Shown here in pieces: positions 1-64,000 of a DNA stretch of 64,000 bases. This DNA comes from Bradyrhizobium sp. C9 (GTDB lineage: Bacteria; Pseudomonadota; Alphaproteobacteria; Rhizobiales; Xanthobacteraceae), in assembly GCF_002532045.1 (NCBI RefSeq), contig NZ_NWTG01000001.1, forward strand, positions 930,001 through 994,000, in the 5' to 3' direction. The notes under the pieces were generated by a model. It worked only from the letters and a program-made list of their open reading frames with translations, ran no database searches and was not told the origin of the DNA. Position 1 is the first letter of the stretch. Every line of letters starts with the position of its first letter. The translations under genes and the position numbers were made by a program.

Positions 1-1
1 G

Positions 2-610
2 GAGGGAGAATTCGGCCAGATGCGCGCGTTCTCTCATGCGATCGACAGCTATCGCAATTGCTCGGAATGGTGCGCCTTCATCGATGCCGATGAGTACCTG
101 TTTCCAACGAAGGCCGGCAACATCAAGGACGTCCTGGCGGAGGTCGGATCAGCGCCGGCGGTGGCGGTGCATTGGCTGAACTTCGGATCGAACGGCCACG
201 ACGCGAGGCCGGCCGGCCTGTGCATCGAGTCCTTCACGCGCCGCGCGCCGGACGACTTTCCGGATCATTTCATCATGAAGTCGATCATTCGGCCGGACAC
301 CATCGTGTCGTACCTGCATCCCCATCAATCGCTCGTTCTGGGCTGCTACGTCGCCGAAGACGGCACGCCTGTTTTCCCGATCGGCGGCCGCTGCACGGCT
401 CCCAAGCGGGACAAGCTGGTCATCAATCACTACTACACCAAGTCGCGGCAGCAATTGCTGAAGAAGCGTGAGCGTGGCAGGCCGCTCGCCGACGGAGATC
501 CTGAGAAGATCCGCGCGATGGAGTTCTTCACGTTGCGAGATCGCAACGATATCGAAGACGCGACGATCCAGCGGTTTCTGCCGGACCTGAAGAAGCTGGT
601 CCAAGGCTAA
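2..610 (+). CDS. Glycosyltransferase family 92/2-like protein, C-terminal part (5' end outside window)
   Basis: The reading frame is open to the left edge, so the first ATG at 20 is probably internal; residues before it (EGEFGQ) continue the same frame. The visible motif FIDADEYLF near the start is the DxDE acceptor/metal site typical of GT92 (DUF23) and related GT-A transferases, and HPHQS and INHYYTKS further on resemble the conserved His and HY(x)K blocks of that family. It presumably adds a sugar to a surface polysaccharide at the cytoplasmic face of the membrane. It stands at the edge of a polysaccharide locus and is followed by a strong terminator. Acceptor and donor cannot be told. Confidence 0.75.
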   Translation, partial: EGEFGQMRAFSHAIDSYRNCSEWCAFIDADEYLFPTKAGNIKDVLAEVGSAPAVAVHWLNFGSNGHDARPAGLCIESFTRRAPDDFPDHFIMKSIIRPDTIVSYLHPHQSLVLGCYVAEDGTPVFPIGGRCTAPKRDKLVINHYYTKSRQQLLKKRERGRPLADGDPEKIRAMEFFTLRDRNDIEDATIQRFLPDLKKLVQG

Positions 611-641
611 AATCCACGGCTGAATCCGGGGGAAAAACAAG

Positions 642-667
642 AAGGGCGCGCCAATTGGCGCGCCCTT
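642..667. terminator. Perfect 26-bp palindrome, probable terminator
   Basis: A perfect self-complementary sequence (AAGGGCGCGCC arms around a central AATT) lies 31 bases after the GT92-like stop codon and is followed by TGTTT. It separates this gene from the convergent methyltransferase gene and could stop transcription from both sides. Confidence 0.75.
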
Positions 668-726
668 TGTTTCGTGCGCTGAACTGATCGTCGACCGTAG
701 CGGCCGGCTACAGAGGCTCTGGTCGG

Positions 727-1293
727 CTATAGCGGCTCCAGGCGGTATTTCGCGAGCAGGGCCTGTGCGGCATCGACGTCGATCCTTGGCGGCCTTTGGA
801 AGACGGACATGTTGTTGGCCCGTGCGATTTCCCGCGCGACCGTCCGCACCGAATGGTAGTGGGGACGGTTCTCGAAGTCGTGAATTGCGATGAAAGCGCC
901 TGGCGCTGCGTGCAGCACACACTGCACGAAGCAAGCCACGCGAAACCGGCCGTCGACGAAATACAAGTCCGCCGTCTTGCTTTCGGGACGCTCCCAGATG
1001 CGTTCGTGATAATCGGGCCAGGAGCTCTCTTTCTCCTTCTCCACCGGGTAGCCCCACTCGCGCAGCTTGCCGATATCGACGTGCAGCAGCAGCGGCTGGG
1101 TGCTCGCATCGCGCGTGGCGTCGGCGACCTTGGAGAGCCATTCCGACGAGGAATCGATCGAGATGACCCAGTCCTTTTTTTTCTGGCAGGCGAGCCAGGT
1201 GCTGCCGCCCGACCCGAATTCCAGGTAGCGGGTCGAGAGATCCACGAAGCTTTTGAACAACGTCTGTTCCTGACCGTCCATTGCGATATTCAT
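727..1293 (-). CDS. Class I SAM-dependent methyltransferase-like protein (188 aa)
   Basis: The protein carries EFGSGGSTW near residue 26, the glycine-rich SAM motif I, then SIDSS (acidic end of strand 2) and DLYFVDGRFRV, matching the Rossmann-fold methyltransferases often found among polysaccharide genes. The open frame continues upstream to 1434, but the ATG at 1293 has AAGGGA about 8 bases in front and begins just before the conserved part; the upstream extension is Arg/Pro-rich and looks non-coding. Substrate unknown; a sugar or glycan methylation is a guess from context. It reads in the same direction as rfbB but 167 bases downstream of it. Confidence 0.65.
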   Translation of the reverse strand: MNIAMDGQEQTLFKSFVDLSTRYLEFGSGGSTWLACQKKKDWVISIDSSSEWLSKVADATRDASTQPLLLHVDIGKLREWGYPVEKEKESSWPDYHERIWERPESKTADLYFVDGRFRVACFVQCVLHAAPGAFIAIHDFENRPHYHSVRTVAREIARANNMSVFQRPPRIDVDAAQALLAKYRLEPL

Positions 1294-1459
1294 GGCGGGA
1301 TCCCTTGGTTTCTCGATTGGTTGTCTGGCCGGCGGTTGCCAATCCACCGTCGGAAGGCGGTCGCGGCTCGTCAAGCCGCGATGAGATCCGGTTGAAGCCT
1401 CATCGCGCTTGCCGGCTTCATGTTCGCTGTCCACGCCGACGGCTTGGAGAGAGCGACGA

Positions 1460-2527
1460 TTACTGGTTCAGCCCGACGCGCTCCACCTTGTAGCCGCGCT
1501 CCAGGATCGCGCGCCACCAGGGTTGCTCGTCGACATACCAGCGCACCGTCTTGGCGATGCCGGTCTCGAAATTCTCCTCGGCGCGCCAGCCGAGCTCGGT
1601 TTCGAGCTTGGTGGCGTCGATGGCGTAGCGGCGGTCGTGGCCGGGGCGGTCGGCGACGAAATTGATCAGCTGGCGCCGCGGCCCATCCGCAGCCGGCATC
1701 ACCTCGTCGAGCAGGTCGCAGATGCTTTCCACGACGTGCAGGTTGGTGCGCTCGTTGCGGCCGCCGACATTGTAGGTCTCGCCGACCTCGCCACGCTCCA
1801 GCACCAAGGTCAGTGCCTTGGCGTGATCCTCGACGAACAGCCAGTCGCGGACGTTCTGGCCGTCGCCATAGACCGGCAGGGGCTCGCCGGCGAGCCCCTT
1901 GATGATCATGTGCGGGATCAGCTTTTCCGGGAAATGATAGGGGCCGTAATTGTTGGAGCAGTTGGTCACCAGGGTCGGCAACTCATAGGTCTCGCGCCAG
2001 GCGCGCACCAGATGATCTGACGACGCCTTGCTGGCCGAATAGGGCGAGTTCGGCGCATAGGCCGTGGTCTCGGTGAACAGGCCTTCGTCGCCGAGCGACC
2101 CGAACACCTCGTCGGTCGAGATGTGCAGGAAGCGGAACTGGTCGCGCTTCTCGGGCGAGAGCGTACGCCAGTGGCGCAGCGTCTCCTGCAGGATCGTGAA
2201 GGTGCCGACGATGTTGGTCTGGATGAATTCGCCGGGGCCGTCGATCGAGCGGTCGACATGGCTTTCCGCCGCGAGATTCATCACCGCATCGGGCTGATAC
2301 TTCTCGAACAGCCGGCGCAGCACTTGTGCCTCGCAGATGCAGGCCTTTTCGAAGGTGTAATTCAGGCTCTCGGTCGAGCCGGGCAGGGAGGCCAGGTTCG
2401 CCGCATAGGTCAGCTTGTCGATGTTGACGACGCGGGCGTGAGTATCTCGCAGCAGGTGCCGGACCACGGCGGAGCCGATGAAACCCGCGCCGCCGGTGAC
2501 GAAAATCGTCGATCCCTTAAACCGCAT
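1460..2527 (-). CDS. rfbB: dTDP-glucose 4,6-dehydratase
   Basis: RmlB converts dTDP-glucose to dTDP-4-keto-6-deoxyglucose, step two of dTDP-L-rhamnose synthesis in the cytosol. The 355-aa protein has the NAD-binding TGGAGFIGS motif at the N terminus, the STDEVFGSL block with the catalytic Asp-Glu pair, and the short-chain dehydrogenase YSASK motif. The start ATG at 2527 lies inside the end of rfbA (11-base overlap), so the two are translated from one message. A longer open frame upstream is only an out-of-frame reading of rfbA. Length is normal for the family. Confidence 0.95.
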
Positions 2528-3428
2528 GTTTGAATACCTCGGCTGGGCGGGGCTGACCCTGGAACGAGCGGTAGACCGACAGCAGGTACTCGCCGTAGCT
2601 GCTCTTGGCGGTCTTCTGCGCCACCCGCGCGAAGGCTTCGAGCGAGATGTAGCCCTGGCGCAGCGCAATCTCCTCGGGGCAGGCGATGCGCAGGCCCTGG
2701 CGCTGCTCCAGGATCTGGACGAAATGGCTGGCCTCGACCAGCGAGGAATGGGTGCCGGTGTCGAGCCAGGCGAAGCCGCGGCCGAGCACCTCGACATAGA
2801 GATCGCCGCGCTCGAGATAGGCCTTGTTGACGTCGGTGATCTCGATCTCGCCGCGCGGCGACGGCTTGATGCGGGCAGCGATATCGACCACGTCATTGTC
2901 GTAGAAGTAGAGGCCGGTGACGGCGACATTGGACTTCGGCCGCTTCGGCTTCTCCTCGATCGACAGCGCCCGTCCGGTGCCATCCAGCTCGATCACGCCG
3001 TACTGTTCGGGCGCGTTGACGACGTAGCCGAACACGGTGGCGCCCTTCTTGCGGATCGAGGCGGCCGACAGCATGCTGGGCAGGCCGTGGCCGTAGAAAA
3101 TGTTATCGCCTAACACAAGGGCGACGGAGTCATCACCGATGAACTCGCGTCCGACGATGAAGGCGTCGGCGAGGCCCCGCGGGGTCTCCTGCGTGGCATA
3201 GGCGAACCGGACGCCCATCTCGCTGCCGTCGCCGAGCAGGCGCTGGAACAGCGGCTTGTCCTGCGGCGTGGAGATGATCAGGATATCGCGGATTCCGCCG
3301 AGCATCAGCGTCGACAGCGGATAGTAGATCATCGGCTTGTCGAAGACGGGCAGTAGCTGCTTGGAGACGACGGTGGTCACGGGGTAGAGGCGCGAGCCGG
3401 TGCCACCGGCAAGGATAATGCCTTTCAT
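2517..3428 (-). CDS. rfbA: Glucose-1-phosphate thymidylyltransferase
   Basis: RmlA joins glucose-1-phosphate and dTTP to give dTDP-glucose, the first step of the rhamnose pathway. The N-terminal [14 protein letters not shown] signature for nucleotide binding, the [16 protein letters not shown] block and VLGDNIFYG are all intact, and 303 aa is full length. It is the first gene of an rfbAB operon and is transcribed away from rfbCD across a 109-base intergenic region. Confidence 0.95.
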
Positions 3429-3537
3429 GGTCCCTCACAATTTGATTATCAGAACATAACATATAGCGTGCGCTGCACAAGTTTGTTATGAGGGGGAAAT
3501 TAACATTTCGGGCGCGTCAAACTGGAACAAATGTTAA
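3429..3537. promoter_or_regulatory. Divergent rfbA/rfbC control region with inverted repeats
   Basis: This AT-rich gap must hold both promoters. Two inverted repeats are visible: CATAAC/GTTATG (3455-3460 and 3485-3490) and a perfect 9-bp pair TTAACATTT/AAATGTTAA (3500-3508 and 3529-3537) whose right arm ends exactly at the rfbC start codon. The second could be an operator or a hairpin across the ribosome binding region of rfbC. Confidence 0.55.
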
Positions 3538-4092
3538 ATGAACGTCATCAAGACCGAGCTTCCTGAAGTTCTCATCGTCGAGCCGAAGCTGTTCGGCGAC
3601 CAGCGCGGCTTCTTCCTCGAGACCTACCAGTCGCCCCGTTATGTGGAGCACGGCATCACGCGCCCCTTCGTGCAGGACAACATGTCCCGCTCGGCCTACG
3701 GCGTGCTGCGCGGGCTGCATCTGCAAAACCCGCTCACCCAGGGCAAGCTCGTGACCGTGCTGCGCGGCAAGGTGCTGGACGTTGCCGTCGACGTGCGGGT
3801 CGGCAGCCCGAACTTCGGCAGGCATGTCGCGGTGGAATTGAGCGAGGACAACCGCCGTCAGCTATGGGTGCCGCGCGGCTTTGCCCACGGCTTCGTGGTG
3901 CTCTCGGAAACCGCCGACTTCTTCTACAAATGCGATGACTTCTACAGCCCCAAGGACGAGCTCTCGATCCGGTGGAACGATCCGGCGATCGGGATCAAAT
4001 GGGGCGTCGACAAGCCACAGCTGTCGGCCAAGGATACGGATGCGCCGCTGCTCGCCGACGCCAGCAATCTCCCGACCTATGGACAAATCTGA
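3538..4092 (+). CDS. rfbC: dTDP-4-dehydrorhamnose 3,5-epimerase
   Basis: RmlC epimerises the 4-keto-6-deoxyglucose nucleotide at C3 and C5, step three of the rhamnose pathway. The 184-aa cupin protein shows RGFFLETYQ, RGLHLQ with the catalytic His, and WVPRGFAHGFVVLSE, all hallmarks of the family. It overlaps the next gene by one base (TGATG), so rfbCD is translationally coupled. No strong Shine-Dalgarno sequence is visible before the ATG; an inverted repeat abuts it. Confidence 0.95.
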   Translation: MNVIKTELPEVLIVEPKLFGDQRGFFLETYQSPRYVEHGITRPFVQDNMSRSAYGVLRGLHLQNPLTQGKLVTVLRGKVLDVAVDVRVGSPNFGRHVAVELSEDNRRQLWVPRGFAHGFVVLSETADFFYKCDDFYSPKDELSIRWNDPAIGIKWGVDKPQLSAKDTDAPLLADASNLPTYGQI

Positions 4093-5003
4093 TGCGGATT
4101 CTTTTGACGGGAACGCGCGGCCAGGTCGGCAGTGCGCTGAAGCCTCTGCTGGAAGGCCACGGCACCATCATCGCGCCGCCGACCGCGGAGTTCGATCTCG
4201 CGAAGCCGGAGATGTTGACGGGCGAGCTCGAGAGACTGAAGCCCGATCTCATCATTAATCCCGCGGCCTATACGGCCGTCGATCGTGCCGAGGACGAGCG
4301 CGACCTGGCGTTCCTGGTCAACGCCAGGGGACCCGAGGTGCTGGCGAAATGGGCGGCGGCAAACCGTGTGCCGCTGGTGCATTTCTCCACGGACTACGTT
4401 TTCAACGGTTCAGGCGACCGGTCGTGGCGCGAGGACAGCCCGACCGAACCATTGTCGGCCTACGGCGCGAGCAAGCTTGCCGGCGATCTCGCTATCCAGG
4501 CGGCCGGCGGAGCGCATCTGATCGCGCGCACCTCCTGGGTCTATGGCGCGACGGGCACGAATTTCCTGCGAACCATCGCGCGGCTCGCCGGCGAGCGTAA
4601 GGAGCTGCGGATCGTGGCCGATCAAATCGGCGCGCCGACGACGGCACAGGCGATCGCGAGCGCGGTCGCCGGCATCGTCCTGCCGAACATCACCACGCTG
4701 CACGATCAGCTCGCGCGCAGGGGCGGTGTCGTCAATCTCGTTTGCGCCGGCGAAACCAGCTGGCACGGCTTTGCGACCGCCATTGTCGGCGGGCTGAGGT
4801 CGCGTGGCGTCACGCTCGCCGTCGACAACATCGTGCCGATCGCAACAGTCGATTTCCCCACCAAGGCGGTACGTCCGGGCAATTCACGGCTGGATCTGAC
4901 GCGGCTCAAGACGCAGTTCGGGGTCGCGATGCCGACGTGGCAGGAAGCGCTCGCACGCGAGCTGGACGCCTATGTCCAACTCGGCGCGCCCGCCCACGCC
5001 TAG
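4092..5003 (+). CDS. rfbD: dTDP-4-dehydrorhamnose reductase
   Basis: RmlD reduces dTDP-4-keto-L-rhamnose to dTDP-L-rhamnose, completing the pathway. The 303-aa protein begins with MRILLTGTRGQVGS, the NAD(P)-binding Rossmann motif, and has STDYVFNG and YGASK (catalytic Tyr-Lys). The start ATG at 4092 overlaps the rfbC stop; the longer open frame beginning at 3972 lies inside rfbC and is rejected. A hairpin terminator follows. Confidence 0.95.
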   Translation: MRILLTGTRGQVGSALKPLLEGHGTIIAPPTAEFDLAKPEMLTGELERLKPDLIINPAAYTAVDRAEDERDLAFLVNARGPEVLAKWAAANRVPLVHFSTDYVFNGSGDRSWREDSPTEPLSAYGASKLAGDLAIQAAGGAHLIARTSWVYGATGTNFLRTIARLAGERKELRIVADQIGAPTTAQAIASAVAGIVLPNITTLHDQLARRGGVVNLVCAGETSWHGFATAIVGGLRSRGVTLAVDNIVPIATVDFPTKAVRPGNSRLDLTRLKTQFGVAMPTWQEALARELDAYVQLGAPAHA

Positions 5004-5079
5004 AGCTCAAAGTGCGGAACGGGTTTCCTGCGGCAAATGCCAGGCGTTTGCGCTGAGTTGATCGTAAGACAACAAGCAA

Positions 5080-5113
5080 AAAGCGCGATGAGGATTCAAC
5101 CTCACCGCGCTTT
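5080..5113. terminator. Bidirectional hairpin terminator
   Basis: Arms AAAGCGCG.TGAGG and CCTCA.CGCGCTTT pair around a six-base loop between the convergent rfbD and ugd genes. The A-run on one side and TTT on the other suit termination from both directions. Confidence 0.75.
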
Positions 5114-5140
5114 GGGATTAGGCGCCGCCGGCGCGGCCGC

Positions 5141-6448
5141 TTAGCGCGGCCGGCCGATGCTGTCGTAGGTGAAGCCGTGCGCGGCCATCTCGTCCGGACG
5201 GTAGATGTTGCGCAGGTCGACGACGACCGGATGCTTCATTTCCTGCTTGATGCGCTTCAGATCGAGTGCGCGGAACTGGCGCCATTCGGTCACGATGACA
5301 AGCGCATCCGCCTGACGGGCGCATTCATAGGCGTCCTTGCTGTACTCGATCTCGGGCAGTTCCTTGCGGGCCTGCTCCATGCCGATCGGATCGTAGGCGC
5401 GTACCTTGGCGCCGAAGTCGATCAGGCCGTTGATCAGCGGGATCGACGGTGCCTCGCGCATGTCGTCGGTATCGGGTTTGAAGGTCAGGCCGAGCACGCC
5501 GATCGTCTTGCCGCGCAGCTCTCCGCCGAGCACGTTGGCGACCTTGCGCGCCATCGCGCGCTTGCGGTTGTCGTTCGCCGTCAGCGTGGCTTCGACGATC
5601 TTCAGCTGGACGTCGTGATCGAGCGCCGTCTTGAACAAGGCGCGGGTATCCTTCGGGAAGCACGAGCCGCCATAGCCTGCGCCGGCATGCAGGAACTTGG
5701 TTCCGATCCGGTTGTCGAGCCCGATGCCGCGCGCGACCTCCTGCACGTTCGCTCCGACCTTCTCGGAGAGATCGGCGATCTCGTTGATGAAGGTGATCTT
5801 GGTGGCGAGGAAGGCATTTGCAGCGTATTTGATCAATTCCGCCGTGCGTCGTGCGGTATAGAGGATCGGCGCCTGGTTCAAATAGAGCGGGCGATAGACT
5901 TCGCCCATCACCCTCTTGGCCCGATCGTCCTCGGTGCCGACGACGATCCGGTCGGGATGGCGAAAATCCTGGATCGCGGCGCCTTCGCGCAGGAATTCGG
6001 GGTTCGAAGCAACCGCGAAATCGGCGTCGGGGCGGGTCTCACGGATCAGGCGTTCGACCTCGTCGCCGGTGCCGACGGGCACGGTCGACTTCGTCACCAC
6101 CACGGTGAACTTCTTCAGTGCTGCGCCGATCTCCTTGGCGGCAGCATAGACGTAGCTCAGATCCGCATGGCCATCGCCGCGCCGCGATGGTGTTCCCACC
6201 GCGATGAAGACGGCATCGGCGTCGCCGACGGCGCCCGCGAGCTCCGTCGTGAAGGTCAGCCGTCCGGCGGCGGCGTTGGTCTCGACGAGCTTATCGAGGT
6301 CGGTTTCGTAGATCGGGATCTTGCCGCGCTTCAGGGCTTCGATCTTGCCGGCGTCCTTGTCGACACAAACGACCTGATGGCCGAAATCGGCAAAACACGC
6401 TCCGGACACGAGACCTACATATCCCGTTCCAACCATTGCAATCTTCAT
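5141..6448 (-). CDS. ugd: UDP-glucose 6-dehydrogenase
   Basis: Oxidises UDP-glucose twice with NAD to UDP-glucuronate, a precursor for acidic exopolysaccharide or LPS sugars. The 435-aa protein starts MKIAMVGTGYVGLVSG (NAD-binding) and holds the catalytic Cys block GGSCFPKDT plus the C-terminal GLTFKPDTDDMREAPS signature, so it is complete. It is transcribed alone, divergent from the GT2 gene at 6676 and convergent with rfbCD. Confidence 0.95.
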   Translation of the reverse strand: MKIAMVGTGYVGLVSGACFADFGHQVVCVDKDAGKIEALKRGKIPIYETDLDKLVETNAAAGRLTFTTELAGAVGDADAVFIAVGTPSRRGDGHADLSYVYAAAKEIGAALKKFTVVVTKSTVPVGTGDEVERLIRETRPDADFAVASNPEFLREGAAIQDFRHPDRIVVGTEDDRAKRVMGEVYRPLYLNQAPILYTARRTAELIKYAANAFLATKITFINEIADLSEKVGANVQEVARGIGLDNRIGTKFLHAGAGYGGSCFPKDTRALFKTALDHDVQLKIVEATLTANDNRKRAMARKVANVLGGELRGKTIGVLGLTFKPDTDDMREAPSIPLINGLIDFGAKVRAYDPIGMEQARKELPEIEYSKDAYECARQADALVIVTEWRQFRALDLKRIKQEMKHPVVVDLRNIYRPDEMAAHGFTYDSIGRPR

Positions 6449-6675
6449 GAATCCGCTCGTCGATCAGTGTGGAGAGGAGGAGTTAGCACTAGCACAATTG
6501 GCGCCGATAACGCCAAGTTTTATAATGTATCGTTTGTGTTGGAGCTCGGCGGCTTTTTGTGCAAACGGTGATTGCCTCAGTGCAGTTGAGTGCTCGCTAA
6601 TCACCTTGGGCGCGCCATGGACACATTCTCAACTTGAAATCGACCGACAATCGAGCCGCCGTTTGAGGGGTGGAC
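6449..6675. promoter_or_regulatory. Divergent ugd/glycosyltransferase intergenic region
   Basis: A 227-base gap noticeably richer in A+T than its surroundings (for example around 6510-6560), expected to hold promoters for both genes. No specific operator is recognised. GAGGGG at 6665-6670 is the likely ribosome binding site for the ATG at 6676. Confidence 0.4.
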
Positions 6676-9015
6676 ATGAGCACGAAGACGATTGGCAAGC
6701 AGAGGCCCTCAGGAGCTGAATACGCGTCGTTGCGAACGCAATTCTCCAGATACGATCGCACAACGTTTTCTGGATTTGTCTATGACCGCGCCGATCCGAC
6801 CCGACGCTACGCCGTCGAACTGCTGGTCGACGGCGAGCCATACATGTCATCATTGTGTGACGAGTTTGTAACAGAGCTTGCCGATGCCGGAATCGGCGAT
6901 GGTCGATTTGGTTTTACCTTCAACGTGCAGGACGAGGTCAGCTCGAACGCTGCGATCATCGAGGCAAGACTGGCAAATATCGGCAGTCCCGTCGGTGCTC
7001 CGATTCGCTGCGATGTCGCTGCACCGGAAGCGCAGTGGCACCGAATCGGCGAGATCAAATGGGCCGGAGGCTTGCGCTTCGAGGGCTGGCTCTCGCAGGA
7101 CATCGACGAAGACATCGAGATCCTGATCGCGCAACGGCCGGTGATGACCGTGAAGCCGACCGGGTGGACCAATGTCGCGCGGGGCAGTGAGTTCGGCGTC
7201 GGTCGCCGGATTGATTTTCATCTGCCCGAGCATTTTGCCGACGGTCGCGTGCGCGGGCTGTCCGCGCGGACCATTTCGGGACGGAGCCTGATCTCCGAGC
7301 CGGTCGCATTCGTCGCTTTCGAGCGCGGCCTGGAGCAGACCATCGCGGACCTCGGACGCTGGGATAGCGAACGGCTGCGCGGGCAATTGTTCGATCAGCT
7401 CCTGCCGGCCTCGGTGCCGTTTCACGCCTACCGCAGCTGGAAGGAGCGCTTCTCGCCGACAGCACCGTCCGATGTTCTGTCCGAGGCCGCAGTCGTTCTG
7501 ATCGGCGAGGCCAGGGTGGACGAGAGCATCGAGAGCCTGGAGGCCCAGCGGCACGCGGCGTGGTCGGCGGTGTGCCTGCCGGCGCGCGGGTTCAGTCAGT
7601 TCGATCCCGGCGCTGCGCGCGAGTTCGTCGACGGCGATGCCGCCAGCAGCGCGTTCTTCGTGTTCTGCCTGAGCGGCACGATCCTTGCGGAAGATGCCTT
7701 GCAGCGCTTCGCCGATGTGTTCGCGTCCGAGCCCGGCTGCGATCTCGTCTATGGCGATGTCGAGGTCACGGCCGGCGCCGGCGCGGTCTGGCCGCTGCTG
7801 TTCTCGGCATTCGATCTCGAGCGTGCGTTCGAGCAGGGCTATGGCGCGTATTGCTTTGCGGTGCGCCGGGAGCGTGCCGTGGAAGCGCTGCGATCGGCGG
7901 CGTCGCTCTACGACATCTTCATTGGCTGCGTGGAGCGCGAGCGAACCTATCATCTGCCGGGATCGGTTGCGGCGTTGCCGCGGATCGATGCGCCCGCCGC
8001 AACTGGCGAGCTGGTCGCCGCCAGCAAAGCGTATTTCGCCAGGACTGGCGTCGAGGCGAATGTCGAGCCGCGGAAAGCAGGGCTTCTTCCAGCCGTGCGG
8101 ATCAAGCGCGCGGTCGATTGGAACGAGCGGACCACCATCATCATTCCGACCAGAAACCGCGCCGAACTGCTCAAGCGCTGCATCGAGACGGTCCTGCCTG
8201 CCGCACATGAGACCAACGCCCGGATTCTCGTCGTCGACAACAGCTCGAGCGAGCCGGAAGCGCTGGACTATCTCGAGGGTCTCTCAGCGGACGAGATCGA
8301 CGTCATTTCGGTCGAGGGTCCCTTCAACTTCGCAGCCATCAACAACGCCGCGGTCGATTGCGTCGACACGGAGAATATCTGCTTCCTCAACAACGACATC
8401 CAGGCGCTCGACGACGGCTGGCTGGCGGAGATGCTGTGGCGGCTGTCCGCGCCCGATGTCGGAGCCGTCGGCGCAAAGCTGCTCTGGCCGAGCAGCGTCG
8501 TGCAGCATGGCGGGGTGGTGCTGGGGGCCAATTTCTCCGCCGCGCACGCCTTCAACGATCGGATGGATGGTGATCCCGGCTACGGCGATCTGCTCCAGGT
8601 GGCGCACGAATGTTCGGCGGTGACGGCCGCGTGCCTCTTGATGCGCAAGCGCGATTTCGTCGCCGTCGGCGGCATGGACGAGATCCGCTTTCCGATCAGT
8701 TTCAACGATATCGATCTGTGCCTGAAGCTGCGCCAGCTCGGAAAGCGGATCGTATTCACGCCGGACGCGAAACTCATTCATTTGGAATCGGCGAGCCGGG
8801 GCCGCGATTCCGCACCGGACCGCAAGGCCCGCTTCGGGCGCGAACTGGCGATGCTGCGCGCGAAGTGGGGCGAGGTGCTGCTCGATGATCCCTATTACAG
8901 CCCGCTGCTGGGGCTGGATTCGACGCCGTTCTCGTCGTTGGCATGGCCGCCGCGGTCATGGAAGCCGCGCGCCAACCTCAAGCCGGTGCCGACTGATCCT
9001 CCGATCGGGATGTAG
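6676..9015 (+). CDS. Large GT2 glycosyltransferase with a degenerate second GT-like region (779 aa)
   Basis: The C-terminal part (about residues 486-720) is a clear GT-A domain: TIIIPTRNRAELLKRC, LVVDNSS, FNFAAINNAA, FLNNDIQ as the DxD equivalent, then GGMDE and FNDIDLCLKLR. The middle (about 275-460) resembles a decayed copy of the same fold, with VYGDVEV near residue 358 where active homologues carry an acidic SDED-like metal site. The first 230 residues look like beta-rich non-catalytic domains. It probably acts on a surface polysaccharide. The ATG at 6676 is preferred to the GTG at 6670 because of GAGGGG upstream. Its last 60 bases overlap the convergent gene. Confidence 0.85.
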   Translation: MSTKTIGKQRPSGAEYASLRTQFSRYDRTTFSGFVYDRADPTRRYAVELLVDGEPYMSSLCDEFVTELADAGIGDGRFGFTFNVQDEVSSNAAIIEARLANIGSPVGAPIRCDVAAPEAQWHRIGEIKWAGGLRFEGWLSQDIDEDIEILIAQRPVMTVKPTGWTNVARGSEFGVGRRIDFHLPEHFADGRVRGLSARTISGRSLISEPVAFVAFERGLEQTIADLGRWDSERLRGQLFDQLLPASVPFHAYRSWKERFSPTAPSDVLSEAAVVLIGEARVDESIESLEAQRHAAWSAVCLPARGFSQFDPGAAREFVDGDAASSAFFVFCLSGTILAEDALQRFADVFASEPGCDLVYGDVEVTAGAGAVWPLLFSAFDLERAFEQGYGAYCFAVRRERAVEALRSAASLYDIFIGCVERERTYHLPGSVAALPRIDAPAATGELVAASKAYFARTGVEANVEPRKAGLLPAVRIKRAVDWNERTTIIIPTRNRAELLKRCIETVLPAAHETNARILVVDNSSSEPEALDYLEGLSADEIDVISVEGPFNFAAINNAAVDCVDTENICFLNNDIQALDDGWLAEMLWRLSAPDVGAVGAKLLWPSSVVQHGGVVLGANFSAAHAFNDRMDGDPGYGDLLQVAHECSAVTAACLLMRKRDFVAVGGMDEIRFPISFNDIDLCLKLRQLGKRIVFTPDAKLIHLESASRGRDSAPDRKARFGRELAMLRAKWGEVLLDDPYYSPLLGLDSTPFSSLAWPPRSWKPRANLKPVPTDPPIGM

Positions 9016-11508
9016 CTGTACGTCCTCGACCACCCAGTCGAGGACGGCGGCAACCACATCATTGGCATCAAAACCTGGCTGCAGTTTTAGATCGGTCTTG
9101 CGGCCACGTCCTGGTGTTGCCGGAAGCCATTCCGTCGCAGCGGCCGGCAATCCGCTCGCCAGCAGCGCATCGACCAGCGGATGCCCGAATGCCGGTTCGC
9201 CGATGTCGAGAACCAGTTTCGTGATGCCGTGACCTTCGATGAGCGTGGCGACGTCGTCGACGGCGATGTCGCCGGTGACCATCACATTGGCCCGCTGCAT
9301 CAGCTTGAGATCGTCGAGGGTGGCGCCGAGCACGATGATCTCGGCGTCTGCGTTGGCGTCGGCGATTTGGTCGCTGAGCGCTCTGACGAAGCGGAATTCC
9401 GCCGCGCTGCCGTGCAGGGCAAGCACGCCGAGGCGCGCCGGGCCGCTCATGGCAGGATGCCGCGCCGGCCGCGCCGGCGGGGTGCTCGGCCTGACCACTT
9501 CCAGGCCGAGAACCGACACCGCAAAGGCTGCCCCGTCGCCGATCGCAATCACGCCTCGGGCGCCTTCGACGAGACTGGTCCAGTCCGGATGGAGGCCCGA
9601 TCCAATCGCGGCGCGCGCGGCAAGGCTGGTGTCGGTGATCAGCAGCTCGTAGGCGAAGTGTTGCGTGAGCTGCGCGAGACATGCGCCGGGGATGCGGCTC
9701 GGTTCCGCGATCTCGAGCGAGCGCACCTGGAGATCGGCCAGAAGCTTCAGAAGGGCGTCGCGACCCTCGGGCGCCGCAACGTCGAGCGCGATCGATTGCG
9801 GGGCGCCGCCATCCGGCGCGAAGATCGCGGCGAGCTGGCGTCGTCCCTCGGCGCGGAAGTGCACGATCAGACCGCGCCTGTCGTCCGCCGCGAGCTGCCG
9901 GCACCGCCTGATCGCAATCTCGCGGCCAACGGCGGAACTGCAGAGGATGATTTGCGGGCCGGCGGCGCGCGGTTCGTTGCACAGCAGCTTGAGCTCGAGC
10001 GCCGCGCGGCAATCGCGCAGCGGATCGGCAAGCAGGAACGCCGCGCACTCCGTCGCATAGCGCCGGTAACGGTGCTCGAGCACGCGAAGATTGCGCAGCA
10101 CCAGCGAACGCTTCTCGCCCAGAAACGAGCGCGAACCTTCGTGTCCGACAAAGACCGACGGGATGCACACATTGCGGAAGCCGGCCTCCGCGGCGCGCAG
10201 GCAGAAGTCGACGTCTTCAAGATAGCCGCGATAGAAGTCGTCGGAGAGCGCATGCACGGCGTCGAGGCATTCGCGGGTGATGTAGAGGCAGAACCCGATG
10301 CCGTTGGGAATGTCGATCGCCATTCCGGAATTTGCCGCGCCGGCAAGCTCGTCCAGCAATTCCAGCTCATTGGGCGAGGGCAGGGGATTCAACCGGTTCG
10401 GGATGGGAAAGCTGGTATATTCGCCGTTGTTCGAGAGCGGGGTCGCCGTGCCCACGCCCGGCGTCGCTTGCACGGCGCTCCGCAAGCGTTGCAGCGCGTG
10501 CTTCGGCACCGTCGCATCCGAGTTCAGCAGCACGACGTCGCCGCTATCGGTCTCGGCGAGCGCCCGGTTGACCGCGCCGACAAAGCCGAGATTGTGCGCG
10601 TTGGTCAGCAGCCGGATGCGCTGCCCGGACGCCAGCTCGCCGAGCAGGCGCTTGATGTCGGGCTCGGGCGAGGCATCATCGACGGCGACGATGGTCGCAC
10701 CCGGCGTGCAGGCGACGGCCGTCAATGCGCTCTCGATGCAGGCACGCGTCGCGTCCAGATCCCGGTAGACCGGGATGATGATGGTAAGCGAGGGAGTTTC
10801 GCCGTTTCGGGCGGGAGGTCGCCGCTGCGGCGCGTCGCGGCGATCCGGTGCGCGGTTGGCCGGCAGTTGGATGCTCGCGACGACGCGGCCCGCCTGCGCG
10901 ATCTCGAGGCGTTGCGAGGTCGCGGACGCCGGCCGCATCAGACGGAAGCTCGCGGCGCGTCGCCCATTGAGCGCAAACCTGTGACGGGGATCGGCGGGAA
11001 GCTGGACCGTGCTGGATTGATCCGCCTGCGCCAGCGAAAGGCGCGGGTCATCGGCGCCTCGCCACGTCACCCATCCCTTCACCTCCTCATCGAGGAAGTC
11101 GATACGGGCGCAGTTGTCCTGACCGCTCTGCTCGAGCAGCAGGAGCGCGCTCCGGACGGAATCCGGATCGTCATCGCGCCGCGCGACGCTTCGTGCGGCT
11201 TCGATCTGCGCTAGGCCGTCGCCCCAAGCCATCATTCGCCGCGCGGCGGCTAGATCGTCCGGTTCGAGTTCGCGCGCTTTGGCGACGCTGGCGACCGCCG
11301 CATCCATGAGATCGAGGCGAAACAGCGCTTCGGCGCGCAGCAGGTAGGCGCGGGCGCCCGGATGCGGCAGGATCCGGCAACGGCGATCGGCGAGCGCGAA
11401 TGCGCGACGAAAATCACGAGCCTCAAGCGCCCCGACAGCGGCCCGCTCGAGATCGACGTGGTGGAGCGTTCTGGAGGTAAAGGCGATCCTGCGCGCGTCG
11501 GCGGTCAA
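8956..11508 (-). CDS. Multidomain GT2 glycosyltransferase with N-terminal TPR-like region (850 aa)
   Basis: Residues 1-110 look like a TPR-type helical repeat (ALEARDFRRAFALADRR). From about residue 241 there is a GT2 domain: LTIIIPVYRDLDATRACIES, VAVDDASPEP, NLGFVGAVNRAL, LLNSDATVP (DxD) and YLEDVDFCLRA. The C-terminal 300 residues look like extra Rossmann-type regions without a family I can name. The frame is open upstream to 11880, but that part overlaps the preceding gene and reads as Arg/Ser/Pro-rich antisense-like sequence; TTG at 11508 with AAGGG just upstream is the best start. It follows the 11534-12469 gene by 25 bases, so the two are probably cotranscribed. Confidence 0.8.
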   Translation of the reverse strand: MTADARRIAFTSRTLHHVDLERAAVGALEARDFRRAFALADRRCRILPHPGARAYLLRAEALFRLDLMDAAVASVAKARELEPDDLAAARRMMAWGDGLAQIEAARSVARRDDDPDSVRSALLLLEQSGQDNCARIDFLDEEVKGWVTWRGADDPRLSLAQADQSSTVQLPADPRHRFALNGRRAASFRLMRPASATSQRLEIAQAGRVVASIQLPANRAPDRRDAPQRRPPARNGETPSLTIIIPVYRDLDATRACIESALTAVACTPGATIVAVDDASPEPDIKRLLGELASGQRIRLLTNAHNLGFVGAVNRALAETDSGDVVLLNSDATVPKHALQRLRSAVQATPGVGTATPLSNNGEYTSFPIPNRLNPLPSPNELELLDELAGAANSGMAIDIPNGIGFCLYITRECLDAVHALSDDFYRGYLEDVDFCLRAAEAGFRNVCIPSVFVGHEGSRSFLGEKRSLVLRNLRVLEHRYRRYATECAAFLLADPLRDCRAALELKLLCNEPRAAGPQIILCSSAVGREIAIRRCRQLAADDRRGLIVHFRAEGRRQLAAIFAPDGGAPQSIALDVAAPEGRDALLKLLADLQVRSLEIAEPSRIPGACLAQLTQHFAYELLITDTSLAARAAIGSGLHPDWTSLVEGARGVIAIGDGAAFAVSVLGLEVVRPSTPPARPARHPAMSGPARLGVLALHGSAAEFRFVRALSDQIADANADAEIIVLGATLDDLKLMQRANVMVTGDIAVDDVATLIEGHGITKLVLDIGEPAFGHPLVDALLASGLPAAATEWLPATPGRGRKTDLKLQPGFDANDVVAAVLDWVVEDVQLHPDRRISRHRLEVGARLP

Positions 11509-11533
11509 ATGTCGCCCTTGTCTGCCCGCATGG

Positions 11534-12469
11534 TCAGCCCGCCGTCTTGACGGCGTTCTGCCGGCTCCGGAACACGCGTACCCGTCCATCGAGGCGCGGT
11601 GCCTCCTGACGCGGAATGACTGGGGTGGGCTCAGCGCGCGTCGGCTGCCGGGGCGCGAGCGGCGCTGCCTGCACCCGGTGCTCTTCGAGACTGAGCTTGA
11701 GGCCCACCAGGGGTTCCCGGCCTGACGGGCCCGACACCTCGATCCGGTTCCCGGTGACGCGCAAGGCGGGAGCCCCGAGGAAGATGGTTTCGGCCGCGAT
11801 GGCGTAGCGATCCGCGCCGGGGCCGGTGGCTTCCAGCGAGAACCCCGTGATGGCCAGCGCGCGCCCCCGGGTTCCGGCAAAGGTTCCCAGCGGAACGAAC
11901 TGGTTGTCGCCGCGCTGCGGCCGGGCGAACTTGACCGCGTATTGCAGGTTGAGATCGCGCGGCTTGTTCGGCCATTCGAGCGAAATTCCCTCGATACGGG
12001 CCGGCGCGGCCGGCCCTGCGATCCATGTATTCGGGCCGACCGTCACGTCACCCAGACCCGCGACATGCGCGAGCAGCTTGAGGGCGTTCAGTTCCTCGGG
12101 GCCGGTCTCGGGCTCGTAGGTGTCGAACGGCTGGCCGGCCGGCTGACCGATCGGCTGCACGGCCGGTTGGCCCTGGGTCAGCGGTTCGATCTTGATGTTG
12201 GCGGCGGTCGAGCCGCCGGCGCGCCCCGCCGTGACCTCGACGATCAGGCGGCTTGGCCGGGCCACCGACACGACCAGCGCGGTCTCGGGCGCAAACAGGG
12301 TTCCATTGGCCGCATCGGGTCCGGTAATAATGTTACAATTGTTAAGACTGGCGCGATCGGCGTAGACGCGCACCACCGGAGGTGATGTCTTGTCTTCCGC
12401 GCCATTGTAGCGAACCAGGAAAAGACCCCGTGCCAGGTCAATGGTTTTCTGCTGAATCTGTTCGTTCAT
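11534..12469 (-). CDS. Conserved-looking hypothetical protein, probably beta-rich (311 aa)
   Basis: I do not recognise a family. The protein has no signal peptide or membrane segment, contains a low-complexity stretch around residues 100-115 in which GQP/IGQPAGQP repeats, and a basic Pro/Arg-rich tail. Segments such as ALRVTGNRIEVSG and LEWPNKPRDLNLQYAVKFA suggest beta-sandwich architecture. It is the first gene of a two-gene unit with the large GT2 transferase and is divergent from a GT4 gene, so a role in polysaccharide assembly or regulation is likely only by context. Codon use fits the surrounding genes, so it appears real. Confidence 0.7.
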   Translation of the reverse strand: MNEQIQQKTIDLARGLFLVRYNGAEDKTSPPVVRVYADRASLNNCNIITGPDAANGTLFAPETALVVSVARPSRLIVEVTAGRAGGSTAANIKIEPLTQGQPAVQPIGQPAGQPFDTYEPETGPEELNALKLLAHVAGLGDVTVGPNTWIAGPAAPARIEGISLEWPNKPRDLNLQYAVKFARPQRGDNQFVPLGTFAGTRGRALAITGFSLEATGPGADRYAIAAETIFLGAPALRVTGNRIEVSGPSGREPLVGLKLSLEEHRVQAAPLAPRQPTRAEPTPVIPRQEAPRLDGRVRVFRSRQNAVKTAG

Positions 12470-12606
12470 GGTCGCCTGCGAGCCTAACGGAATGGATCGA
12501 TATATCTCTCACACAGTGTGCCCCAAAAATTGGTGTGATAGAAGGGGGCTTAATGTTAATCCGGTGAGATAGTTCGCACGTGCATATCGAAGACACCCTG
12601 CCGGTC

Positions 12607-13902
12607 ATGATCTCGAATCTGACCCCAATCGACGACCGCGCGGCCGGGGGGCGCGCCCGCCCGCCAATGAACGTCCTCTTCGTCCACAACAACTTTCCAG
12701 CCCAGTACCGCCACATTGCGCGTGCGCTCGCGGAGCGGCCAGGAAACAAGGTCGTTGCGGTCGGTTCATCGACCGCGAGCACGACGCGGGATATCCGGCT
12801 GCTGAAATATTCGACGACCAAGTCGGACTCCGCGATGGTGCATCCCTTTGCCCGCCGCTTCGACGTCGAGGCGCGGCGTGCCGAGGAGGTCCTGTACGCG
12901 CTGTCGTCGCTGTCGGGGCAGGGCTTCGTGCCCGACCTGATCTTCGCGCATCCCGGTTGGGGGGAGACGCTGCCGCTGCGCACGATGTTTCCGAAAGCGC
13001 GGATCATCCTCTATTGCGAATTCTACTACGGCGCCGAAGGCCGGGACGTCGGCTTCGATCCCGAGTTTCCAATGACGGGCCTCGACGGCAATGTCGCGCT
13101 CCATCTGAAGAACGCGACGACGCTGCTGGCGCTCACCGAATGCGATTCCGGCGTTTCGCCGACGCCATGGCAGCGGTCGACCTTTCCCCGCGAGTTTCAA
13201 GGCAAGATCGACGTCATCCACGAGGGCGTCGACACCGACGAGGTCAAGCCCAATCCGGTCGCCAGGTTTCAGCTGCCGAACGGCGCGACGCTGTCGGCGG
13301 ACGACGAGGTGATCACCTACGTCTCGCGCAATCTGGAGCCGGTGCGCGGATTCCATGTCTTCATGCGATCGCTGCCGAGGATATTGGCTGCGCGGCCGAA
13401 TGCGCAGGTGGTGATCGTCGGCGGCAGCGGAACGTCCTACGGCGCCAATCCGCCCAAGGGCTCGAGCTGGAAGTCGATGTTCCTGGACGAGATCAGGTCG
13501 GACATCGACCTGCGCCGCGTGCATATCCTCGGCCGGATTCCCCGGGACCAGTATCTCGCGCTGCTGCAGATCTCCTCGGTGCACGTCTATCTGACCTATC
13601 CCTTCGTGCTGTCATGGTCGCTGCTCGAGGCCATGAGTGCCGGATGTGCGGTGGTGGCATCCGACACCGCCCCGCTTCGCGATATCATCTCGGACGGCAA
13701 CGGCCTGCTGGCGCCGTTCTTCGATATTGATGCGCTGTCCGATCAGGTCGTCTCGGTGCTGTCACGGCCGAAAGCCTTCAAGAAGATGCGGATGAAGGCG
13801 AGGAGCTTCGTGCGAGACAATTACGACGCAAAGCGGGTCTGTCTGCCCCGGATGCTGACGCTCGTCGATGAAGGTGTCCTCCCGCGCACGTACGGCGGAT
13901 AA
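12607..13902 (+). CDS. Glycosyltransferase family 4 (GT-B fold)
   Basis: The protein opens with MNVLFVHNNFPAQYRHIARAL, the N-terminal nucleotide-sugar GT-B block, and has VTYVSRNLEPVRGFHVFMRSLP-like and VIVGGSG segments followed by the EAMSAGCAVVASDTAPLRD motif containing the family E-x7-E region. About 411-431 aa depending on start: GTG 12580, ATG 12607 or ATG 12667 are all in frame and none has a strong ribosome site; codon third positions stay GC-rich back to 12607, which I chose, while sequence similarity to the family begins at 12667. The ParA-like gene follows after 15 bases, suggesting one operon. Confidence 0.85.
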   Translation: MISNLTPIDDRAAGGRARPPMNVLFVHNNFPAQYRHIARALAERPGNKVVAVGSSTASTTRDIRLLKYSTTKSDSAMVHPFARRFDVEARRAEEVLYALSSLSGQGFVPDLIFAHPGWGETLPLRTMFPKARIILYCEFYYGAEGRDVGFDPEFPMTGLDGNVALHLKNATTLLALTECDSGVSPTPWQRSTFPREFQGKIDVIHEGVDTDEVKPNPVARFQLPNGATLSADDEVITYVSRNLEPVRGFHVFMRSLPRILAARPNAQVVIVGGSGTSYGANPPKGSSWKSMFLDEIRSDIDLRRVHILGRIPRDQYLALLQISSVHVYLTYPFVLSWSLLEAMSAGCAVVASDTAPLRDIISDGNGLLAPFFDIDALSDQVVSVLSRPKAFKKMRMKARSFVRDNYDAKRVCLPRMLTLVDEGVLPRTYGG

Positions 13903-13917
13903 CGCCAGGAGCTAGCG

Positions 13918-14580
13918 ATGCCGCTTGTCATCTCGGTTGCCCAGCGCAAGGGCGGGGTCGGAAAGACGACTCTCGCGGTCCTGCTGGCTGCAGAACTGGA
14001 TCGGCGTACGGGCCTGGTGGGACTGGTCGACGCCGACTCGCAGGCGTCCGCCTGCCATTGGGCCGAGCCCGGCAATTTGTCGTTTCCCGTCTACCAGCTA
14101 GATCCGGAAACCCGCCCCGTGGCCGAATGGGCCAAGCTGATGCGCCAGATTCCGCATCAGATCATCGTCGTGGATTCCGCGCCCAACGACCGGGTGCTGG
14201 GCGCCGTGCTCGCGGTCGCCAATATCGTGCTGATGCCGTGTACGCCGTCGGGCCTCGACATCGAGGCCACCGCGCGGACGATCGACATCGTCCGGGAAGT
14301 GCGTGCAGCGCGGCGAACCGCGCTCCGCGCCATGATCGTGCCGAACCGCGTCGACCAGCGCACACTCGAAGGCCAGCAACTGATCGAGGAGCTGGATACG
14401 CTCGACGAAGAGATCGGGCCGATGATCGGAAGCCGCTCGGCCTATGTTCGCGCCGTCGCGCTGGGACAATCGGTCGCCGATTTCGCCAGCGGTACGCCGG
14501 CCGATCTCGAGATCAAGACGCTCGCCGATCTCGTCATGAGCTGGTGCGGGATCGCACCGAGGCAGCGCGTGACGGTCTAG
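13918..14580 (+). CDS. ParA/MinD-family ATPase in the polysaccharide locus
   Basis: A 220-aa deviant Walker-A ATPase: KGGVGKTT at residues 11-18, VDADSQASA as the Walker A' Asp, and IIVVDSAPND as Walker B, then VLMPCTPSGLDIEAT. Such proteins dimerise on ATP and organise cargo on nucleoid or membrane. No ParB gene or parS-like site is seen nearby, and it sits 15 bases behind a GT4 gene, so a plasmid or chromosome partition role is unlikely; positioning or regulation of a polysaccharide machine (as for BcsQ-type proteins) is an inference. It lacks a C-terminal amphipathic tail of MinD type as far as I can see. Confidence 0.85.
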   Translation: MPLVISVAQRKGGVGKTTLAVLLAAELDRRTGLVGLVDADSQASACHWAEPGNLSFPVYQLDPETRPVAEWAKLMRQIPHQIIVVDSAPNDRVLGAVLAVANIVLMPCTPSGLDIEATARTIDIVREVRAARRTALRAMIVPNRVDQRTLEGQQLIEELDTLDEEIGPMIGSRSAYVRAVALGQSVADFASGTPADLEIKTLADLVMSWCGIAPRQRVTV

Positions 14581-14806
14581 ATTGGCAAGGCGATCCGGCC
14601 GCTTCGATCCGTCGACCTGCACGTGCGTTATCACTCGCCAGCCGAAAGGCTTGCCGGTGCGCGAACCTCGCTTGGTTAACGGAGTGCTCGCGCAGTCTTA
14701 ACGCTGTTCTCATCGTCGTTTTGCTGCGCCGGACGGAATGTCGTACCCATGCGATCATTGCGTTCGTTGAGGCGCGGGATCGGTCCGCGCAGGGGCGGCA
14801 TTTTCA

Positions 14807-15802
14807 ATGGCGAGCAGGGGTTCGATCCTCATCACGGGCGGCGCGGGATACATCGGATCCCATTGCGCCAAGGCGGTCGCCGAGGCCGGGTTTGTTCCGG
14901 TCGTCTATGACAACCTGTCCACCGGCCATCGCAATTTCGTGCAATGGGGACCGCTCGTGACCGGCGACGTCGCCGATCACGACAGGATCGCCGCCACCAT
15001 CCGCGAGCACAATGCGCTTGCCGTGATGCACTTCGCCGCGTTCAGCGCGGTCGGCGAGTCCGTCGCGGATCCGCAGAAATACTACACCAACAATGTTGAC
15101 GGCACGCTCGGCCTGCTGCGCGGCATGCGCGAGGCGGGCTGCGACCGCCTGGTGTTTTCCTCCACCGGCGCGGTCTACGGCAATGCCGGACGCGATCCCA
15201 TTCCCGAGAGCGCCGCAGGGCCGACCGTCAATCCCTACGGCCGCTCCAAGTTCATGATCGAGCAGATCCTCGCTGACTATCGCGCCGCCTATCAGTTCAA
15301 ATCGGTCTGCCTGCGTTATTTCAACGCCTGCGGCGCCGATGCCTCCGGCACCATCGGCGAGCTTCGCGATCCCGAGACGCATTTGATTCCGCGCGCGCTG
15401 ATGGCGCTGCTGGGGCACGTGCCGGATTTCGCGATCTTCGGCGAAGACTATGAGACGCCCGACGGCACCGCGGTGCGCGACTACATCCATGTCGACGATC
15501 TCGCCGCCGCCCATATCGCGGCGCTCGAATTGCTGTTGAAGGGGAGCGCCGGCGGCGTGTTCAACCTCGGCACCGGCACTGGCTATTCGGTGCGCGAGGT
15601 GCTCGACGCGATCCGCGCCGAGACCGGTGAAGCGGTGCCGAGCGTGGTGCGCGAACGCAGGGCCGGCGATCCGCCGATCCTGGTCGCCGATCCCTCGAAA
15701 TCGGAGAGCGGCCTCGGCTTCAAGGCGAGCCGGTCGGATCTCGGCCACATCATCCGCTCGGCCTGGGCGTGGCACCAGAAGGCGCATCCGCGCCGGCGAT
15801 AG
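14807..15802 (+). CDS. galE: UDP-glucose 4-epimerase
   Basis: Interconverts UDP-glucose and UDP-galactose in the cytosol, supplying galactose for surface glycans. The 331-aa short-chain dehydrogenase-type protein has LITGGAGYIGSH at the N terminus, FSSTGAVYG and the catalytic YGRSK, followed by RYFNACGAD, all diagnostic for GalE. It stands alone 226 bases after the ParA gene and at the end of the polysaccharide region. Confidence 0.92.
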   Translation: MASRGSILITGGAGYIGSHCAKAVAEAGFVPVVYDNLSTGHRNFVQWGPLVTGDVADHDRIAATIREHNALAVMHFAAFSAVGESVADPQKYYTNNVDGTLGLLRGMREAGCDRLVFSSTGAVYGNAGRDPIPESAAGPTVNPYGRSKFMIEQILADYRAAYQFKSVCLRYFNACGADASGTIGELRDPETHLIPRALMALLGHVPDFAIFGEDYETPDGTAVRDYIHVDDLAAAHIAALELLLKGSAGGVFNLGTGTGYSVREVLDAIRAETGEAVPSVVRERRAGDPPILVADPSKSESGLGFKASRSDLGHIIRSAWAWHQKAHPRRR

Positions 15803-15803
15803 G

Positions 15804-15878
15804 GCATGATCCGGAAGCGCGCGAGGCGGTTGTCCGTCGCGGCAAACGCGGAACACGTTTGCGCGGAGATCGTGCCCA
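15804..15878. repeat. Degenerate palindromic intergenic repeat
   Basis: Starts GCATGATCCGGAA one base after the galE stop and ends GATCGTGCCC, with GCGGTTGTCCG in the middle and GGCAAACGCG/CACGTTTGCG arms inside. Similar blocks occur at 27854-27898 and, more weakly, after 5004 and near 17360. From memory this kind of element is scattered through Bradyrhizobium genomes; it may also act as a transcription stop between galE and the convergent VanZ-like gene. Confidence 0.55.
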
Positions 15879-15891
15879 AAATGCCGGAAGG

Positions 15892-16278
15892 CTAAGCCGC
15901 GTCCGCGCCCGACCCCAGCCGGCCGAACTGGCTGCGCAGCATAAGCAGGATGAGGTGACCCGCGCCGATGCCGGCAAAACCTCCCGCCACCTTGACCATC
16001 GCGTCGAGCAGTCGGCCGTGACGGTCCGGTGTCAGCAATTGCATTGCTTCGAGTGTGAACGAGCTGAAGACGACAAAGAGCATGATCAGCGCGGTACGCC
16101 GCGGGTAACCCAGCACAAAGGCCATTGCCATCACTGCAAACGCGGCGAAGCGCTCGGTCTGAGGATGGAAGAACGACGGACGATCCTGGATCGGCGACAG
16201 CGTCACGAAGGCGATAAAGGCAAGCGCAAGCCAGCCCGCAATCACACCGAACCTCCGTATCTTCGAAATTTGCAACAA
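15892..16278 (-). CDS. VanZ-like small membrane protein (128 aa)
   Basis: Predicted membrane segments lie at about residues 10-28, 45-58, 62-76 and 90-112. The pattern LSPIQDRP followed by E-R-F and EAMQLLTPDRHGRLLDAMVKVAGG matches the VanZ family, small integral membrane proteins of unknown biochemical role seen near polysaccharide genes. The only start giving the full first membrane segment is a TTG at 16278 with a poor ribosome site, so the exact N terminus is uncertain. Convergent with galE. Confidence 0.65.
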   Translation of the reverse strand: MLQISKIRRFGVIAGWLALAFIAFVTLSPIQDRPSFFHPQTERFAAFAVMAMAFVLGYPRRTALIMLFVVFSSFTLEAMQLLTPDRHGRLLDAMVKVAGGFAGIGAGHLILLMLRSQFGRLGSGADAA

Positions 16279-16621
16279 AGTATTCCCGGTCCTGTACCGC
16301 AGACGACCCCCGGCTGGATTAGCGCATCACTGGTGTCAGCGACATGGAAATGGTCGCCGAAGGTTAACTTAAGCGCCGACTGTGACAGACCCGGCGCGTC
16401 GTCCTGTTGCCAAATGATAGGTATCAAAATACCTAATGCTGAAACTCAATTCCACTTGGTGCGCATCTCCCAGCGGGAACCCATCGCGCTTGCGCGGGTT
16501 CCCGGGATGGTGCACCTGACGAAAAAATAAGGTTTCGCCTGCGGCTCCATTCATAGGCCGTTCACGGCCGGAAGCCTCATTTGATGCCGGAATATCGCAA
16601 TGCTCACTCTCGGAGGCTAAA

Positions 16622-17284
16622 GTGCGTCTGCTCGTCGTTGAGGATGACCCGGATCTGAACCGCCAGCTCACCACCGCGCTCACGGACGCCGGCTATGTGG
16701 TCGATCGCGCGTTCGACGGCGAGGAGGGGCATTTCCTCGGCGACAGCGAGCCCTACGACGCGGTGGTGCTGGATATCGGCCTGCCGAAGATGGACGGTAT
16801 CTCGGTGCTCGAGGCCTGGCGCCGGAACAAGCGGGTGATGCCGGTGCTGATTCTCACCGCGCGCGACCGCTGGAGCGACAAGGTTCAGGGGTTCGATGCC
16901 GGTGCCGACGACTATGTCGCAAAGCCCTTCCATCTGGAGGAGGTGCTGGCGCGGATCCGCGCGCTGCTGCGCCGCGCGACCGGGCATGCCCAGGTCGAGC
17001 TGGTCTGCGGGCCGGTGGCGCTCAACACCCGCACCAAGCGGGTCACCGTCAACGGCAACCCGATCAAGCTGACCTCGCACGAGTACAATCTGCTCGATTA
17101 TCTGATGCACCATACCGGGCGGGTGGTCTCGCGCACCGAGCTGGTCGAGCATCTCTACGACCAGGACTTCGACCGCGACTCCAACACCATCGAGGTGTTC
17201 GTCGGCCGCATCCGCAAGAAGCTGGAAGTCGATATCATCCAGACTGTTCGGGGCCTCGGCTACATGCTGTCCGCGCCGACCTAA
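16622..17284 (+). CDS. feuP: OmpR-family response regulator, FeuP-like
   Basis: A 220-aa DNA-binding response regulator with an N-terminal receiver (acidic pair EDD, phospho-acceptor D51 in VLDIGLPKMDG, conserved K in DDYVAKPF) and a C-terminal winged helix (LTSHEYNLLDYLM, FVGRIRKKL). Phrases such as NRQLTTALTDAGYVVDRAFDG and RDRWSDKVQGFDAGADDY resemble rhizobial FeuP as I remember it. Start is GTG at 16622 with GGAGG nine bases before. In Sinorhizobium FeuP/FeuQ controls cyclic glucan export; whether that holds here is inference. The partner kinase follows after 215 bases. Confidence 0.85.
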   Translation: MRLLVVEDDPDLNRQLTTALTDAGYVVDRAFDGEEGHFLGDSEPYDAVVLDIGLPKMDGISVLEAWRRNKRVMPVLILTARDRWSDKVQGFDAGADDYVAKPFHLEEVLARIRALLRRATGHAQVELVCGPVALNTRTKRVTVNGNPIKLTSHEYNLLDYLMHHTGRVVSRTELVEHLYDQDFDRDSNTIEVFVGRIRKKLEVDIIQTVRGLGYMLSAPT

Positions 17285-17499
17285 ACCATTTTCGAGCGAA
17301 GTGGCTGCCGGTTCGCTCGCGTGAAGAAAATGCGACTAAACAAAAGGATGCGAGCATATCCTGTTCAATCGGATCATGCTCTTGAAGCGCTTGATCGGCG
17401 GACACGGGCATTGGCATGATCCGCGCCGGGAGAACTGGATTCGCCGATGTTTGAATCCCCGATGTCTGCTGCCGCTGACACGCTGTTCGAGCCGCTCTG

Positions 17500-18876
17500 A
17501 TGGGCGGCAGCTCGCTTGCGACCCGCCTGTTCGTCTCGGCGACCGCCTGGGTGGTGGTGATCCTGGCGATCACCGGCGTCATCCTGTCGTCGGTCTATCG
17601 CGACGCCACCGAGCGCGCCTTTGACCGGCGGCTCAATCTCTATCTGCGCACCCTGATCGCCGAGGTGGCGACGCCGGATGAGCCGGCAGACCGCCAGTTC
17701 CAGTCGCTCGGCGAGCCGCTGTTCGACCTGCCGCTGTCGGGCTGGTACTGGCAGATCACCCGCACCGACACCGAGAAGGGCGAGACCCGCGCCTCGCGCT
17801 CGCTGTGGGACAAGAAGCTGCCCAAGCTCGAGGAGCACGGCGCCGAGCTGACCGCCGCCGGCGTCCGCCTCGGTTATGTCGATGGACCGGAAGGCCAGAG
17901 CCTGCGCGTCGTCGAGCGGCCGGTCGATCTCGGCGCCGACGGCAAGTTCCTGGTCAGCGTCGCCGGCGATGCCACCGAGATCTTCGATGAGACGCGCAGC
18001 TTCGACTATTACCTCGGCGGCACCTTCGCCGCCCTCGGCATCGTGCTGCTGCTGACCACGATCTTCCAGGTGCGCTACGGCCTCGCGCCGCTCAAGCGCA
18101 TTTCGGATTCGATTGCCGATATCCGCTCCGGCCGCGCCGAGCGGCTGGAGGGCCGGTTTCCGGTCGAGATCGCCCCGTTGGCGCGCGAGACCAACGCGCT
18201 GATCGATGCCAACCGGGAGATCGTCGAGCGCTCGCGCACCCATGTCGGCAATCTCGCCCATGCGATCAAGACGCCGCTGTCGGTGATCGTGAACGAAGCC
18301 GGCGCGCATGCCGGCGATCCCTTCGCCAGCAAGGTGCTGGAGCAGGCCGACGTGATGCGTGACCAGGTCGCGCACCACCTCGAGCGCGCGCGGATCGCCG
18401 CCCGGGCCACCATCGTCAGCACCATTACCGACGTCGCCCCTGTGATCGAGGCGCTGCGCCGGACCATGGAGAAGATCCATCGCGATCGCGATCTTTCGAT
18501 CGAGGCGAAGGCCGATCCGGCGGCGCGGTTTCGCGGCGAACGGCAGGACCTCGAGGAGATGGTCGGAAATCTCGTCGACAACGCCTGCAAATGGGCGGCG
18601 TCTCAGGTGTTCATCGAGGTCAGCGTGGTCCCGCCGGAGGCGTCGGGCGCGGGTCCGAGGCTCCGCATCGTGGTCGACGACGACGGGCGCGGCCTGTCGG
18701 AGGCCGAGCGCGCCCAGGTGTCGCGGCGCGGCCAGCGGCTCGACGAATCGAAACCCGGTTCGGGGCTCGGCCTCTCGATCGTGACCGATCTCGCCGGCCT
18801 CTATGGCGGCAAGCTCGCCCTCAATGACGCGCCGATCGGCGGACTGCGGGCCGAGCTTACGCTGCCGGCGGTGTAG
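17500..18876 (+). CDS. feuQ: Sensor histidine kinase, FeuQ-like
   Basis: A 458-aa inner-membrane kinase with two membrane segments (about residues 13-33 and 170-188) enclosing a periplasmic sensor region, a HAMP linker, an H-box with H254 in NLAHAIKTPLSVI, the N-box NLVDNACKWA and G-boxes DDDGRGLS and GSGLGLSIV. It should phosphorylate the upstream regulator. The 215-base gap between the pair contains a weak copy of the GCATGAT repeat, so separate expression is possible. No clear ribosome binding site precedes the ATG. Confidence 0.85.
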   Translation: MGGSSLATRLFVSATAWVVVILAITGVILSSVYRDATERAFDRRLNLYLRTLIAEVATPDEPADRQFQSLGEPLFDLPLSGWYWQITRTDTEKGETRASRSLWDKKLPKLEEHGAELTAAGVRLGYVDGPEGQSLRVVERPVDLGADGKFLVSVAGDATEIFDETRSFDYYLGGTFAALGIVLLLTTIFQVRYGLAPLKRISDSIADIRSGRAERLEGRFPVEIAPLARETNALIDANREIVERSRTHVGNLAHAIKTPLSVIVNEAGAHAGDPFASKVLEQADVMRDQVAHHLERARIAARATIVSTITDVAPVIEALRRTMEKIHRDRDLSIEAKADPAARFRGERQDLEEMVGNLVDNACKWAASQVFIEVSVVPPEASGAGPRLRIVVDDDGRGLSEAERAQVSRRGQRLDESKPGSGLGLSIVTDLAGLYGGKLALNDAPIGGLRAELTLPAV

Positions 18877-19000
18877 CGGCATGATGGAGTTCGGTTGCAT
18901 GCGGTCGCGAAGGCGGTGCACTCCCGCTCCCGCTTGCACGTGCTGTCCGCATTTGAGCCCTCGTGCGGTACGCCATCTGTTCTTGTCCATGATCTGACGC

Positions 19001-19056
19001 TGGCCTGTTTCCGTCCCCAGTGGCCTGCTTTGATTTTTGGAGTGGCCTAGTTTGCC
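19001..19056. repeat. Three direct TGGCCT repeats, 20-22 bp apart
   Basis: TGGCCTGTTT, TGGCCTGCTTT and TGGCCTAGTTT start at 19001, 19021 and 19043. Spaced copies of this sort resemble the multiple terminal repeats at the ends of IS21-family elements, but no istA or istB is present, so it would be a decayed end. Related pairs occur at 21394-21426 and 21548-21582. The remaining 18877-19000 and 19057-19190 hold nothing I can identify. Confidence 0.45.
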
Positions 19057-19190
19057 ATTAGCCCCGTCGGAACCATGGGCTAGCCGTTGTTCTCGGTAGA
19101 ACGACCGAGCGGGCTATTCACTGTTCTGAGCACATAGATTTGGATATGCCTCCATCCGTTCCTGATCCACAGAACACATGGATTATCGGG

Positions 19191-19217
19191 GGTTTCTCCG
19201 TGGGTGAACAGAGTTCC
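19191..19217. repeat. Copy A of the TTCTCCGTGGGTGAA element
   Basis: Matches copy D (21625-21651) at 25 of 27 positions and shares its 15-base core TTCTCCGTGGGTGAA with copies B and D. The right side (GAGTTCC) can pair weakly with the left (CTCCG) to form a small hairpin. It lies 113 bases before the first small paralogue gene. Confidence 0.6.
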
Positions 19218-19329
19218 TAAGAATCGCAACCCGCCGATGTCCCTTTGGAACTGAACGCCGATCATCTGCATATTAAGATTCGTGGAACTCACGCCCAACG
19301 GTTAGGACCCGTAAGACGAGGTAGGTGTC

Positions 19330-19533
19330 ATGAAGCGACGACGCCGCCGGGCCGTTCAGATTACCCCCCTTGAAGAACGCCTCACCCTGGAAGCCCGAGA
19401 GCTGCGCCAGCGAGCTAAAAAACTTCCCCCATGTCGAGAGCGGGAAGCATTGCTGAGAAAGGCCCGGCACAACGAGACCACCGCTCATTTAGCCGAGTGG
19501 CTAATGTCTCCCGGGCCACGCGCTCCAATTTAG
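19330..19533 (+). CDS. Small paralogue 1 of an unknown 66-67 aa family
   Basis: A 67-aa basic protein, MKRRRRR at the N terminus, then a predicted helical core LEERL...ELRQRAKKLPP...EREALLRKARHNE and the tail EWLMSPGPRAPI. The core aligns without gaps over 45 residues with the proteins at 20169 and 21941, which is strong evidence that all three are real genes. GAGG stands about 8 bases before the ATG. No known domain; the Arg-rich start might bind nucleic acid, but this is a guess. A second short gene follows after 10 bases and has its own AGGAG overlapping this stop region. Confidence 0.7.
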   Translation: MKRRRRRAVQITPLEERLTLEARELRQRAKKLPPCREREALLRKARHNETTAHLAEWLMSPGPRAPI

Positions 19534-19543
19534 GAGCACGACG

Positions 19544-19654
19544 GTGTCAACAAGCCCATATGAATTCGACGGCGTCGAGACCGCCTTTGTTTGCACAGCG
19601 GCTGTATCGTTTGTGGCGCTGATCGCTAGCGTGGTTTGGCTCTTTCTCGGATGA
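19544..19654 (+). CDS. Single-pass membrane peptide (36 aa)
   Basis: GTG start with AGGAG (19533-19537) seven bases upstream, located just after the stop of small paralogue 1. The peptide has an acidic N-terminal part (YEFDGVET) and one hydrophobic segment AFVCTAAVSFVALIASVVWLFLG, a plausible membrane helix ending the protein. Too short for standard ORF calling. The placement and ribosome site suggest translation together with paralogue 1. Function unknown. Confidence 0.5.
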   Translation: MSTSPYEFDGVETAFVCTAAVSFVALIASVVWLFLG

Positions 19655-19773
19655 ACGCTGGTTCCAGGTCGTTTTCTGAAAAACGTTCCATGCCATTTGA
19701 GGATTCTGCCCGTCGCTCTAGGAACTAGTGTTCACTTTGTAACTTATGAGTCCACCCTCCGTGAAAGTGGACA

Positions 19774-19956
19774 ATGAGCAATTTACTGGATGCCGGTGCT
19801 GGCGAGCAAAAGCCGCAGCCCATAAATTTTCATGCCTGCCACAGCTGCGGCGGAGCGACATTTGCGATGTCGATCCTCGATAGCCGCGAGGGCAAGACCT
19901 ACAGCCTCAGAAGGTGCTTGAGCTGCGAGAAACTGACTTGGTATGAGGATAAGTGA
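19774..19956 (+). CDS. Small zinc-ribbon-like protein (60 aa)
   Basis: Two CxxC pairs, CHSC at residues 22-25 and CLSC further on, are spaced by about 23 residues with SLRRCLSCEKLTWYEDK at the end, the pattern of a compact zinc ribbon. Such proteins may bind nucleic acid or a protein partner. Just before the ATG, GTCCAC (19750-19755) and GTGGAC (19767-19772) form an inverted repeat that could fold over the translation start. Confidence 0.6.
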   Translation: MSNLLDAGAGEQKPQPINFHACHSCGGATFAMSILDSREGKTYSLRRCLSCEKLTWYEDK

Positions 19957-20168
19957 GGCCCGCCTCGGTTGAGCAGCCCCCGTTCCGGCCCCTCAATTCC
20001 TCTGGGGCGCCAATAATTCCGCGAGTTGCGACAATAGGCCTGAAATAAACAACTCGCTATTCGCCTCAGATAGGCACACAGTAAATCCATCACCGCCCGA
20101 ACCCGTGGCTTATATCGGTGACGAGAACGCCCGATAGCGCTCCCGCCTTCCTCTAACGGAATGGCGTC

Positions 20169-20369
20169 ATGTCCATGAAGCGACATCTCATACACACTCA
20201 ATCACTTGAACAACGTCTTGCCATCCACGCAGAACGGCTCCGCAAGGAGGCGCGAGGAACTCCTCCAGGCATCGAGCGTCAAATCCTAATCCGCAAGGCT
20301 CGTCTGGCTGAAACCGGCTCACAGTTAAGCGAATGGCTGCAGTCGCCGGGGTTACGAGCGCCGACATGA
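20169..20369 (+). CDS. Small paralogue 2 of the unknown 66-67 aa family
   Basis: A 66-aa protein aligned gap-free with paralogues 1 and 3: SLEQRLAIHAERLRKEARGTPPGIERQILIRKAR, then LSEWLQSPGLRAPT. Both ATGs at 20169 and 20175 are possible starts. The stop codon overlaps the ATG of a following short open frame (ATGA at 20366-20369), the same two-gene layout as around paralogue 1. The stretch 19957-20168 before it holds nothing I recognise. Confidence 0.7.
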   Translation: MSMKRHLIHTQSLEQRLAIHAERLRKEARGTPPGIERQILIRKARLAETGSQLSEWLQSPGLRAPT

Positions 20370-20539
20370 GGGGCCGATACCATTCCCATGTGCAAAGCGG
20401 CGCGCGCAGGATAGTCAATTTTCGTAGACGGTGGGCAATTAAGAGCGATACGGCAATCAAAGCGGTCCTGAATTACTTCTGGAGCAGACAAACCGACAGA
20501 AGCTCCGCAGCCATACAGAAGGACAGGCTCCGTAAGTAA
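20366..20539 (+). CDS. Possible 57-aa basic protein coupled to small paralogue 2
   Basis: Begins at an ATG overlapping the paralogue 2 stop (ATGA) and encodes a Lys/Arg-rich soluble-looking peptide (GARRIVNFRRRWAIK, ending QKDRLRK). No domain is recognised. The overlap arrangement is the main support; composition alone would not convince. A terminator follows at 20604. Confidence 0.35.
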   Translation: MRGRYHSHVQSGARRIVNFRRRWAIKSDTAIKAVLNYFWSRQTDRSSAAIQKDRLRK

Positions 20540-20603
20540 AGAGGTGATCGCGTTCGAAAAGTGCAGTATCCGGGATTTTGTTAGTTCCCTCTCGGGCTGG
20601 AAG

Positions 20604-20648
20604 GCTATGCCGCCTGTAAGATTTTCAAACGGGCGGCATAGCTTTGTT
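20604..20648 (+). terminator. Rho-independent terminator after small paralogue 2 unit
   Basis: GCTATGCCGCC (20604-20614) pairs with GGCGGCATAGC (20632-20642) and is followed by TTTGTTT. A second hairpin, GGCCGCC/GGCGGCC, comes right after at 20652-20671. Confidence 0.75.
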
Positions 20649-20701
20649 TAGGCCGCCTCGATTGGCGGCCTCTCTCGCCGCAAGGCCTCCCGGCCTTCCG
20701 T

Positions 20702-20720
20702 GGTTCTCCGTGGGTGAATC
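20702..20720. repeat. Copy B of the TTCTCCGTGGGTGAA element
   Basis: Carries the full 15-base core but the right-hand pairing arm is changed (TCAAG in place of CGGAG). It lies about 107 bases before the 32-aa membrane peptide gene. Confidence 0.55.
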
Positions 20721-20777
20721 AAGCGCGGCGTAAGGATGCTGTCAGCTAGAAATGTTTAGATACATCGATACTTTTCA

Positions 20778-20812
20778 GCCTCGGCATGCACCGTGCTGAG
20801 GCCGTCTTTTTG
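20778..20812 (+). terminator. Hairpin with T-run
   Basis: GCCTCGGCA and TGCTGAGGC pair around TGCACCG and are followed by CGTCTTTTT. It lies between copy B of the repeat and the 32-aa ORF, so a short transcript (a leader or a small RNA) might end here. Confidence 0.5.
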
Positions 20813-20826
20813 ACGGTTGCAGCAAA

Positions 20827-20925
20827 ATGGATCCATCAAGCCGGCAATTCTGGACCTATCAGTTGACAGGCTATGCTGTGATAGCTCTCAGCGTCGCGGC
20901 TATCATCGCGATCGTTCTCGCATAG
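20827..20925 (+). CDS. Single-pass membrane peptide (32 aa)
   Basis: Encodes MDPSSRQFWTYQLTGYAVIA and a following hydrophobic run ending IAIVLA, one predicted membrane helix with a short polar N terminus. Weak ribosome site. It is convergent with the CxxCxGxG gene at 20934. Its character resembles the 36-aa peptide at 19544. Function unknown. Confidence 0.4.
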   Translation: MDPSSRQFWTYQLTGYAVIALSVAAIIAIVLA

Positions 20926-20933
20926 AAGCCGCC

Positions 20934-21086
20934 TCAGTTGGCGTTGTCCCTGACCTTGCCTTTACCTTCGCAGGCCGCGCATTTGACCGGATAGATTCTG
21001 TGACCTGGTTGGGCCGCCTGCGCAATCGACTGGACGCCCGTTCCATTGCAGGCCGGGCAGATACGCTCTTTGATCTTCGGCTGCAT
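20934..21086 (-). CDS. CxxCxGxG small zinc-finger-like protein (50 aa)
   Basis: On the minus strand, CPACNGTG at residues 10-17 and CAACEGKG at residues 36-43 form two CxxCxGxG units like those in the DnaJ zinc-binding domain, joined by a QPGHRIYPV linker. AGAAGGG lies about 7 bases before the ATG. The regular double motif makes a real gene very likely. Such proteins may bind zinc and unfolded or RNA-associated partners. 21087-21300 upstream contains a GC-rich hairpin (21127-21149) and no gene. Confidence 0.7.
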   Translation of the reverse strand: MQPKIKERICPACNGTGVQSIAQAAQPGHRIYPVKCAACEGKGKVRDNAN

Positions 21087-21300
21087 GTTTGAGCCCTTCT
21101 GGCCGCTTCAGTTGGACGAATCGAAAGGGGCCGCTCCGCGCGCGGCCCCCGCCGGGAAAGTTTCGAAATCTGCTCGGGATGAAAATCTAAGGCTCGGCAA
21201 GACTTACGTTAGAGTTTTCAACAGACCTTTAGGATTCCGATAAACTACGGTGTTTCGCTATCGGAACATGTTCTCCATCCACGGAGGAGAAGTGTCACCG

Positions 21301-21320
21301 GAGTTCTCCGCGGGGTGATT
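21301..21320. repeat. Copy C (divergent) of the TTCTCCGTGGGTGAA element
   Basis: Reads GAGTTCTCCGCGGGGTGATT, sharing TTCTCCG and GGGTGA with the other copies. A separate inverted repeat TTCTCC/GGAGAA lies just before it at about 21271-21291. Confidence 0.4.
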
Positions 21321-21393
21321 GGCGGCCTCTTCGTCAGATCATGCTGGCAAGACACGCAAGTCGCTTTTGATACTGCTCGGCGGACCTTTAGAG

Positions 21394-21582
21394 TGGCCTA
21401 TTTCGCATCTACGAATGGCCTAAAGAATAAGTCCCAGCGCCCCGGGGAAGGTTGGCGCTGGGACTGATGGCGGCGGCAGACTTTGGGGGCAGGATCGCGC
21501 CGTCGCCAATTGCCTAATTTTCCCGGGCATCAAGCGTTCCTAATCGGTGGCCGGTTTCGATTTGACGAGTGGCCTATTTCGG
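21394..21582. repeat. Two pairs of TGGCC direct repeats with 22-bp spacing
   Basis: TGGCCTATTTCG starts at 21394 and its partner TGGCCTAAA at 21416; TGGCCGGTTTCG starts at 21548 and TGGCCTATTTCG at 21570. Both pairs are 22 bases apart, about two helical turns, and in the same orientation as the array at 19001. They may be relics of IS21-type terminal repeats or binding sites for a dimeric protein. Confidence 0.45.
21430..21465. terminator. Perfect 12-bp hairpin
   Basis: AGTCCCAGCGCC (21430-21441) pairs perfectly with GGCGCTGGGACT (21454-21465) around a 12-base loop. Following bases are T-rich only on the minus strand (TATTCTTT), so it would best end a minus-strand transcript. A related structure is at 22239-22271. 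Confidence 0.5.
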
Positions 21583-21624
21583 CCAGGACCCCTGATCTAG
21601 ATCAAAGGATCTAGATCCAACCCG

Positions 21625-21651
21625 GGGTTCTCCGTGGGTGAACGGAGTTCC
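21625..21651. repeat. Copy D of the TTCTCCGTGGGTGAA element
   Basis: The best copy for folding: CTCCG and CGGAG pair around the loop TGGGTGAA. It lies 51 bases before the 56-aa gene at 21702. Upstream, GATCTAGATC occurs twice within 24 bases (about 21595-21618). Confidence 0.6.
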
Positions 21652-21701
21652 AGAAGTCGTATTTTGCGTGCAATCATCCCCCGATTTTCGGGAGACTGCC
21701 C

Positions 21702-21872
21702 ATGAAGGACATGCAGGCGCACTTGGAGAAGCTTCGTGTCGAGGCGGAAGAGTGCGAACTAATCAGCAGGCTGGCGACCAATAAGGCCAAGAAAGAACTG
21801 TTCGCCAAGTTGGCCGCACATCATCGGACGCTAGCCGATGAAGTCGAGCGGACCATGAAGGAAGTCCGATAG
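21702..21872 (+). CDS. Small helical protein (56 aa)
   Basis: MKDMQAHLEKLRVEAEECEL starts a strongly helical, charged protein that continues with AKKELFAKLAAHHRTLADEVERTMKEVR. Heptad-like leucines suggest a helical hairpin or coiled coil. Too short for standard ORF listing. I recall similar short proteins in Bradyrhizobium but cannot verify. It is 68 bases upstream of small paralogue 3 and probably cotranscribed with it. Confidence 0.55.
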   Translation: MKDMQAHLEKLRVEAEECELISRLATNKAKKELFAKLAAHHRTLADEVERTMKEVR

Positions 21873-21940
21873 GAACTTTGCGTTTCCGTGTGGATTTACA
21901 GCCCCGTTCCCGTAAGGAACTGAGCGAGGAAAAAGGTCAC

Positions 21941-22144
21941 ATGGGCCAAATTCGACGTCGGGTCAGGCACACCAATTCACTTGAAGCGCGCCTTGTTGAG
22001 AGAGCCAGAGAGCTACGCGAACAGGCCGCAGCGCTCGCCCCGGGGATCGAGAGAGAAGCGCTCCTGAAGCTCGCCCGGCAAGCTGAGGCCGGCGCCGGCA
22101 TGACCGAATGGCTGCGCGCTGGGCTTCAATCATCCGCGACCTGA
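21941..22144 (+). CDS. Small paralogue 3 of the unknown 66-67 aa family
   Basis: A 67-aa protein whose core SLEARLVERARELREQAAALAPGIEREALLKLARQAE...MTEWL aligns gap-free with paralogues 1 and 2, but its tail RAGLQSSAT lacks the SPGLRAP ending. The frame is open to 21878; ATG 21941 is chosen because AAAAAGG lies 4-10 bases before it and the family begins there. The basic start (QIRRRVRH) is kept. Confidence 0.7.
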   Translation: MGQIRRRVRHTNSLEARLVERARELREQAAALAPGIEREALLKLARQAEAGAGMTEWLRAGLQSSAT

Positions 22145-22903
22145 AAGCTCTTTGCCGACGTCACCATCAATCACCACGCCGCTGCTGTCAGCCTTTACGT
22201 GGCTACAATCTTTGCCGGCTGCATGAGGCGCTTCGGAAACGGCCCCAGCGCCGGGGAAACGCTGAGGCCGTGTCCAGGTGCTGTCCGTCTTGAGCACCGG
22301 GACCACGCGACAACGGAACGTGACGGGGGCCGTTCCTAACCGTGAAAAAAGAAGCAGCCCCAGCGAGGGGGCGCAAGCCGGGACCGAGTTTACATACGTC
22401 ATCCGACGTAGCCGGCGGGGACGCCGGACATAAACCAACCGCCAGCCGACACGCCTCGTTCTTGTGGCGCGCAAAGAAACGGCCCCAGCACCCTTGGAGG
22501 TAATGCCGGAGCCGTTCTTTATTCCCATTCTCACGCCGAACCGCCGGTTGTCGATAATTGACGGCCCTTCTGGGCTTGTAATTTGATCTTAATGAAAACG
22601 CCCTGCCCAGTCCCGAAAGGATCGAATCAGCGGGCTGTTCCAGAAATCACCTGTGTGAATCGAAGGTAAATAAATTCCGCTTTTTCCCGGGTGTTTGACA
22701 AGTGTCCTGGTTCCTCGGAGGCGATGAGAGCTCGCGGACAATCTTCGCAGACATCGTATCCGATTTGCCGCACGGGCACGGCGCAGCCTTTTGTGCGCCG
22801 CCGCCGTTATTATTCCTAAACGCGTTCTTAACGCGCCGACCTCTATCATCGCGGGCGGACGGGCTGCGGCGTTTGCCGGGCACTTGAGCTTTCACGACCG
22901 GGC
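22145..22903. other. Gene-poor stretch with hairpins
   Basis: No convincing gene in 760 bases. A strong hairpin ACGGCC.CAGCG/CGCTG.GGCCGT spans 22239-22271, and AACGGC/GCCGTT with CTTTATT after it spans about 22485-22529, a likely plus-strand terminator. CCCCAGC recurs at 22243, 22356 and 22491. The last 100 bases must carry the promoter of the 464-aa gene. Confidence 0.4.
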
Positions 22904-24298
22904 ATGAGCCAGAAATCGACCGAGCGGCTGAGGGATTATCTCGCGCAGCTTCCGCCGCAATCGCAGGCGCTGCTGATGCGCGAGCTGGAGCGCGCCGTCG
23001 AACGCGGCGATGACGTCGCGGTCGCCAATCTGGTGCTGGAGCAGCTCCGCAAGATCGTGCGTGGGGCCGAGGAGGCCGAACAGATCCAGCCACGCAGCGA
23101 CGACCCGGCGCGGCTGCTGTTCCGGCCGCTCGAGCCGTTCCTTGCCGAGACCAATTTCCCGACCCGACCCGGCCAGCTCCGGCGTGCCTCACTGCTGCCG
23201 ATCTGGCAGTGGCTGGCCCGCGAGGGCGCGCCCGAGGCCGCCCGCGAATTCGAGGCGACGCTGGCGGCTGCGACCGAGAGCGGTCCGATCGAGATCGCCG
23301 CGCGCAAGTTCCAGCTTGCGGCCGCTGAAGCCATCATCAAGGTCGCGGGGCCGACGCAGGACGACCGTCAGCGCGCGCTGGCACGCGTGGGCCCGCCGAA
23401 CGTCGTCGAGGACCTGCTGCCGATCGGTCTCGTGTTGCAGGCCCGTGAAGCCCTGGAAACCCTGGGCAGCCGGCTGCCGAGCCAGATCAGGGTGTTTTCC
23501 GATTCCCAGATCGCCTCCGCGATGGAGGCGCTCAAGCTGCCGTCGCTGCAGACGCCGCAACTGCTGCCGTTCGCGCTGTCATTGATTACGCAGCGGCTCG
23601 CCGCGCCATGGCAGATCATCCGCCTCGCGGTCAAAATGGCTGCTTCCGACGACGAGCTGCGGGTCGCGGCAACGCCGTACGGCATTGCCGTCACCATCGC
23701 GCTGCATGACCTGTCCTTCGTCGCGGCCTGCCTGCGCACCGACATCAAGCGCGGGCATTTCGATTATGTCGGCGAGCAGCTCAAGACCCTGCATGATGGC
23801 GTCCGCGGCCTGCGCACCGAGCTCGACCTGCGCAACGATTCCACCTGGGGCCGCCAGCTCACCTCGGTGCGCGCCGACACCTCCAACGCGCTGCAATCGG
23901 AGATCGACAGCGTGCCGGGCCGGGTCCGCCGCATCCTGCGCCAACGCGCCGACAAGGACATCACGGCCGGCGCCAAGATCGATCAATCCGAGGTCGAGGA
24001 TGCCGCCGCCCTGATCGATTTCGTCGCGGTGTGCCGCACCTATGCCAGCGAGCTCGCCATCAACGAGGTGACGCTGCGGACCTTCTCGGACCTGCAGCAT
24101 TATGTCGAGCAGTCGACCGAGGGGCTGGTGCAGTCGCTGCGCGGCGGCGACGCCCGCGTCCGCGCCTTCCGCCAGCAACAGGTCAAGGCCGCGATCCGCT
24201 TCTGCGAAGTGCTGTTCGGCCACGACTACGCCTCGCTGATGAACCGGGCGGCGGAGAATGCGGTGACCGGCGAGAGGAAGTCGTCGCGCGCGGGGTAG
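22904..24298 (+). CDS. Unknown helical protein (464 aa)
   Basis: I do not recognise the family. The protein has no signal peptide and no clear membrane helix, is predicted to be almost entirely alpha-helical, starts with TERLRDYLAQLPPQSQALLMRELERAVERG and contains charged repeats such as RRILRQRADKDITAGAKIDQSEVEDAAALIDFVAVCR. GC content and codon use match core genes, unlike the preceding 4 kb. It is monocistronic, with a terminator at 24421. A cytosolic adaptor or regulatory role is a guess. Confidence 0.75.
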   Translation: MSQKSTERLRDYLAQLPPQSQALLMRELERAVERGDDVAVANLVLEQLRKIVRGAEEAEQIQPRSDDPARLLFRPLEPFLAETNFPTRPGQLRRASLLPIWQWLAREGAPEAAREFEATLAAATESGPIEIAARKFQLAAAEAIIKVAGPTQDDRQRALARVGPPNVVEDLLPIGLVLQAREALETLGSRLPSQIRVFSDSQIASAMEALKLPSLQTPQLLPFALSLITQRLAAPWQIIRLAVKMAASDDELRVAATPYGIAVTIALHDLSFVAACLRTDIKRGHFDYVGEQLKTLHDGVRGLRTELDLRNDSTWGRQLTSVRADTSNALQSEIDSVPGRVRRILRQRADKDITAGAKIDQSEVEDAAALIDFVAVCRTYASELAINEVTLRTFSDLQHYVEQSTEGLVQSLRGGDARVRAFRQQQVKAAIRFCEVLFGHDYASLMNRAAENAVTGERKSSRAG

Positions 24299-24420
24299 CG
24301 AGACCGGGCCGAGACCGGCCTATTTTCGGCGCTGCACTGGTTAGGACAGTCGCGGAAGGCAATCAGGATACCAAAGGAATCACAAGGGACATACTTCGAC
24401 CCAAGAAGCTTCCGCACACC

Positions 24421-24463
24421 AAAGCGCCCCGCCAGCCCAAAGGCCGGTGGGGCGCTTTGTTGC
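24421..24463. terminator. Hairpin terminator between convergent genes
   Basis: AAAGCGCCCC (24421-24430) pairs with GGGGCGCTTT (24449-24458), with an A-run on the left and TTTGTTG on the right, so it can serve both the 464-aa gene and the MOSC gene. Confidence 0.8.
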
Positions 24464-24483
24464 TCCGCTAATTTCACAGGACA

Positions 24484-24960
24484 CTAATTGGGTTGAACGA
24501 GATCGCTGATCGAAATAGTTCCATCCGAAAGGATCTCGGCCCGCACGCCGCCCCGATCGCGATAAGCTTCCGCAAATCCGGGTTTGCCAGCGACTGCGGA
24601 CGGGATGTGGCACGGCCTGGTTGGTTCGGAGCCGCGTAGGCGCACGGCGCCTATGCGAAATTCTTTACCCAGCAATGCATAGACGTCGACGCCTTCGACG
24701 ACGATATTCCGTCGTGTTTCACTTGGCTCGAAGGGGATCAACCCGCGCTGGACTAATTCTTCATTGGAGGCCTCAATCGCTTCGCGGGCGATCAGGGAAA
24801 CATGCCGCGCTGCCAAGCGCGCCAATTTCGAGTAAGATCCCTCACCGCGTTCGTATCGATCTCCTTCCAATCCCAGACCAGCAAGAGCCCGCACCGAGGT
24901 GCGCGTCTGCATGGGCAGCCCAACGCCAGGGGAGATAAAAAGACTAACAACGCTCGCCAT
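24484..24960 (-). CDS. MOSC domain protein (158 aa)
   Basis: MOSC domains bind a molybdenum-cofactor-type sulfur carrier through a conserved Cys. Seen here: LGLEGDRYERGEGSY near the N terminus, ETRRNIVVEGVDVYALLGKEFRIGAVRLRGSEPTRPCHIP with the conserved Cys, and GGVRAEILSDGTI. This is a stand-alone MOSC protein of the YiiM/Mosc type. The ATG at 24960 is preferred because AGGAGG lies 7 bases upstream, giving a start 14 residues inside the open frame. Divergent from a LysR gene, which probably regulates it. Confidence 0.85.
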   Translation of the reverse strand: MASVVSLFISPGVGLPMQTRTSVRALAGLGLEGDRYERGEGSYSKLARLAARHVSLIAREAIEASNEELVQRGLIPFEPSETRRNIVVEGVDVYALLGKEFRIGAVRLRGSEPTRPCHIPSAVAGKPGFAEAYRDRGGVRAEILSDGTISISDLVQPN

Positions 24961-25117
24961 GGCTGATCCTCCTATCGCTTTTGCCATTATTGCCAATGTC
25001 AACCACGGACCATCGGGGTCTCATGCTGGCCATATGCCGCGCTTTCAGCATTGAAACTGCCTTAAGGCAGCTATAAGCAGAAGATGGAATTTGCTACTGA
25101 CCGCATTAGGAATGCTG

Positions 25118-26098
25118 ATGGCCAAGGCATCCAGTTGGGAAACTCGCATCGGGCGCCGCATACGGCTGCACGATCTGCACGCGTTCGCGACCGTGATACA
25201 GTCGGGAAGCATTTCCAAGGCGGCAGTGAAGCTCGGCGTCACCCAATCGGCCATATCGCAGATGGTTGCGGATCTCGAAGCCACCCTGGGAGTTCGACTG
25301 CTCGACCGCAGCGCCCGCGGGGCCGCATCCACGGTGTTCGGGGAGGTTCTCCTCCGACGCGGCCGCGCCGCCCTCGACGAACTGCGTCATGGAGTGGAGG
25401 AGATTTCATTCCTCTGCGATCAAACGACCGGCCAGGTGCGCGTCGGTTGTCCCGAGTCCATTTCGTCCGCAGTGTTGCCGCCGATTGCCAACTTATTCTT
25501 CCGGCAACATCCGAGCGCCGTTCTCGATGTCGACCACGTTAATCTAGGTCAGCTGTCGCCTCTCCTCGACCGCAAAATCGACCTGGTCATCGCCCGAGGC
25601 GGCCGCGGTTTCGGCGGGCAGGAGATTCCAGATGAAGTCGATGTCAGGACGCTATTCGAGGACGAACTCGTTGTGGCTGCGGGGCCAAACAGCCGCTGGT
25701 TCAATCGACGCAAAATCGAACTTGCCGATATCGTCCACGAACGCTGGATCCTGACCGAGCCGGGGATATGGAATCACTTAGTGGTCGCGGAGGCTTTCGC
25801 GGCACATGGGCTTGAGATGCCGAACGTCAGCATGCGAACACTCTCGGTGCATATGCGGACCCAACTGATCGCGACAGGGGATTTCATTACGACATTGCCG
25901 CGCTCAGTATTGCGCCTCTATGCCGAACGGTTCTCTCTGAAAGCGCTTCCGGTAGACTTGCCCGCTCGACCGTGGCCGGTGTCAATCATCACGCTGAAGC
26001 ACCGCTCGCTGAGTCCGATCGTGCAACGCTTCATCCGATGCGCCGAGGATGTCGCCAACGGGATGGACGCCCGACCGCGCTCGCGGAAGTCGTCTTAG
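25118..26098 (+). CDS. LysR-family transcriptional regulator
   Basis: A 326-aa regulator with an N-terminal winged helix-turn-helix (LHDLHAFATVIQSGSISKAAVKLGVTQSAISQMVADLEATLGVRLLDR) and a two-lobed periplasmic-binding-protein-like effector domain. The ATG at 25118 has AGGA six bases before it; TTG at 25091 and ATG at 25112 are in frame but less suitable. It is divergent from the MOSC gene across 157 bases, the usual geometry for LysR control of its neighbour. Effector unknown. Confidence 0.88.
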   Translation: MAKASSWETRIGRRIRLHDLHAFATVIQSGSISKAAVKLGVTQSAISQMVADLEATLGVRLLDRSARGAASTVFGEVLLRRGRAALDELRHGVEEISFLCDQTTGQVRVGCPESISSAVLPPIANLFFRQHPSAVLDVDHVNLGQLSPLLDRKIDLVIARGGRGFGGQEIPDEVDVRTLFEDELVVAAGPNSRWFNRRKIELADIVHERWILTEPGIWNHLVVAEAFAAHGLEMPNVSMRTLSVHMRTQLIATGDFITTLPRSVLRLYAERFSLKALPVDLPARPWPVSIITLKHRSLSPIVQRFIRCAEDVANGMDARPRSRKSS

Positions 26099-26250
26099 CC
26101 CATGACCGCTCGGGTCATTTTCGACGATTTCGGCGCGGATTGTCGGTTGCTTGATGTCCGCTTCCGCCCGTAAGCGCAGCAGCGGGGCCGGGAGTGTTGC
26201 GCTCGGCCAGACCCCCGTGTTTCAAACTCCCAAACTGGGGGCTTGAATCA

Positions 26251-26292
26251 TGCGCTACGAACTCGCCGATTATGAATGGGGATTACGGTGAG
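26251..26292 (+). pseudogene. Relic of an IS5-family transposase N terminus
   Basis: Encodes MRYELADYEWGLR and then a stop. MRYEL-DYEW is the start of many rhizobial IS5-group transposases from memory; only these codons remain. The surrounding 26099-26712 has no gene otherwise. Confidence 0.45.
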
Positions 26293-26450
26293 AGTGCATT
26301 TAATTGCAAAGTCGCGCCCTGACGGGAAGCACCGCCGGACAATCTAATAGGTCAACGTAATTTCTGAGCATGTTCGGCGGCAAACCGTCGCCCCCGCCAA
26401 GGCGGGACGACCAGCATTTGCGTAATTTCGGAATAATGGAAGTGTGGCGC

Positions 26451-26533
26451 TGAGTTGCCCGACGTGTCAAGCTGTCATTTGAGTGGCGGCAGCGGCCGCC
26501 AGCTACTGTGCATGGGGTTGTTTTCGATATTTT
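26451..26533. repeat. Intergenic element beginning GAGTTGCCCGACGTGTCAAG
   Basis: Two blocks, GTTGCCCGACGTGTCAAG and CTACTGTGCATGGGGTTGTT, look to me like a sequence often found between genes in Bradyrhizobium. No other copy is in this window, so the call rests on memory alone. Confidence 0.3.
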
Positions 26534-26712
26534 GGTCGCGCGCGCCTTCGCCAGGTAACGCCATTGCAATACCGCCGGAACGGCACCGGAAACCGGCTGA
26601 TTTCGACCTTCGGTCGATCCAGCAATTGTCAATTGCCGGGCTCGCCGCCGGTAGTGTAAAGCGATTCTAAGGCGGCTTGCCGGAAGCCGCCGTTCCATCC
26701 GGGAACCGCTTG

Positions 26713-27852
26713 ATGACGCTGTGGTTTGTGTTCGCGCTGATGACGGTCGCGGCGATCTTCGCCGTGCTGTGGCCGCTCAGCCGCCGCGGACGGGCGGATA
26801 GCGGGGGCAGCGAGGTCGTGGTCTACCGGGACCAGCTCGCCGAAATCGACCGCGACATGGCCTCAGGCATCATCGGCGCCGCCGAAGCTGATGCGGCGCG
26901 GATCGAGATCAGCCGCCGGCTGCTGGCCGCCGCCGACCAGAACGGACGTGACGCTCCGGTGACCGGCAGTCTCAGCCTGCGGCGTGCCGCCGCGATCGTT
27001 GCCCTGGTCGGGCTGCCGGTGATTGCCTCCAGCTTCTATCTCGCGCTCGGCTCGCCGCGCCTTGGCGACTTTCCGCTCGCCGAGCGCAGCCGGGTCGCCG
27101 ATGCCAACCAGCCGCTCGCCAACCTGGTCGCGCAGGTCGAGGCCCATCTGGAGAAGAACCCGACCGACGGCCGCGGCTGGACGGTGCTGGCGCCGGTGCT
27201 GTCGCGCCTCGGCCGCTACGATGACGCGGTCCGCGCCTATCGCAATGCCATCACCTATGCCGGCGACAGCGCCGACCGCCGCGCCGATCTCGGCGAGGCG
27301 TTGATGGGGAGCGCCGGCGGCGTCGTCACCGCGGATGCCAAGGCCGAGTTCGAGCGCGCGGTCGCGCTGAACGGCGATGACGCCAAGGCGAGCTATTTCC
27401 TCGGCCTCGCCGCCGAGCAGGACGGCCGCAAGGCCGATGCCGCTGCGCTCTGGCAGAAGATGCTGGCGAAGGGGCCGTCCGATGCACCGTGGCGGCCGCT
27501 GGTGCAGGCCGCGCTGGTCCGGGTCGGCGGCACTGTGCCCGCCGGTGGGAGTGCACCCGGTGGCGCCAGCGCACCGGCGCTGCCGGACAGTGCGATGGCG
27601 GCGGCCAAGGACATGAGCGAGGCCGATCGCAGCACCATGATCAAGGGTATGGTCGATCGGTTGGCGACGCGGCTGAAGACCAATGGCGACGATGTCGAGG
27701 GCTGGCTCCGGCTGGTCCGCGCCTATCTCGTGATGGGCGAGCGCGACAAGGCGATGAGCGCGCTTGCGGATGCCCGTCAGGCGGTGGCCAATGATGCGGA
27801 CCGGTTGCGGCAGCTCAATGAGGGGCTGAAGAATCTCGGATTGGATGGATAA
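26713..27852 (+). CDS. ccmI: Cytochrome c maturation protein CcmI (CycH)
   Basis: CcmI holds apocytochrome c for haem ligation by CcmF/CcmH at the periplasmic side of the inner membrane. The 379-aa protein has an N-terminal membrane helix (TLWFVFALMTVAAIFAVLWPL), a cytoplasmic loop with VVYRDQLAEIDRDMASGIIGAAEADAARIEISRRLL typical of CcmI, a second membrane helix (AAAIVALVGLPVIASSFYLAL), and periplasmic TPR motifs (DGRGWTVLAPVLSRLGRYDDAVRAYRNAI). ATG at 26713 starts at the first membrane helix; 12 upstream in-frame residues are discarded. First gene of ccmIEFH. Confidence 0.92.
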   Translation: MTLWFVFALMTVAAIFAVLWPLSRRGRADSGGSEVVVYRDQLAEIDRDMASGIIGAAEADAARIEISRRLLAAADQNGRDAPVTGSLSLRRAAAIVALVGLPVIASSFYLALGSPRLGDFPLAERSRVADANQPLANLVAQVEAHLEKNPTDGRGWTVLAPVLSRLGRYDDAVRAYRNAITYAGDSADRRADLGEALMGSAGGVVTADAKAEFERAVALNGDDAKASYFLGLAAEQDGRKADAAALWQKMLAKGPSDAPWRPLVQAALVRVGGTVPAGGSAPGGASAPALPDSAMAAAKDMSEADRSTMIKGMVDRLATRLKTNGDDVEGWLRLVRAYLVMGERDKAMSALADARQAVANDADRLRQLNEGLKNLGLDG

Positions 27853-27853
27853 C

Positions 27854-27898
27854 GCATGATGCCGAAACATGTGCAGCGGTTTTCGGCTGATGTCATGC
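27854..27898. repeat. Palindromic GCATGAT repeat inside the ccm operon
   Basis: GCATGATGCCGAAA (27854-27867) and TTTTCGGCTGATGTCATGC (27880-27898) form an imperfect dyad in the 59-base gap between ccmI and ccmE. Same class as 15804-15878. Confidence 0.6.
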
Positions 27899-27911
27899 GC
27901 AAGGAAGCACC

Positions 27912-28409
27912 ATGACCAGGAAGCAACGGCGTTTGACACTGATCGGCTGCGCGCTCGTCGTGCTCGCGATCGCCGCGGGCCTGGTGCTGAACGCGCTGCG
28001 CGATTCCATCGTGTTCTTCTCGACGCCGTCGATGGTCGCCGAAAAGCATCTCGGTCCCGGCAAGCGTTTCCGCCTCGGCGGGCTGGTGGAGCAGGGCTCG
28101 CTCAAGCGCGGCGACAATCTCGCCGTGACCTTCACCGTCGGCGACGGCGGCGCGACGCTGCCGGTCGCCTACAAGGGCATCCTGCCGGATTTGTTCCGCG
28201 AGGGGCAGGGTGTCGTGGCCGAAGGCGCGCTCGATGCGAACGGCGTGTTCCGCGCCGACACCGTGCTCGCCAAGCATGACGAGACCTACATGCCGAAGGA
28301 CGTCGCCGACGCCCTGAAGAAGCAGGGCCACTGGAAGGACGACTACGGCGCCAAGCCGAACAGCATGCCGAGCGCCTCCGCGGCGCCGACCCAGGGAGCG
28401 ATGCGGTGA
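27912..28409 (+). CDS. ccmE: Haem chaperone CcmE (CycJ)
   Basis: CcmE binds haem covalently in the periplasm and hands it to CcmF/CcmH. The 165-aa protein has one N-terminal membrane anchor ([22 protein letters not shown]), the OB-fold segment [13 protein letters not shown] and [17 protein letters not shown], and the haem-binding histidine in AKHDETYMP. Its stop overlaps the ccmF start (GTGA). Confidence 0.95.
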
Positions 28410-30391
28410 TCGCCGAAAGCGGACATTATGCCCTGGTGCTGGCGCTCGCGCTGGCGTTGATCCAGTCGATCGTGCCGATCGTCGGGGCGCGCTGGCGCGA
28501 TGCGGCGCTGATGAACGTCGCGCGCTCGACCGCGCTCGCCCAATTGCTGTTCGTCGCGGCATCGTTCGCGGCGCTGGTGACCTTGCACGTCACCTCGGAT
28601 TTCTCGGTCGCCAATGTCTTCGAGAATTCGCATTCGCTGAAGCCGCTGCTCTACAAGATCACCGGCGTGTGGGGAAACCATGAAGGCTCGATGCTGCTGT
28701 GGGTGTCGATCCTGGCGCTGTTCGGCGGCCTCGTTGCGGCCTTCGGCAACAACCTGCCGCTGTCGCTGCGCGCGCATGTGCTGGCGGTGCAGGCCTGGGT
28801 CGCCAGCGCCTTCTATCTGTTCATTCTGATCACCTCGAACCCGTTTCTGCGCATCGCCAACCCGCCGATCGAGGGACGGGACCTCAATCCGGTGCTGCAG
28901 GATATCGGCCTCGCCGTGCATCCGCCGATGCTCTATCTCGGCTATGTCGGCTTCTCGATCTCGTTCTCGTTCGCGGTGGCGGCGCTGCTGGAAGGGCGGA
29001 TCGACGCCGCCTGGGCGCGCTGGGTGCGGCCGTGGACGCTGATGGCGTGGATCTTCCTGACGCTCGGCATCGCGATGGGCTCCTACTGGGCCTATTACGA
29101 GCTCGGCTGGGGCGGCTGGTGGTTCTGGGACCCGGTCGAGAACGCGTCGCTGATGCCCTGGCTTGCCGGCACCGCGCTGCTGCATTCGGCGCTGGTGATG
29201 GAGAAGCGCAACGCGCTGAAGGTCTGGACCGTGCTGCTGTCGATCCTGACCTTCTCGCTGTCGCTGCTCGGCACCTTCCTAGTGCGCTCCGGCGTACTGA
29301 CCTCGGTCCACGCCTTCGCCACCGATCCGACCCGCGGCGTGTTCATCCTGCTGATCCTGTTCGTCTTCATCGGCGGCAGCCTGTCGCTCTATGCCTGGCG
29401 CGCGCCGGCGCTGAAGCAGGGCGGACTGTTCGCGCCGATCTCGCGCGAAGGCGCGCTGGTGCTCAACAACCTCCTGCTCACCACCGCCTGCGCGACGGTG
29501 TTCATCGGCACGCTGTACCCGCTGGCGCTCGAGGTCCTGACCGGCGAGAAGATCTCGGTCGGTGCGCCGTTCTTCAATTTCACCTTCGCGCCGCTGTTCG
29601 TGCCGCTGCTGCTCGCCGTGCCGTTCGGGCCGCTGCTGGCCTGGAAACGCGGCGACCTGCTCGGCGCGGCGCAGCGCCTGCTGGTCGCCGGCATCGTCGC
29701 GCTGGTTGCGATCGCGCTGGTGCTTGCGTGGACCTATGGCGGCGCGACCTTGGCGCCGCTCGCGATCGGGCTTGCCGCCTTCGTGATCATGGGCGCGCTG
29801 TGCGATCTCGCCGAACGCATCGCGCTGTTCCGGATTCCGCTGTCGCTCTCGCTGCGCCGCGCGCGTGGCCTGCCGCGCGCGACCTGGGGCACGGCCTTCG
29901 CGCATGCCGGCCTCGGCGTCGCACTGATCGGGATCGTCTGCGAGACCACCTGGAACAGCGAATATATCGGCTCGATGAAGCCGGACGACGTTGCCAGGGT
30001 CGCCGGCTACGAGCTGCGGCTCGACGGCCTGAATCCGCGGCAGGGGCCGAACTTCCGCGAGATGGTCGCGCAATTCACCGTGACCCGTGATGGCGAGAAG
30101 GTCAGCGTCATGACGCCGTCGAAGCGCAACTTCACGACCCGCGGCGCCTCGACGACGGAGGCCGCGCTGCTGACGCGTGGCGCCAGCCAGCTCTATATCT
30201 CGCTCGGCGATACCTCGGCCGACGGCGCGATCGCGGTGCGGATCTATCACAAGCCGCTGGTGCTGATGATCTGGTGGGGGCCGGTGCTGATGGCGTTCGG
30301 CGGCTTGCTGTCGCTGTCGGATCGCCGACTGCGGGTCGGGGCCCCGAAGCCGGCGAAAGCCGCGGCGCGCGCATTGCAGGCGGCCGAGTGA
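28406..30391 (+). CDS. ccmF: Haem lyase subunit CcmF (CycK)
   Basis: A 661-aa multi-spanning inner-membrane protein that ligates haem to apocytochrome c. The tryptophan-rich WWD motif [19 protein letters not shown] and conserved His residues ([23 protein letters not shown]) are present, with about 15 membrane helices. GTG start at 28406 overlaps the ccmE stop by four bases, and its own TGA overlaps the ccmH ATG, so translation of the three genes is coupled. Confidence 0.95.
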
Positions 30392-30897
30392 TGCGGTCGC
30401 GCGCCCTCGCAGCCGCCGCGCTTGCCGCGACCCTGATGTTTGGTGCGATGCCGGCGCGGGCGGTGCTGCCCGACGAGATCATGGCGGACCCGGCGAAGGA
30501 GGCGAGGGCGCGCGAGCTTTCGAAAGAGCTGCGCTGCATGGTTTGTCAGAACCAGTCGATCGACGATTCCGAGGCGCCGCTGGCGCGCGACCTCCGCCTG
30601 CTGGTGCGTGAAAGGATCTCGGCCGGCGACAGCGACCGCCAGGTGATCGATTTCCTGGTGGCCCGCTACGGCGAATTCGTGCTGCTGAAGCCGCGCCTCA
30701 ACGAGCATACGCTGGTGCTGTGGCTGACCCCGCCGCTGGCGCTTCTGCTGGGCGGTTTCGCGCTCTGGCGGCTTGGCCGGCGCAAGCCAAATCCGGCTGC
30801 CGGTGGGGGCGATTCCGCTCCCGGATTGACGTCCGACGAGCAAGCGCGCCTTGAGCGGCTGCTGGCCGCCGAATCCGCGCCGGACAAGCCGCTTTAG
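30391..30897 (+). CDS. ccmH: Cytochrome c maturation thioreductase CcmH (CycL)
   Basis: A 168-aa periplasmic membrane-anchored protein with an N-terminal signal/anchor (AAAALAATLMFGAMPARA), the active-site LRCMVCQNQSI and a second membrane helix (LVLWLTPPLALLLGGFALW). It reduces the CxxCH motif of apocytochrome c before haem attachment. The start ATG at 30391 overlaps the ccmF stop; the open frame reaching back to 30274 lies inside ccmF. Confidence 0.95.
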   Translation: MRSRALAAAALAATLMFGAMPARAVLPDEIMADPAKEARARELSKELRCMVCQNQSIDDSEAPLARDLRLLVRERISAGDSDRQVIDFLVARYGEFVLLKPRLNEHTLVLWLTPPLALLLGGFALWRLGRRKPNPAAGGGDSAPGLTSDEQARLERLLAAESAPDKPL

Positions 30898-31067
30898 TTC
30901 CTTTCTAAGCCCTTAATTTGCATGCGCTATTCTGCCGCAGCGCAGATTTGCTCAATTACCAAAGTTTAATTCCGCAGCCAGCGCGCCGTAAGGCTGATGA
31001 CCCCATGTTCAGACGCATCAGGTGCTTGCCCCGCACCGAATGATTCTGGCCCTGGAGATCTCAAGAC

Positions 31068-32654
31068 ATGACCGACCGTCCCGACCTCTCGACCCTTCCG
31101 TCCTACAAGGCGCCGAAGCGCTCGCTGTTCTCTGCCCGCAAACTCGCGCTGATGGCGTCGGTCGTGGCCGGCCTCGGTGCCGCCACCTACGGCTTCAGCC
31201 CCACCCACAACCCGGCCGACCTGTTCACGACGCCTGCGCACGCGCAGGTCAATAACGAGGTCAAGAAGGTTCAGCAGCCGGTCGGGTTTGCCGACATCGT
31301 CGAGCGGGTGAAGCCGTCGGTGATCTCGGTCAAGGTCAACATTCGCGAGAAGGTCGCGAAGGACGACAGCGGCAATAATGACGATTCGCCGTTCCAGCCG
31401 GGTTCGCCGATGGAGCGCTTCTTCCGCCGCTTCGGCGGTCCGGATGGCTTGCCCCCGGGCCTGCGCGGCGGACCGCGTGGCGGTGGCGTGGTGACGGGCC
31501 AGGGCTCCGGCTTCTTCATCTCGGCTGACGGCTACGCCGTGACCAACAATCACGTCGTCGACGGCGCCGACAAGGTCGAGGTCACGACCGACGACGGCAA
31601 GACCTTTTCCGCCAAGGTGATCGGCACCGATCCGCGCACCGATCTTGCGCTGATCAAGGTTGAGGGCGGCTCCAACTTCCAGTTCGCCAAGCTCTCCGAC
31701 ACCAAGCCGCGCATCGGCGACTGGGTGCTGGCGGTCGGCAATCCGTTCGGCCTCGGCGGCACCGTGACCGCCGGCATCGTCTCGGCCTCCGGCCGCGACA
31801 TCGGCAACGGCCCGTATGACGATTTCATCCAGATCGATGCGCCCGTGAACAAGGGCAATTCGGGTGGCCCGGCGTTCGACGTGTCCGGTGAGGTGATGGG
31901 CGTCAACACCGCGATCTACTCGCCGTCCGGCGGCAGCGTCGGCATCGCGTTCTCGATCCCGGCCCAGACCGTCAAGAGCGTCGTTGCCCAGCTGAAGGAC
32001 AAGGGCTCGGTCAGCCGCGGCTGGATCGGCGTCCAGATCCAGCCGGTGACATCAGACATCGCCGACAGCCTCGGCATGAAGAAGGCCGAAGGCGCGCTGG
32101 TTGCCGAACCGCAGGCCAACGGCCCCGCGGCCAAGGCCGGCATCGAGTCCGGTGACGTCATCACCGCCGTCAATGGCGAGCCGGTGAAGGATGCGCGCGA
32201 ACTCGCCCGCACCATCGGCGGCCTCGCGCCCGGCAATGCCGTGAAGCTGAACGTGCTGCACAAGGGTCAGGACAAGACCGTCAACCTCACGCTCGGCCAG
32301 TTGCCGAACACCCTGGAGGCCAAGGCTGACACCGACAACAGCGACAAGGGCAACTCCTCCCGCGGCACCGACGTGCCGAAACTGGGCCTCACTGTGGCGC
32401 CTGCCAACAGCGTGGCCGGCGCCGGCAAGGAAGGCGTGGTCGTGACCGAAGTCGATCCCAAGAGTGCTGCCGCTGAGCGGGGCTTCAAGGAAGGCGACGT
32501 GATCCTCGAGGTCGCCGGCAAGTCCGTCGGCACCGCCGGTGAGGTGCGTGATGCGATCACCGCGGCGCGCAGTGACAACAAGAACAGCGTTCTCATGCGC
32601 GTGAAGAGCGGCGGTTCGTCGCGCTTTGTGGCTGTGCCGCTGGCCAAGGGATAA
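31068..32654 (+). CDS. degP: DegP/HtrA-family (Do) serine protease
   Basis: A 528-aa periplasmic quality-control protease. An N-terminal hydrophobic helix (LALMASVVAGLGAATYGF) ending at AHAQ serves as signal or anchor. The trypsin-like domain has the triad H162 (TNNHVVDG), D192 (DLALIK) and S265 (GNSGGPA), followed by two PDZ domains, the first starting at RGWIGVQIQPV and the second near VAPANSVAGAGKEGVVVTEV. The acidic/Gly-rich stretch before the protease domain is typical of rhizobial members. A terminator is found 131 bases after the stop, then a two-component system that may respond to envelope stress. Confidence 0.93.
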   Translation: MTDRPDLSTLPSYKAPKRSLFSARKLALMASVVAGLGAATYGFSPTHNPADLFTTPAHAQVNNEVKKVQQPVGFADIVERVKPSVISVKVNIREKVAKDDSGNNDDSPFQPGSPMERFFRRFGGPDGLPPGLRGGPRGGGVVTGQGSGFFISADGYAVTNNHVVDGADKVEVTTDDGKTFSAKVIGTDPRTDLALIKVEGGSNFQFAKLSDTKPRIGDWVLAVGNPFGLGGTVTAGIVSASGRDIGNGPYDDFIQIDAPVNKGNSGGPAFDVSGEVMGVNTAIYSPSGGSVGIAFSIPAQTVKSVVAQLKDKGSVSRGWIGVQIQPVTSDIADSLGMKKAEGALVAEPQANGPAAKAGIESGDVITAVNGEPVKDARELARTIGGLAPGNAVKLNVLHKGQDKTVNLTLGQLPNTLEAKADTDNSDKGNSSRGTDVPKLGLTVAPANSVAGAGKEGVVVTEVDPKSAAAERGFKEGDVILEVAGKSVGTAGEVRDAITAARSDNKNSVLMRVKSGGSSRFVAVPLAKG

Positions 32655-32785
32655 CTATCTATGAGTTGGAACGCGTCGCCGGCATTCGTCGCCCCCGCCG
32701 ACGGCGCGTTCCGGGGGGCGGGCCCCTTGCTCGCTCCCTATGTTGCCTTTCGATGGAATATGCCCCCCTCTGTCGGAAGGTCTCA

Positions 32786-32823
32786 GGGCGGTGAGGTCCC
32801 CCAGCTTCACCGCCCACTTTTTT
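32786..32823 (+). terminator. Rho-independent terminator downstream of degP
   Basis: GGGCGGTGA (32786-32794) and TCACCGCCC (32807-32815) flank a 12-base loop and are followed by ACTTTTTT. Confidence 0.85.
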
Positions 32824-32898
32824 CAAACAATCTGGAATATTCGCGGTCGTCTTGCATGTGCAGGCCGGCCGCGTCATGCTGACAGAGGGCCCATTCCC

Positions 32899-33600
32899 GT
32901 GACCGCAACCGCTCCGCAAATGCGCATCCTGATCATCGAAGACGACCGCGAGTCAGCCGACTATCTGGTCAAGGCATTCCGTGAAGTCGGCTATATCGCC
33001 GATCTCGCCTCCGACGGCGAGGAAGGCCTGTCGATGGCGGAGACCGGCGATTACGACGTGATGGTGGTGGATCGCATGCTGCCGAAGCGGGACGGCCTGT
33101 CGCTGATCGGCATTCTGCGCGACAAGGGCAACCGGACGCCGGTGCTGATCCTCTCGGCGCTCGGCCAGGTCGATGACCGCATCAAGGGCCTGCGCGCCGG
33201 CGGCGACGACTATCTGCCGAAGCCCTATTCCTTCGCCGAGCTGCTCGCACGCGTCGAGGTGCTGTCGCGGCGCAATGTCGGGCCGGCCGAGGAGACGACC
33301 TACCGGGTCGGCGATCTCGAACTCGACCGGCTGTCGCATCGCGTCGCCCGCGGCAAGGATGAGCTGACCTTGCAGCCGCGCGAATTCCGCCTGCTCGAAT
33401 ATCTGATGAAGCATGCAGGGCAGGTGGTGACGCGCACCATGCTGCTCGAGAACGTCTGGGATTATCATTTCGATCCGCAGACCAACGTCATCGACGTCCA
33501 CATCTCGCGGCTGCGCTCCAAGATCGACAAGGGCTTCGAGCGGCCGCTGCTGCATACGATCCGCGGCGCGGGGTATATGATCCGTGACGGCATTCGGTAA
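32899..33600 (+). CDS. OmpR-family response regulator
   Basis: A 233-aa regulator: receiver domain with EDD, phospho-acceptor D58 (VVDRMLPKRDG) and DDYLPKPYSF, then an OmpR winged helix (LTLQPREFRLLEYLMKHAGQVVTRTMLLENVWDYHFDPQTNVIDVHISRLRSKID). The GTG at 32899 with AGAGGG eight bases upstream is preferred; ATG at 32920 is also in frame. It overlaps the next gene by 17 bases. The style is that of CusR/copper-type regulators, but the signal is unknown. Confidence 0.88.
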   Translation: MTATAPQMRILIIEDDRESADYLVKAFREVGYIADLASDGEEGLSMAETGDYDVMVVDRMLPKRDGLSLIGILRDKGNRTPVLILSALGQVDDRIKGLRAGGDDYLPKPYSFAELLARVEVLSRRNVGPAEETTYRVGDLELDRLSHRVARGKDELTLQPREFRLLEYLMKHAGQVVTRTMLLENVWDYHFDPQTNVIDVHISRLRSKIDKGFERPLLHTIRGAGYMIRDGIR

Positions 33601-35038
33601 ACTGATCCGGACCACGGCGTTTCGGCTGACGCTGGTCTACCTGTTCCTGTTCGCGCTGTTTGCCGCCTCGCTGCTGGCTTACTTCGCGTGGAACACGCGG
33701 CGGCTGATCACCGAGCAGATCACGACGACCGTCAACGTCGAGATCGGCGAGATCACCTCCATCTATAACCGGCGCGGCCTGCACGGCCTGCTGACCACCA
33801 TGGGCAATCGTGCGCTGCGGCCGGGCGCCAACCTCTATCTCTTGACGGCACCGAACGGGCAGGCGCTGGCCGGCAATGTCGGCTCGCTGGCGCCGGGCGT
33901 GATGAGCGTGCAGGGCTGGAGCGAGACCGCCTATCGCCGGTTCGACGACCAGGACAAGACCGATCACCGCGCGCTGGTGCGGGTCACCGAGATGGACAAC
34001 GGTTTCCGCCTGCTGGTCGGGCGCGACCTCGAGGAGCGGCGGCGGCTGTTCGGCATCGTCGCCAAGGCGGCGCAATGGTCGATCCTCGTCGTCGTCGTGC
34101 TCGGCATCGGTGGCGGCATCTTCGTTGCGCGCCGCGTGCTGCGCCGGATCGACGCCATGACCGGCACCACCAAGCGGATCATGGCGGGTGATTTGTCCGG
34201 CCGGCTGCCGGTCGGCCGCAGCGGCGACGAGCTCGACCGCCTCGCGGAAAATCTCAATGTCATGCTGGAGCGCATCGAGGCGCTGATGACGGGGTTGAAG
34301 GAGGTCTCCGACAACATCGCCCACGACCTCAAGACTCCGCTGACGCGGCTGCGCAACCGCGCCGAGGAGGCGCTGGCGCGATCGGGCGGCGAGGCCGATT
34401 ATCGCGCGGCGCTGGAGCGGACGATCGAGGAATCCGACGGCTTGATCCGCACCTTCAACGCGCTGCTGATGATCGCGCGCGCCGAGTCCGGCCAGGCGCG
34501 CGGCAACATGGACGATTTCGACGGCGCCGACGTCGCCAACGGCATCCACGAACTGTACGAGCCGTTGGCCGAGGACGACGGCATGACGCTGCAGGTCAAG
34601 ACCGCGCCGGCGCCGATTCACGGCAACCGCGAATTGATCAGCCAGGCGGTCGCCAACCTGGTCGAGAACGCCATCAAATATGGCAAGCCCGAACCGGGCG
34701 TGGAGCCGATGAAGGCCGATGCGCGGGAGATCCTGATCGAGGCCCGGCGCGAGGGTGATCAGGTCCTGCTCAGCGTCACCGACCACGGTCCAGGCATCCC
34801 CGAGGGCGACCGCAAGCATGCGGTGGAGCGCTTCGTCCGGCTGGAGGCGAGCCGCACCTTACCCGGGTCCGGTCTCGGCCTCAGCCTCGCCTCGGCGGTT
34901 GCCACGCTCCATGGCGGCGAGCTGCGGCTCGGCGATGCCCATCCGGGACTGGTGGCCACCCTGGTGCTGCCGGCGCGGGCGGGCGGCAGTGACAGGCTTG
35001 CGGCTCAAACGCAGGATGTGCCACAGAAGGCGGCATGA
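33584..35038 (+). CDS. Sensor histidine kinase
   Basis: A 484-aa membrane kinase with two membrane helices (about residues 11-32 and 165-188), a periplasmic sensor of about 130 aa, a HAMP domain (RRIDAMTGTTKRIMAGDLSGRLPV), H247 in DNIAHDLKTPLTRL, the N-box NLVENAIKYG and G-boxes DHGPGIPEG and GSGLGLSLA. GTG start inside the regulator gene (17-base overlap) and a four-base overlap with glnE at the end (ATGA) make a coupled three-gene unit. Confidence 0.88.
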   Translation: MTAFGKLIRTTAFRLTLVYLFLFALFAASLLAYFAWNTRRLITEQITTTVNVEIGEITSIYNRRGLHGLLTTMGNRALRPGANLYLLTAPNGQALAGNVGSLAPGVMSVQGWSETAYRRFDDQDKTDHRALVRVTEMDNGFRLLVGRDLEERRRLFGIVAKAAQWSILVVVVLGIGGGIFVARRVLRRIDAMTGTTKRIMAGDLSGRLPVGRSGDELDRLAENLNVMLERIEALMTGLKEVSDNIAHDLKTPLTRLRNRAEEALARSGGEADYRAALERTIEESDGLIRTFNALLMIARAESGQARGNMDDFDGADVANGIHELYEPLAEDDGMTLQVKTAPAPIHGNRELISQAVANLVENAIKYGKPEPGVEPMKADAREILIEARREGDQVLLSVTDHGPGIPEGDRKHAVERFVRLEASRTLPGSGLGLSLASAVATLHGGELRLGDAHPGLVATLVLPARAGGSDRLAAQTQDVPQKAA

Positions 35039-37998
35039 ATGCCGCCGCGCCGGGAAACGCGGGTCGACACCATCTGGCCGCGCGGTTCGCGGACGGACCG
35101 CGTGTCGCCGCTTCCGTATCTGCCGATCAGCGCCTGACCGACTGGTTCGCCGAGCTCGAACCGGCGCAATCGGCTGCGCTCGCGGCCCTGCTGGAGCCCC
35201 CGTTCGCACGGGACATCCTGCGCGGCATTGCCGAGTTCTCGCCCTATCTGTTCGAGCTCGCGCGGGCCGATGCCGCGCGGCTGATCCGGATACTGTCATG
35301 CGACCCGGAGTCGCATCTGGCCAACCTGATCGAGACCACCTCGCGCGACGTGCTCGCCGCCGGCAGCGAGGCCGACGTGATGGTGCTGCTTCGCCGCATG
35401 AAGGCGGAGGCCGCGCTGATGATTGCGCTGTGCGACATCGGCGGCGTCTGGCCGGTGATGCGGGTGACGGCGGCGCTGACTGACATCGCGGTGAATTCGG
35501 TGCAGTCTGCGCTACGATATCTGCTCCGGCAGGAAATCGCTCGCGACCGCATGATTGCCGTCGATCCCGAGCATCCGGAAGTGGGCTCTGGCCTGATCGT
35601 GCTTGCCATGGGCAAGATGGGTGCGGGCGAGCTGAACTATTCCAGCGACATCGACCTGATCGTGTTCTTCGATCGCACGGCGACCTCGCTCGCCGAGGAC
35701 ATCGAGCCGCAGCCGTTTTTCGTCCGCGTCACCCAGGCGATGGCGCGGATGCTGCAGCAGCGCTCGGGCGAGGGCTATGTGTTCCGGGTCGATCTCAGGC
35801 TGCGCCCGGACCCGGCCTCGACACAGGTCGCGATCTCGACCGACGCGGCCTTGCATTATTACGAGCGCGAGGGACGGACCTGGGAGCGCGCCGCGATGAT
35901 CAAGGCGCGGCCCTGCGCCGGCGATCCCAGGGCCGGCGAGGCGCTGATCGGCGAGCTCGCGCCGTTCGTCTGGCGCAAGCATCTGGATTTTGCCGCGCTT
36001 GCCGACGTCCACGACATGAAGCGGCAGATGCAGACCTACCGCGGCCAGAGCGAGATCTCGGTCGAAGGCCACAACGTCAAGGTCGGCCGCGGCGGCATCC
36101 GCGAGATCGAGTTCTTCGCCCAGACCCAGCAGCTGATCGCCGGCGGCCGCCATCCGGAGTTGCGGGTGCGGCCGACGCTCGAGGCGCTCAACGTGCTCGC
36201 CGACAGCAACTGGATCACCTTTGAGGCGCGCGACGAACTGACCACGGCCTACGAATTCCTGCGCCGGGTCGAGCACCGGCTGCAGATGATCGCCGACGAG
36301 CAGACCCACTCGCTGCCCGAAGCACCTGAGGACGTCGAGCGCTTCGCGCACTTCTTCGGCTACGAGAACCGCGAGGCCTTCGCCAGCGATCTGCTCGGCC
36401 AGCTCAAGATCGTGCAGAACCATTACGGCAAGCTGTTCGAGGGCGACGATCCAACCGGGAGCGCGAAGCTGCCGGATGTCGACTACGGGGCAGGCCCCGA
36501 AGACGGCCGCCTGATCGAGCATCTGGCCAGTCTCGGCTTCAAGAAGCCGGTGATGGTCGCCGGCACCGTGCAGCAATGGATCGAGGGCGATTATCGCGCG
36601 CTGCGCGTGGAAGCGACGCGGGCAGCGTTCCTGGAGTTCATTCCCGGCCTGATCGATGGTCTCGCGGATGCCGAGGAGCCGGACGATGCGGTCGCGGCGT
36701 TCGACCGTTTCCTGGGCGCGCTGCAGCGGGGCGGGCGGCTGATCTCGCTGCTCAGCCAGAACCGCGATTTCGTTGCGCTGGTGGCGCTGATCCTTGGTGC
36801 TGCGCCGCGGCTCGGCGACATGCTGGCGCGGCAGCCGCAGATCATGGACGGCCTGGTCGATCCACGCTTCTTCGGCGCGATGCCGGACAAGAAGGAACTG
36901 TCGGAGCGGCTCGCCGCCACGCTGCAGGATGCGTCGTCCTATGAGGATTTCCTCGATCGTCTGAGGCTGTTCGGCCAGGAGAGCCTGTTCCTGATCGGCA
37001 CGCGGATCCTGTCGGGCACGGTGTCGGCGCAGCACGCCAGCACGGCGTTTGCCGATGTGGCCGAAGGCATCGTGCACACCGTGCACGGCCTCGTCACCGA
37101 TCAGTTCGCTGCGCAGTATGGCCGGATCAAGGGGCAGGAGACCGCGATCGTCGCGATGGGCCGGCTCGGCAGCCGCGAGATGACGGCGTCCTCCGACCTC
37201 GATTTGATCTTGCTCTACGATTTCGACAGCGAGGCGCCGGACTCCGACGGCGAGCGCTCGCTGCACGGCGCGCAGTATTTTGCCCGGTTCACCCAGCGCC
37301 TGATCAGCGCGTTCACGACCCGGACCAATTACGGCGTGCTCTATGAGGTCGACATGCGGCTGCGGCCGTCCGGCCGCGCCGGCCCGGTCGCCTCGCGGAT
37401 CGACTCATTTTCCGACTACCAGGAGCGCGAGGCCTGGACCTGGGAGCACATGGCGCTGACGCGTGCCCGCGTGATCTCGTCGTCAGCGGAATTCCGCGAG
37501 AAGATCGAGGCGATCATCCGCAGCGTGCTGACCCGGCCGCGCGATGCGGCCTCGACCGCGGCCGACGTTGCCGACATGCGGCGCGCGATCGCGCTGGAGA
37601 AGGGCGAGGACGATGTCTGGGATCTGAAGCTTGCCGCCGGCGGGCTCGTCGACATCGATTTCATCGCGCAATATCTCCAGCTCGCGCACGCATCAGTGAA
37701 GCCCGAGATCCTCAGCGTCTCGACGCTGCAGGTGCTCGACCATGCCGCCAAGCTCGGCCTGCTCGGCCAGTCCGAGGCAGAAATCCTGCGCTCGGCGGCG
37801 CGGCTCTATCATGACCTGACGCAGATCCTGCGGCTCTGCGTCACCGGCAAGTTCAATCCGGAGACCGCGGGCGAAGACCTGCGGCGCGTGATGGCGCGGG
37901 CCGGCGACGCGCCGGATTTCTCCGCGCTGGAAGCCCGCCTGCGCGAGACCCAAAGCGAGGTACGCCGCGTCTTCAACGCGATTGTGGGCGGGGGATAG
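35035..37998 (+). CDS. glnE: Bifunctional glutamine synthetase adenylyltransferase/adenylyl-removing enzyme
   Basis: GlnE attaches AMP to glutamine synthetase under nitrogen plenty and removes it under shortage, steered by PII. The 987-aa protein has two nucleotidyltransferase domains, the first with NYSSDIDLIVFFD (de-adenylylating half) and the second with TASSDLDLILLYD (adenylylating half), each followed by a GlnD PII-uridylyltransferase-type helical domain. Full length. Coupled to the upstream kinase gene by a four-base overlap, so part of its expression may follow that system. Confidence 0.95.
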   Translation: MNAAAPGNAGRHHLAARFADGPRVAASVSADQRLTDWFAELEPAQSAALAALLEPPFARDILRGIAEFSPYLFELARADAARLIRILSCDPESHLANLIETTSRDVLAAGSEADVMVLLRRMKAEAALMIALCDIGGVWPVMRVTAALTDIAVNSVQSALRYLLRQEIARDRMIAVDPEHPEVGSGLIVLAMGKMGAGELNYSSDIDLIVFFDRTATSLAEDIEPQPFFVRVTQAMARMLQQRSGEGYVFRVDLRLRPDPASTQVAISTDAALHYYEREGRTWERAAMIKARPCAGDPRAGEALIGELAPFVWRKHLDFAALADVHDMKRQMQTYRGQSEISVEGHNVKVGRGGIREIEFFAQTQQLIAGGRHPELRVRPTLEALNVLADSNWITFEARDELTTAYEFLRRVEHRLQMIADEQTHSLPEAPEDVERFAHFFGYENREAFASDLLGQLKIVQNHYGKLFEGDDPTGSAKLPDVDYGAGPEDGRLIEHLASLGFKKPVMVAGTVQQWIEGDYRALRVEATRAAFLEFIPGLIDGLADAEEPDDAVAAFDRFLGALQRGGRLISLLSQNRDFVALVALILGAAPRLGDMLARQPQIMDGLVDPRFFGAMPDKKELSERLAATLQDASSYEDFLDRLRLFGQESLFLIGTRILSGTVSAQHASTAFADVAEGIVHTVHGLVTDQFAAQYGRIKGQETAIVAMGRLGSREMTASSDLDLILLYDFDSEAPDSDGERSLHGAQYFARFTQRLISAFTTRTNYGVLYEVDMRLRPSGRAGPVASRIDSFSDYQEREAWTWEHMALTRARVISSSAEFREKIEAIIRSVLTRPRDAASTAADVADMRRAIALEKGEDDVWDLKLAAGGLVDIDFIAQYLQLAHASVKPEILSVSTLQVLDHAAKLGLLGQSEAEILRSAARLYHDLTQILRLCVTGKFNPETAGEDLRRVMARAGDAPDFSALEARLRETQSEVRRVFNAIVGGG

Positions 37999-38020
37999 CG
38001 CCCACTACCGTACTTGATCC

Positions 38021-38110
38021 GTCATCCTGAGGAGCGCGTAGCGCGTCTCGAAGGATGCACGGCCACAGCCGGGCCGTCGACCCTTCGAGACGCCGCTGCG
38101 CGGCTCCTCC
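38021..38110. repeat. Large palindromic element (CATCCTGAGGAGC type)
   Basis: GCGTCTCGAAGG (38043-38054) pairs perfectly with CCTTCGAGACGC (38082-38093), with ACGGCC/GGCCGT inside and GAGGAGC/GCTCCTC outside, a long cruciform-capable unit. The same element is found at 56952-57060. The remainder of 37999-38171 has no gene. Confidence 0.75.
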
Positions 38111-38171
38111 AGCGACCAAGGCGAAGCCTTTGCGCGGAGGTGATGGTGATAGAGTTGGGTGCAGCCCCTTG

Positions 38172-38393
38172 CTACGCCTGCTGCTTCAGCTTCTGCAGCG
38201 CGTCGAGCACGTCGGGATCGAGGCCGGCGCCGCCGGTGTCGAGATGGGCGAAGATCTGCTTGCGCATCCGCGGATCCCAGAACTTCCAGATGTGCTCGGA
38301 TATGCCCTGCACGGCGCGGTCATGCCCTTGGCTGTGGAAGAACTTTCCGATCTGGTTCGCCATATAGACCAGTTTGTCAGGCGACGACGACAT
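38172..38393 (-). CDS. fdsD: Formate dehydrogenase delta subunit FdsD
   Basis: A 73-aa protein, MSSSPDKLVYMANQIGKFF then HDRAVQGISEHIWKFWDPRMRKQIF, matching the small FdsD subunit or assembly partner of cytosolic NAD-dependent formate dehydrogenases. The start ATG at 38393 lies 17 bases inside the end of fdhD. Last gene of the operon; 50 upstream in-frame residues are antisense to fdhD coding and are rejected. Confidence 0.9.
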   Translation of the reverse strand: MSSSPDKLVYMANQIGKFFHSQGHDRAVQGISEHIWKFWDPRMRKQIFAHLDTGGAGLDPDVLDALQKLKQQA

Positions 38394-39213
38394 AGGCGGA
38401 CTCCTTGCCGGCCACCGCGCCTGTGACGCGTTCCGGATGCGTAAAGATCTCAAATCCATCGGCGCGCGCGATCGCTGCAAGCGTGATGCCGGCTGCGTCC
38501 GCCATCCGCACCGCAAGCGCGGTCGGCGCCGACACCGCAGCAATCAGCGGCGCGCCGATCGCGGCGGTCTTCTGCACCATTTCGACCGAGACGCGGCTGG
38601 TCACCAGCACCATGCCGTCGCTTGCGACGACCTTGTCGCGGGCCAGCGCGCCGGCCAGCTTGTCGAGCGCATTGTGGCGGCCGACATCCTCGCGCAGCGC
38701 GACGATGCCGCGCGCCGCGGTCCAGAACGCGGCGGCGTGCACCGCGCGGGTCTGGTGGTTGATCTCCTGCAGCGGCGGCACCGCCGCCACCGCGGCCATG
38801 ATCTCGCGTGGTGCGAAGACGCGGCCCGCGGGCACTACCGCGGCCGGCCGGACCGCCTCGCTGATGGAATCTAACCCGCACAGGCCGCAGCCGGTCGGGC
38901 CGGCGATGTTGCGCCGCCGCTCGGCGATCCGCGCGGCCTTGTCGGGCTTGAGCCACATCCGAAGCTCGATGCCGTCATCAAGCTCGACGATGTCGAGGGT
39001 CTCGATCTCGTCGGCCGATTGCACGATGCCTTCGCTCAGGCTGAATCCGACCGCGAAGTCGCCGAGGTCCTCGGGCGAACCCATCATCACGGCGTAGGTG
39101 CCGCCATTATAGGTCAGCGCCAGCGGCGTCTCTTCCGGGATCAGGCGCGCGCCGTCGCTGAAGACGCCGTCGCGCCAGACCTTCCGGATCGCCTTGTGGA
39201 CCGGTTCGCGCAT
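38377..39213 (-). CDS. fdhD: Formate dehydrogenase accessory sulfurtransferase FdhD (FdsC)
   Basis: Transfers sulfur to the bis-MGD molybdenum cofactor before insertion into FdsA. The 278-aa protein carries the CxxC motif GPTGCGLCG, NHQTRAVHAAAFW and REDVGRHNALDKL, all typical of FdhD/FdsC. It begins two bases after the fdsA stop codon. Confidence 0.93.
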   Translation of the reverse strand: MREPVHKAIRKVWRDGVFSDGARLIPEETPLALTYNGGTYAVMMGSPEDLGDFAVGFSLSEGIVQSADEIETLDIVELDDGIELRMWLKPDKAARIAERRRNIAGPTGCGLCGLDSISEAVRPAAVVPAGRVFAPREIMAAVAAVPPLQEINHQTRAVHAAAFWTAARGIVALREDVGRHNALDKLAGALARDKVVASDGMVLVTSRVSVEMVQKTAAIGAPLIAAVSAPTALAVRMADAAGITLAAIARADGFEIFTHPERVTGAVAGKESAYVVVA

Positions 39214-39215
39214 CG

Positions 39216-42092
39216 CTACTCCGCGGCTTCCACCACCGGCGCGATGCGGCGGGAGTGGCGGGCCTGCTCGTCATAGGCTTTCTGCCAGTCGGACGGACCG
39301 TTCGACGGCGAGATCTGCACGGCGGTGACCTTGTACTCCGGACAGTTGGTCGCCCAGTCCGAGAAATCGGTCGTGATGACGTTGGCCTGGGTGTCCGGGT
39401 GGTGGAACGTGGTGTAGACCACGCCCGGCGCCACGCGGTCGGTGATCTCGGCGCGCAGCGTCGTCTCGCCGGCACGGCTCGCCAATCGTACCCAGTCGCC
39501 GTCGCGCACGCCGCGCTGCTCGGCGTCGTGCGGATGGATCTCCAGCCGGTCCTCGGCGTGCCACACCACGTTCTCGGTGCGGCGGGTCTGCGCGCCGACA
39601 TTGTACTGGCTGAGGATACGCCCCGTCGTGAGCAGCAGCGGGTAGCGCGGGCCGGTGCGCTCGTCGGTCGCGATATATTCGGTGATGATGAACTTGCCCT
39701 TGCCGCGCACGAAGCCGTCGATATGCATCACCGGCGTTCCTTCCGGCGCCTTCTCGTTGCAGGGCCACTGCACCGAGCCGAGTTCGTCGAGCCTGGCGTA
39801 GGAGACGCCGGTGAAGGTCGGCGTCAGCGCCGCGATCTCGTCCATGATCTCAGACGGATGATTGTATTTCATCTCGAAACCCATCGCCTTGGCGAGCAGG
39901 ATCGTCACTTCCCAGTCGGCATAGCCGTTGAGCGGCGTCATCACCTTGCGGACACGCTGGATGCGGCGTTCGGCGTTGGTGAAGGTACCGTCTTTCTCGA
40001 GGAAGGTCGAGCCGGGAAGGAAGACGTGAGCGTAGTTCGCGGTCTCGTTCAGGAAGAGATCGTGCACGATGACGCATTCCATCGCCGACAGCGCCGCCAC
40101 CACGTGCTTGGTGTTCGGGTCGGACTGCAGGATATCCTCGCCCTGCACGTAGAGCCCCATGAAGGTGCCCTCGATCGCGGCATCGAACATGTTGGGGATG
40201 CGCAGGCCCGGCTCGTTGTTGAGCTTGACGTTCCACATCGCCTCGAACTGCTCGCGCACGGCATCGCCGGAGATATGGCGGTAGCCGGGCAGCTCGTGCG
40301 GGAACGAGCCCATGTCGCAGGAGCCCTGCACGTTGTTCTGGCCGCGCAGCGGGTTCACGCCGACGCCGGGCCGGCCGATATTGCCGGTCACCATCGCAAG
40401 GTTGGCGATCGCGATCACCGTGGTCGAGCCCTGGCTGTGCTCGGTGACGCCGAGCCCGTAATAGATCGCGCCGTTGCCGCCGGTGGCATAGATCCGCGCC
40501 GCCTCGCGCAGAGCCTGCGGATCGACGCCGGTCATGATCGCGGTCGCTTCAGGGCTGTGCTTCAGCTCCGCGACGAAGGCGGCCCAATCCGCGAACTCGC
40601 TCCAGTCGCAGCGCTCGCGCACGAAGGCCTCGTCGACCAGCCCTTCGGTCACGATGACATGGGCGAGGGCGGTGAGCACGGCGACGTTGGTGCCAGGCAT
40701 CAGCGGCAGATGCAGCGCCTTCACATGTGGCGATTCCACCATCTCGGTGCGGCGCGGATCGATCACGATCAGCTTGGCGCCCTGGCGCAGCCGCTTCTTC
40801 AGCCGCGAGGCGAACACCGGGTGCGCCGAGGCAGGGTTGGCGCCGATGATCAGCACGACGTCGGTGTCCTCCACCGAATCGAAATCCTGCGTGCCGGCCG
40901 AGGTGCCGAAGGTCTGCGACAGGCCGTAGCCGGTCGGCGAATGGCAGACGCGGGCGCAGGTGTCGACATTGTTGTTGCCGAAGCCGGCGCGGATCAGCTT
41001 CTGCACCAGGTAGGTCTCTTCATTGGTGCAGCGTGACGAGGTGATGCCGCCGACCGCGTCGCGGCCGTATTTCTGCTGGATGCCCTTGAACTTCGCGGCG
41101 GCGAAATTCAGCGCCTCGTCCCACGACACTTCCTGCCAGGGGTCCTCGATCCGCTCGCGGATCATCGGCTTCAGGATGCGCTCCTTGTGGGTGGTGTAGC
41201 CCCAGGCGAAGCGGCCCTTGACGCAGGAATGGCCGCGATTGGCCTTGCCGTCCTTCCACGGCACCATGCGCACCACTTCCTCGCCGCGCATCTCGGCCTT
41301 GAAGGCGCAGCCGACGCCGCAATAGGCGCAGGTGGTGACGACCGAGTGTTCGGGCTGGCCGATCTCGATCACGGATTTTTCGGTCAGCGTCGCGGTCGGG
41401 CAGGCCTGCACGCAGGCGCCGCAGGACACGCATTCGGAGCCGAGGAAGCTCTCGCTCATGCCGGGCGAGACGCGGCTCTCGAAGCCGCGGCCGGAGATCG
41501 TCAGCGCGAAGGTGCCTTGCACCTCCTCGCAGGCCCGGACGCAGCGCGAGCAGACGATGCACTTCGAGGGATCGTAGGTGAAGTACGGATTGGATTCGTC
41601 CTTCGGCATCCAGCTGTCGTTTTCGCAGCCGTGCGATTTGGCGAAGACGTGGTTCTCGCCCTCATAGCCGTAGCGCACGTCGCGCAGGCCGACGGCGCCC
41701 GCCATGTCCTGCAACTCGCAGTCGCCGTTCGCCGCGCAGGTCAGGCAGTCCAGCGGGTGGTCGGAGATGTAGAGCTCCATCACGCCCTTGCGCAGCTTCT
41801 TCAGCCGATCGCTCTGGGTGTGCACGACGAGGCCCGGCATCACCGGCGTGGTACAGGAGGCGGGCGTGCCGGCGCGGCCTTCGATCTCGACGAGGCAGAG
41901 CCGGCAGGAGCCGAAGGCGTCGACCATGTCGGTCGCGCAGAGCTTTGGAATCTGGGTGCCGGCTTCCATTGCCGCGCGCATGATCGAGGTGCCCTCGGGC
42001 ACGGTGATCTGATTGCCGTCGATGGTCAGCGTGACCATCGCCTCGGATTTGGATTTGGGCGTGCCGAAATCGATTTCCTGGATCAGCGACAT
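39216..42092 (-). CDS. fdsA: NAD-dependent formate dehydrogenase alpha (catalytic) subunit
   Basis: FdsA oxidises formate to CO2 at a molybdenum bis-MGD centre in the cytosol. The 958-aa protein has an N-terminal NuoG-like part with a [2Fe-2S] ferredoxin domain (CATDMVDAFGSCRLC), a His-Cys cluster and two 4Fe-4S motifs (CIVCSRCVRACEE, CVSCGACVQACP), then another 4Fe-4S site (CAYCGVGCAF) and the molybdopterin domains. Inferred Mo ligand and partner are C383-H384 in VCHSPTGYG. Cysteine rather than selenocysteine is used. Confidence 0.96.
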   Translation of the reverse strand: MSLIQEIDFGTPKSKSEAMVTLTIDGNQITVPEGTSIMRAAMEAGTQIPKLCATDMVDAFGSCRLCLVEIEGRAGTPASCTTPVMPGLVVHTQSDRLKKLRKGVMELYISDHPLDCLTCAANGDCELQDMAGAVGLRDVRYGYEGENHVFAKSHGCENDSWMPKDESNPYFTYDPSKCIVCSRCVRACEEVQGTFALTISGRGFESRVSPGMSESFLGSECVSCGACVQACPTATLTEKSVIEIGQPEHSVVTTCAYCGVGCAFKAEMRGEEVVRMVPWKDGKANRGHSCVKGRFAWGYTTHKERILKPMIRERIEDPWQEVSWDEALNFAAAKFKGIQQKYGRDAVGGITSSRCTNEETYLVQKLIRAGFGNNNVDTCARVCHSPTGYGLSQTFGTSAGTQDFDSVEDTDVVLIIGANPASAHPVFASRLKKRLRQGAKLIVIDPRRTEMVESPHVKALHLPLMPGTNVAVLTALAHVIVTEGLVDEAFVRERCDWSEFADWAAFVAELKHSPEATAIMTGVDPQALREAARIYATGGNGAIYYGLGVTEHSQGSTTVIAIANLAMVTGNIGRPGVGVNPLRGQNNVQGSCDMGSFPHELPGYRHISGDAVREQFEAMWNVKLNNEPGLRIPNMFDAAIEGTFMGLYVQGEDILQSDPNTKHVVAALSAMECVIVHDLFLNETANYAHVFLPGSTFLEKDGTFTNAERRIQRVRKVMTPLNGYADWEVTILLAKAMGFEMKYNHPSEIMDEIAALTPTFTGVSYARLDELGSVQWPCNEKAPEGTPVMHIDGFVRGKGKFIITEYIATDERTGPRYPLLLTTGRILSQYNVGAQTRRTENVVWHAEDRLEIHPHDAEQRGVRDGDWVRLASRAGETTLRAEITDRVAPGVVYTTFHHPDTQANVITTDFSDWATNCPEYKVTAVQISPSNGPSDWQKAYDEQARHSRRIAPVVEAAE

Positions 42093-42105
42093 CGTGATCT
42101 CCTTG

Positions 42106-43674
42106 CTATTCTGCGGCCTGCAGCCGGGCCAGTGCGGGACCTAGATCTCCGCCGAAATCTTCCCGGAAGTGTTTCAGTGCGCTCATCACCGGGTAGGGCG
42201 TGAAGCCGCCGAGCGCGCAGAGCGAGCCGAACTTCATCGTGTTGCAGAGGTCTTCGATCACGGCGAGGTTTTCCGCCACGCGCTCGCCATTGATGATCTT
42301 GTTGATGGTCTCGACCCCGCGGGTCGAGCCGATCCGGCACGGCGTGCACTTGCCGCAGGATTCGACAGCGCAGAATTCCATCGCAAAGCGCGCTTGCTTG
42401 ACCATGTCGACGGTGTCGTCGAACACCACGATGCCGCCATGGCCGATCAGGCCGTCGCGCGCGGCGAATGCCTCGTAGTCGAACGGCGTGTCGAACAGCG
42501 CGCGCGGGAAGTAGGCTCCGAGCGGACCGCCGACCTGCACCGCGCGCACCTCTCGCCCGGTGAAGGTGCCGCCGCCGATCTCGTCGACGAGCTCGCCGAG
42601 CGTGACGCCGAACGCAGTCTCGAAGAGCCCGCCATATCTGATGTTGCCGGCGAGCTGGATCGGCATCGTGCCGCGCGAGCGGCCCATGCCGAAATCGGCA
42701 TAGGCCTTGGCGCCGTTGTCGAGGATGAAGGGGATCGCCGCGAACGACAGCACGTTGTTGATCACGCTGGGGCGACCGAACAGGCCCTTGTGCGCCGGCA
42801 GCGGCGGCTTGGCCCGCACGATGCCGCGGCGGCCCTCGAGGCTTTCCAGCAGTGAGGTCTCTTCGCCGCAGACATAGGCGCCGGCGCCGACCCGGACCTC
42901 GAGATCGAACTCGTGCTTGGTGCCGCCGATGCGCTTGCCGAGGAAGCCGGCGCGGCGGGCGGCAATGATCGCCGCGTTCATCGCCTCGACCGCGTGCGGA
43001 TATTCCGAGCGAATGTAGATGTAGCCCTTGGTGGCGCCTACCGTGATACCCGCGATCGTCATGCCCTCGATCACGACGAAGGGGTCGCCTTCCATGATCA
43101 TGCGGTCGGCGAAGGTGCCGCTGTCGCCTTCGTCGGCGTTGCAGACGATGTATTTGCGGTCGGCGCAGGCCTGCGCCACCGTCTTCCACTTGATGCCGGT
43201 CGGGAAGCCGGCGCCGCCGCGGCCGCGCAGGCCCGACGTGGTGACGTCGGCAAGGATCTGGTCGGAGCTCAGCGTCAGCGCCCGCTCCAGGCCCTTGTAG
43301 CCGCCATGGGCGCGGTAGTCGTCGACCGAACGCGGATCGACCACGCCGCAGCGTACGAAGGTCAGTCTGGTCTGGCGCTTCAGCCAGGGGATCTCGTCCG
43401 TGCCACCAAGCCGCAGGGCGTGCTGGCCGTTGCCGGCCATCGCATCGAGCAGCGACGGCACGTCCGCCGGCGTCACGGGGCCGAACGCGATGCGGCCCTG
43501 CGCGGTCGAAAGCTCGACCATCGGCTCCAGCCAGCACAGCCCGCGCGAGCCGTTCCTGATGATCTCGATCGCCGCGCCACGCGCGGCTGCGGCCTGTGCG
43601 AAGGCGAGGGCGACATCGTCGGCGCCGACGGCGACCGCCGCGGCATCGCGGGGGACGTAGACTCGCATCGTCAT
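42106..43674 (-). CDS. fdsB: NAD-dependent formate dehydrogenase beta subunit (NuoF-like)
   Basis: FdsB carries FMN, NAD and a 4Fe-4S cluster and passes electrons from FdsA to NAD. The 522-aa protein has an extra N-terminal thioredoxin-like domain, then the NuoF core with GLRGRGGAGFPTGIKW and NADEGDSGTFADR, and the cluster motif ESCGKCTPCRIG near the C terminus. Start ATG overlaps the fdsG stop by four bases. A 547-aa frame on the same strand over this region is a shadow. Confidence 0.95.
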   Translation of the reverse strand: MTMRVYVPRDAAAVAVGADDVALAFAQAAAARGAAIEIIRNGSRGLCWLEPMVELSTAQGRIAFGPVTPADVPSLLDAMAGNGQHALRLGGTDEIPWLKRQTRLTFVRCGVVDPRSVDDYRAHGGYKGLERALTLSSDQILADVTTSGLRGRGGAGFPTGIKWKTVAQACADRKYIVCNADEGDSGTFADRMIMEGDPFVVIEGMTIAGITVGATKGYIYIRSEYPHAVEAMNAAIIAARRAGFLGKRIGGTKHEFDLEVRVGAGAYVCGEETSLLESLEGRRGIVRAKPPLPAHKGLFGRPSVINNVLSFAAIPFILDNGAKAYADFGMGRSRGTMPIQLAGNIRYGGLFETAFGVTLGELVDEIGGGTFTGREVRAVQVGGPLGAYFPRALFDTPFDYEAFAARDGLIGHGGIVVFDDTVDMVKQARFAMEFCAVESCGKCTPCRIGSTRGVETINKIINGERVAENLAVIEDLCNTMKFGSLCALGGFTPYPVMSALKHFREDFGGDLGPALARLQAAE

Positions 43675-44147
43675 CGCTGTGCCTCCGCGACCAGCGCGTC
43701 GATGCGCGCTTCATCGAGCCGGCCAATCAGCCGGCCGTCCAGCATCGCCGAGGGTGCGGTGGCGCAGAGCCCGAGGCAGTAGATCGGCTCCAGCGTCACG
43801 CGCTCGTCCGCCGTGGTATTCCCGAGCGACACGCCGAGCCTGGCCTCCGCCCGTGCCGCAAGCCGATCGCCGCCGGCAGCCTGGCAGGCCTCGGCGCGGC
43901 AGAGCTTGAGGACGTGGCGTCCGGCCGGTTGCTTGCGGAAGTCGTGGTAGAAGGTGAACACGCCGTGCACTTCGGCGCGCGACAGATTGAGCGCTTCGGC
44001 GACGATCGGGATCGCGGGCTCCGGCACGTAGCCGAAGGCTTCCTGCAGCGCGTGCAGGATCACCAGCGTGGCGCCTTCAAGCCCGGCATGCTCGGCGATG
44101 ATTTCCGCGCCGCGCGCCTTGTCCCAAGGTTCGTATCCCACCGTCAT
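43671..44147 (-). CDS. fdsG: NAD-dependent formate dehydrogenase gamma subunit (NuoE-like)
   Basis: A 158-aa thioredoxin-fold [2Fe-2S] protein: LHALQEAFGYVPEPAIPIVAEAL and the cluster cysteines in LCRAEACQ and CLGLCATAP. First gene of fdsGBA-fdhD-fdsD. The 255-base region upstream contains a LysR-type dyad. Confidence 0.94.
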   Translation of the reverse strand: MTVGYEPWDKARGAEIIAEHAGLEGATLVILHALQEAFGYVPEPAIPIVAEALNLSRAEVHGVFTFYHDFRKQPAGRHVLKLCRAEACQAAGGDRLAARAEARLGVSLGNTTADERVTLEPIYCLGLCATAPSAMLDGRLIGRLDEARIDALVAEAQR

Positions 44148-44236
44148 CAGCGCTTCTCACGATCGATTTTTGCTCTGCACATCAGAATTGGAATCCTTCG
44201 AAACATCAATAAAGCTGTCTCATGCGGCGATTGCGA

Positions 44237-44254
44237 AACGCGATTAATAGCGTT
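44237..44254. promoter_or_regulatory. Candidate LysR operator between fdsG and its regulator
   Basis: AACGCGATTAATAGCGTT is an 18-base dyad, symmetric at 16 positions (arms AACGC/GCGTT around ATTAAT). It lies 90 bases upstream of fdsG and 149 bases upstream of the divergent LysR gene, where an FdsR-type activator would be expected to bind. Confidence 0.5.
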
Positions 44255-44402
44255 GCCGAATGGACCGATCCGGGATTGCAATAAAGGTCTGGAATCACGC
44301 ACTTCCGGGGCGCTTTGGATTTCGGGATCGCACCCCGATCGTGCTACCTATGGACGCGTCGGGCAGCCATCTGGGGCGCCATTTTCCGAAGGGGTTTGAA
44401 CC

Positions 44403-45299
44403 TTGATCGACAAGCTGGAACTTCTGCTGGCGCTGGCCAAGGAACGGCATTTCGGCCGGGCTGCGGAGGCCTGCGGGGTCACCCAGCCGACGATGTCGAC
44501 CAGCCTCAAGCAGCTCGAGGAAATCCTCGGCGTCATGCTGGTGCAGCGCGGATCCCGCTTCCAGGGTTTCACGCCGGAGGGCGAACGGACGCTGGACTGG
44601 GCGCGGCGCATCGTCGGCGACACGCGCGCGATGAAGCAGGAGATCAACAGCCTCAAGGACAAGCTGTCGGGCGAGATCCGGATCGCCGCGATCCCGACCG
44701 CGCTCGGCATGGTGGCCTCGCTCACGACGCCGTTCCGGGCGCGCCATCCGGACGTGCGGTTTCGCATCCAGTCCTGCACGTCCGCCGACGTGCTCGGCCT
44801 GCTTGAAAATCTCGAGGTCGATGCCGGGCTGACCTACATCGAGAACGAGCCGATCGGCAAGGTCCGCACCATCCCGCTCTACAACGAGAGCTATCGCCTG
44901 CTGACGGCGCCGGATGCGATGTTCGGCGACCGCAAGCAGGTGACGTGGAAGGAAGTCGGCACCGTGCCGCTGTGCCTGCTCACGCCCGACATGCAGAACC
45001 GTCGCATCATCGATCGCGCGCTGACCTCGGTCGGCGCGGAGGCGACACCGTCGCTGACGTCGAACTCGCTACTCGTGCTCTACACCCACGTGAAGACCGG
45101 ACGCTGGGCCAGCGTGATGCCCGCCAAGCTCGCCGAGACGCTCGGCCTCGCCGATGCCGTGCGCAGCATTCCGATCGTCGATCCGGTGGTGGACTACAGC
45201 GTCGGCCTCGTGATCCCGCAGCGCGATCCGATGACGCCCTTGATCGCGGCCCTGGTCCAGGTCGCGCGCGAGGTCGCGCCGAAGCTGGAGAGTGCGTAA
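44403..45299 (+). CDS. fdsR: LysR-family regulator of the formate dehydrogenase operon
   Basis: A 298-aa LysR protein (LELLLALAKERHFGRAAEACGVTQPTMSTSLKQLEEILGVMLVQR) with an effector-binding domain. Divergent from fdsG, as fdsR is in other formate-oxidising proteobacteria, so it is likely the formate-responsive activator; the name is by position and similarity of style. Start is TTG at 44403 with AAGGGG about 8 bases upstream; no ATG is available before the helix-turn-helix. Confidence 0.82.
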   Translation: MIDKLELLLALAKERHFGRAAEACGVTQPTMSTSLKQLEEILGVMLVQRGSRFQGFTPEGERTLDWARRIVGDTRAMKQEINSLKDKLSGEIRIAAIPTALGMVASLTTPFRARHPDVRFRIQSCTSADVLGLLENLEVDAGLTYIENEPIGKVRTIPLYNESYRLLTAPDAMFGDRKQVTWKEVGTVPLCLLTPDMQNRRIIDRALTSVGAEATPSLTSNSLLVLYTHVKTGRWASVMPAKLAETLGLADAVRSIPIVDPVVDYSVGLVIPQRDPMTPLIAALVQVAREVAPKLESA

Positions 45300-45456
45300 G
45301 CGCGGCAATCGAGGCGCTTCCACGACGGTTCCCTTCAGACGATCGCCGCGCCTCGGCGCGCGGCGAAGCAATCGTCCTGCGCGCCCGGCAATAATGGAAC
45401 TCAGCGACAGCTGAGCGGTTTCATTGCGGCGTCCCGGTCAGCAAGCAGGAGCCGAT

Positions 45457-46971
45457 TTGAATCGTCGCCAGTTACTCCACCGATCGGCCATGTTGCCGGC
45501 ACTGATGCTCTTACCGCAGCGGGAGGCCGCTGCGGCAGGGAACACGGCTGATGCACCCTTCAACCCGTCGATGGTGAGGGAGCTTGCCCGCAATCTCGCC
45601 AGCAAGTCGTTCGAGGCGCCGGACGAGAAGTTGCCGAATGGCCTGACCGACCTGAACTACGATCAGTACCGCTCGATCCGTTTCGTGCCGGAGCGCGCGT
45701 TGTGGCGCGGCGCGAGGCTGCCATTCGAGGCGCAGTTCTTCCACCGCGGCTTCTTCTACAAGAACAAGGTCAAGATCTTCGAGGTCGCGGACGGCAAGGT
45801 CAGCGAAGTCAGCTACGGCAAGGACATGTTCTCGTTCGGCGAGACCGTGCCCGCGTTCACCGAGACCGATCTCGGCTTCGCCGGATTTCGTATCCACGCG
45901 CCGATCAACAAGCCGGACTATTACGACGAGGTCTGCGTCTTCCTCGGCGCGAGCTATTTCCGCGCCGTCGCGAAGGACGAGACCTATGGCCTTTCGGCGC
46001 GCGGCCTGTCGATCGATACCGGCGAGGCGAAGGGCGAGGAGTTTCCGTTCTTCAAGGCTTTCTGGCTCGAGCGGCCCGTGCCCAACGCGACATCCCTTGT
46101 GATTCACGCGTTGCTCGACAGCAAGAGCTGTGCCGCGAGCTATCGCTTCACGATCAGGCCGGGGAAGACCACGGTGTTCGATGTCGAGGCATCGCTGTAC
46201 CCGCGTGCCGATCTCGAGCATGCCGGCGTTGCGCCGATGACCAGCATGTTCTTCTTCGGGCCGAACGACCGCAACGAGGTCGATGACTTCAGGCCGTCGG
46301 TGCACGATTCCGACGGGCTTGCGATCTACAACGGCAGAGGCGAGAGCCTATGGCGCCCGCTGAGCAATCCGCGCGACCTCCAGATCAGCACGTTCCAGGA
46401 TATCAATCCGCACGGCTTCGGGCTGATGCAGCGGGAGAAGAATTTCTTCGCCTATCAGGACATCGAATCGAGCTTCGAGAAGCGCCCGAGCCTGTGGGTC
46501 GAGCCGATCGGCGATTGGGGCGAGGGCGCGGTCATCCTGTTCGAGATTCCGACCAAGGAGGAGATCCACGACAACATTGCCGCGTTCTGGCGGCCGAAGG
46601 CGCCGCTCAAGGCCAAGAGCGAGACCAATCTCACCTATCGCCTGCACTGGGGACCTGACGCGCCGAAACCGCACTCGCTCGCGCGCTTTACGCGCAGCGG
46701 CATCGGCGCCCATGGCGAGAACAGCAAGCTGTTCGTGCTCGATCTGTTCGGCGACAATCTGAAGGGTGTCGATCCCAAGAGTATCAAGGGCGTCGTGTCG
46801 GCCGAGAAGGCCGAGATCACGAACGTCGTCACGCAGCCGAACCCGAATACGGGCGGATGGCGGCTCAGCTTCCAGTGCGCCGTCAAGAAGGAGCCGATCG
46901 AGCTGCGCGCCCATTTGGCGCAGGATGACAAGCCGCTTTCGGAGATCTGGGTCTATCGATGGGCGCCATAG
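45457..46971 (+). CDS. opgG: Periplasmic glucan biosynthesis protein OpgG/OpgD
   Basis: OpgG-family proteins modify or branch the beta-1,2 glucan chain made by OpgH in the periplasm. The 504-aa protein begins NRRQLLHRSAMLPALMLLP, a twin-arginine type signal, then has the family core FNPSMVRELARNLA, YDQYRSIRF, FEVADGKV and GDWGEGAVILFEIPTKEEIHDNIAAFW. TTG at 45457 is chosen since AGGAG lies six bases before it; an earlier in-frame TTG is at 45424. The Tat signal is more typical of OpgD than OpgG. opgH follows with a 13-base overlap. Confidence 0.9.
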   Translation: MNRRQLLHRSAMLPALMLLPQREAAAAGNTADAPFNPSMVRELARNLASKSFEAPDEKLPNGLTDLNYDQYRSIRFVPERALWRGARLPFEAQFFHRGFFYKNKVKIFEVADGKVSEVSYGKDMFSFGETVPAFTETDLGFAGFRIHAPINKPDYYDEVCVFLGASYFRAVAKDETYGLSARGLSIDTGEAKGEEFPFFKAFWLERPVPNATSLVIHALLDSKSCAASYRFTIRPGKTTVFDVEASLYPRADLEHAGVAPMTSMFFFGPNDRNEVDDFRPSVHDSDGLAIYNGRGESLWRPLSNPRDLQISTFQDINPHGFGLMQREKNFFAYQDIESSFEKRPSLWVEPIGDWGEGAVILFEIPTKEEIHDNIAAFWRPKAPLKAKSETNLTYRLHWGPDAPKPHSLARFTRSGIGAHGENSKLFVLDLFGDNLKGVDPKSIKGVVSAEKAEITNVVTQPNPNTGGWRLSFQCAVKKEPIELRAHLAQDDKPLSEIWVYRWAP

Positions 46972-49079
46972 TCACGTCGCCTCGTCCCGAGGTCGCGGCA
47001 GCGGCCCGAGGCTTCCTGCCACGAGAGAGCCCGCTTGCGATGGCGGCGGCCGACCTCGGCCAGCCGCCGCGCGCGGTGAGCAAGCCGGTGTCGGTCGGTG
47101 CGGGCATGTTCATGCGCCGCGCGTTCGTGATGATGCTGACCGTCGCACTGACTGGCGCAGGCGCCTACGAGATGTACATGGTGGTCCAGGTCGGCGGCGT
47201 GACGATCATGGAAGGCATGGTACTGGTGCTGTTCGTCGCGCTGCTCGCCTGGATCGCGTTCTCGTTCGCCTCGGCGCTGGCCGGCTTCTTCGCGCTGCTT
47301 CGGCGCAACGGGAATGCCCTGCCGATCCGCGACGACGGTCCGTTGCCACAGCTTGCGAGCCGGACCGCAGTGCTGCTCCCGACCTACAACGAGAATCCGT
47401 ATCAATTGATGGCGCGCCTGCAGGCCATCTACGAGTCCATCGAAGCGACTGGACAAGCGGACAGCTTCGACTGGTTCGTGCTGAGCGATACCCGCGATCC
47501 AGATATCTGGATCGCCGAAGAACAGGCGTTCATTGCGCTCAGCGATGCTTGCGGCGGTGGGCGGCTCTATTACCGGCATCGCGCCGACAACACCGCGCGG
47601 AAGTCCGGCAATGTCGGCGAGTGGATCACGCGATTTGGCGGCGCCTACCAGTTCATGATCGTGCTCGACGCCGACAGCCTGATGTCGGGCGACACCATCG
47701 TGCGGATGGTCCATGCCATGGAGACCAATCCGCAGGCGGCGCTGCTGCAGACGCTGCCTGTCATCGTCAACGCGCGCAGCCTGTTCAGCCGCCTGCAGCA
47801 GTTTGCCGGCCGGCTCTACGGGCCGATGGTCGCGGCCGGCGTCGCATGGTGGCACGGCTCCGAGGGCAATTACTGGGGGCACAACGCCATCATCAGGATC
47901 CAGGCATTTGCGGAGCAGGCGGGGCTGCCGGAACTCTCCGGGCGCAAGCCGTTCGGCGGGCATATCCTGAGCCACGATTTCGTCGAAGCGGCACTGATGC
48001 GGCGCGCCGGCTGGGGCATCTACATGGCCCCGATGCTCGGCGGCAGCTTCGAGGAGGTGCCGCCGTCGCTGCTGGATTTTGCCGCGCGCGACCGGCGCTG
48101 GTGCCAGGGCAATCTGCAGCATCTCGCGGTGCTGACCACGCGCCGCCTGCACTGGATCTCGCGGCTGCATTTCATGACCGGGATCGGCTCTTACATCACC
48201 GCGCCGCTTTGGCTTGCGTTCCTGCTGCTCGGAATCCTGATCTCGTTGCAGGCGCGCTTCATTCGCCCCGAATATTTCCCGAAGGGCTTCTCGCTGTTCC
48301 CGAACTGGCCGGCGCAGGATCCCGTGCTCGCCGCGTGGGTGTTCGGCCTCACGATGGCGCTTCTGATCGTTCCGAAGCTGCTCGGCTTCATCCTGTTGCT
48401 GACGCGGTCGGACACGCGCCGGCAATTCGGCGGCGGCTTCCGGGCGCTTGCGGGCGTGTTCGCCGAGGTGCTGATCTCGGCGATGGTCGCTCCGGTCATG
48501 ATGGTGTTCCAGTCGATCGCCGTGGTCGAGATCCTGCTCGGCCGCGATGCCGGCTGGCAGACGCAGCGGCGCGACGATGGCGAGGTCGAGCGGCGGGAGC
48601 TCTATCGGAAGTACGGCGTCCCGACCGCCTGCGGTGTCGCGATGGCGATCAGCGCCTGGGCGGTGGCAATGCCGCTGCTGTTGTGGATGTCGCCGGTGAT
48701 CATTGGCCTGCTGTTCGCGATCCCGATCGGGGCCTGGACGGCGAAGCCGGCGATGCGTGCGCTGTTCATGACACCGGAGGAGGTGAGGCCGCCGAGCGTG
48801 CTGGTCCGTGCCAACGAACTGGCGGCGTCGCCGGCTCACGCATCGGCGCCCGCGCTGGCGACGTTGCGGCAGGATTCCGGGCTGCTGCATCGTCATCTCG
48901 CATCGCTTCCGGCGGCGCGACGTGGCGGTCCGGGCGACATCGACCTTGACCTCGCTGTGGCCCGCGCGCGGATCGAGGCAAGCGACAGCTTCGACGAGGC
49001 GGCCCGCCATCTCACGCCGCGAGAGACGCTGGCCGTTCTCGGTGATCCGGCGTTGCTGGAAGCGGTACTCGCGAAGTAG
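46959..49079 (+). CDS. opgH: Glucan glucosyltransferase OpgH
   Basis: A 706-aa inner-membrane GT2 enzyme that polymerises the osmoregulated periplasmic glucan backbone from UDP-glucose. Two N-terminal membrane helices precede the GT domain (VLLPTYNENP, VLDADSLMSGD as the DxD, SHDFVEAALMRRAGW and the QRRW-like RDRRWCQGN), and about six further membrane helices follow. Shorter at the N terminus than E. coli OpgH. Overlaps opgG by 13 bases. Confidence 0.94.
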   Translation: MGAIVTSPRPEVAAAARGFLPRESPLAMAAADLGQPPRAVSKPVSVGAGMFMRRAFVMMLTVALTGAGAYEMYMVVQVGGVTIMEGMVLVLFVALLAWIAFSFASALAGFFALLRRNGNALPIRDDGPLPQLASRTAVLLPTYNENPYQLMARLQAIYESIEATGQADSFDWFVLSDTRDPDIWIAEEQAFIALSDACGGGRLYYRHRADNTARKSGNVGEWITRFGGAYQFMIVLDADSLMSGDTIVRMVHAMETNPQAALLQTLPVIVNARSLFSRLQQFAGRLYGPMVAAGVAWWHGSEGNYWGHNAIIRIQAFAEQAGLPELSGRKPFGGHILSHDFVEAALMRRAGWGIYMAPMLGGSFEEVPPSLLDFAARDRRWCQGNLQHLAVLTTRRLHWISRLHFMTGIGSYITAPLWLAFLLLGILISLQARFIRPEYFPKGFSLFPNWPAQDPVLAAWVFGLTMALLIVPKLLGFILLLTRSDTRRQFGGGFRALAGVFAEVLISAMVAPVMMVFQSIAVVEILLGRDAGWQTQRRDDGEVERRELYRKYGVPTACGVAMAISAWAVAMPLLLWMSPVIIGLLFAIPIGAWTAKPAMRALFMTPEEVRPPSVLVRANELAASPAHASAPALATLRQDSGLLHRHLASLPAARRGGPGDIDLDLAVARARIEASDSFDEAARHLTPRETLAVLGDPALLEAVLAK

Positions 49080-49088
49080 CGTGGGGGC

Positions 49089-51410
<2,322 letters not shown>

Positions 51411-51602
51411 GCCTTAGACCCCCATCTAAGCTGATGATTTACCCGGATCGGATGCTCCCCACGTCGCATCCGAATCATGATGATTTGAATCCAGATTTCC
51501 CGGGCTGTCGAGAGTCAACGATTCGTTAATGCGAAAAAATTCTTGTCCAAGAGAGAATCATCGGGCGCAAAGTGAGTCCGAAACAGGAACGGCTCCGTAG
51601 AA

Positions 51603-52991
51603 TTACGCGCGCGTCGGTTCTGCGTGACTGATTACACGCTTCACGGTGGGGAACGTGCGACGCAGCTTGCGTTCGATCTCGTCGACGTTTTCGTGCACCT
51701 TGATCACACTCATCGAGGGCTCGGCGCGGCAATGGAAGTTGACGATCTCGCCGGCGTCGGTGTTGCGGACCCGCACATTATGGATGTCATGGATCGCGCC
51801 GCCATCGGCAAATCCGGTCAGTGCGGTCTTGATGGCTTCGACGCGGTCGGGCGCGGCGTCGGTTCCCCACGGCAGTTCCGGCTCGAGCGGCTCGATATGG
51901 GTGTCGACCTCGACGTCCTCGCCGAAGTCCTCGCGGATCGCGCGCTCGAGCTCGTGGGCGATGTCGTGAGCGGCGTCCAGCGCCATGCCGCTGTCGACCT
52001 CGAGGTCGATGCCGACGATCAGCTTGCCGCCGATGTCGTGCACGGTGACGTGGTGGATGGCGAGGCCGGAATTGCGCGCGATCACCATGATGCGCTCGCG
52101 CACGCTCTCATTGTCGCGCGCCACCGGCACCGCGGTGAAAGTGAGATCTGCGTCGCCGAACGCCTTGGTCATCGCCTCTTGCGCCCGCCGCTTGATGTCC
52201 TCGACGCGGTCGATCGGGTAGGTGCGCGGCACGGCGGCGATGGCGTCGATAAAATGCGTGGCGCCGACCATGCGGACTCGCAGCCGCTCGACATCGACGA
52301 CGCCGGGCACGGCCTTGATGGCCGCGGTGGCCTTTTCCAGCGCGCCTTCGGGCGCGCGGTCGAGCAGGGTCTCGACCGTCTCCCGCGCCATGCGCAGGCC
52401 GAGCAGGGCGATCATCACGGCAACCGCGATGGCGGCTGCGGCATCGCCCCACCAGAAGCCGAAGCCTGCCAGCACCAGGCCGACGATGACCGCCGCGGAT
52501 CCCATCACGTCGGAGGCGAAATGCAGCGCGTCGGCGGCGAGCGCCTGGCTCTTGGTGTCGCGCGCCGCGCGGTGCAGCGCGCGGGCACGCCATAGATTGA
52601 CGCCGATATCGATGACGAGAACGATGAACGGAATGGCCGAGATCGACGGCGGCGGCGCGCCCTCGCGCAGATGGCTGTAGGCCTGCACCAGGATGCCGCC
52701 GGCCAGCACATAGAGCAGGGCGATGACGAAGAGCGCCGAGACGCTCTCGAACTTGCCGTGGCCGTAATGATGCTCGGCGTCGGCGGGCTGGTCCGATACC
52801 CGCACCACCGCCCAGGTGATGATGGTGGCGACGAGGTCGATCGAAGAGTGCAGCGCCTCGGAGATCAGCGCCAGCGATCCGATGGCGATGCCGACGACGA
52901 ACTTCGCCGCGGCCATGCTGCCGCTGGCAAGAATCGAGATCGCGGCGACGGTTGTCTTGGTGTTGGGTGCGCTGGTGCTGGAAGAGCTCAT
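51603..52991 (-). CDS. Cation diffusion facilitator (CDF) metal efflux protein with extended C terminus
   Basis: Exports a divalent metal (Zn, Fe, Mn or Co) against protons. Six membrane helices are expected, with metal site residues in EALHSSIDL (HxxxD) and ADALHFASDV (HxxxD), and a His-containing loop (DAEHHYGHGKF). With 462 aa it is longer than usual because the cytoplasmic part appears to hold two domains, one ending around VEVDTHIEPLEP and a second from GAIHDIHNVRVR. Monocistronic. Confidence 0.9.
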   Translation of the reverse strand: MSSSSTSAPNTKTTVAAISILASGSMAAAKFVVGIAIGSLALISEALHSSIDLVATIITWAVVRVSDQPADAEHHYGHGKFESVSALFVIALLYVLAGGILVQAYSHLREGAPPPSISAIPFIVLVIDIGVNLWRARALHRAARDTKSQALAADALHFASDVMGSAAVIVGLVLAGFGFWWGDAAAAIAVAVMIALLGLRMARETVETLLDRAPEGALEKATAAIKAVPGVVDVERLRVRMVGATHFIDAIAAVPRTYPIDRVEDIKRRAQEAMTKAFGDADLTFTAVPVARDNESVRERIMVIARNSGLAIHHVTVHDIGGKLIVGIDLEVDSGMALDAAHDIAHELERAIREDFGEDVEVDTHIEPLEPELPWGTDAAPDRVEAIKTALTGFADGGAIHDIHNVRVRNTDAGEIVNFHCRAEPSMSVIKVHENVDEIERKLRRTFPTVKRVISHAEPTRA

Positions 52992-53274
52992 GGGCGGCGG
53001 TGTAGCAGGCCAACCGTGAACATCAAGTGTCAGTCGTCACGCGCAATCGCCACTCACTTGCAATTGCATCTTTGCGCCCCCAACATCACGCCGCGTCCTG
53101 GCGGATGCCAGGACCCATAACCACAGGTTGCGTTGTTGAAGCGAGTTGGCGCAACTGCATCGCGTCATGACCCGCATTCGGGGTAGTCCTGTCTCGCGCG
53201 CAATTGTTATGCGACGTGTCAGCCATACATCCTCGTTCTCGCGGCGCGTTTCCTCCGAATTTTGCAGAAGTGGT

Positions 53275-53322
53275 GGAATGGATTCCGGGCTCTCCGCCTA
53301 GCGAGCCCCGGAATGACGAAAG
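53275..53322. repeat. ATTCCGGGCTC-type palindromic element, copy 1
   Basis: ATTCCGGGCTC and GAGCCCCGGAAT pair around a short loop and are followed by GACGA. A second copy lies at 55830-55875. The rest of 52992-53394 holds no gene. Confidence 0.7.
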
Positions 53323-53394
53323 GAAACTGGTCCGCCGCACTCTGCGCGTCCCATCCTAAGCGGCAGTCGAAAATCACCTGAAACGATCACTTGC

Positions 53395-53422
53395 GATATA
53401 TGGACCGATCGGTTTATATATC
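53395..53422. promoter_or_regulatory. TetR operator 1
   Basis: A 28-base dyad, symmetric at 24 positions, centred on ACCGATCGGT with GATATAT/ATATATC outer arms, ending five bases before the TetR start codon. The same core reappears before the transporter gene, so autoregulation and control of the neighbour are likely. Confidence 0.75.
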
Positions 53423-53426
53423 GACC

Positions 53427-54041
53427 ATGAGCCGCCAGACCACCATGCAGGCGCCCCGTGGCCGCCCGCGAAGCTTCGACATCGACGCCGCCGTCGAACG
53501 CGCGATGAATGTGTTCTGGTCGCGCGGCTATCACGCCACGGCACTGCCGGACCTGCTGCGTGCGACAAAACTCTCGCGCGGCAGCCTTTACGCCGCTTTC
53601 GGCGACAAGCACACGCTGTTCCTGCGCGCACTCGATCGCTACATTGCCGACGCCCTGACCCGGATGGATGACGAACTCGATCCGCGCAGAGATCCGGTCG
53701 ATGGCCTGCGGGCCTACCTTGCCGGGTACGTCGAGCGCGCGTGCGGTGCCCATGGCCGGCGCGGTTGCCTGTTGGTGGCGACGGCGATGGAGCTGGCTGG
53801 CCAGGATCCCGAGGTTGCCCGTCGCTTCGCGAGCTTCTTCAGAACCATGGAGGCCAGGGTGGCGGACGCATTTTCCCGTGCGGAGACCGCGGGCAAGCTG
53901 GCCGCCGGCGTCGAGCCTTCGAGTGCCGCCCGAATTCTGATCTGTTTCCTGTGGGGGCTGCGCGTGGTCGCCAAAACGGCTCCGGCGCGCACCACGTCGC
54001 AAGCCACCGCTGACGCGCTGCTCGATCGCTTCCTCAAGTAA
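53427..54041 (+). CDS. TetR-family transcriptional repressor
   Basis: A 204-aa regulator with an N-terminal helix-turn-helix (GRPRSFDIDAAVERAMNVFWSRGYHATALPDLLRATKLSRGSLYAAFGDKHTLFLRALDRYI) and an all-helical ligand domain. ATG 53427 is taken because the operator fills the bases just upstream; in-frame ATGs at 53391 and 53445 also exist. The EamA transporter follows after 69 bases with its own operator copy, suggesting the pair forms a drug- or metabolite-induced efflux switch. Confidence 0.88.
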   Translation: MSRQTTMQAPRGRPRSFDIDAAVERAMNVFWSRGYHATALPDLLRATKLSRGSLYAAFGDKHTLFLRALDRYIADALTRMDDELDPRRDPVDGLRAYLAGYVERACGAHGRRGCLLVATAMELAGQDPEVARRFASFFRTMEARVADAFSRAETAGKLAAGVEPSSAARILICFLWGLRVVAKTAPARTTSQATADALLDRFLK

Positions 54042-54074
54042 GGAACCCGTGCACGCCTCCGCTCTTGGCGTGCC

Positions 54075-54102
54075 GATATATGGACCAATCGGTCTTGAAA
54101 GG
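54075..54102. promoter_or_regulatory. TetR operator 2, upstream of the EamA transporter
   Basis: GATATATGGACCAATCGGTC starts at 54075 and differs from the left part of operator 1 by one base in the core; the right arm is less complete. It ends just before the ribosome site of the transporter gene. Confidence 0.65.
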
Positions 54103-54110
54103 AAGATGCC

Positions 54111-54962
54111 ATGTCTGCCATCCAGATCGTCTGCGCGGTGGCCGTTCCCTTGCTCTGGGGTTATCAGTTCGTGGTCATCAAGGTCGGCGTCACCGAGTTT
54201 CCGCCGCTCTTCTTCCTCGGACTGCGCTTCCTGGCCATCGCGCTGCTGCTTGTGCCGTTCGTCAGAAGGCCGAAGCGCCAACAGTTCGGCCCTGTCGCGG
54301 CAATTTCGGTTTTCCTCGGCGGACTGAACTTCGGGCTGTTCTATGTCGGCCTTGGGCTCGGCTCGGGAAGCCTGTCGGCCGTCGCCTATCAACTCGCCCC
54401 GCCCTTCACCGTGCTGCTCGCCTGGCCGCTGCTCGCGGAGCGGCCGTCCCTCGTCACATCCGTCGGCGTGGTGCTGGCATTCGTCGGCGTGGTCGTGCTG
54501 GCGGCGGGGCCGGGACTGTCGGCAAATGTGCTGCCGCTGCTGCTTGTGGTCGGGGCAGCGTTCGCATTCGCGGTCTCCACCGTCCTGACCAAGCGCTACG
54601 GCCCGTTCGATCCCCTGATGTTGATGGGGTGGTCGTCGCTGTTCACGGTGCCGCAGGTGATGCTGATGTCGCTGCTGCTGGAATATGGACAAGCGGCGAG
54701 CCTTGTCACGGCGGATCAGCGTGGCTGGCTGGCGCTGGCCTACACCGTCTTTATCGGCGGCATTGTCGGGTTCGGCCTCTGGTTCTGGCTGATCGCGCGT
54801 TGCTCGATGGGGCGTGTTGCCCCCTTCGGGCTGCTGCTTCCGGTGTTCGCCTTGATCTTCAGCGTGATGTTCCTTGGCGACAGCGTGACGCCGAAGCTGA
54901 TTGTCGGAGGATTGCTTGCAATCTCCGGCGTTGCCATCACGCAAGTCAGACCGAGCGCGTAA
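54111..54962 (+). CDS. EamA/DMT-family transporter
   Basis: A 283-aa inner-membrane protein with ten predicted helices in two EamA repeats (first from IVCAVAVPLLWGYQFVVIK, second from LPLLLVVGAAFAFAVSTVLTKR). Members export amino acids or metabolites. AAGGA is 8-9 bases before the ATG. Controlled by the adjacent TetR protein, judging from the shared operator. Confidence 0.88.
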   Translation: MSAIQIVCAVAVPLLWGYQFVVIKVGVTEFPPLFFLGLRFLAIALLLVPFVRRPKRQQFGPVAAISVFLGGLNFGLFYVGLGLGSGSLSAVAYQLAPPFTVLLAWPLLAERPSLVTSVGVVLAFVGVVVLAAGPGLSANVLPLLLVVGAAFAFAVSTVLTKRYGPFDPLMLMGWSSLFTVPQVMLMSLLLEYGQAASLVTADQRGWLALAYTVFIGGIVGFGLWFWLIARCSMGRVAPFGLLLPVFALIFSVMFLGDSVTPKLIVGGLLAISGVAITQVRPSA

Positions 54963-55131
54963 GGCGGTTGGGCGCGTAGGATAGGTAGAGCGCAGCGAAA
55001 CTCATCATCAAGTAGCGCCAGGATGCCATCCCGCGCTGTCGAAGAAGTTCCATTCAGTCATGCTGCTGACGCATTCTCTGTCTTAGTCGGCGAGAACTAA
55101 AAACACTGTGTGGGACTGCCTAGTTTCCACA

Positions 55132-55260
55132 ATGGTTCCGTCGCCGGAATTGGCGCGAATCCGCAGGGAAATGGCACGAGTGAACGCCGTCGCGTTGGCT
55201 CGACATCTCTTGCGGGAACTGGAACCGAACAATCGAGAAAATTCAATCAAGGAGTTATGA
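55132..55260 (+). CDS. Possible 42-aa ORF coupled to the RlpA-like gene
   Basis: Starts ATG at 55132, encodes a charged, helix-prone peptide (LARIRREMARVNAVALARHL) and stops at TGA overlapping the next gene's ATG. It contains the ribosome site AAGGAG of that gene. It could be a leader or a small protein; support is limited to the overlap and composition. Confidence 0.3.
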   Translation: MVPSPELARIRREMARVNAVALARHLLRELEPNNRENSIKEL

Positions 55261-55751
55261 TGCTGTTCGGCTTGAGCGCCGCAACTTGCGGCGCCCTGGT
55301 TGCGCTCGCCATGTCTGGCACCGCTGCTCGAAGTGAAAACAATTCGGTTCATTCAAGCGCCGTCGTCAATGCCGCTTGTGAGGATGCGATCGTGGGCGCT
55401 GCATCCATGTACGATCCGTTCAAGCCCGGTAGGGAGGAGGGCGGCCCGAGCACAGCTTCCGGCGAGCGCTATGATCGTTCGGCCTGGGCGGCCGCCATCA
55501 AAACGAGCTTGCGTCAGAAGTTTGGTGGGGTCCAATTCGGCGCGAGGCCGAAATATGCCCTGGTCGAGGCTGTAGGCAAGAAGGTCATCGTCAAGATAAA
55601 TGACGTGGGGCCACTACGGCCCGGCCGCATCATTGACCTCAACGAGCGGGCGATGCGCTATTTCGATCCAAGCCTGGAGCTCGGGGTTATTCGCGATGTA
55701 AAGGTTAGCCCGCTTGCAGGGGATTATTGGAGTCCAGGACCGGTCGGATGA
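55260..55751 (+). CDS. RlpA-like double-psi beta-barrel protein (163 aa)
   Basis: An N-terminal signal sequence (LFGLSAATCGALVALAMSGTAA) directs it to the periplasm or outer membrane. The mature part has GPSTASGERYDRSAWAAA and VKINDVGPLRPGRIIDLNERAMRYF, the RlpA/expansin-like DPBB pattern with the catalytic-type Asp in NDVGP. RlpA proteins cleave denuded septal glycan strands. It lacks a SPOR domain and a lipobox, so it may not be canonical RlpA. AAGGAG favours ATG 55260 over ATG 55257. Lower GC than the flanking genes. Confidence 0.8.
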   Translation: MLFGLSAATCGALVALAMSGTAARSENNSVHSSAVVNAACEDAIVGAASMYDPFKPGREEGGPSTASGERYDRSAWAAAIKTSLRQKFGGVQFGARPKYALVEAVGKKVIVKINDVGPLRPGRIIDLNERAMRYFDPSLELGVIRDVKVSPLAGDYWSPGPVG

Positions 55752-55829
55752 ATATCGCACGCACTTGCGCACCTGAGGGCAGCCTGAAGGGCTGGGCCCG
55801 GAATCCATCGAGCTGCAGTACAAGTGGTC

Positions 55830-55875
55830 GAATGGATTCCGGGCGCTCGCTTCGCGAGGCCGGGAATGACGACGG
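55830..55875. repeat. ATTCCGGGCGCTCGC-type palindromic element, copy 2
   Basis: ATTCCGGGCGCTCGC and GCGAGGCCGGGAAT form the arms; same family as 53275-53322. The half-element CCCGGAATCC just before it (about 55797-55806) belongs to the same kind of sequence. Confidence 0.7.
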
Positions 55876-55927
55876 AGAGGTGAGCTGCCATTCGCCCTAC
55901 GCGCTCCCCACGTTTCGTGCCCAACAG

Positions 55928-56896
55928 TTACAGCGTCACCACGATCTTGCCGAGGTGCTTGTTGGCTTCCATGTGTTCGAACGCCTTGCCGATGTCGGCG
56001 AATTTGTAGACCTGGTCGATCGGCAGCTGCAGCTTGCGCGCCTCGACCGCGGGCCAGATATCCTTGCGTACCTCGTCGAAGATTTCTCTGACCTCCTCGA
56101 TCGAGCGGGTGCGGAAGGTGACGCCGATATACTGGATGCGGCGCGCCGCATGCAGGTCGAAATTGAAGTCGCCATGGGTGCCGCCGAGTCGGCCGACATT
56201 GACGATACGGCCCTTGACCTTGGTCGCCTTGAGGTTCTGGTTCGCGACCGGTCCCGAGACCTGATCGACGATCAGATCGACGCCTTCGCCACCCGTTGCC
56301 TGCAACACCTGATCGACCCAGCCGGGATCCTTGGAATCCACCGCGAGATCGGCGCCGAATTCCTTTAGGCGCCCGCGGCGCATCGCATCGGTCGAGGATC
56401 CCGCCACGAGCTTGGCGCCCTTGAGCTTCGCGATCTGCATCGCCATCAGCCCGACACCGGAGCTCGCGCCCTGGATCAGCACGGTTTGGCCCGCCCGCAG
56501 CGCGCCATTGGTGACGACCGCATTGTGCATGGTGGCGAGCGCGACGGGCAGGGTGGCGGCCTCGTCGAAGTTCATGTTCGAGGGGCTGCGGAACAGCCTG
56601 CCGTGATCGGCTAGCGTGTATTCGGCGAACGCCGCGCCGCCGGAGCCCATGATCTTGTCGCCGACCTTGACGCCCCTGGCGTCGGGGCCGAGCTCGGCGA
56701 CCTCGCCGGCCCATTCCATGCCGAGCACGGTGCCGACGCCGCCGGCGGCACCGTGGGCGTGGCCCTTGGTCATGCCGAGATCGGCGCGGTTCAGCCCGCA
56801 GGCATGAACCTTGACCAGCACCTGGGTGCCCTTCGGCACGGGCTTGGCGACGTCGGTGATCTCAGGGCCATTGGCGCCGTAGACATAGGCTTTCAT
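55928..56896 (-). CDS. Zinc-free quinone oxidoreductase / MDR alcohol dehydrogenase-like
   Basis: A 322-aa medium-chain dehydrogenase/reductase. The N-terminal GroES-like domain lacks the zinc-binding cysteines of alcohol dehydrogenases; the nucleotide domain has LIQGASSGVGLMAMQIAK, the QOR-type NADPH motif. It probably reduces quinones or enones with NADPH. Start ATG at 56896 follows from the family N terminus MKAYVYGANGPEI; the open frame before it runs through a repeat element. Confidence 0.9.
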   Translation of the reverse strand: MKAYVYGANGPEITDVAKPVPKGTQVLVKVHACGLNRADLGMTKGHAHGAAGGVGTVLGMEWAGEVAELGPDARGVKVGDKIMGSGGAAFAEYTLADHGRLFRSPSNMNFDEAATLPVALATMHNAVVTNGALRAGQTVLIQGASSGVGLMAMQIAKLKGAKLVAGSSTDAMRRGRLKEFGADLAVDSKDPGWVDQVLQATGGEGVDLIVDQVSGPVANQNLKATKVKGRIVNVGRLGGTHGDFNFDLHAARRIQYIGVTFRTRSIEEVREIFDEVRKDIWPAVEARKLQLPIDQVYKFADIGKAFEHMEANKHLGKIVVTL

Positions 56897-56951
56897 GGGC
56901 TTCTTCTCGTTTGTGTTTTTTGATGCGAGATGAACTCGAATAGATCTTCCA

Positions 56952-57060
56952 TCATCCTGAGGTGCGAGCTCTTGCGAGCCTCGAAGATGCGCGGCCCGGC
57001 CGGTGGCCGTCGACCCTTCGAGGGCCGCTGAAGGAGCGGCCACCTCAGGGTGACGGATCA
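56952..57060. repeat. Large palindromic element (CATCCTGAGG type), copy 2
   Basis: Begins CATCATCCTGAGGTGCG and ends CACCTCAGGGTGACGGAT, with CCTCGAAGATGC and CGACCCTTCGAGG inside, matching 38021-38110 in layout. It fills the gap between the quinone oxidoreductase and nitronate monooxygenase genes. Confidence 0.75.
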
Positions 57061-57074
57061 CACCGCCCCAGGCC

Positions 57075-58256
<1,182 letters not shown>

Positions 58257-58257
58257 T

Positions 58258-58289
58258 CAGGCGCCGTTGAACCAAACACACGGCGCCTG
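58258..58289. terminator. Hairpin after the CBS gene
   Basis: CAGGCGCCG (58258-58266) and CGGCGCCTG (58281-58289) pair perfectly around 14 bases, 30 bases beyond the CBS stop on the minus strand. A T-run is missing, so efficiency is uncertain. Confidence 0.5.
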
Positions 58290-58318
58290 GCGGAGAGCTA
58301 GGGCAATCGAGATACTTG

Positions 58319-58753
58319 TTACGCCGGCACGGCCTGCTTGTTCAACGCGGAGGTTTCCTCGTCGAACGCGGCCGCGATGTCGCGCATGCTGACGACGCCG
58401 ATCAAGCTGTAATTGTCGATCACGGGCACGTGGCGAATGTGGTGCTTGGTCATGAGATGACGGATGTGCTCGAGCGTGTCGCTCGAGGTGCACGACACCA
58501 ACTGCTGCACCGAGACCAGCTGCGACACCTTCATGCTGGCGCCGGCCGCGCCGTGCTCGGCAATCGCGCGCACCACGTCGCGCTCGGTGAACATGCCGAC
58601 GGCGGTGTTGCCCTCGGTGCGAACGACATCCTTGACCACCAGCGCGCTGATATTGCTGGCGCGCATCAATTGCGCGGCGATCGCCACCGTCTCGTTCATG
58701 CGAACCGTGGCAACGCGAGGGGTCTTCTTGCGCAGGATATCTCCGACTTGCAT
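58319..58753 (-). CDS. CBS-domain pair protein (144 aa)
   Basis: Two CBS motifs form one Bateman module: residues about 10-65 (VRMNETVAIAAQLMRASNISALVVKD, GMFTERDVVRAI) and 75-130 (TSSDTLEHIRHLMTKHHIRHVPVID, GVVSMRDIAAAF). These sense adenosine nucleotides. ATG 58753 has AAGGAGG eight bases upstream and is preferred over the longer frame. A 17-bp operator shared with the following transporter genes lies 33 bases upstream. Confidence 0.88.
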   Translation of the reverse strand: MQVGDILRKKTPRVATVRMNETVAIAAQLMRASNISALVVKDVVRTEGNTAVGMFTERDVVRAIAEHGAAGASMKVSQLVSVQQLVSCTSSDTLEHIRHLMTKHHIRHVPVIDNYSLIGVVSMRDIAAAFDEETSALNKQAVPA

Positions 58754-58785
58754 GGCAACCTCCTTGGTTATCGTTGGCAGGATTC

Positions 58786-58802
58786 TGGTATACAAAATGC
58801 CA
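58786..58802. promoter_or_regulatory. Shared dyad operator, copy 1 (CBS gene)
   Basis: TGGTATACAAAATGCCA, of the form TGGYAT-N5-ATRCCA, upstream of the CBS gene. Further copies lie at 60467, 61971 and 62370. Confidence 0.7.
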
Positions 58803-58953
58803 ATTGTCAACGTGGCCGTTGGAGAAATCTACCACCCTGAAACTGCCGAAATAGGCAGAGTCGCTGACGTTTCAGACGATTGTGACCTGGTGTGAGCGGG
58901 TAGGCCACCACACCCTCCGCGCGCCTCTGGCATCTGGCATCCCTGTTGGGCCA

Positions 58954-58982
58954 AACGAAAGAGGCGCACCGAAGTGCGCCTC
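58954..58982 (-). terminator. Terminator of the first MFS gene
   Basis: On the minus strand GAGGCGCAC, loop TTCG, GTGCGCCTC, then TTTCGTTT. It lies 79 bases after the MFS stop codon. Confidence 0.75.
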
Positions 58983-59012
58983 CATCAGCTCGGCAGGAAG
59001 TCCCGAAATCAG

Positions 59013-59064
59013 GCCGTCATTTCAGGCCGACATATCAAGCCGACATATCAAGCCGACATATCAA
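59013..59064. repeat. Tandem repeat, 13-bp unit, four copies
   Basis: Three exact copies of GCCGACATATCAA (59026, 59039, 59052) are preceded by a degraded one at 59013. The MFS stop codon (59061-59063 on the minus strand) lies inside the last copy, so the array starts at the very end of the gene. Confidence 0.85.
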
Positions 59065-60380
59065 GCCGTCTTGGCATTCGTTGCGGTCTCGGCTGCGGCG
59101 GCTGCAGCCTCGTTGCCGTTGATGAAGGCACGGCGCATCGGCTTGATCACGAACAGCGCCATCAGCGCCGCGGTGGCATTGAGCGCGACCGCGATCACGA
59201 ACACCGCCTGCCAGCCGTAGCTGGCGGCAACGATGCTGGCGGCCGGCACCAACAGCGCAGCGGTGCCCTTCGCGGTGTAGAGCATGCCGTTGTTGGTGGT
59301 CGCGAACTTCGAGCCGAACGTGTCGCCGGAGGTCGCCGGGAACAACGAGTAGATCTCGCCGAACACGCCGAAATAGACCGCGGTTGCCAGCACGAACACC
59401 AGCGGGTTGTGGCCCCAGGTCGACAGCGTCAGCAGCATCAGCGCGCCGGTGCCGAACGCGATGAACATGGTGTGCTCGCGGCCGATATTGTCGGAGACCC
59501 AGCCGAAGAACGGCCGACCGAAGCCGTCGAAGATGCGGTCGAGCGAGATCGCAAAGGTCAGCGCCGCCATCTGGAAGCCGGCGAGCGAGACCGGCGTGGT
59601 GGCGATCTTGTAGTCGTGCGCGATCGGCGCGATCTGCGCCGCCGCCATCAGGCCGCCGGAGGCGACCATCACGAACACCAGATACATCACCCAGAAGATC
59701 GGGCTGCGCAGCACCTGCGGCGGCGTGAAGTCGATCTTGGTCTGCGGCAGGTTGAGCTGCTTCTTCTTCGGCGGGATCGTCACCGCGGGCTTCTGGATGA
59801 AGAAGGCGAGCAGGAACACGATCAGGCCTTGTCCGATGCCGAAATCGAAGAACGCAGTCTGATAGCCGCTCGAGGCGATCATGTTGGCGATCGGCACCAC
59901 GGTCAGCGCCGCGCCGGCGCCGAAGCCCGCGGCGGTTGCGCCGGCGGCGAGGCCACGGCGATCGGGAAACCATTTCAGCGCATTGCCGACGCAGGTGCCG
60001 TACACCGAGCCGGCGCCGATGCCGCCGATCACAGCCGCGGCGTAGAGCAAAGTGAGTGAATCAGCGTAGGAGTTCAGCACCCAGGATAGCGTGATCATGA
60101 CGCCGCCGAACATGATGACGATCCGCGGGCCGTATTTGTCGACGAACCACGCTTCGACCGGCACCAGCCAGGTCTCCGTCACCACGAAGATCGTGAAAGC
60201 GAACTGGATCGCCGCGCGGCCCCAGTGATGCGCGCCGTCGATCGGATCGACGAACAGCGTCCAGCCGTATTGCAGGTTCGCGATCATCGCCATGCAGACG
60301 ATGCCCATCACGAGCTGAAGCCAGCGAAAGCCACTGGACGAAGGTTGTGCTTGTGTTACGGCAGCATTGCTGGAAACCAT
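59061..60380 (-). CDS. MFS transporter, oxalate:formate antiporter (OFA) family, paralogue 1
   Basis: A 439-aa protein with twelve predicted membrane helices and OFA-type signatures: IANLQYGWTLFVDPI, FTIFVVTETWLVPVEAWFVDKYGPR and YGTCVGNALKWFPDRRGLAAG. Members exchange oxalate for formate or carry related carboxylates. ATG 60380 has GGAGG 6-7 bases upstream. Closely similar to the next gene, with which it forms a duplicated pair, but each has its own operator and terminator. Confidence 0.88.
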   Translation of the reverse strand: MVSSNAAVTQAQPSSSGFRWLQLVMGIVCMAMIANLQYGWTLFVDPIDGAHHWGRAAIQFAFTIFVVTETWLVPVEAWFVDKYGPRIVIMFGGVMITLSWVLNSYADSLTLLYAAAVIGGIGAGSVYGTCVGNALKWFPDRRGLAAGATAAGFGAGAALTVVPIANMIASSGYQTAFFDFGIGQGLIVFLLAFFIQKPAVTIPPKKKQLNLPQTKIDFTPPQVLRSPIFWVMYLVFVMVASGGLMAAAQIAPIAHDYKIATTPVSLAGFQMAALTFAISLDRIFDGFGRPFFGWVSDNIGREHTMFIAFGTGALMLLTLSTWGHNPLVFVLATAVYFGVFGEIYSLFPATSGDTFGSKFATTNNGMLYTAKGTAALLVPAASIVAASYGWQAVFVIAVALNATAALMALFVIKPMRRAFINGNEAAAAAAETATNAKTA

Positions 60381-60466
60381 CAAATCCTCCCGAGCGCGCC
60401 TGGTCTTTGTTGTGACCCAGTGTCGCAATTCTTGTGGCGTATCGTCGCAAGCGCTTGGTCGGAGGT

Positions 60467-60483
60467 TGGTATACTATATTCCA
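60467..60483. promoter_or_regulatory. Shared dyad operator, copy 2 (MFS paralogue 1)
   Basis: TGGTATACTATATTCCA, 87 bases upstream of the MFS start, one mismatch in the right arm compared with the consensus. Confidence 0.7.
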
Positions 60484-60564
60484 GAAAGCAAGCCTATCTT
60501 TCTGCTGCGACGCAGCAAAACTGGCATACTTTGGGCTGATCGGGGCTCACGACGGGATGCCGGA

Positions 60565-60595
60565 AAATGAAAACGCCCGGCGTTGGCCGGGCGTT
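60565..60595 (-). terminator. Terminator of the second MFS gene
   Basis: On the minus strand AACGCCCGGC, loop CAAC, GCCGGGCGTT, then TTCATTTTCC, 25 bases after the MFS stop. Confidence 0.8.
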
Positions 60596-60620
60596 CGTCA
60601 GCAGATGAGCCGCGCGTTGC

Positions 60621-61916
60621 TTAAGCCATCGCCGCCGATTTCTCGACCACGATTTTCCGCCACGGTTTCAGCACGGCGATCGCGAGCAGCGAGGCAAGGA
60701 TGTTGGCGCCGGCTGCGATGATGAACACGTTGTCCCAATGGCCCGACGACTGCTGCATGTAGTTGGCGATCGGCACCAGCAGCGCTGCGGTGCCTTTCGC
60801 GGTGTAGAGCAGGCCGGCATTCGTGGTCGCGAATTTGGCGCCGAAGGTGTCGGTGCAGGTCGAGGGGAACAGCGAATAGATCTCGCCCCAGGCAAAGAAC
60901 ACGAAGCCCGAGAGCAGCACGAACCACACCGGGTCGTGGCCCCAGAGGTAGAGCATCCAGATGCCGAAGCCTTCCATGCCAAAGGCGATGAACATCGTGT
61001 TCTCGCGGCCGATCATGTCGGAGATCCAGCCGAAGAACGGACGCGTCAGACCGTTGAGGACGCGGTCGATGGTCGCCGCGAAGGTCACCGCCGTCATCGT
61101 CACCGCCATCAGCGTGACCGGCACGCTGTCGACCTTCCAGTCGACCGCGATCGGCTTCAGGTTCGCCGTCACCATCAGGCCGCCGGCACCGACGATCACG
61201 AACATGAAGTACATCAGCCAGAAGATCGGCTGCCGCAGCACTTCGGTCGGCTGATAATTACGCCGGGTCTGGATGATGTTGGCATTCGCCACGACGGCCG
61301 GCACCTGTCCAGCCTTCGGCGCGAGCAGGAAGAAGGCGAGCAGCACGATGATGATGCCCTGGCCGAGACCGAAATACAGGAAGGTGGTCTGGAAGCCGGA
61401 GTCCTTGATCATCGCCTGGATCGGCGCGACCGTGAGTGCGGAGCCTGCGCCGAAGCCGGCTGCGGTGATGCCCGCCGCAAGCCCGCGCTTGTCGGGAAAC
61501 CATTTCAGCGCGTTGCCGACGCAGGTGCCATAGACGCCGCCGGCGCCGATGCCGGCGATGATCATGCCGAGATAGTAGCCGTTCAGCGAGGTCGCCTGCG
61601 CGTTGATCGCCCACCCGATCGCGCAGAGGATGCCGCCGATCAGCACGACGAGGCGCGGACCGTATTTATCGACGAACCAGCCTTCGACCGGCACCAGCCA
61701 GGTCTCGAACAGCACAAACAGCGTGAAGGCCCACTGGATCGATGCGCGATCCCATCCAAACTTCTTCTGGATGTCGGGGACGAAGAACGTCCACCCGTAT
61801 TGATAGTTTGCGATCATCACCATCGCGGCGACGCCGATCGCAAGTTGCGTCCAGCGATAGGTATCGCTGACACGCGCGGCCGCGGGGGCCGCTGTTGCCT
61901 GAACCATGTCCGACAT
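60621..61916 (-). CDS. MFS transporter, oxalate:formate antiporter (OFA) family, paralogue 2
   Basis: A 431-aa OFA carrier with the same signatures as paralogue 1: MIANYQYGWTFFVPDI, FTLFVLFETWLVPVEGWFVDKYGPR and YGTCVGNALKWFPDKRGLAAG, and twelve membrane helices. ATG 61916 with GGAGG upstream is chosen; the open frame begins nine codons earlier. The operator copy lies 55 bases in front. Substrate probably oxalate, formate or a similar small acid, by family only. Confidence 0.88.
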   Translation of the reverse strand: MSDMVQATAAPAAARVSDTYRWTQLAIGVAAMVMIANYQYGWTFFVPDIQKKFGWDRASIQWAFTLFVLFETWLVPVEGWFVDKYGPRLVVLIGGILCAIGWAINAQATSLNGYYLGMIIAGIGAGGVYGTCVGNALKWFPDKRGLAAGITAAGFGAGSALTVAPIQAMIKDSGFQTTFLYFGLGQGIIIVLLAFFLLAPKAGQVPAVVANANIIQTRRNYQPTEVLRQPIFWLMYFMFVIVGAGGLMVTANLKPIAVDWKVDSVPVTLMAVTMTAVTFAATIDRVLNGLTRPFFGWISDMIGRENTMFIAFGMEGFGIWMLYLWGHDPVWFVLLSGFVFFAWGEIYSLFPSTCTDTFGAKFATTNAGLLYTAKGTAALLVPIANYMQQSSGHWDNVFIIAAGANILASLLAIAVLKPWRKIVVEKSAAMA

Positions 61917-61970
61917 TGATCCTCCCAGTGCGCGCTTTGTCATTCTGCTTGTGGCGCGGCTCAGTCATCT

Positions 61971-61987
61971 TGGTATTTGATATGCCA
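61971..61987. promoter_or_regulatory. Shared dyad operator, copy 3 (MFS paralogue 2)
   Basis: TGGTATTTGATATGCCA, a perfect TGGTAT-N5-ATGCCA match, 55 bases before the MFS start. Confidence 0.7.
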
Positions 61988-62071
61988 AGGTTCAAGCTGT
62001 CGCAGAGGTCGCGTGCGCATATGCCGCAGAGCACTGAAGGCGGTCACCGCAGCGAGAGTAATTCAGCGCGC

Positions 62072-62103
62072 AAAAAAATGGCCCCGAAAATCGGGGCCAT
62101 TGG
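62072..62103 (-). terminator. Terminator of the 45-aa gene
   Basis: On the minus strand ATGGCCCCGA, loop TTT, TCGGGGCCAT, then TTTTTT. A strong intrinsic terminator 72 bases after the small gene's stop. Confidence 0.9.
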
Positions 62104-62172
62104 TTGAAGGTTCAATGTCAGGTCGCATCTGGCGCCGAACGTCTCGGTGCAGCGCGCGAGGAATCGCAGGCC

Positions 62173-62310
62173 TCAGAGGCCGAAGCGCGGCAGGTCGCCA
62201 TTGCGGTTGGAGATCTCCGCGCTCTTCATCAGCAGGCGGTCGATCGTGGCCATCAGGCGGCCGAACAGGGTGGAGGAGGGCGCGAGCGTGAGTGCGGTGG
62301 TCTTGGACAT
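62173..62310 (-). CDS. Small protein (45 aa) with the same operator as the OFA carriers
   Basis: MSKTTALTLAPSSTLFGRLM starts a 45-aa protein that continues ATIDRLLMKSAEISNRNGDLPRFGL, with a central amphipathic helix and no membrane segment. AAGGGG stands seven bases before the ATG, an intrinsic terminator follows, and an operator copy lies 60 bases upstream, so it forms a complete transcription unit. No domain recognised. Co-control suggests a role with the neighbouring carriers or oxalate/formate metabolism. Confidence 0.7.
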   Translation of the reverse strand: MSKTTALTLAPSSTLFGRLMATIDRLLMKSAEISNRNGDLPRFGL

Positions 62311-62369
62311 TGGTGTCCCCTTTGGCTGCAGGGCCAGCAACGGGCCGGCTCATCATCTGCAGTCAAATT

Positions 62370-62386
62370 ATGTATACCAGATGCCA
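62370..62386. promoter_or_regulatory. Shared dyad operator, copy 4 (45-aa gene)
   Basis: ATGTATACCAGATGCCA; the right half ATGCCA is perfect and the left half ATGTAT differs at two positions from TGGTAT. Confidence 0.6.
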
Positions 62387-62501
62387 GAGACAACGAGTTT
62401 GTTTGCATAGCAGCATGGACGATGGTGCAATGCAGCAAGATGGGCCGGTTGGCATCCCAGACCGGTGCAAAGAGGCAGGCGGAACCGACAGGGCCTGTGG
62501 G

Positions 62502-64000
62502 TCAGAATTTCCAGCTAAAACTGGCCTTTACCGAGTGATCCTGCACCCGGTCGGCGAGCTGGCCGACATAGGCGATGCCGACGCTGGCCTGGGGCGTGAC
62601 CCGCAGGTCGAGCCCGCCCTCGACCAGCGCCGCGTTGCGCGCCAGCGGCACGCCGGCCACCGTGGAACTGGTTCCGAGATTCTGGAACGCAAGCGCCGCG
62701 GTCGGCGTCACGTCACCGAAGGCGTATTGCCAGGCCACCGAGGCCCGCGGCGTCAGCTGCATGCCGCCCGTCAGGGCGAAGCTCGTGGCGATGCGGGCGC
62801 CGAGCGAGGAATAACCGACATCCTGGTTGCTGCCGGCCCCGCGCAGCGCAGCAGCGCCGCTGCCGCCGGTCTCGGCAAAACCATCGGTGTCGAGATGAGC
62901 CCAGGCGAGGCCCGCGAACGGCTCGACCGCGACCTTGCCGAGGTTGAAGCCGTAGCCGATCTCGCCGAACGCCTGTGCGGTGGTCGCGTTGTAGCGCGCA
63001 CGCGCCGCGTCGAAGAAGCCCGGGAAGATGATCGAGCGGCTGGTGTCGAGCGTGCTGAAGCTTGCGCCGGCACCGCCGCGCAGATTGAGCGCACCGTAGC
63101 TCGCGCCGACATAGCCGGCGAGGTGCGCGGTTTCGATATCGGCCGAACTCGAGCGGTCACCGATGCGCAGGGACGAGCTGGTGTAGCCGCCGGCGATGCC
63201 GGCGATCCAGTTCGGCGCGAAGCGCCGATCGACGCCGCTGAAGAAGCCGGCGAGGTCGCGCGTCATGCCCGCCGCATTGCCGTCGCCGTTCAGCCGGCCC
63301 CAGGCGCCTACGCCCTGCGCCCAGAATGTCGTGTCCGGTAGCGGCGCAGGACGGGCGAGCGGCGGCGCCTTGATCGGAAAGCCAGGACGGCTGGTGCTGG
63401 CATAGGCGAGCGCGGAGGAGGCCGCCATCGAGTCCATCGCAGCGAGTTGCGGACCACCGGTGCCGAGCGCGGCCATCGGCCCCGCACTGTCGGCGAACGA
63501 GGATTGCCGCAGCCGGCCGAGCACAGCGTCGCGCAGGTAGCGCGAGTCATCCAGCATCGCGGTCTGCGCGCTGGCGTGGACTTCGCCGGAGAGCGCATCG
63601 AACGCCTGCCGCGCACCGGCGGCGCCCTGGTTCAGCACGGCGATCATCAGCGGATCGCGCTGCTGTCCGCTCGCGTCGAGTGCGCCGGCGACAGCGATCT
63701 GGTTCGGCGTGTTCGCGACGCTCGTCAGCGACGTGGTGTTGCGGGCGAGCGTCAGGAAAACGTCGTTGGCGTCATAGCTCAGCGTCGGGGTGAGGAAAAT
63801 CAGGCTGCTCGTGACGTCGCTGAACGTGCCGTTCACGCCGCCATTCGCGGTGAGGATGGTGTAGACGGTCTGCGGCGCATAGGTGCCGGTCTGCGCCAGC
63901 GCCAGCACATTGCCGCCGGCAAGCGTCGCGGTGCCGGTGGCCGCGATCTTGTCGGATTGGCCGGCCGCATTGGCTTCGACCTGGTAGATCGAGCCGGTTG
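62502..64000 (-). CDS. Autotransporter, C-terminal part (5' end outside window)
   Basis: The frame is open to the right edge, so the gene starts beyond 64000 and GTG 63908 is internal. The end of a beta-helix passenger (QTVYTILTANGGVNGTF) is followed by a linker helix region (FDALSGEVHASAQTAMLDDSRYLRDAVLGRLR) and a 12-strand barrel domain from WAQGVGAWGRLNGDGNAA to a C-terminal ASFSWKF, ending in the aromatic residue needed for outer-membrane assembly. The passenger is exported through the barrel to the cell surface; function unknown. Last gene before the edge, 115 bases upstream of operator copy 4. Confidence 0.9.
   Translation of the reverse strand, partial: TGSIYQVEANAAGQSDKIAATGTATLAGGNVLALAQTGTYAPQTVYTILTANGGVNGTFSDVTSSLIFLTPTLSYDANDVFLTLARNTTSLTSVANTPNQIAVAGALDASGQQRDPLMIAVLNQGAAGARQAFDALSGEVHASAQTAMLDDSRYLRDAVLGRLRQSSFADSAGPMAALGTGGPQLAAMDSMAASSALAYASTSRPGFPIKAPPLARPAPLPDTTFWAQGVGAWGRLNGDGNAAGMTRDLAGFFSGVDRRFAPNWIAGIAGGYTSSSLRIGDRSSSADIETAHLAGYVGASYGALNLRGGAGASFSTLDTSRSIIFPGFFDAARARYNATTAQAFGEIGYGFNLGKVAVEPFAGLAWAHLDTDGFAETGGSGAAALRGAGSNQDVGYSSLGARIATSFALTGGMQLTPRASVAWQYAFGDVTPTAALAFQNLGTSSTVAGVPLARNAALVEGGLDLRVTPQASVGIAYVGQLADRVQDHSVKASFSWKF

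Follow-up and report, generated by a model that had tools for sequence, protein, structure and literature searches.

At one end of the 64,000-nucleotide stretch of Bradyrhizobium DNA analysed here (hereafter the window), a 17-bp inverted repeat, TGGYAT-N5-ATRCCA, recurs upstream of neighbouring genes, two of which encode oxalate/formate-type carriers. Is this dyad an operator, which protein would bind it, and how far would its control extend? A sequence-only reading had proposed one dimeric repressor, plausibly of the GntR/FCD class and encoded outside the window, acting on four genes.

A recurrent dyad in the window

Allowing at most one mismatch, the pattern matches the window three times (58786 and 61971 exactly, 60467 with one mismatch), compared with a mean of 0.25 and a maximum of 2 in 100 shuffles of the window. 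The exact dyad TGGTATACAAAATGCCA (58786..58802) lies upstream of CBS1 (58319..58753, minus strand), which encodes a 144-aa CBS-domain protein (PF00571). The one-mismatch site TGGTATACTATATTCCA (60467..60483) precedes OFA1 (59061..60380, minus strand) and the exact dyad TGGTATTTGATATGCCA (61971..61987) precedes OFA2 (60621..61916, minus strand), both encoding oxalate/formate-type MFS carriers (TIGR04259, 646.5 and 648.7 bits, respectively; cutoff 335). The dyad had also been claimed for a fourth gene, sORF45 (62173..62310, minus strand), which encodes a 45-aa protein with relatives at 57–100% identity and no family match in a profile search. There the site ATGTATACCAGATGCCA (62370..62386) has two mismatches, so the pattern as stated is too strict for it, and further two-mismatch sites occur in the window at 24357, 27246, 36657 and 58928. 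What rescues site 62370 is conservation across the genus rather than consensus fit: of 18 distinct genus promoters of the 45-codon gene, 17 have the same degenerate site, TGGYATCTGGYATACNT, 53–63 bp before the start, and one row (L116) lacks the dyad.

The dyads lie 32, 86, 54 and 59 bp from the starts of CBS1, OFA1, OFA2 and sORF45, within one base of the 33–87 bases given originally. The four genes had also been described as monocistronic, with terminators of their own. Hairpins followed by a T-run were found after OFA1 (58960..58983), OFA2 (60571..60596) and sORF45 (62077..62101), all on the minus strand, but none was found on the 3′ side of CBS1. Nor is monocistronic organization a general trait, as other strains carry a PanE-like reductase gene close behind CBS.

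Conservation of the sites across the genus

Exact dyads are more frequent than chance would give: the 8.43-Mb genome contains 8 against 1 for a reversed-pattern control, and 36 genus genomes together contain 213 against 9. The same promoters keep their sites genus-wide, namely those of CBS1, OFA1, OFA2, sORF45, sucC and a second CBS/oxalate-carrier cluster (CBS2), and no upstream dyad with two or fewer mismatches was found at ten control genes, mdh, NMO and QOR among them. The CBS1 dyad is exact in 28 of 30 distinct promoters, the OFA2 dyad is exact in 10/16 and has one mismatch in 6/16, and OFA1 retains the same one-mismatch site in all 13 usable rows (4 of 17 rows, with distances of ~1925 bp, were left out because the locus ends there and what they show is the site of CBS1). 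At CBS1, row L192 (distance 177) probably represents a different site. One sucC row (L150, genome G015) is without a dyad; the second sucC copy of that genome has an upstream site. When all 69 exact sites of nine genomes were listed, 58 lay at regulon genes by our own assignment.

In the promoter alignments, the dyad arms are near-invariant (1.90–1.97 bits) and the flanks variable (0.67–1.09 bits). The five central bases, taken originally as a free spacer, carry information: assigned sites resemble RCCAW and most other matches do not. This mark is imperfect, since among the further one-mismatch sites inspected in this genome (15 distinct), 4 score 3–4 of 5; the comparison used seven hand-picked ‘chance’ sites, and all five of those fetched fall in open frames. 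The repeated motif is real, and the genes it marks in this Bradyrhizobium-type bacterium serve the uptake and burning of oxalate.

The set of candidate targets exceeds the originally proposed regulon of oxalate/formate carriers, both of which do have sites. It extends to sucC, an acyl-CoA ligase, formate dehydrogenase and PanE-like reductases. The motif precedes sucC and CBS2, formate dehydrogenase in many strains (with only a two-mismatch site in the genome studied here) and a tripartite (TTT) transporter in some. We consider it likely that the window dyads serve as operators in a single oxalate regulon.

A GntR/FCD gene linked to oxc and frc

A gene for a 243-aa protein with GntR (PF00392, 47.8 bits, cutoff 27) and FCD (PF07729, 78 bits, cutoff 24.3) domains lies at C11:1004875-1005606, ~11 kb beyond the window, in keeping with the proposed class and location of the regulator. 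It is directly upstream of, and on the same strand as, oxc (TIGR03254, 1028.5 bits, cutoff 739.4) and frc (TIGR03253, 755.4 bits, cutoff 504.2), so that equivalogs of both oxalyl-CoA decarboxylase and formyl-CoA transferase, the pair that defines an oxalate degradation operon, are present, and the three genes apparently form one operon. Sites had been predicted before frc/oxc and a GntR gene, and two exact dyads ~81 bp apart indeed occupy the intergenic region between this GntR gene and a divergent ADP-forming acyl-CoA ligase gene. Exact dyads lie upstream of GntR in 35/35 distinct genus loci, with a spacing of 81–82 bp in 33 of them.

None of 18 named GntR equivalog families in NCBIfam (PhnR, NanR, CsiR, LldR, GlcC and others) reaches its cutoff with this protein; the best, TIGR03338, scores 96.8 bits against a cutoff of 271.5. 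Among solved structures, the best matches to an AlphaFold model (pLDDT 82) are FCD-GntR proteins, including 7u5q, Atu1419/VanR, PmiR and TM0439. Across 15 aligned relatives H160, H204 and H226, which we take to be the metal-binding histidines of the FCD pocket, are invariant, as is N156, at a position where Asp is usual.

Because dyad counts per genome are weak evidence outside the genus (0–3 in genomes of families without this GntR, 8 in one genome, G046), we used the position of the site relative to GntR instead. Among relatives outside the genus (omitting those with at least 85% identity, which represent the genus, and those below 40%), 43 of 59 oxc/frc-linked GntR genes carry a site with no more than one mismatch, compared with 46 of 17000 shuffles; no such site was found for the other 16. 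The site accompanies 1 of 11 relatives located beside sucCD, panE2 or FAAH alone and 7 of 15 located near none of these genes, the latter showing that it follows GntR, without establishing that every target is an oxalate gene. Beta-proteobacterial relatives have sites with two to three mismatches only. In other families of the order, oxc was found in 48/64 genomes with a GntR relative and 0/175 without, in searches of which part included G000 as a positive control and one part had no control. Taken with the linkage of GntR, site and oxc, the sites, their conservation and the gene content make it very probable that this GntR protein binds the dyads.

Position of the dyad and mode of control

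A candidate CBS1 promoter, TTGACA-N17-CAGAAT (58782..58810, minus strand), holds the dyad in its spacer, where it reaches the −10 element. Shuffles give a mean of 1.1 such matches against the 1 found, so the match to consensus could by itself be fortuitous; in the genus alignment, TTGAC is kept 8 bp ahead of the dyad. In promoters of the window, the dyad begins 7–8 bp downstream of a conserved TTG (−35) element; at sucC the offset is 12. A protein bound to a dyad that fills the promoter spacer should block RNA polymerase, and this position hints at metabolite-released repression. On these grounds we think that GntR probably represses rather than activates, and our best reading, held with good confidence, is a GntR/FCD repressor of oxalate use.

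We consider it unlikely that the same GntR protein, once bound at the dyads, activates transcription or has a dual role, with oxalate serving as co-activator. Some sites do lie far upstream (~280–310 bp at TTT, 156 bp at CBS2), farther than a spacer operator would lie, but at the window promoters and sucC the dyad lies within the spacer, 7–12 bp from where the TTG box starts, a place that fits polymerase exclusion. Less probable still, and in our view quite improbable, is a different regulator, for instance a second GntR protein or the IclR protein of the gcl cluster, with the oxc-linked GntR gene a mere neighbour. The genome studied has 18 GntR-type matches to the query, an IclR gene adjoins the CBS2 site pair, and other IclR copies lie behind the ligase gene in several strains; however, the site stays with GntR across other families and at loci without an annotated IclR gene nearby, and gcl itself has a site in 0/4 cases. 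A core-promoter element, or a likeness inherited among recently copied promoters, is a scarcely credible account of the dyad: it does adjoin the conserved TTG box and genus promoters are related, but the arms are far better kept than the flanks, the TTG offset differs at sucC (12 rather than 7–8), the mdh, NMO and QOR promoters lack it and exact sites cluster at one pathway.

Under the GntR repressor model, a GntR dimer would bind sites of the TGGYATRCCAWATRCCA type, at the window promoters in the spacer just behind the −35 box, and would come off once its FCD domain is occupied by oxalate or by a product close to it in the pathway, such as oxalyl-CoA or glyoxylate. The chances that oxalate itself is the inducer appear about even. 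Derepression would then permit import by the OFA carriers and, in some strains, the TTT transporter, CoA activation through frc, the ligase and sucC, decarboxylation by oxc, reduction to glyoxylate by PanE-like enzymes and, in many strains, oxidation of formate by formate dehydrogenase.

Comparison with known systems

The candidate shares the GntR wing-helix and FCD domain of the FadR subfamily, and many of our sites contain a TGGYATRCCA palindrome resembling the FadR-type operator, given as GTM-N0-1-KAC in the part of the source available (PMC4494728). Many sites carry a GTATAC or GCAT/ATGC variant, which OFA2 lacks; here the kept part is the outer 17-bp dyad, a unit that includes a third half-site and so exceeds the short palindrome. 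The E. coli GntR/FCD repressor NanR recognizes (GGTATA)3 repeats that resemble the TGGTAT half-sites (PMC8012715, available excerpt). The NanR repeats, however, are direct and its role concerns sialic acid, whereas the arms here are inverted and the genes concern oxalate, and the candidate scores 64.7 against the NanR equivalog NF003011 (cutoff 260). A sigma-54 or FNR/FixK-type box was rejected on spacing and sequence, judged by eye against the consensus sequences.

Oxalate catabolism in B. diazoefficiens and Methylobacterium uses the same enzymes (Frc, Oxc and PanE). In the portions available, Frc and Oxc are reported to reach higher levels on arabinose (PMC5996035) and to be expressed in nodules (PMC4926349), and M. 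extorquens PanE to be an oxalyl-CoA reductase (PMC9485241); these portions name no regulator or operator for the genes. Among the open-licence papers searched, we found no description of this regulator.

From their locus numbers beside oxc (bll3157), we assume that bll3158 is the GntR gene and blr3159 the ligase gene. In a nasT mutant, bll3150 (oxalate:formate antiporter) and blr3159 each fall 2.02-fold according to the available part of PMC6759348, a weak hint of outside support for the regulon.

Implications for oxalate use

Legume nodules contain oxalate, a compound on which Bradyrhizobium can live, as stated in the accessible parts of PMC4926349 and PMC12981067. For the oxalate pathway, our analysis puts forward a candidate regulator together with its operator and a list of targets, and it gives context to two uncharacterised genes, those for the 45-aa and CBS proteins. 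More tentatively, and with somewhat less than even confidence, one oxalate-sensing GntR protein may have captured part of core metabolism, with sucC and formate dehydrogenase derepressed by oxalate; the 45-aa and CBS proteins would be functional components of oxalate utilisation, while the TTT transporter would import oxalate and a second PanE-like enzyme (contig C33) would reduce oxalyl-CoA, roles so far unrecognised for either. If sucC and formate dehydrogenase are indeed derepressed, the cell could recharge CoA for the activation of oxalate and burn formate to yield NADH.

A probable regulator gene lies beside oxc and frc

The sequence-only reading had proposed a regulon for oxalate/formate-type carriers under one dimeric repressor, plausibly of the GntR/FCD class, encoded outside the window. 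We found a gene for a 243-aa GntR+FCD protein (hereafter GntR) at C11:1004875-1005606, on the same contig as the window (G000, C11:930001-994000), ~11 kb beyond its end and ~12.5 kb from its last site, with oxc and frc (TIGR03254 and TIGR03253) directly downstream on the same strand. Scanning the genome for sites near frc, oxc and a GntR gene, as that reading had advised, revealed two exact copies of the dyad, TGGYAT-N5-ATRCCA, between a divergent ADP-forming acyl-CoA ligase gene and GntR-oxc-frc. The inference drawn from four sites is well supported as right in kind. The nearest named records, whose GntR is 92–94% identical, are from Bradyrhizobium, and the genus name is used on that ground. 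An orthologue sharing 91% identity or more with GntR is present in 35/36 genus genomes, the exception being an 80% complete genome. Exact dyads are kept upstream of GntR in all 35 distinct loci and lie 81–82 bp apart in 33. The protein scores far under the cutoff of every GntR equivalog listed, and we found no paper on it in the open-licence literature. The best matches of its structure model (mean pLDDT 82) are FCD-GntR structures. Three His residues, which we take to be the FCD metal ligands, are invariant among its relatives, as is an Asn at a position where Asp is usual in the FCD metal site.

Four window genes and their sites

The dyad had been placed before four window genes, and it is exact at two of these: CBS1, which encodes a CBS-domain protein (58786, 32 bp from the start), and the carrier gene OFA2 (61971, 54 bp). 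The site of the second carrier gene, OFA1 (60467, 86 bp), has one mismatch and that of sORF45, the 45-aa gene (62370, 59 bp), has two. Both OFA proteins score above the cutoff of the oxalate/formate antiporter model TIGR04259, and a family search gave no match for the sORF45 product. Terminator-like hairpins lie 3' of three of the four genes. Upstream of the sORF45 operator, at 62400-62416, the block ATGCTGCTATGCAAACA (- strand) is near-invariant in 17 aligned genus promoters, varying no more than the operator does, and is a possible binding site for another regulator.

The dyad is enriched and conserved across the genus

The exact dyad occurs eight times in the 8.43 Mb genome, compared with once for the reversed control pattern. 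Seven copies lie at CBS1, OFA2, the GntR/ligase gap (two), sucC, the CBS2|IclR gap and a gamma-glutamyltranspeptidase gene; the eighth is inside an open frame. The gamma-glutamyltranspeptidase gene with its exact dyad (L018:6302-7984 and 8079) is followed by an MHS-type carrier, and the dyad is kept in two further genomes (G004 and G010). In the CBS2|IclR gap, where a one-mismatch site adjoins the exact dyad, a second cluster extends on one side through CBS2, a PanE-like reductase, an FAA hydrolase, a third OFA, a glycerate-kinase-like gene and pyruvate kinase, and on the other through IclR, gcl, hyi and glxR. A second PanE-like gene, on contig C33, has a one-mismatch site upstream.

Across 36 genus genomes we counted 213 exact dyads versus 9 controls. 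In the nine genomes with complete exact-site lists, 58 of 69 sites were assigned by hand to regulon genes, three of them, at tripartite-transporter (TTT) receptor genes, on weaker grounds (two by site identity to strains actually read). The other 11 include three in open frames, two without a known gene and three whose letters and surroundings are what one would expect for the coding site on contig C3. Taking the best site within 250 bp upstream of the start, we found an exact dyad at CBS1 (28/30), sucC (28/30), CBS2 (4/4), IclR (4/7) and OFA2 (10/16, the other six having one mismatch), a one-mismatch site at OFA1 (13/13 usable rows) and the same degenerate site at sORF45 (17/18). No site with up to two mismatches was found in that interval at oxc (0/32), frc (0/21), sucD (0/30), DUF1579 (0/30), FAAH (0/17), panE2 (0/12), mdh (0/30), NMO (0/12), QOR (0/13) or gcl (0/4); as several of these genes lie inside operons, separate promoters are likely only for mdh, NMO, QOR and gcl. 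Information in the aligned promoters is 1.90–1.97 bits per arm position versus 0.67–1.09 in the flanks.

The centres of 11 own-genome sites, each read on its better strand, match RCCAW at 48/55 positions, compared with a mean of 26.4 and a maximum of 37 for random centres given the same orientation step (5000 trials). Regulated sites score 3–5 of 5, versus 0–2 for seven exact sites taken as chance; scores of 3–4 also occur in 4/15 other one-mismatch sites. A better notation for the operator is TGGYATRCCAWATRCCA, in which a third half-site accompanies a 10-bp palindrome; the centre is relaxed at CBS1, OFA1 and OFA2.

A predicted repressor of oxalate genes

The dyad begins 8 bp after the start of a TTG box at CBS1, OFA1 and OFA2, 7 bp at sORF45 and 12 bp at sucC. 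A GntR dimer would occupy the dyad within the -35/-10 spacer, the classical repressor arrangement, and so repress transcription. Oxalate, a chelating dicarboxylate, would be the simplest inducer. FadR-subfamily regulators are described in PMC4494728 as binding small ligands, e.g. carboxylic acids. Expression of Frc and Oxc in nodules, which contain oxalate, is reported in PMC4926349; according to PMC5996035, Frc, Oxc, Gcl and Hyi of B. diazoefficiens are more abundant on arabinose, a rise not wholly attributable to GntR because gcl has no site in our data.

GntR relatives and sites beyond the genus

A GntR relative (E<=1e-30) occurs in 70/249 genomes of the order. Among those tested, oxc (E<=1e-150) is present in 48/64 genomes with a GntR relative (64 of the 70) versus 0/175 without (175 of the 179). 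In some of the 16 lacking oxc, that position is occupied by a divergent oxc-like enzyme. At ten loci (L097, L099, L241, L246, L256, L287, L288, L291, L293 and L301) a divergent ThDP-type protein, ~25–26% identical to oxc, fills the oxc slot beside the GntR relative, mostly adjoining frc; this protein may represent another type of oxalyl-CoA enzyme.

Of the 59 GntR relatives outside the genus that lie within 2.5 kb of oxc/frc, 43 carry a site with no more than one mismatch in ~445 bp, compared with 46 of 17000 shuffled regions. A site accompanies 1/11 relatives beside sucCD/panE2/FAAH alone and 7/15 adjoining none of oxc, frc, sucCD, panE2 or FAAH, and three named beta-proteobacterial relatives have only 2–3-mismatch sites. 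Sites upstream of sucC-type genes recur at four loci in other families. G046, from another family of the order, has eight exact dyads with mixed centres, though no GntR relative at the cutoff.

Further candidate members

A gene for a fused NuoE/NuoF-like subunit has a site in 28 genus genomes (17 exact, five with one mismatch and six, including our own, with two); one genome of another family has an exact site and a second genome has none. At L349 it precedes a formate-dehydrogenase-type alpha subunit, an incomplete piece scoring 597.5 against the TIGR01591 cutoff of 666.25. In several strains (L116, L121, L132) a dyad lies ~280–310 bp upstream of a TctC-TctB-TctA operon, far enough that the leader may be long or the start misplaced; in G006 (L121) the operon occupies a locus in which the 20 kb examined yielded no OFA gene. 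An exact dyad stands near the start of a different TctC gene, at L361:4058.

The slot behind CBS1 holds panE2, mostly with FAAH, or the other PanE-like gene. In some strains a second, distant PanE-like protein with a weak ApbA match (L021:6927-7991; L354:4105-6456) replaces panE2 there; G012 carries it twice, with a separate exact dyad at the second copy. In Methylobacterium extorquens, PanE acts as an oxalyl-CoA reductase (PMC9485241). A one-mismatch dyad at L024:4640, TTGCATGCGGTATACCA, is located 161 bp upstream of what by eye resembles a succinate dehydrogenase sdhC gene; if real, this site would be a second TCA-cycle target.
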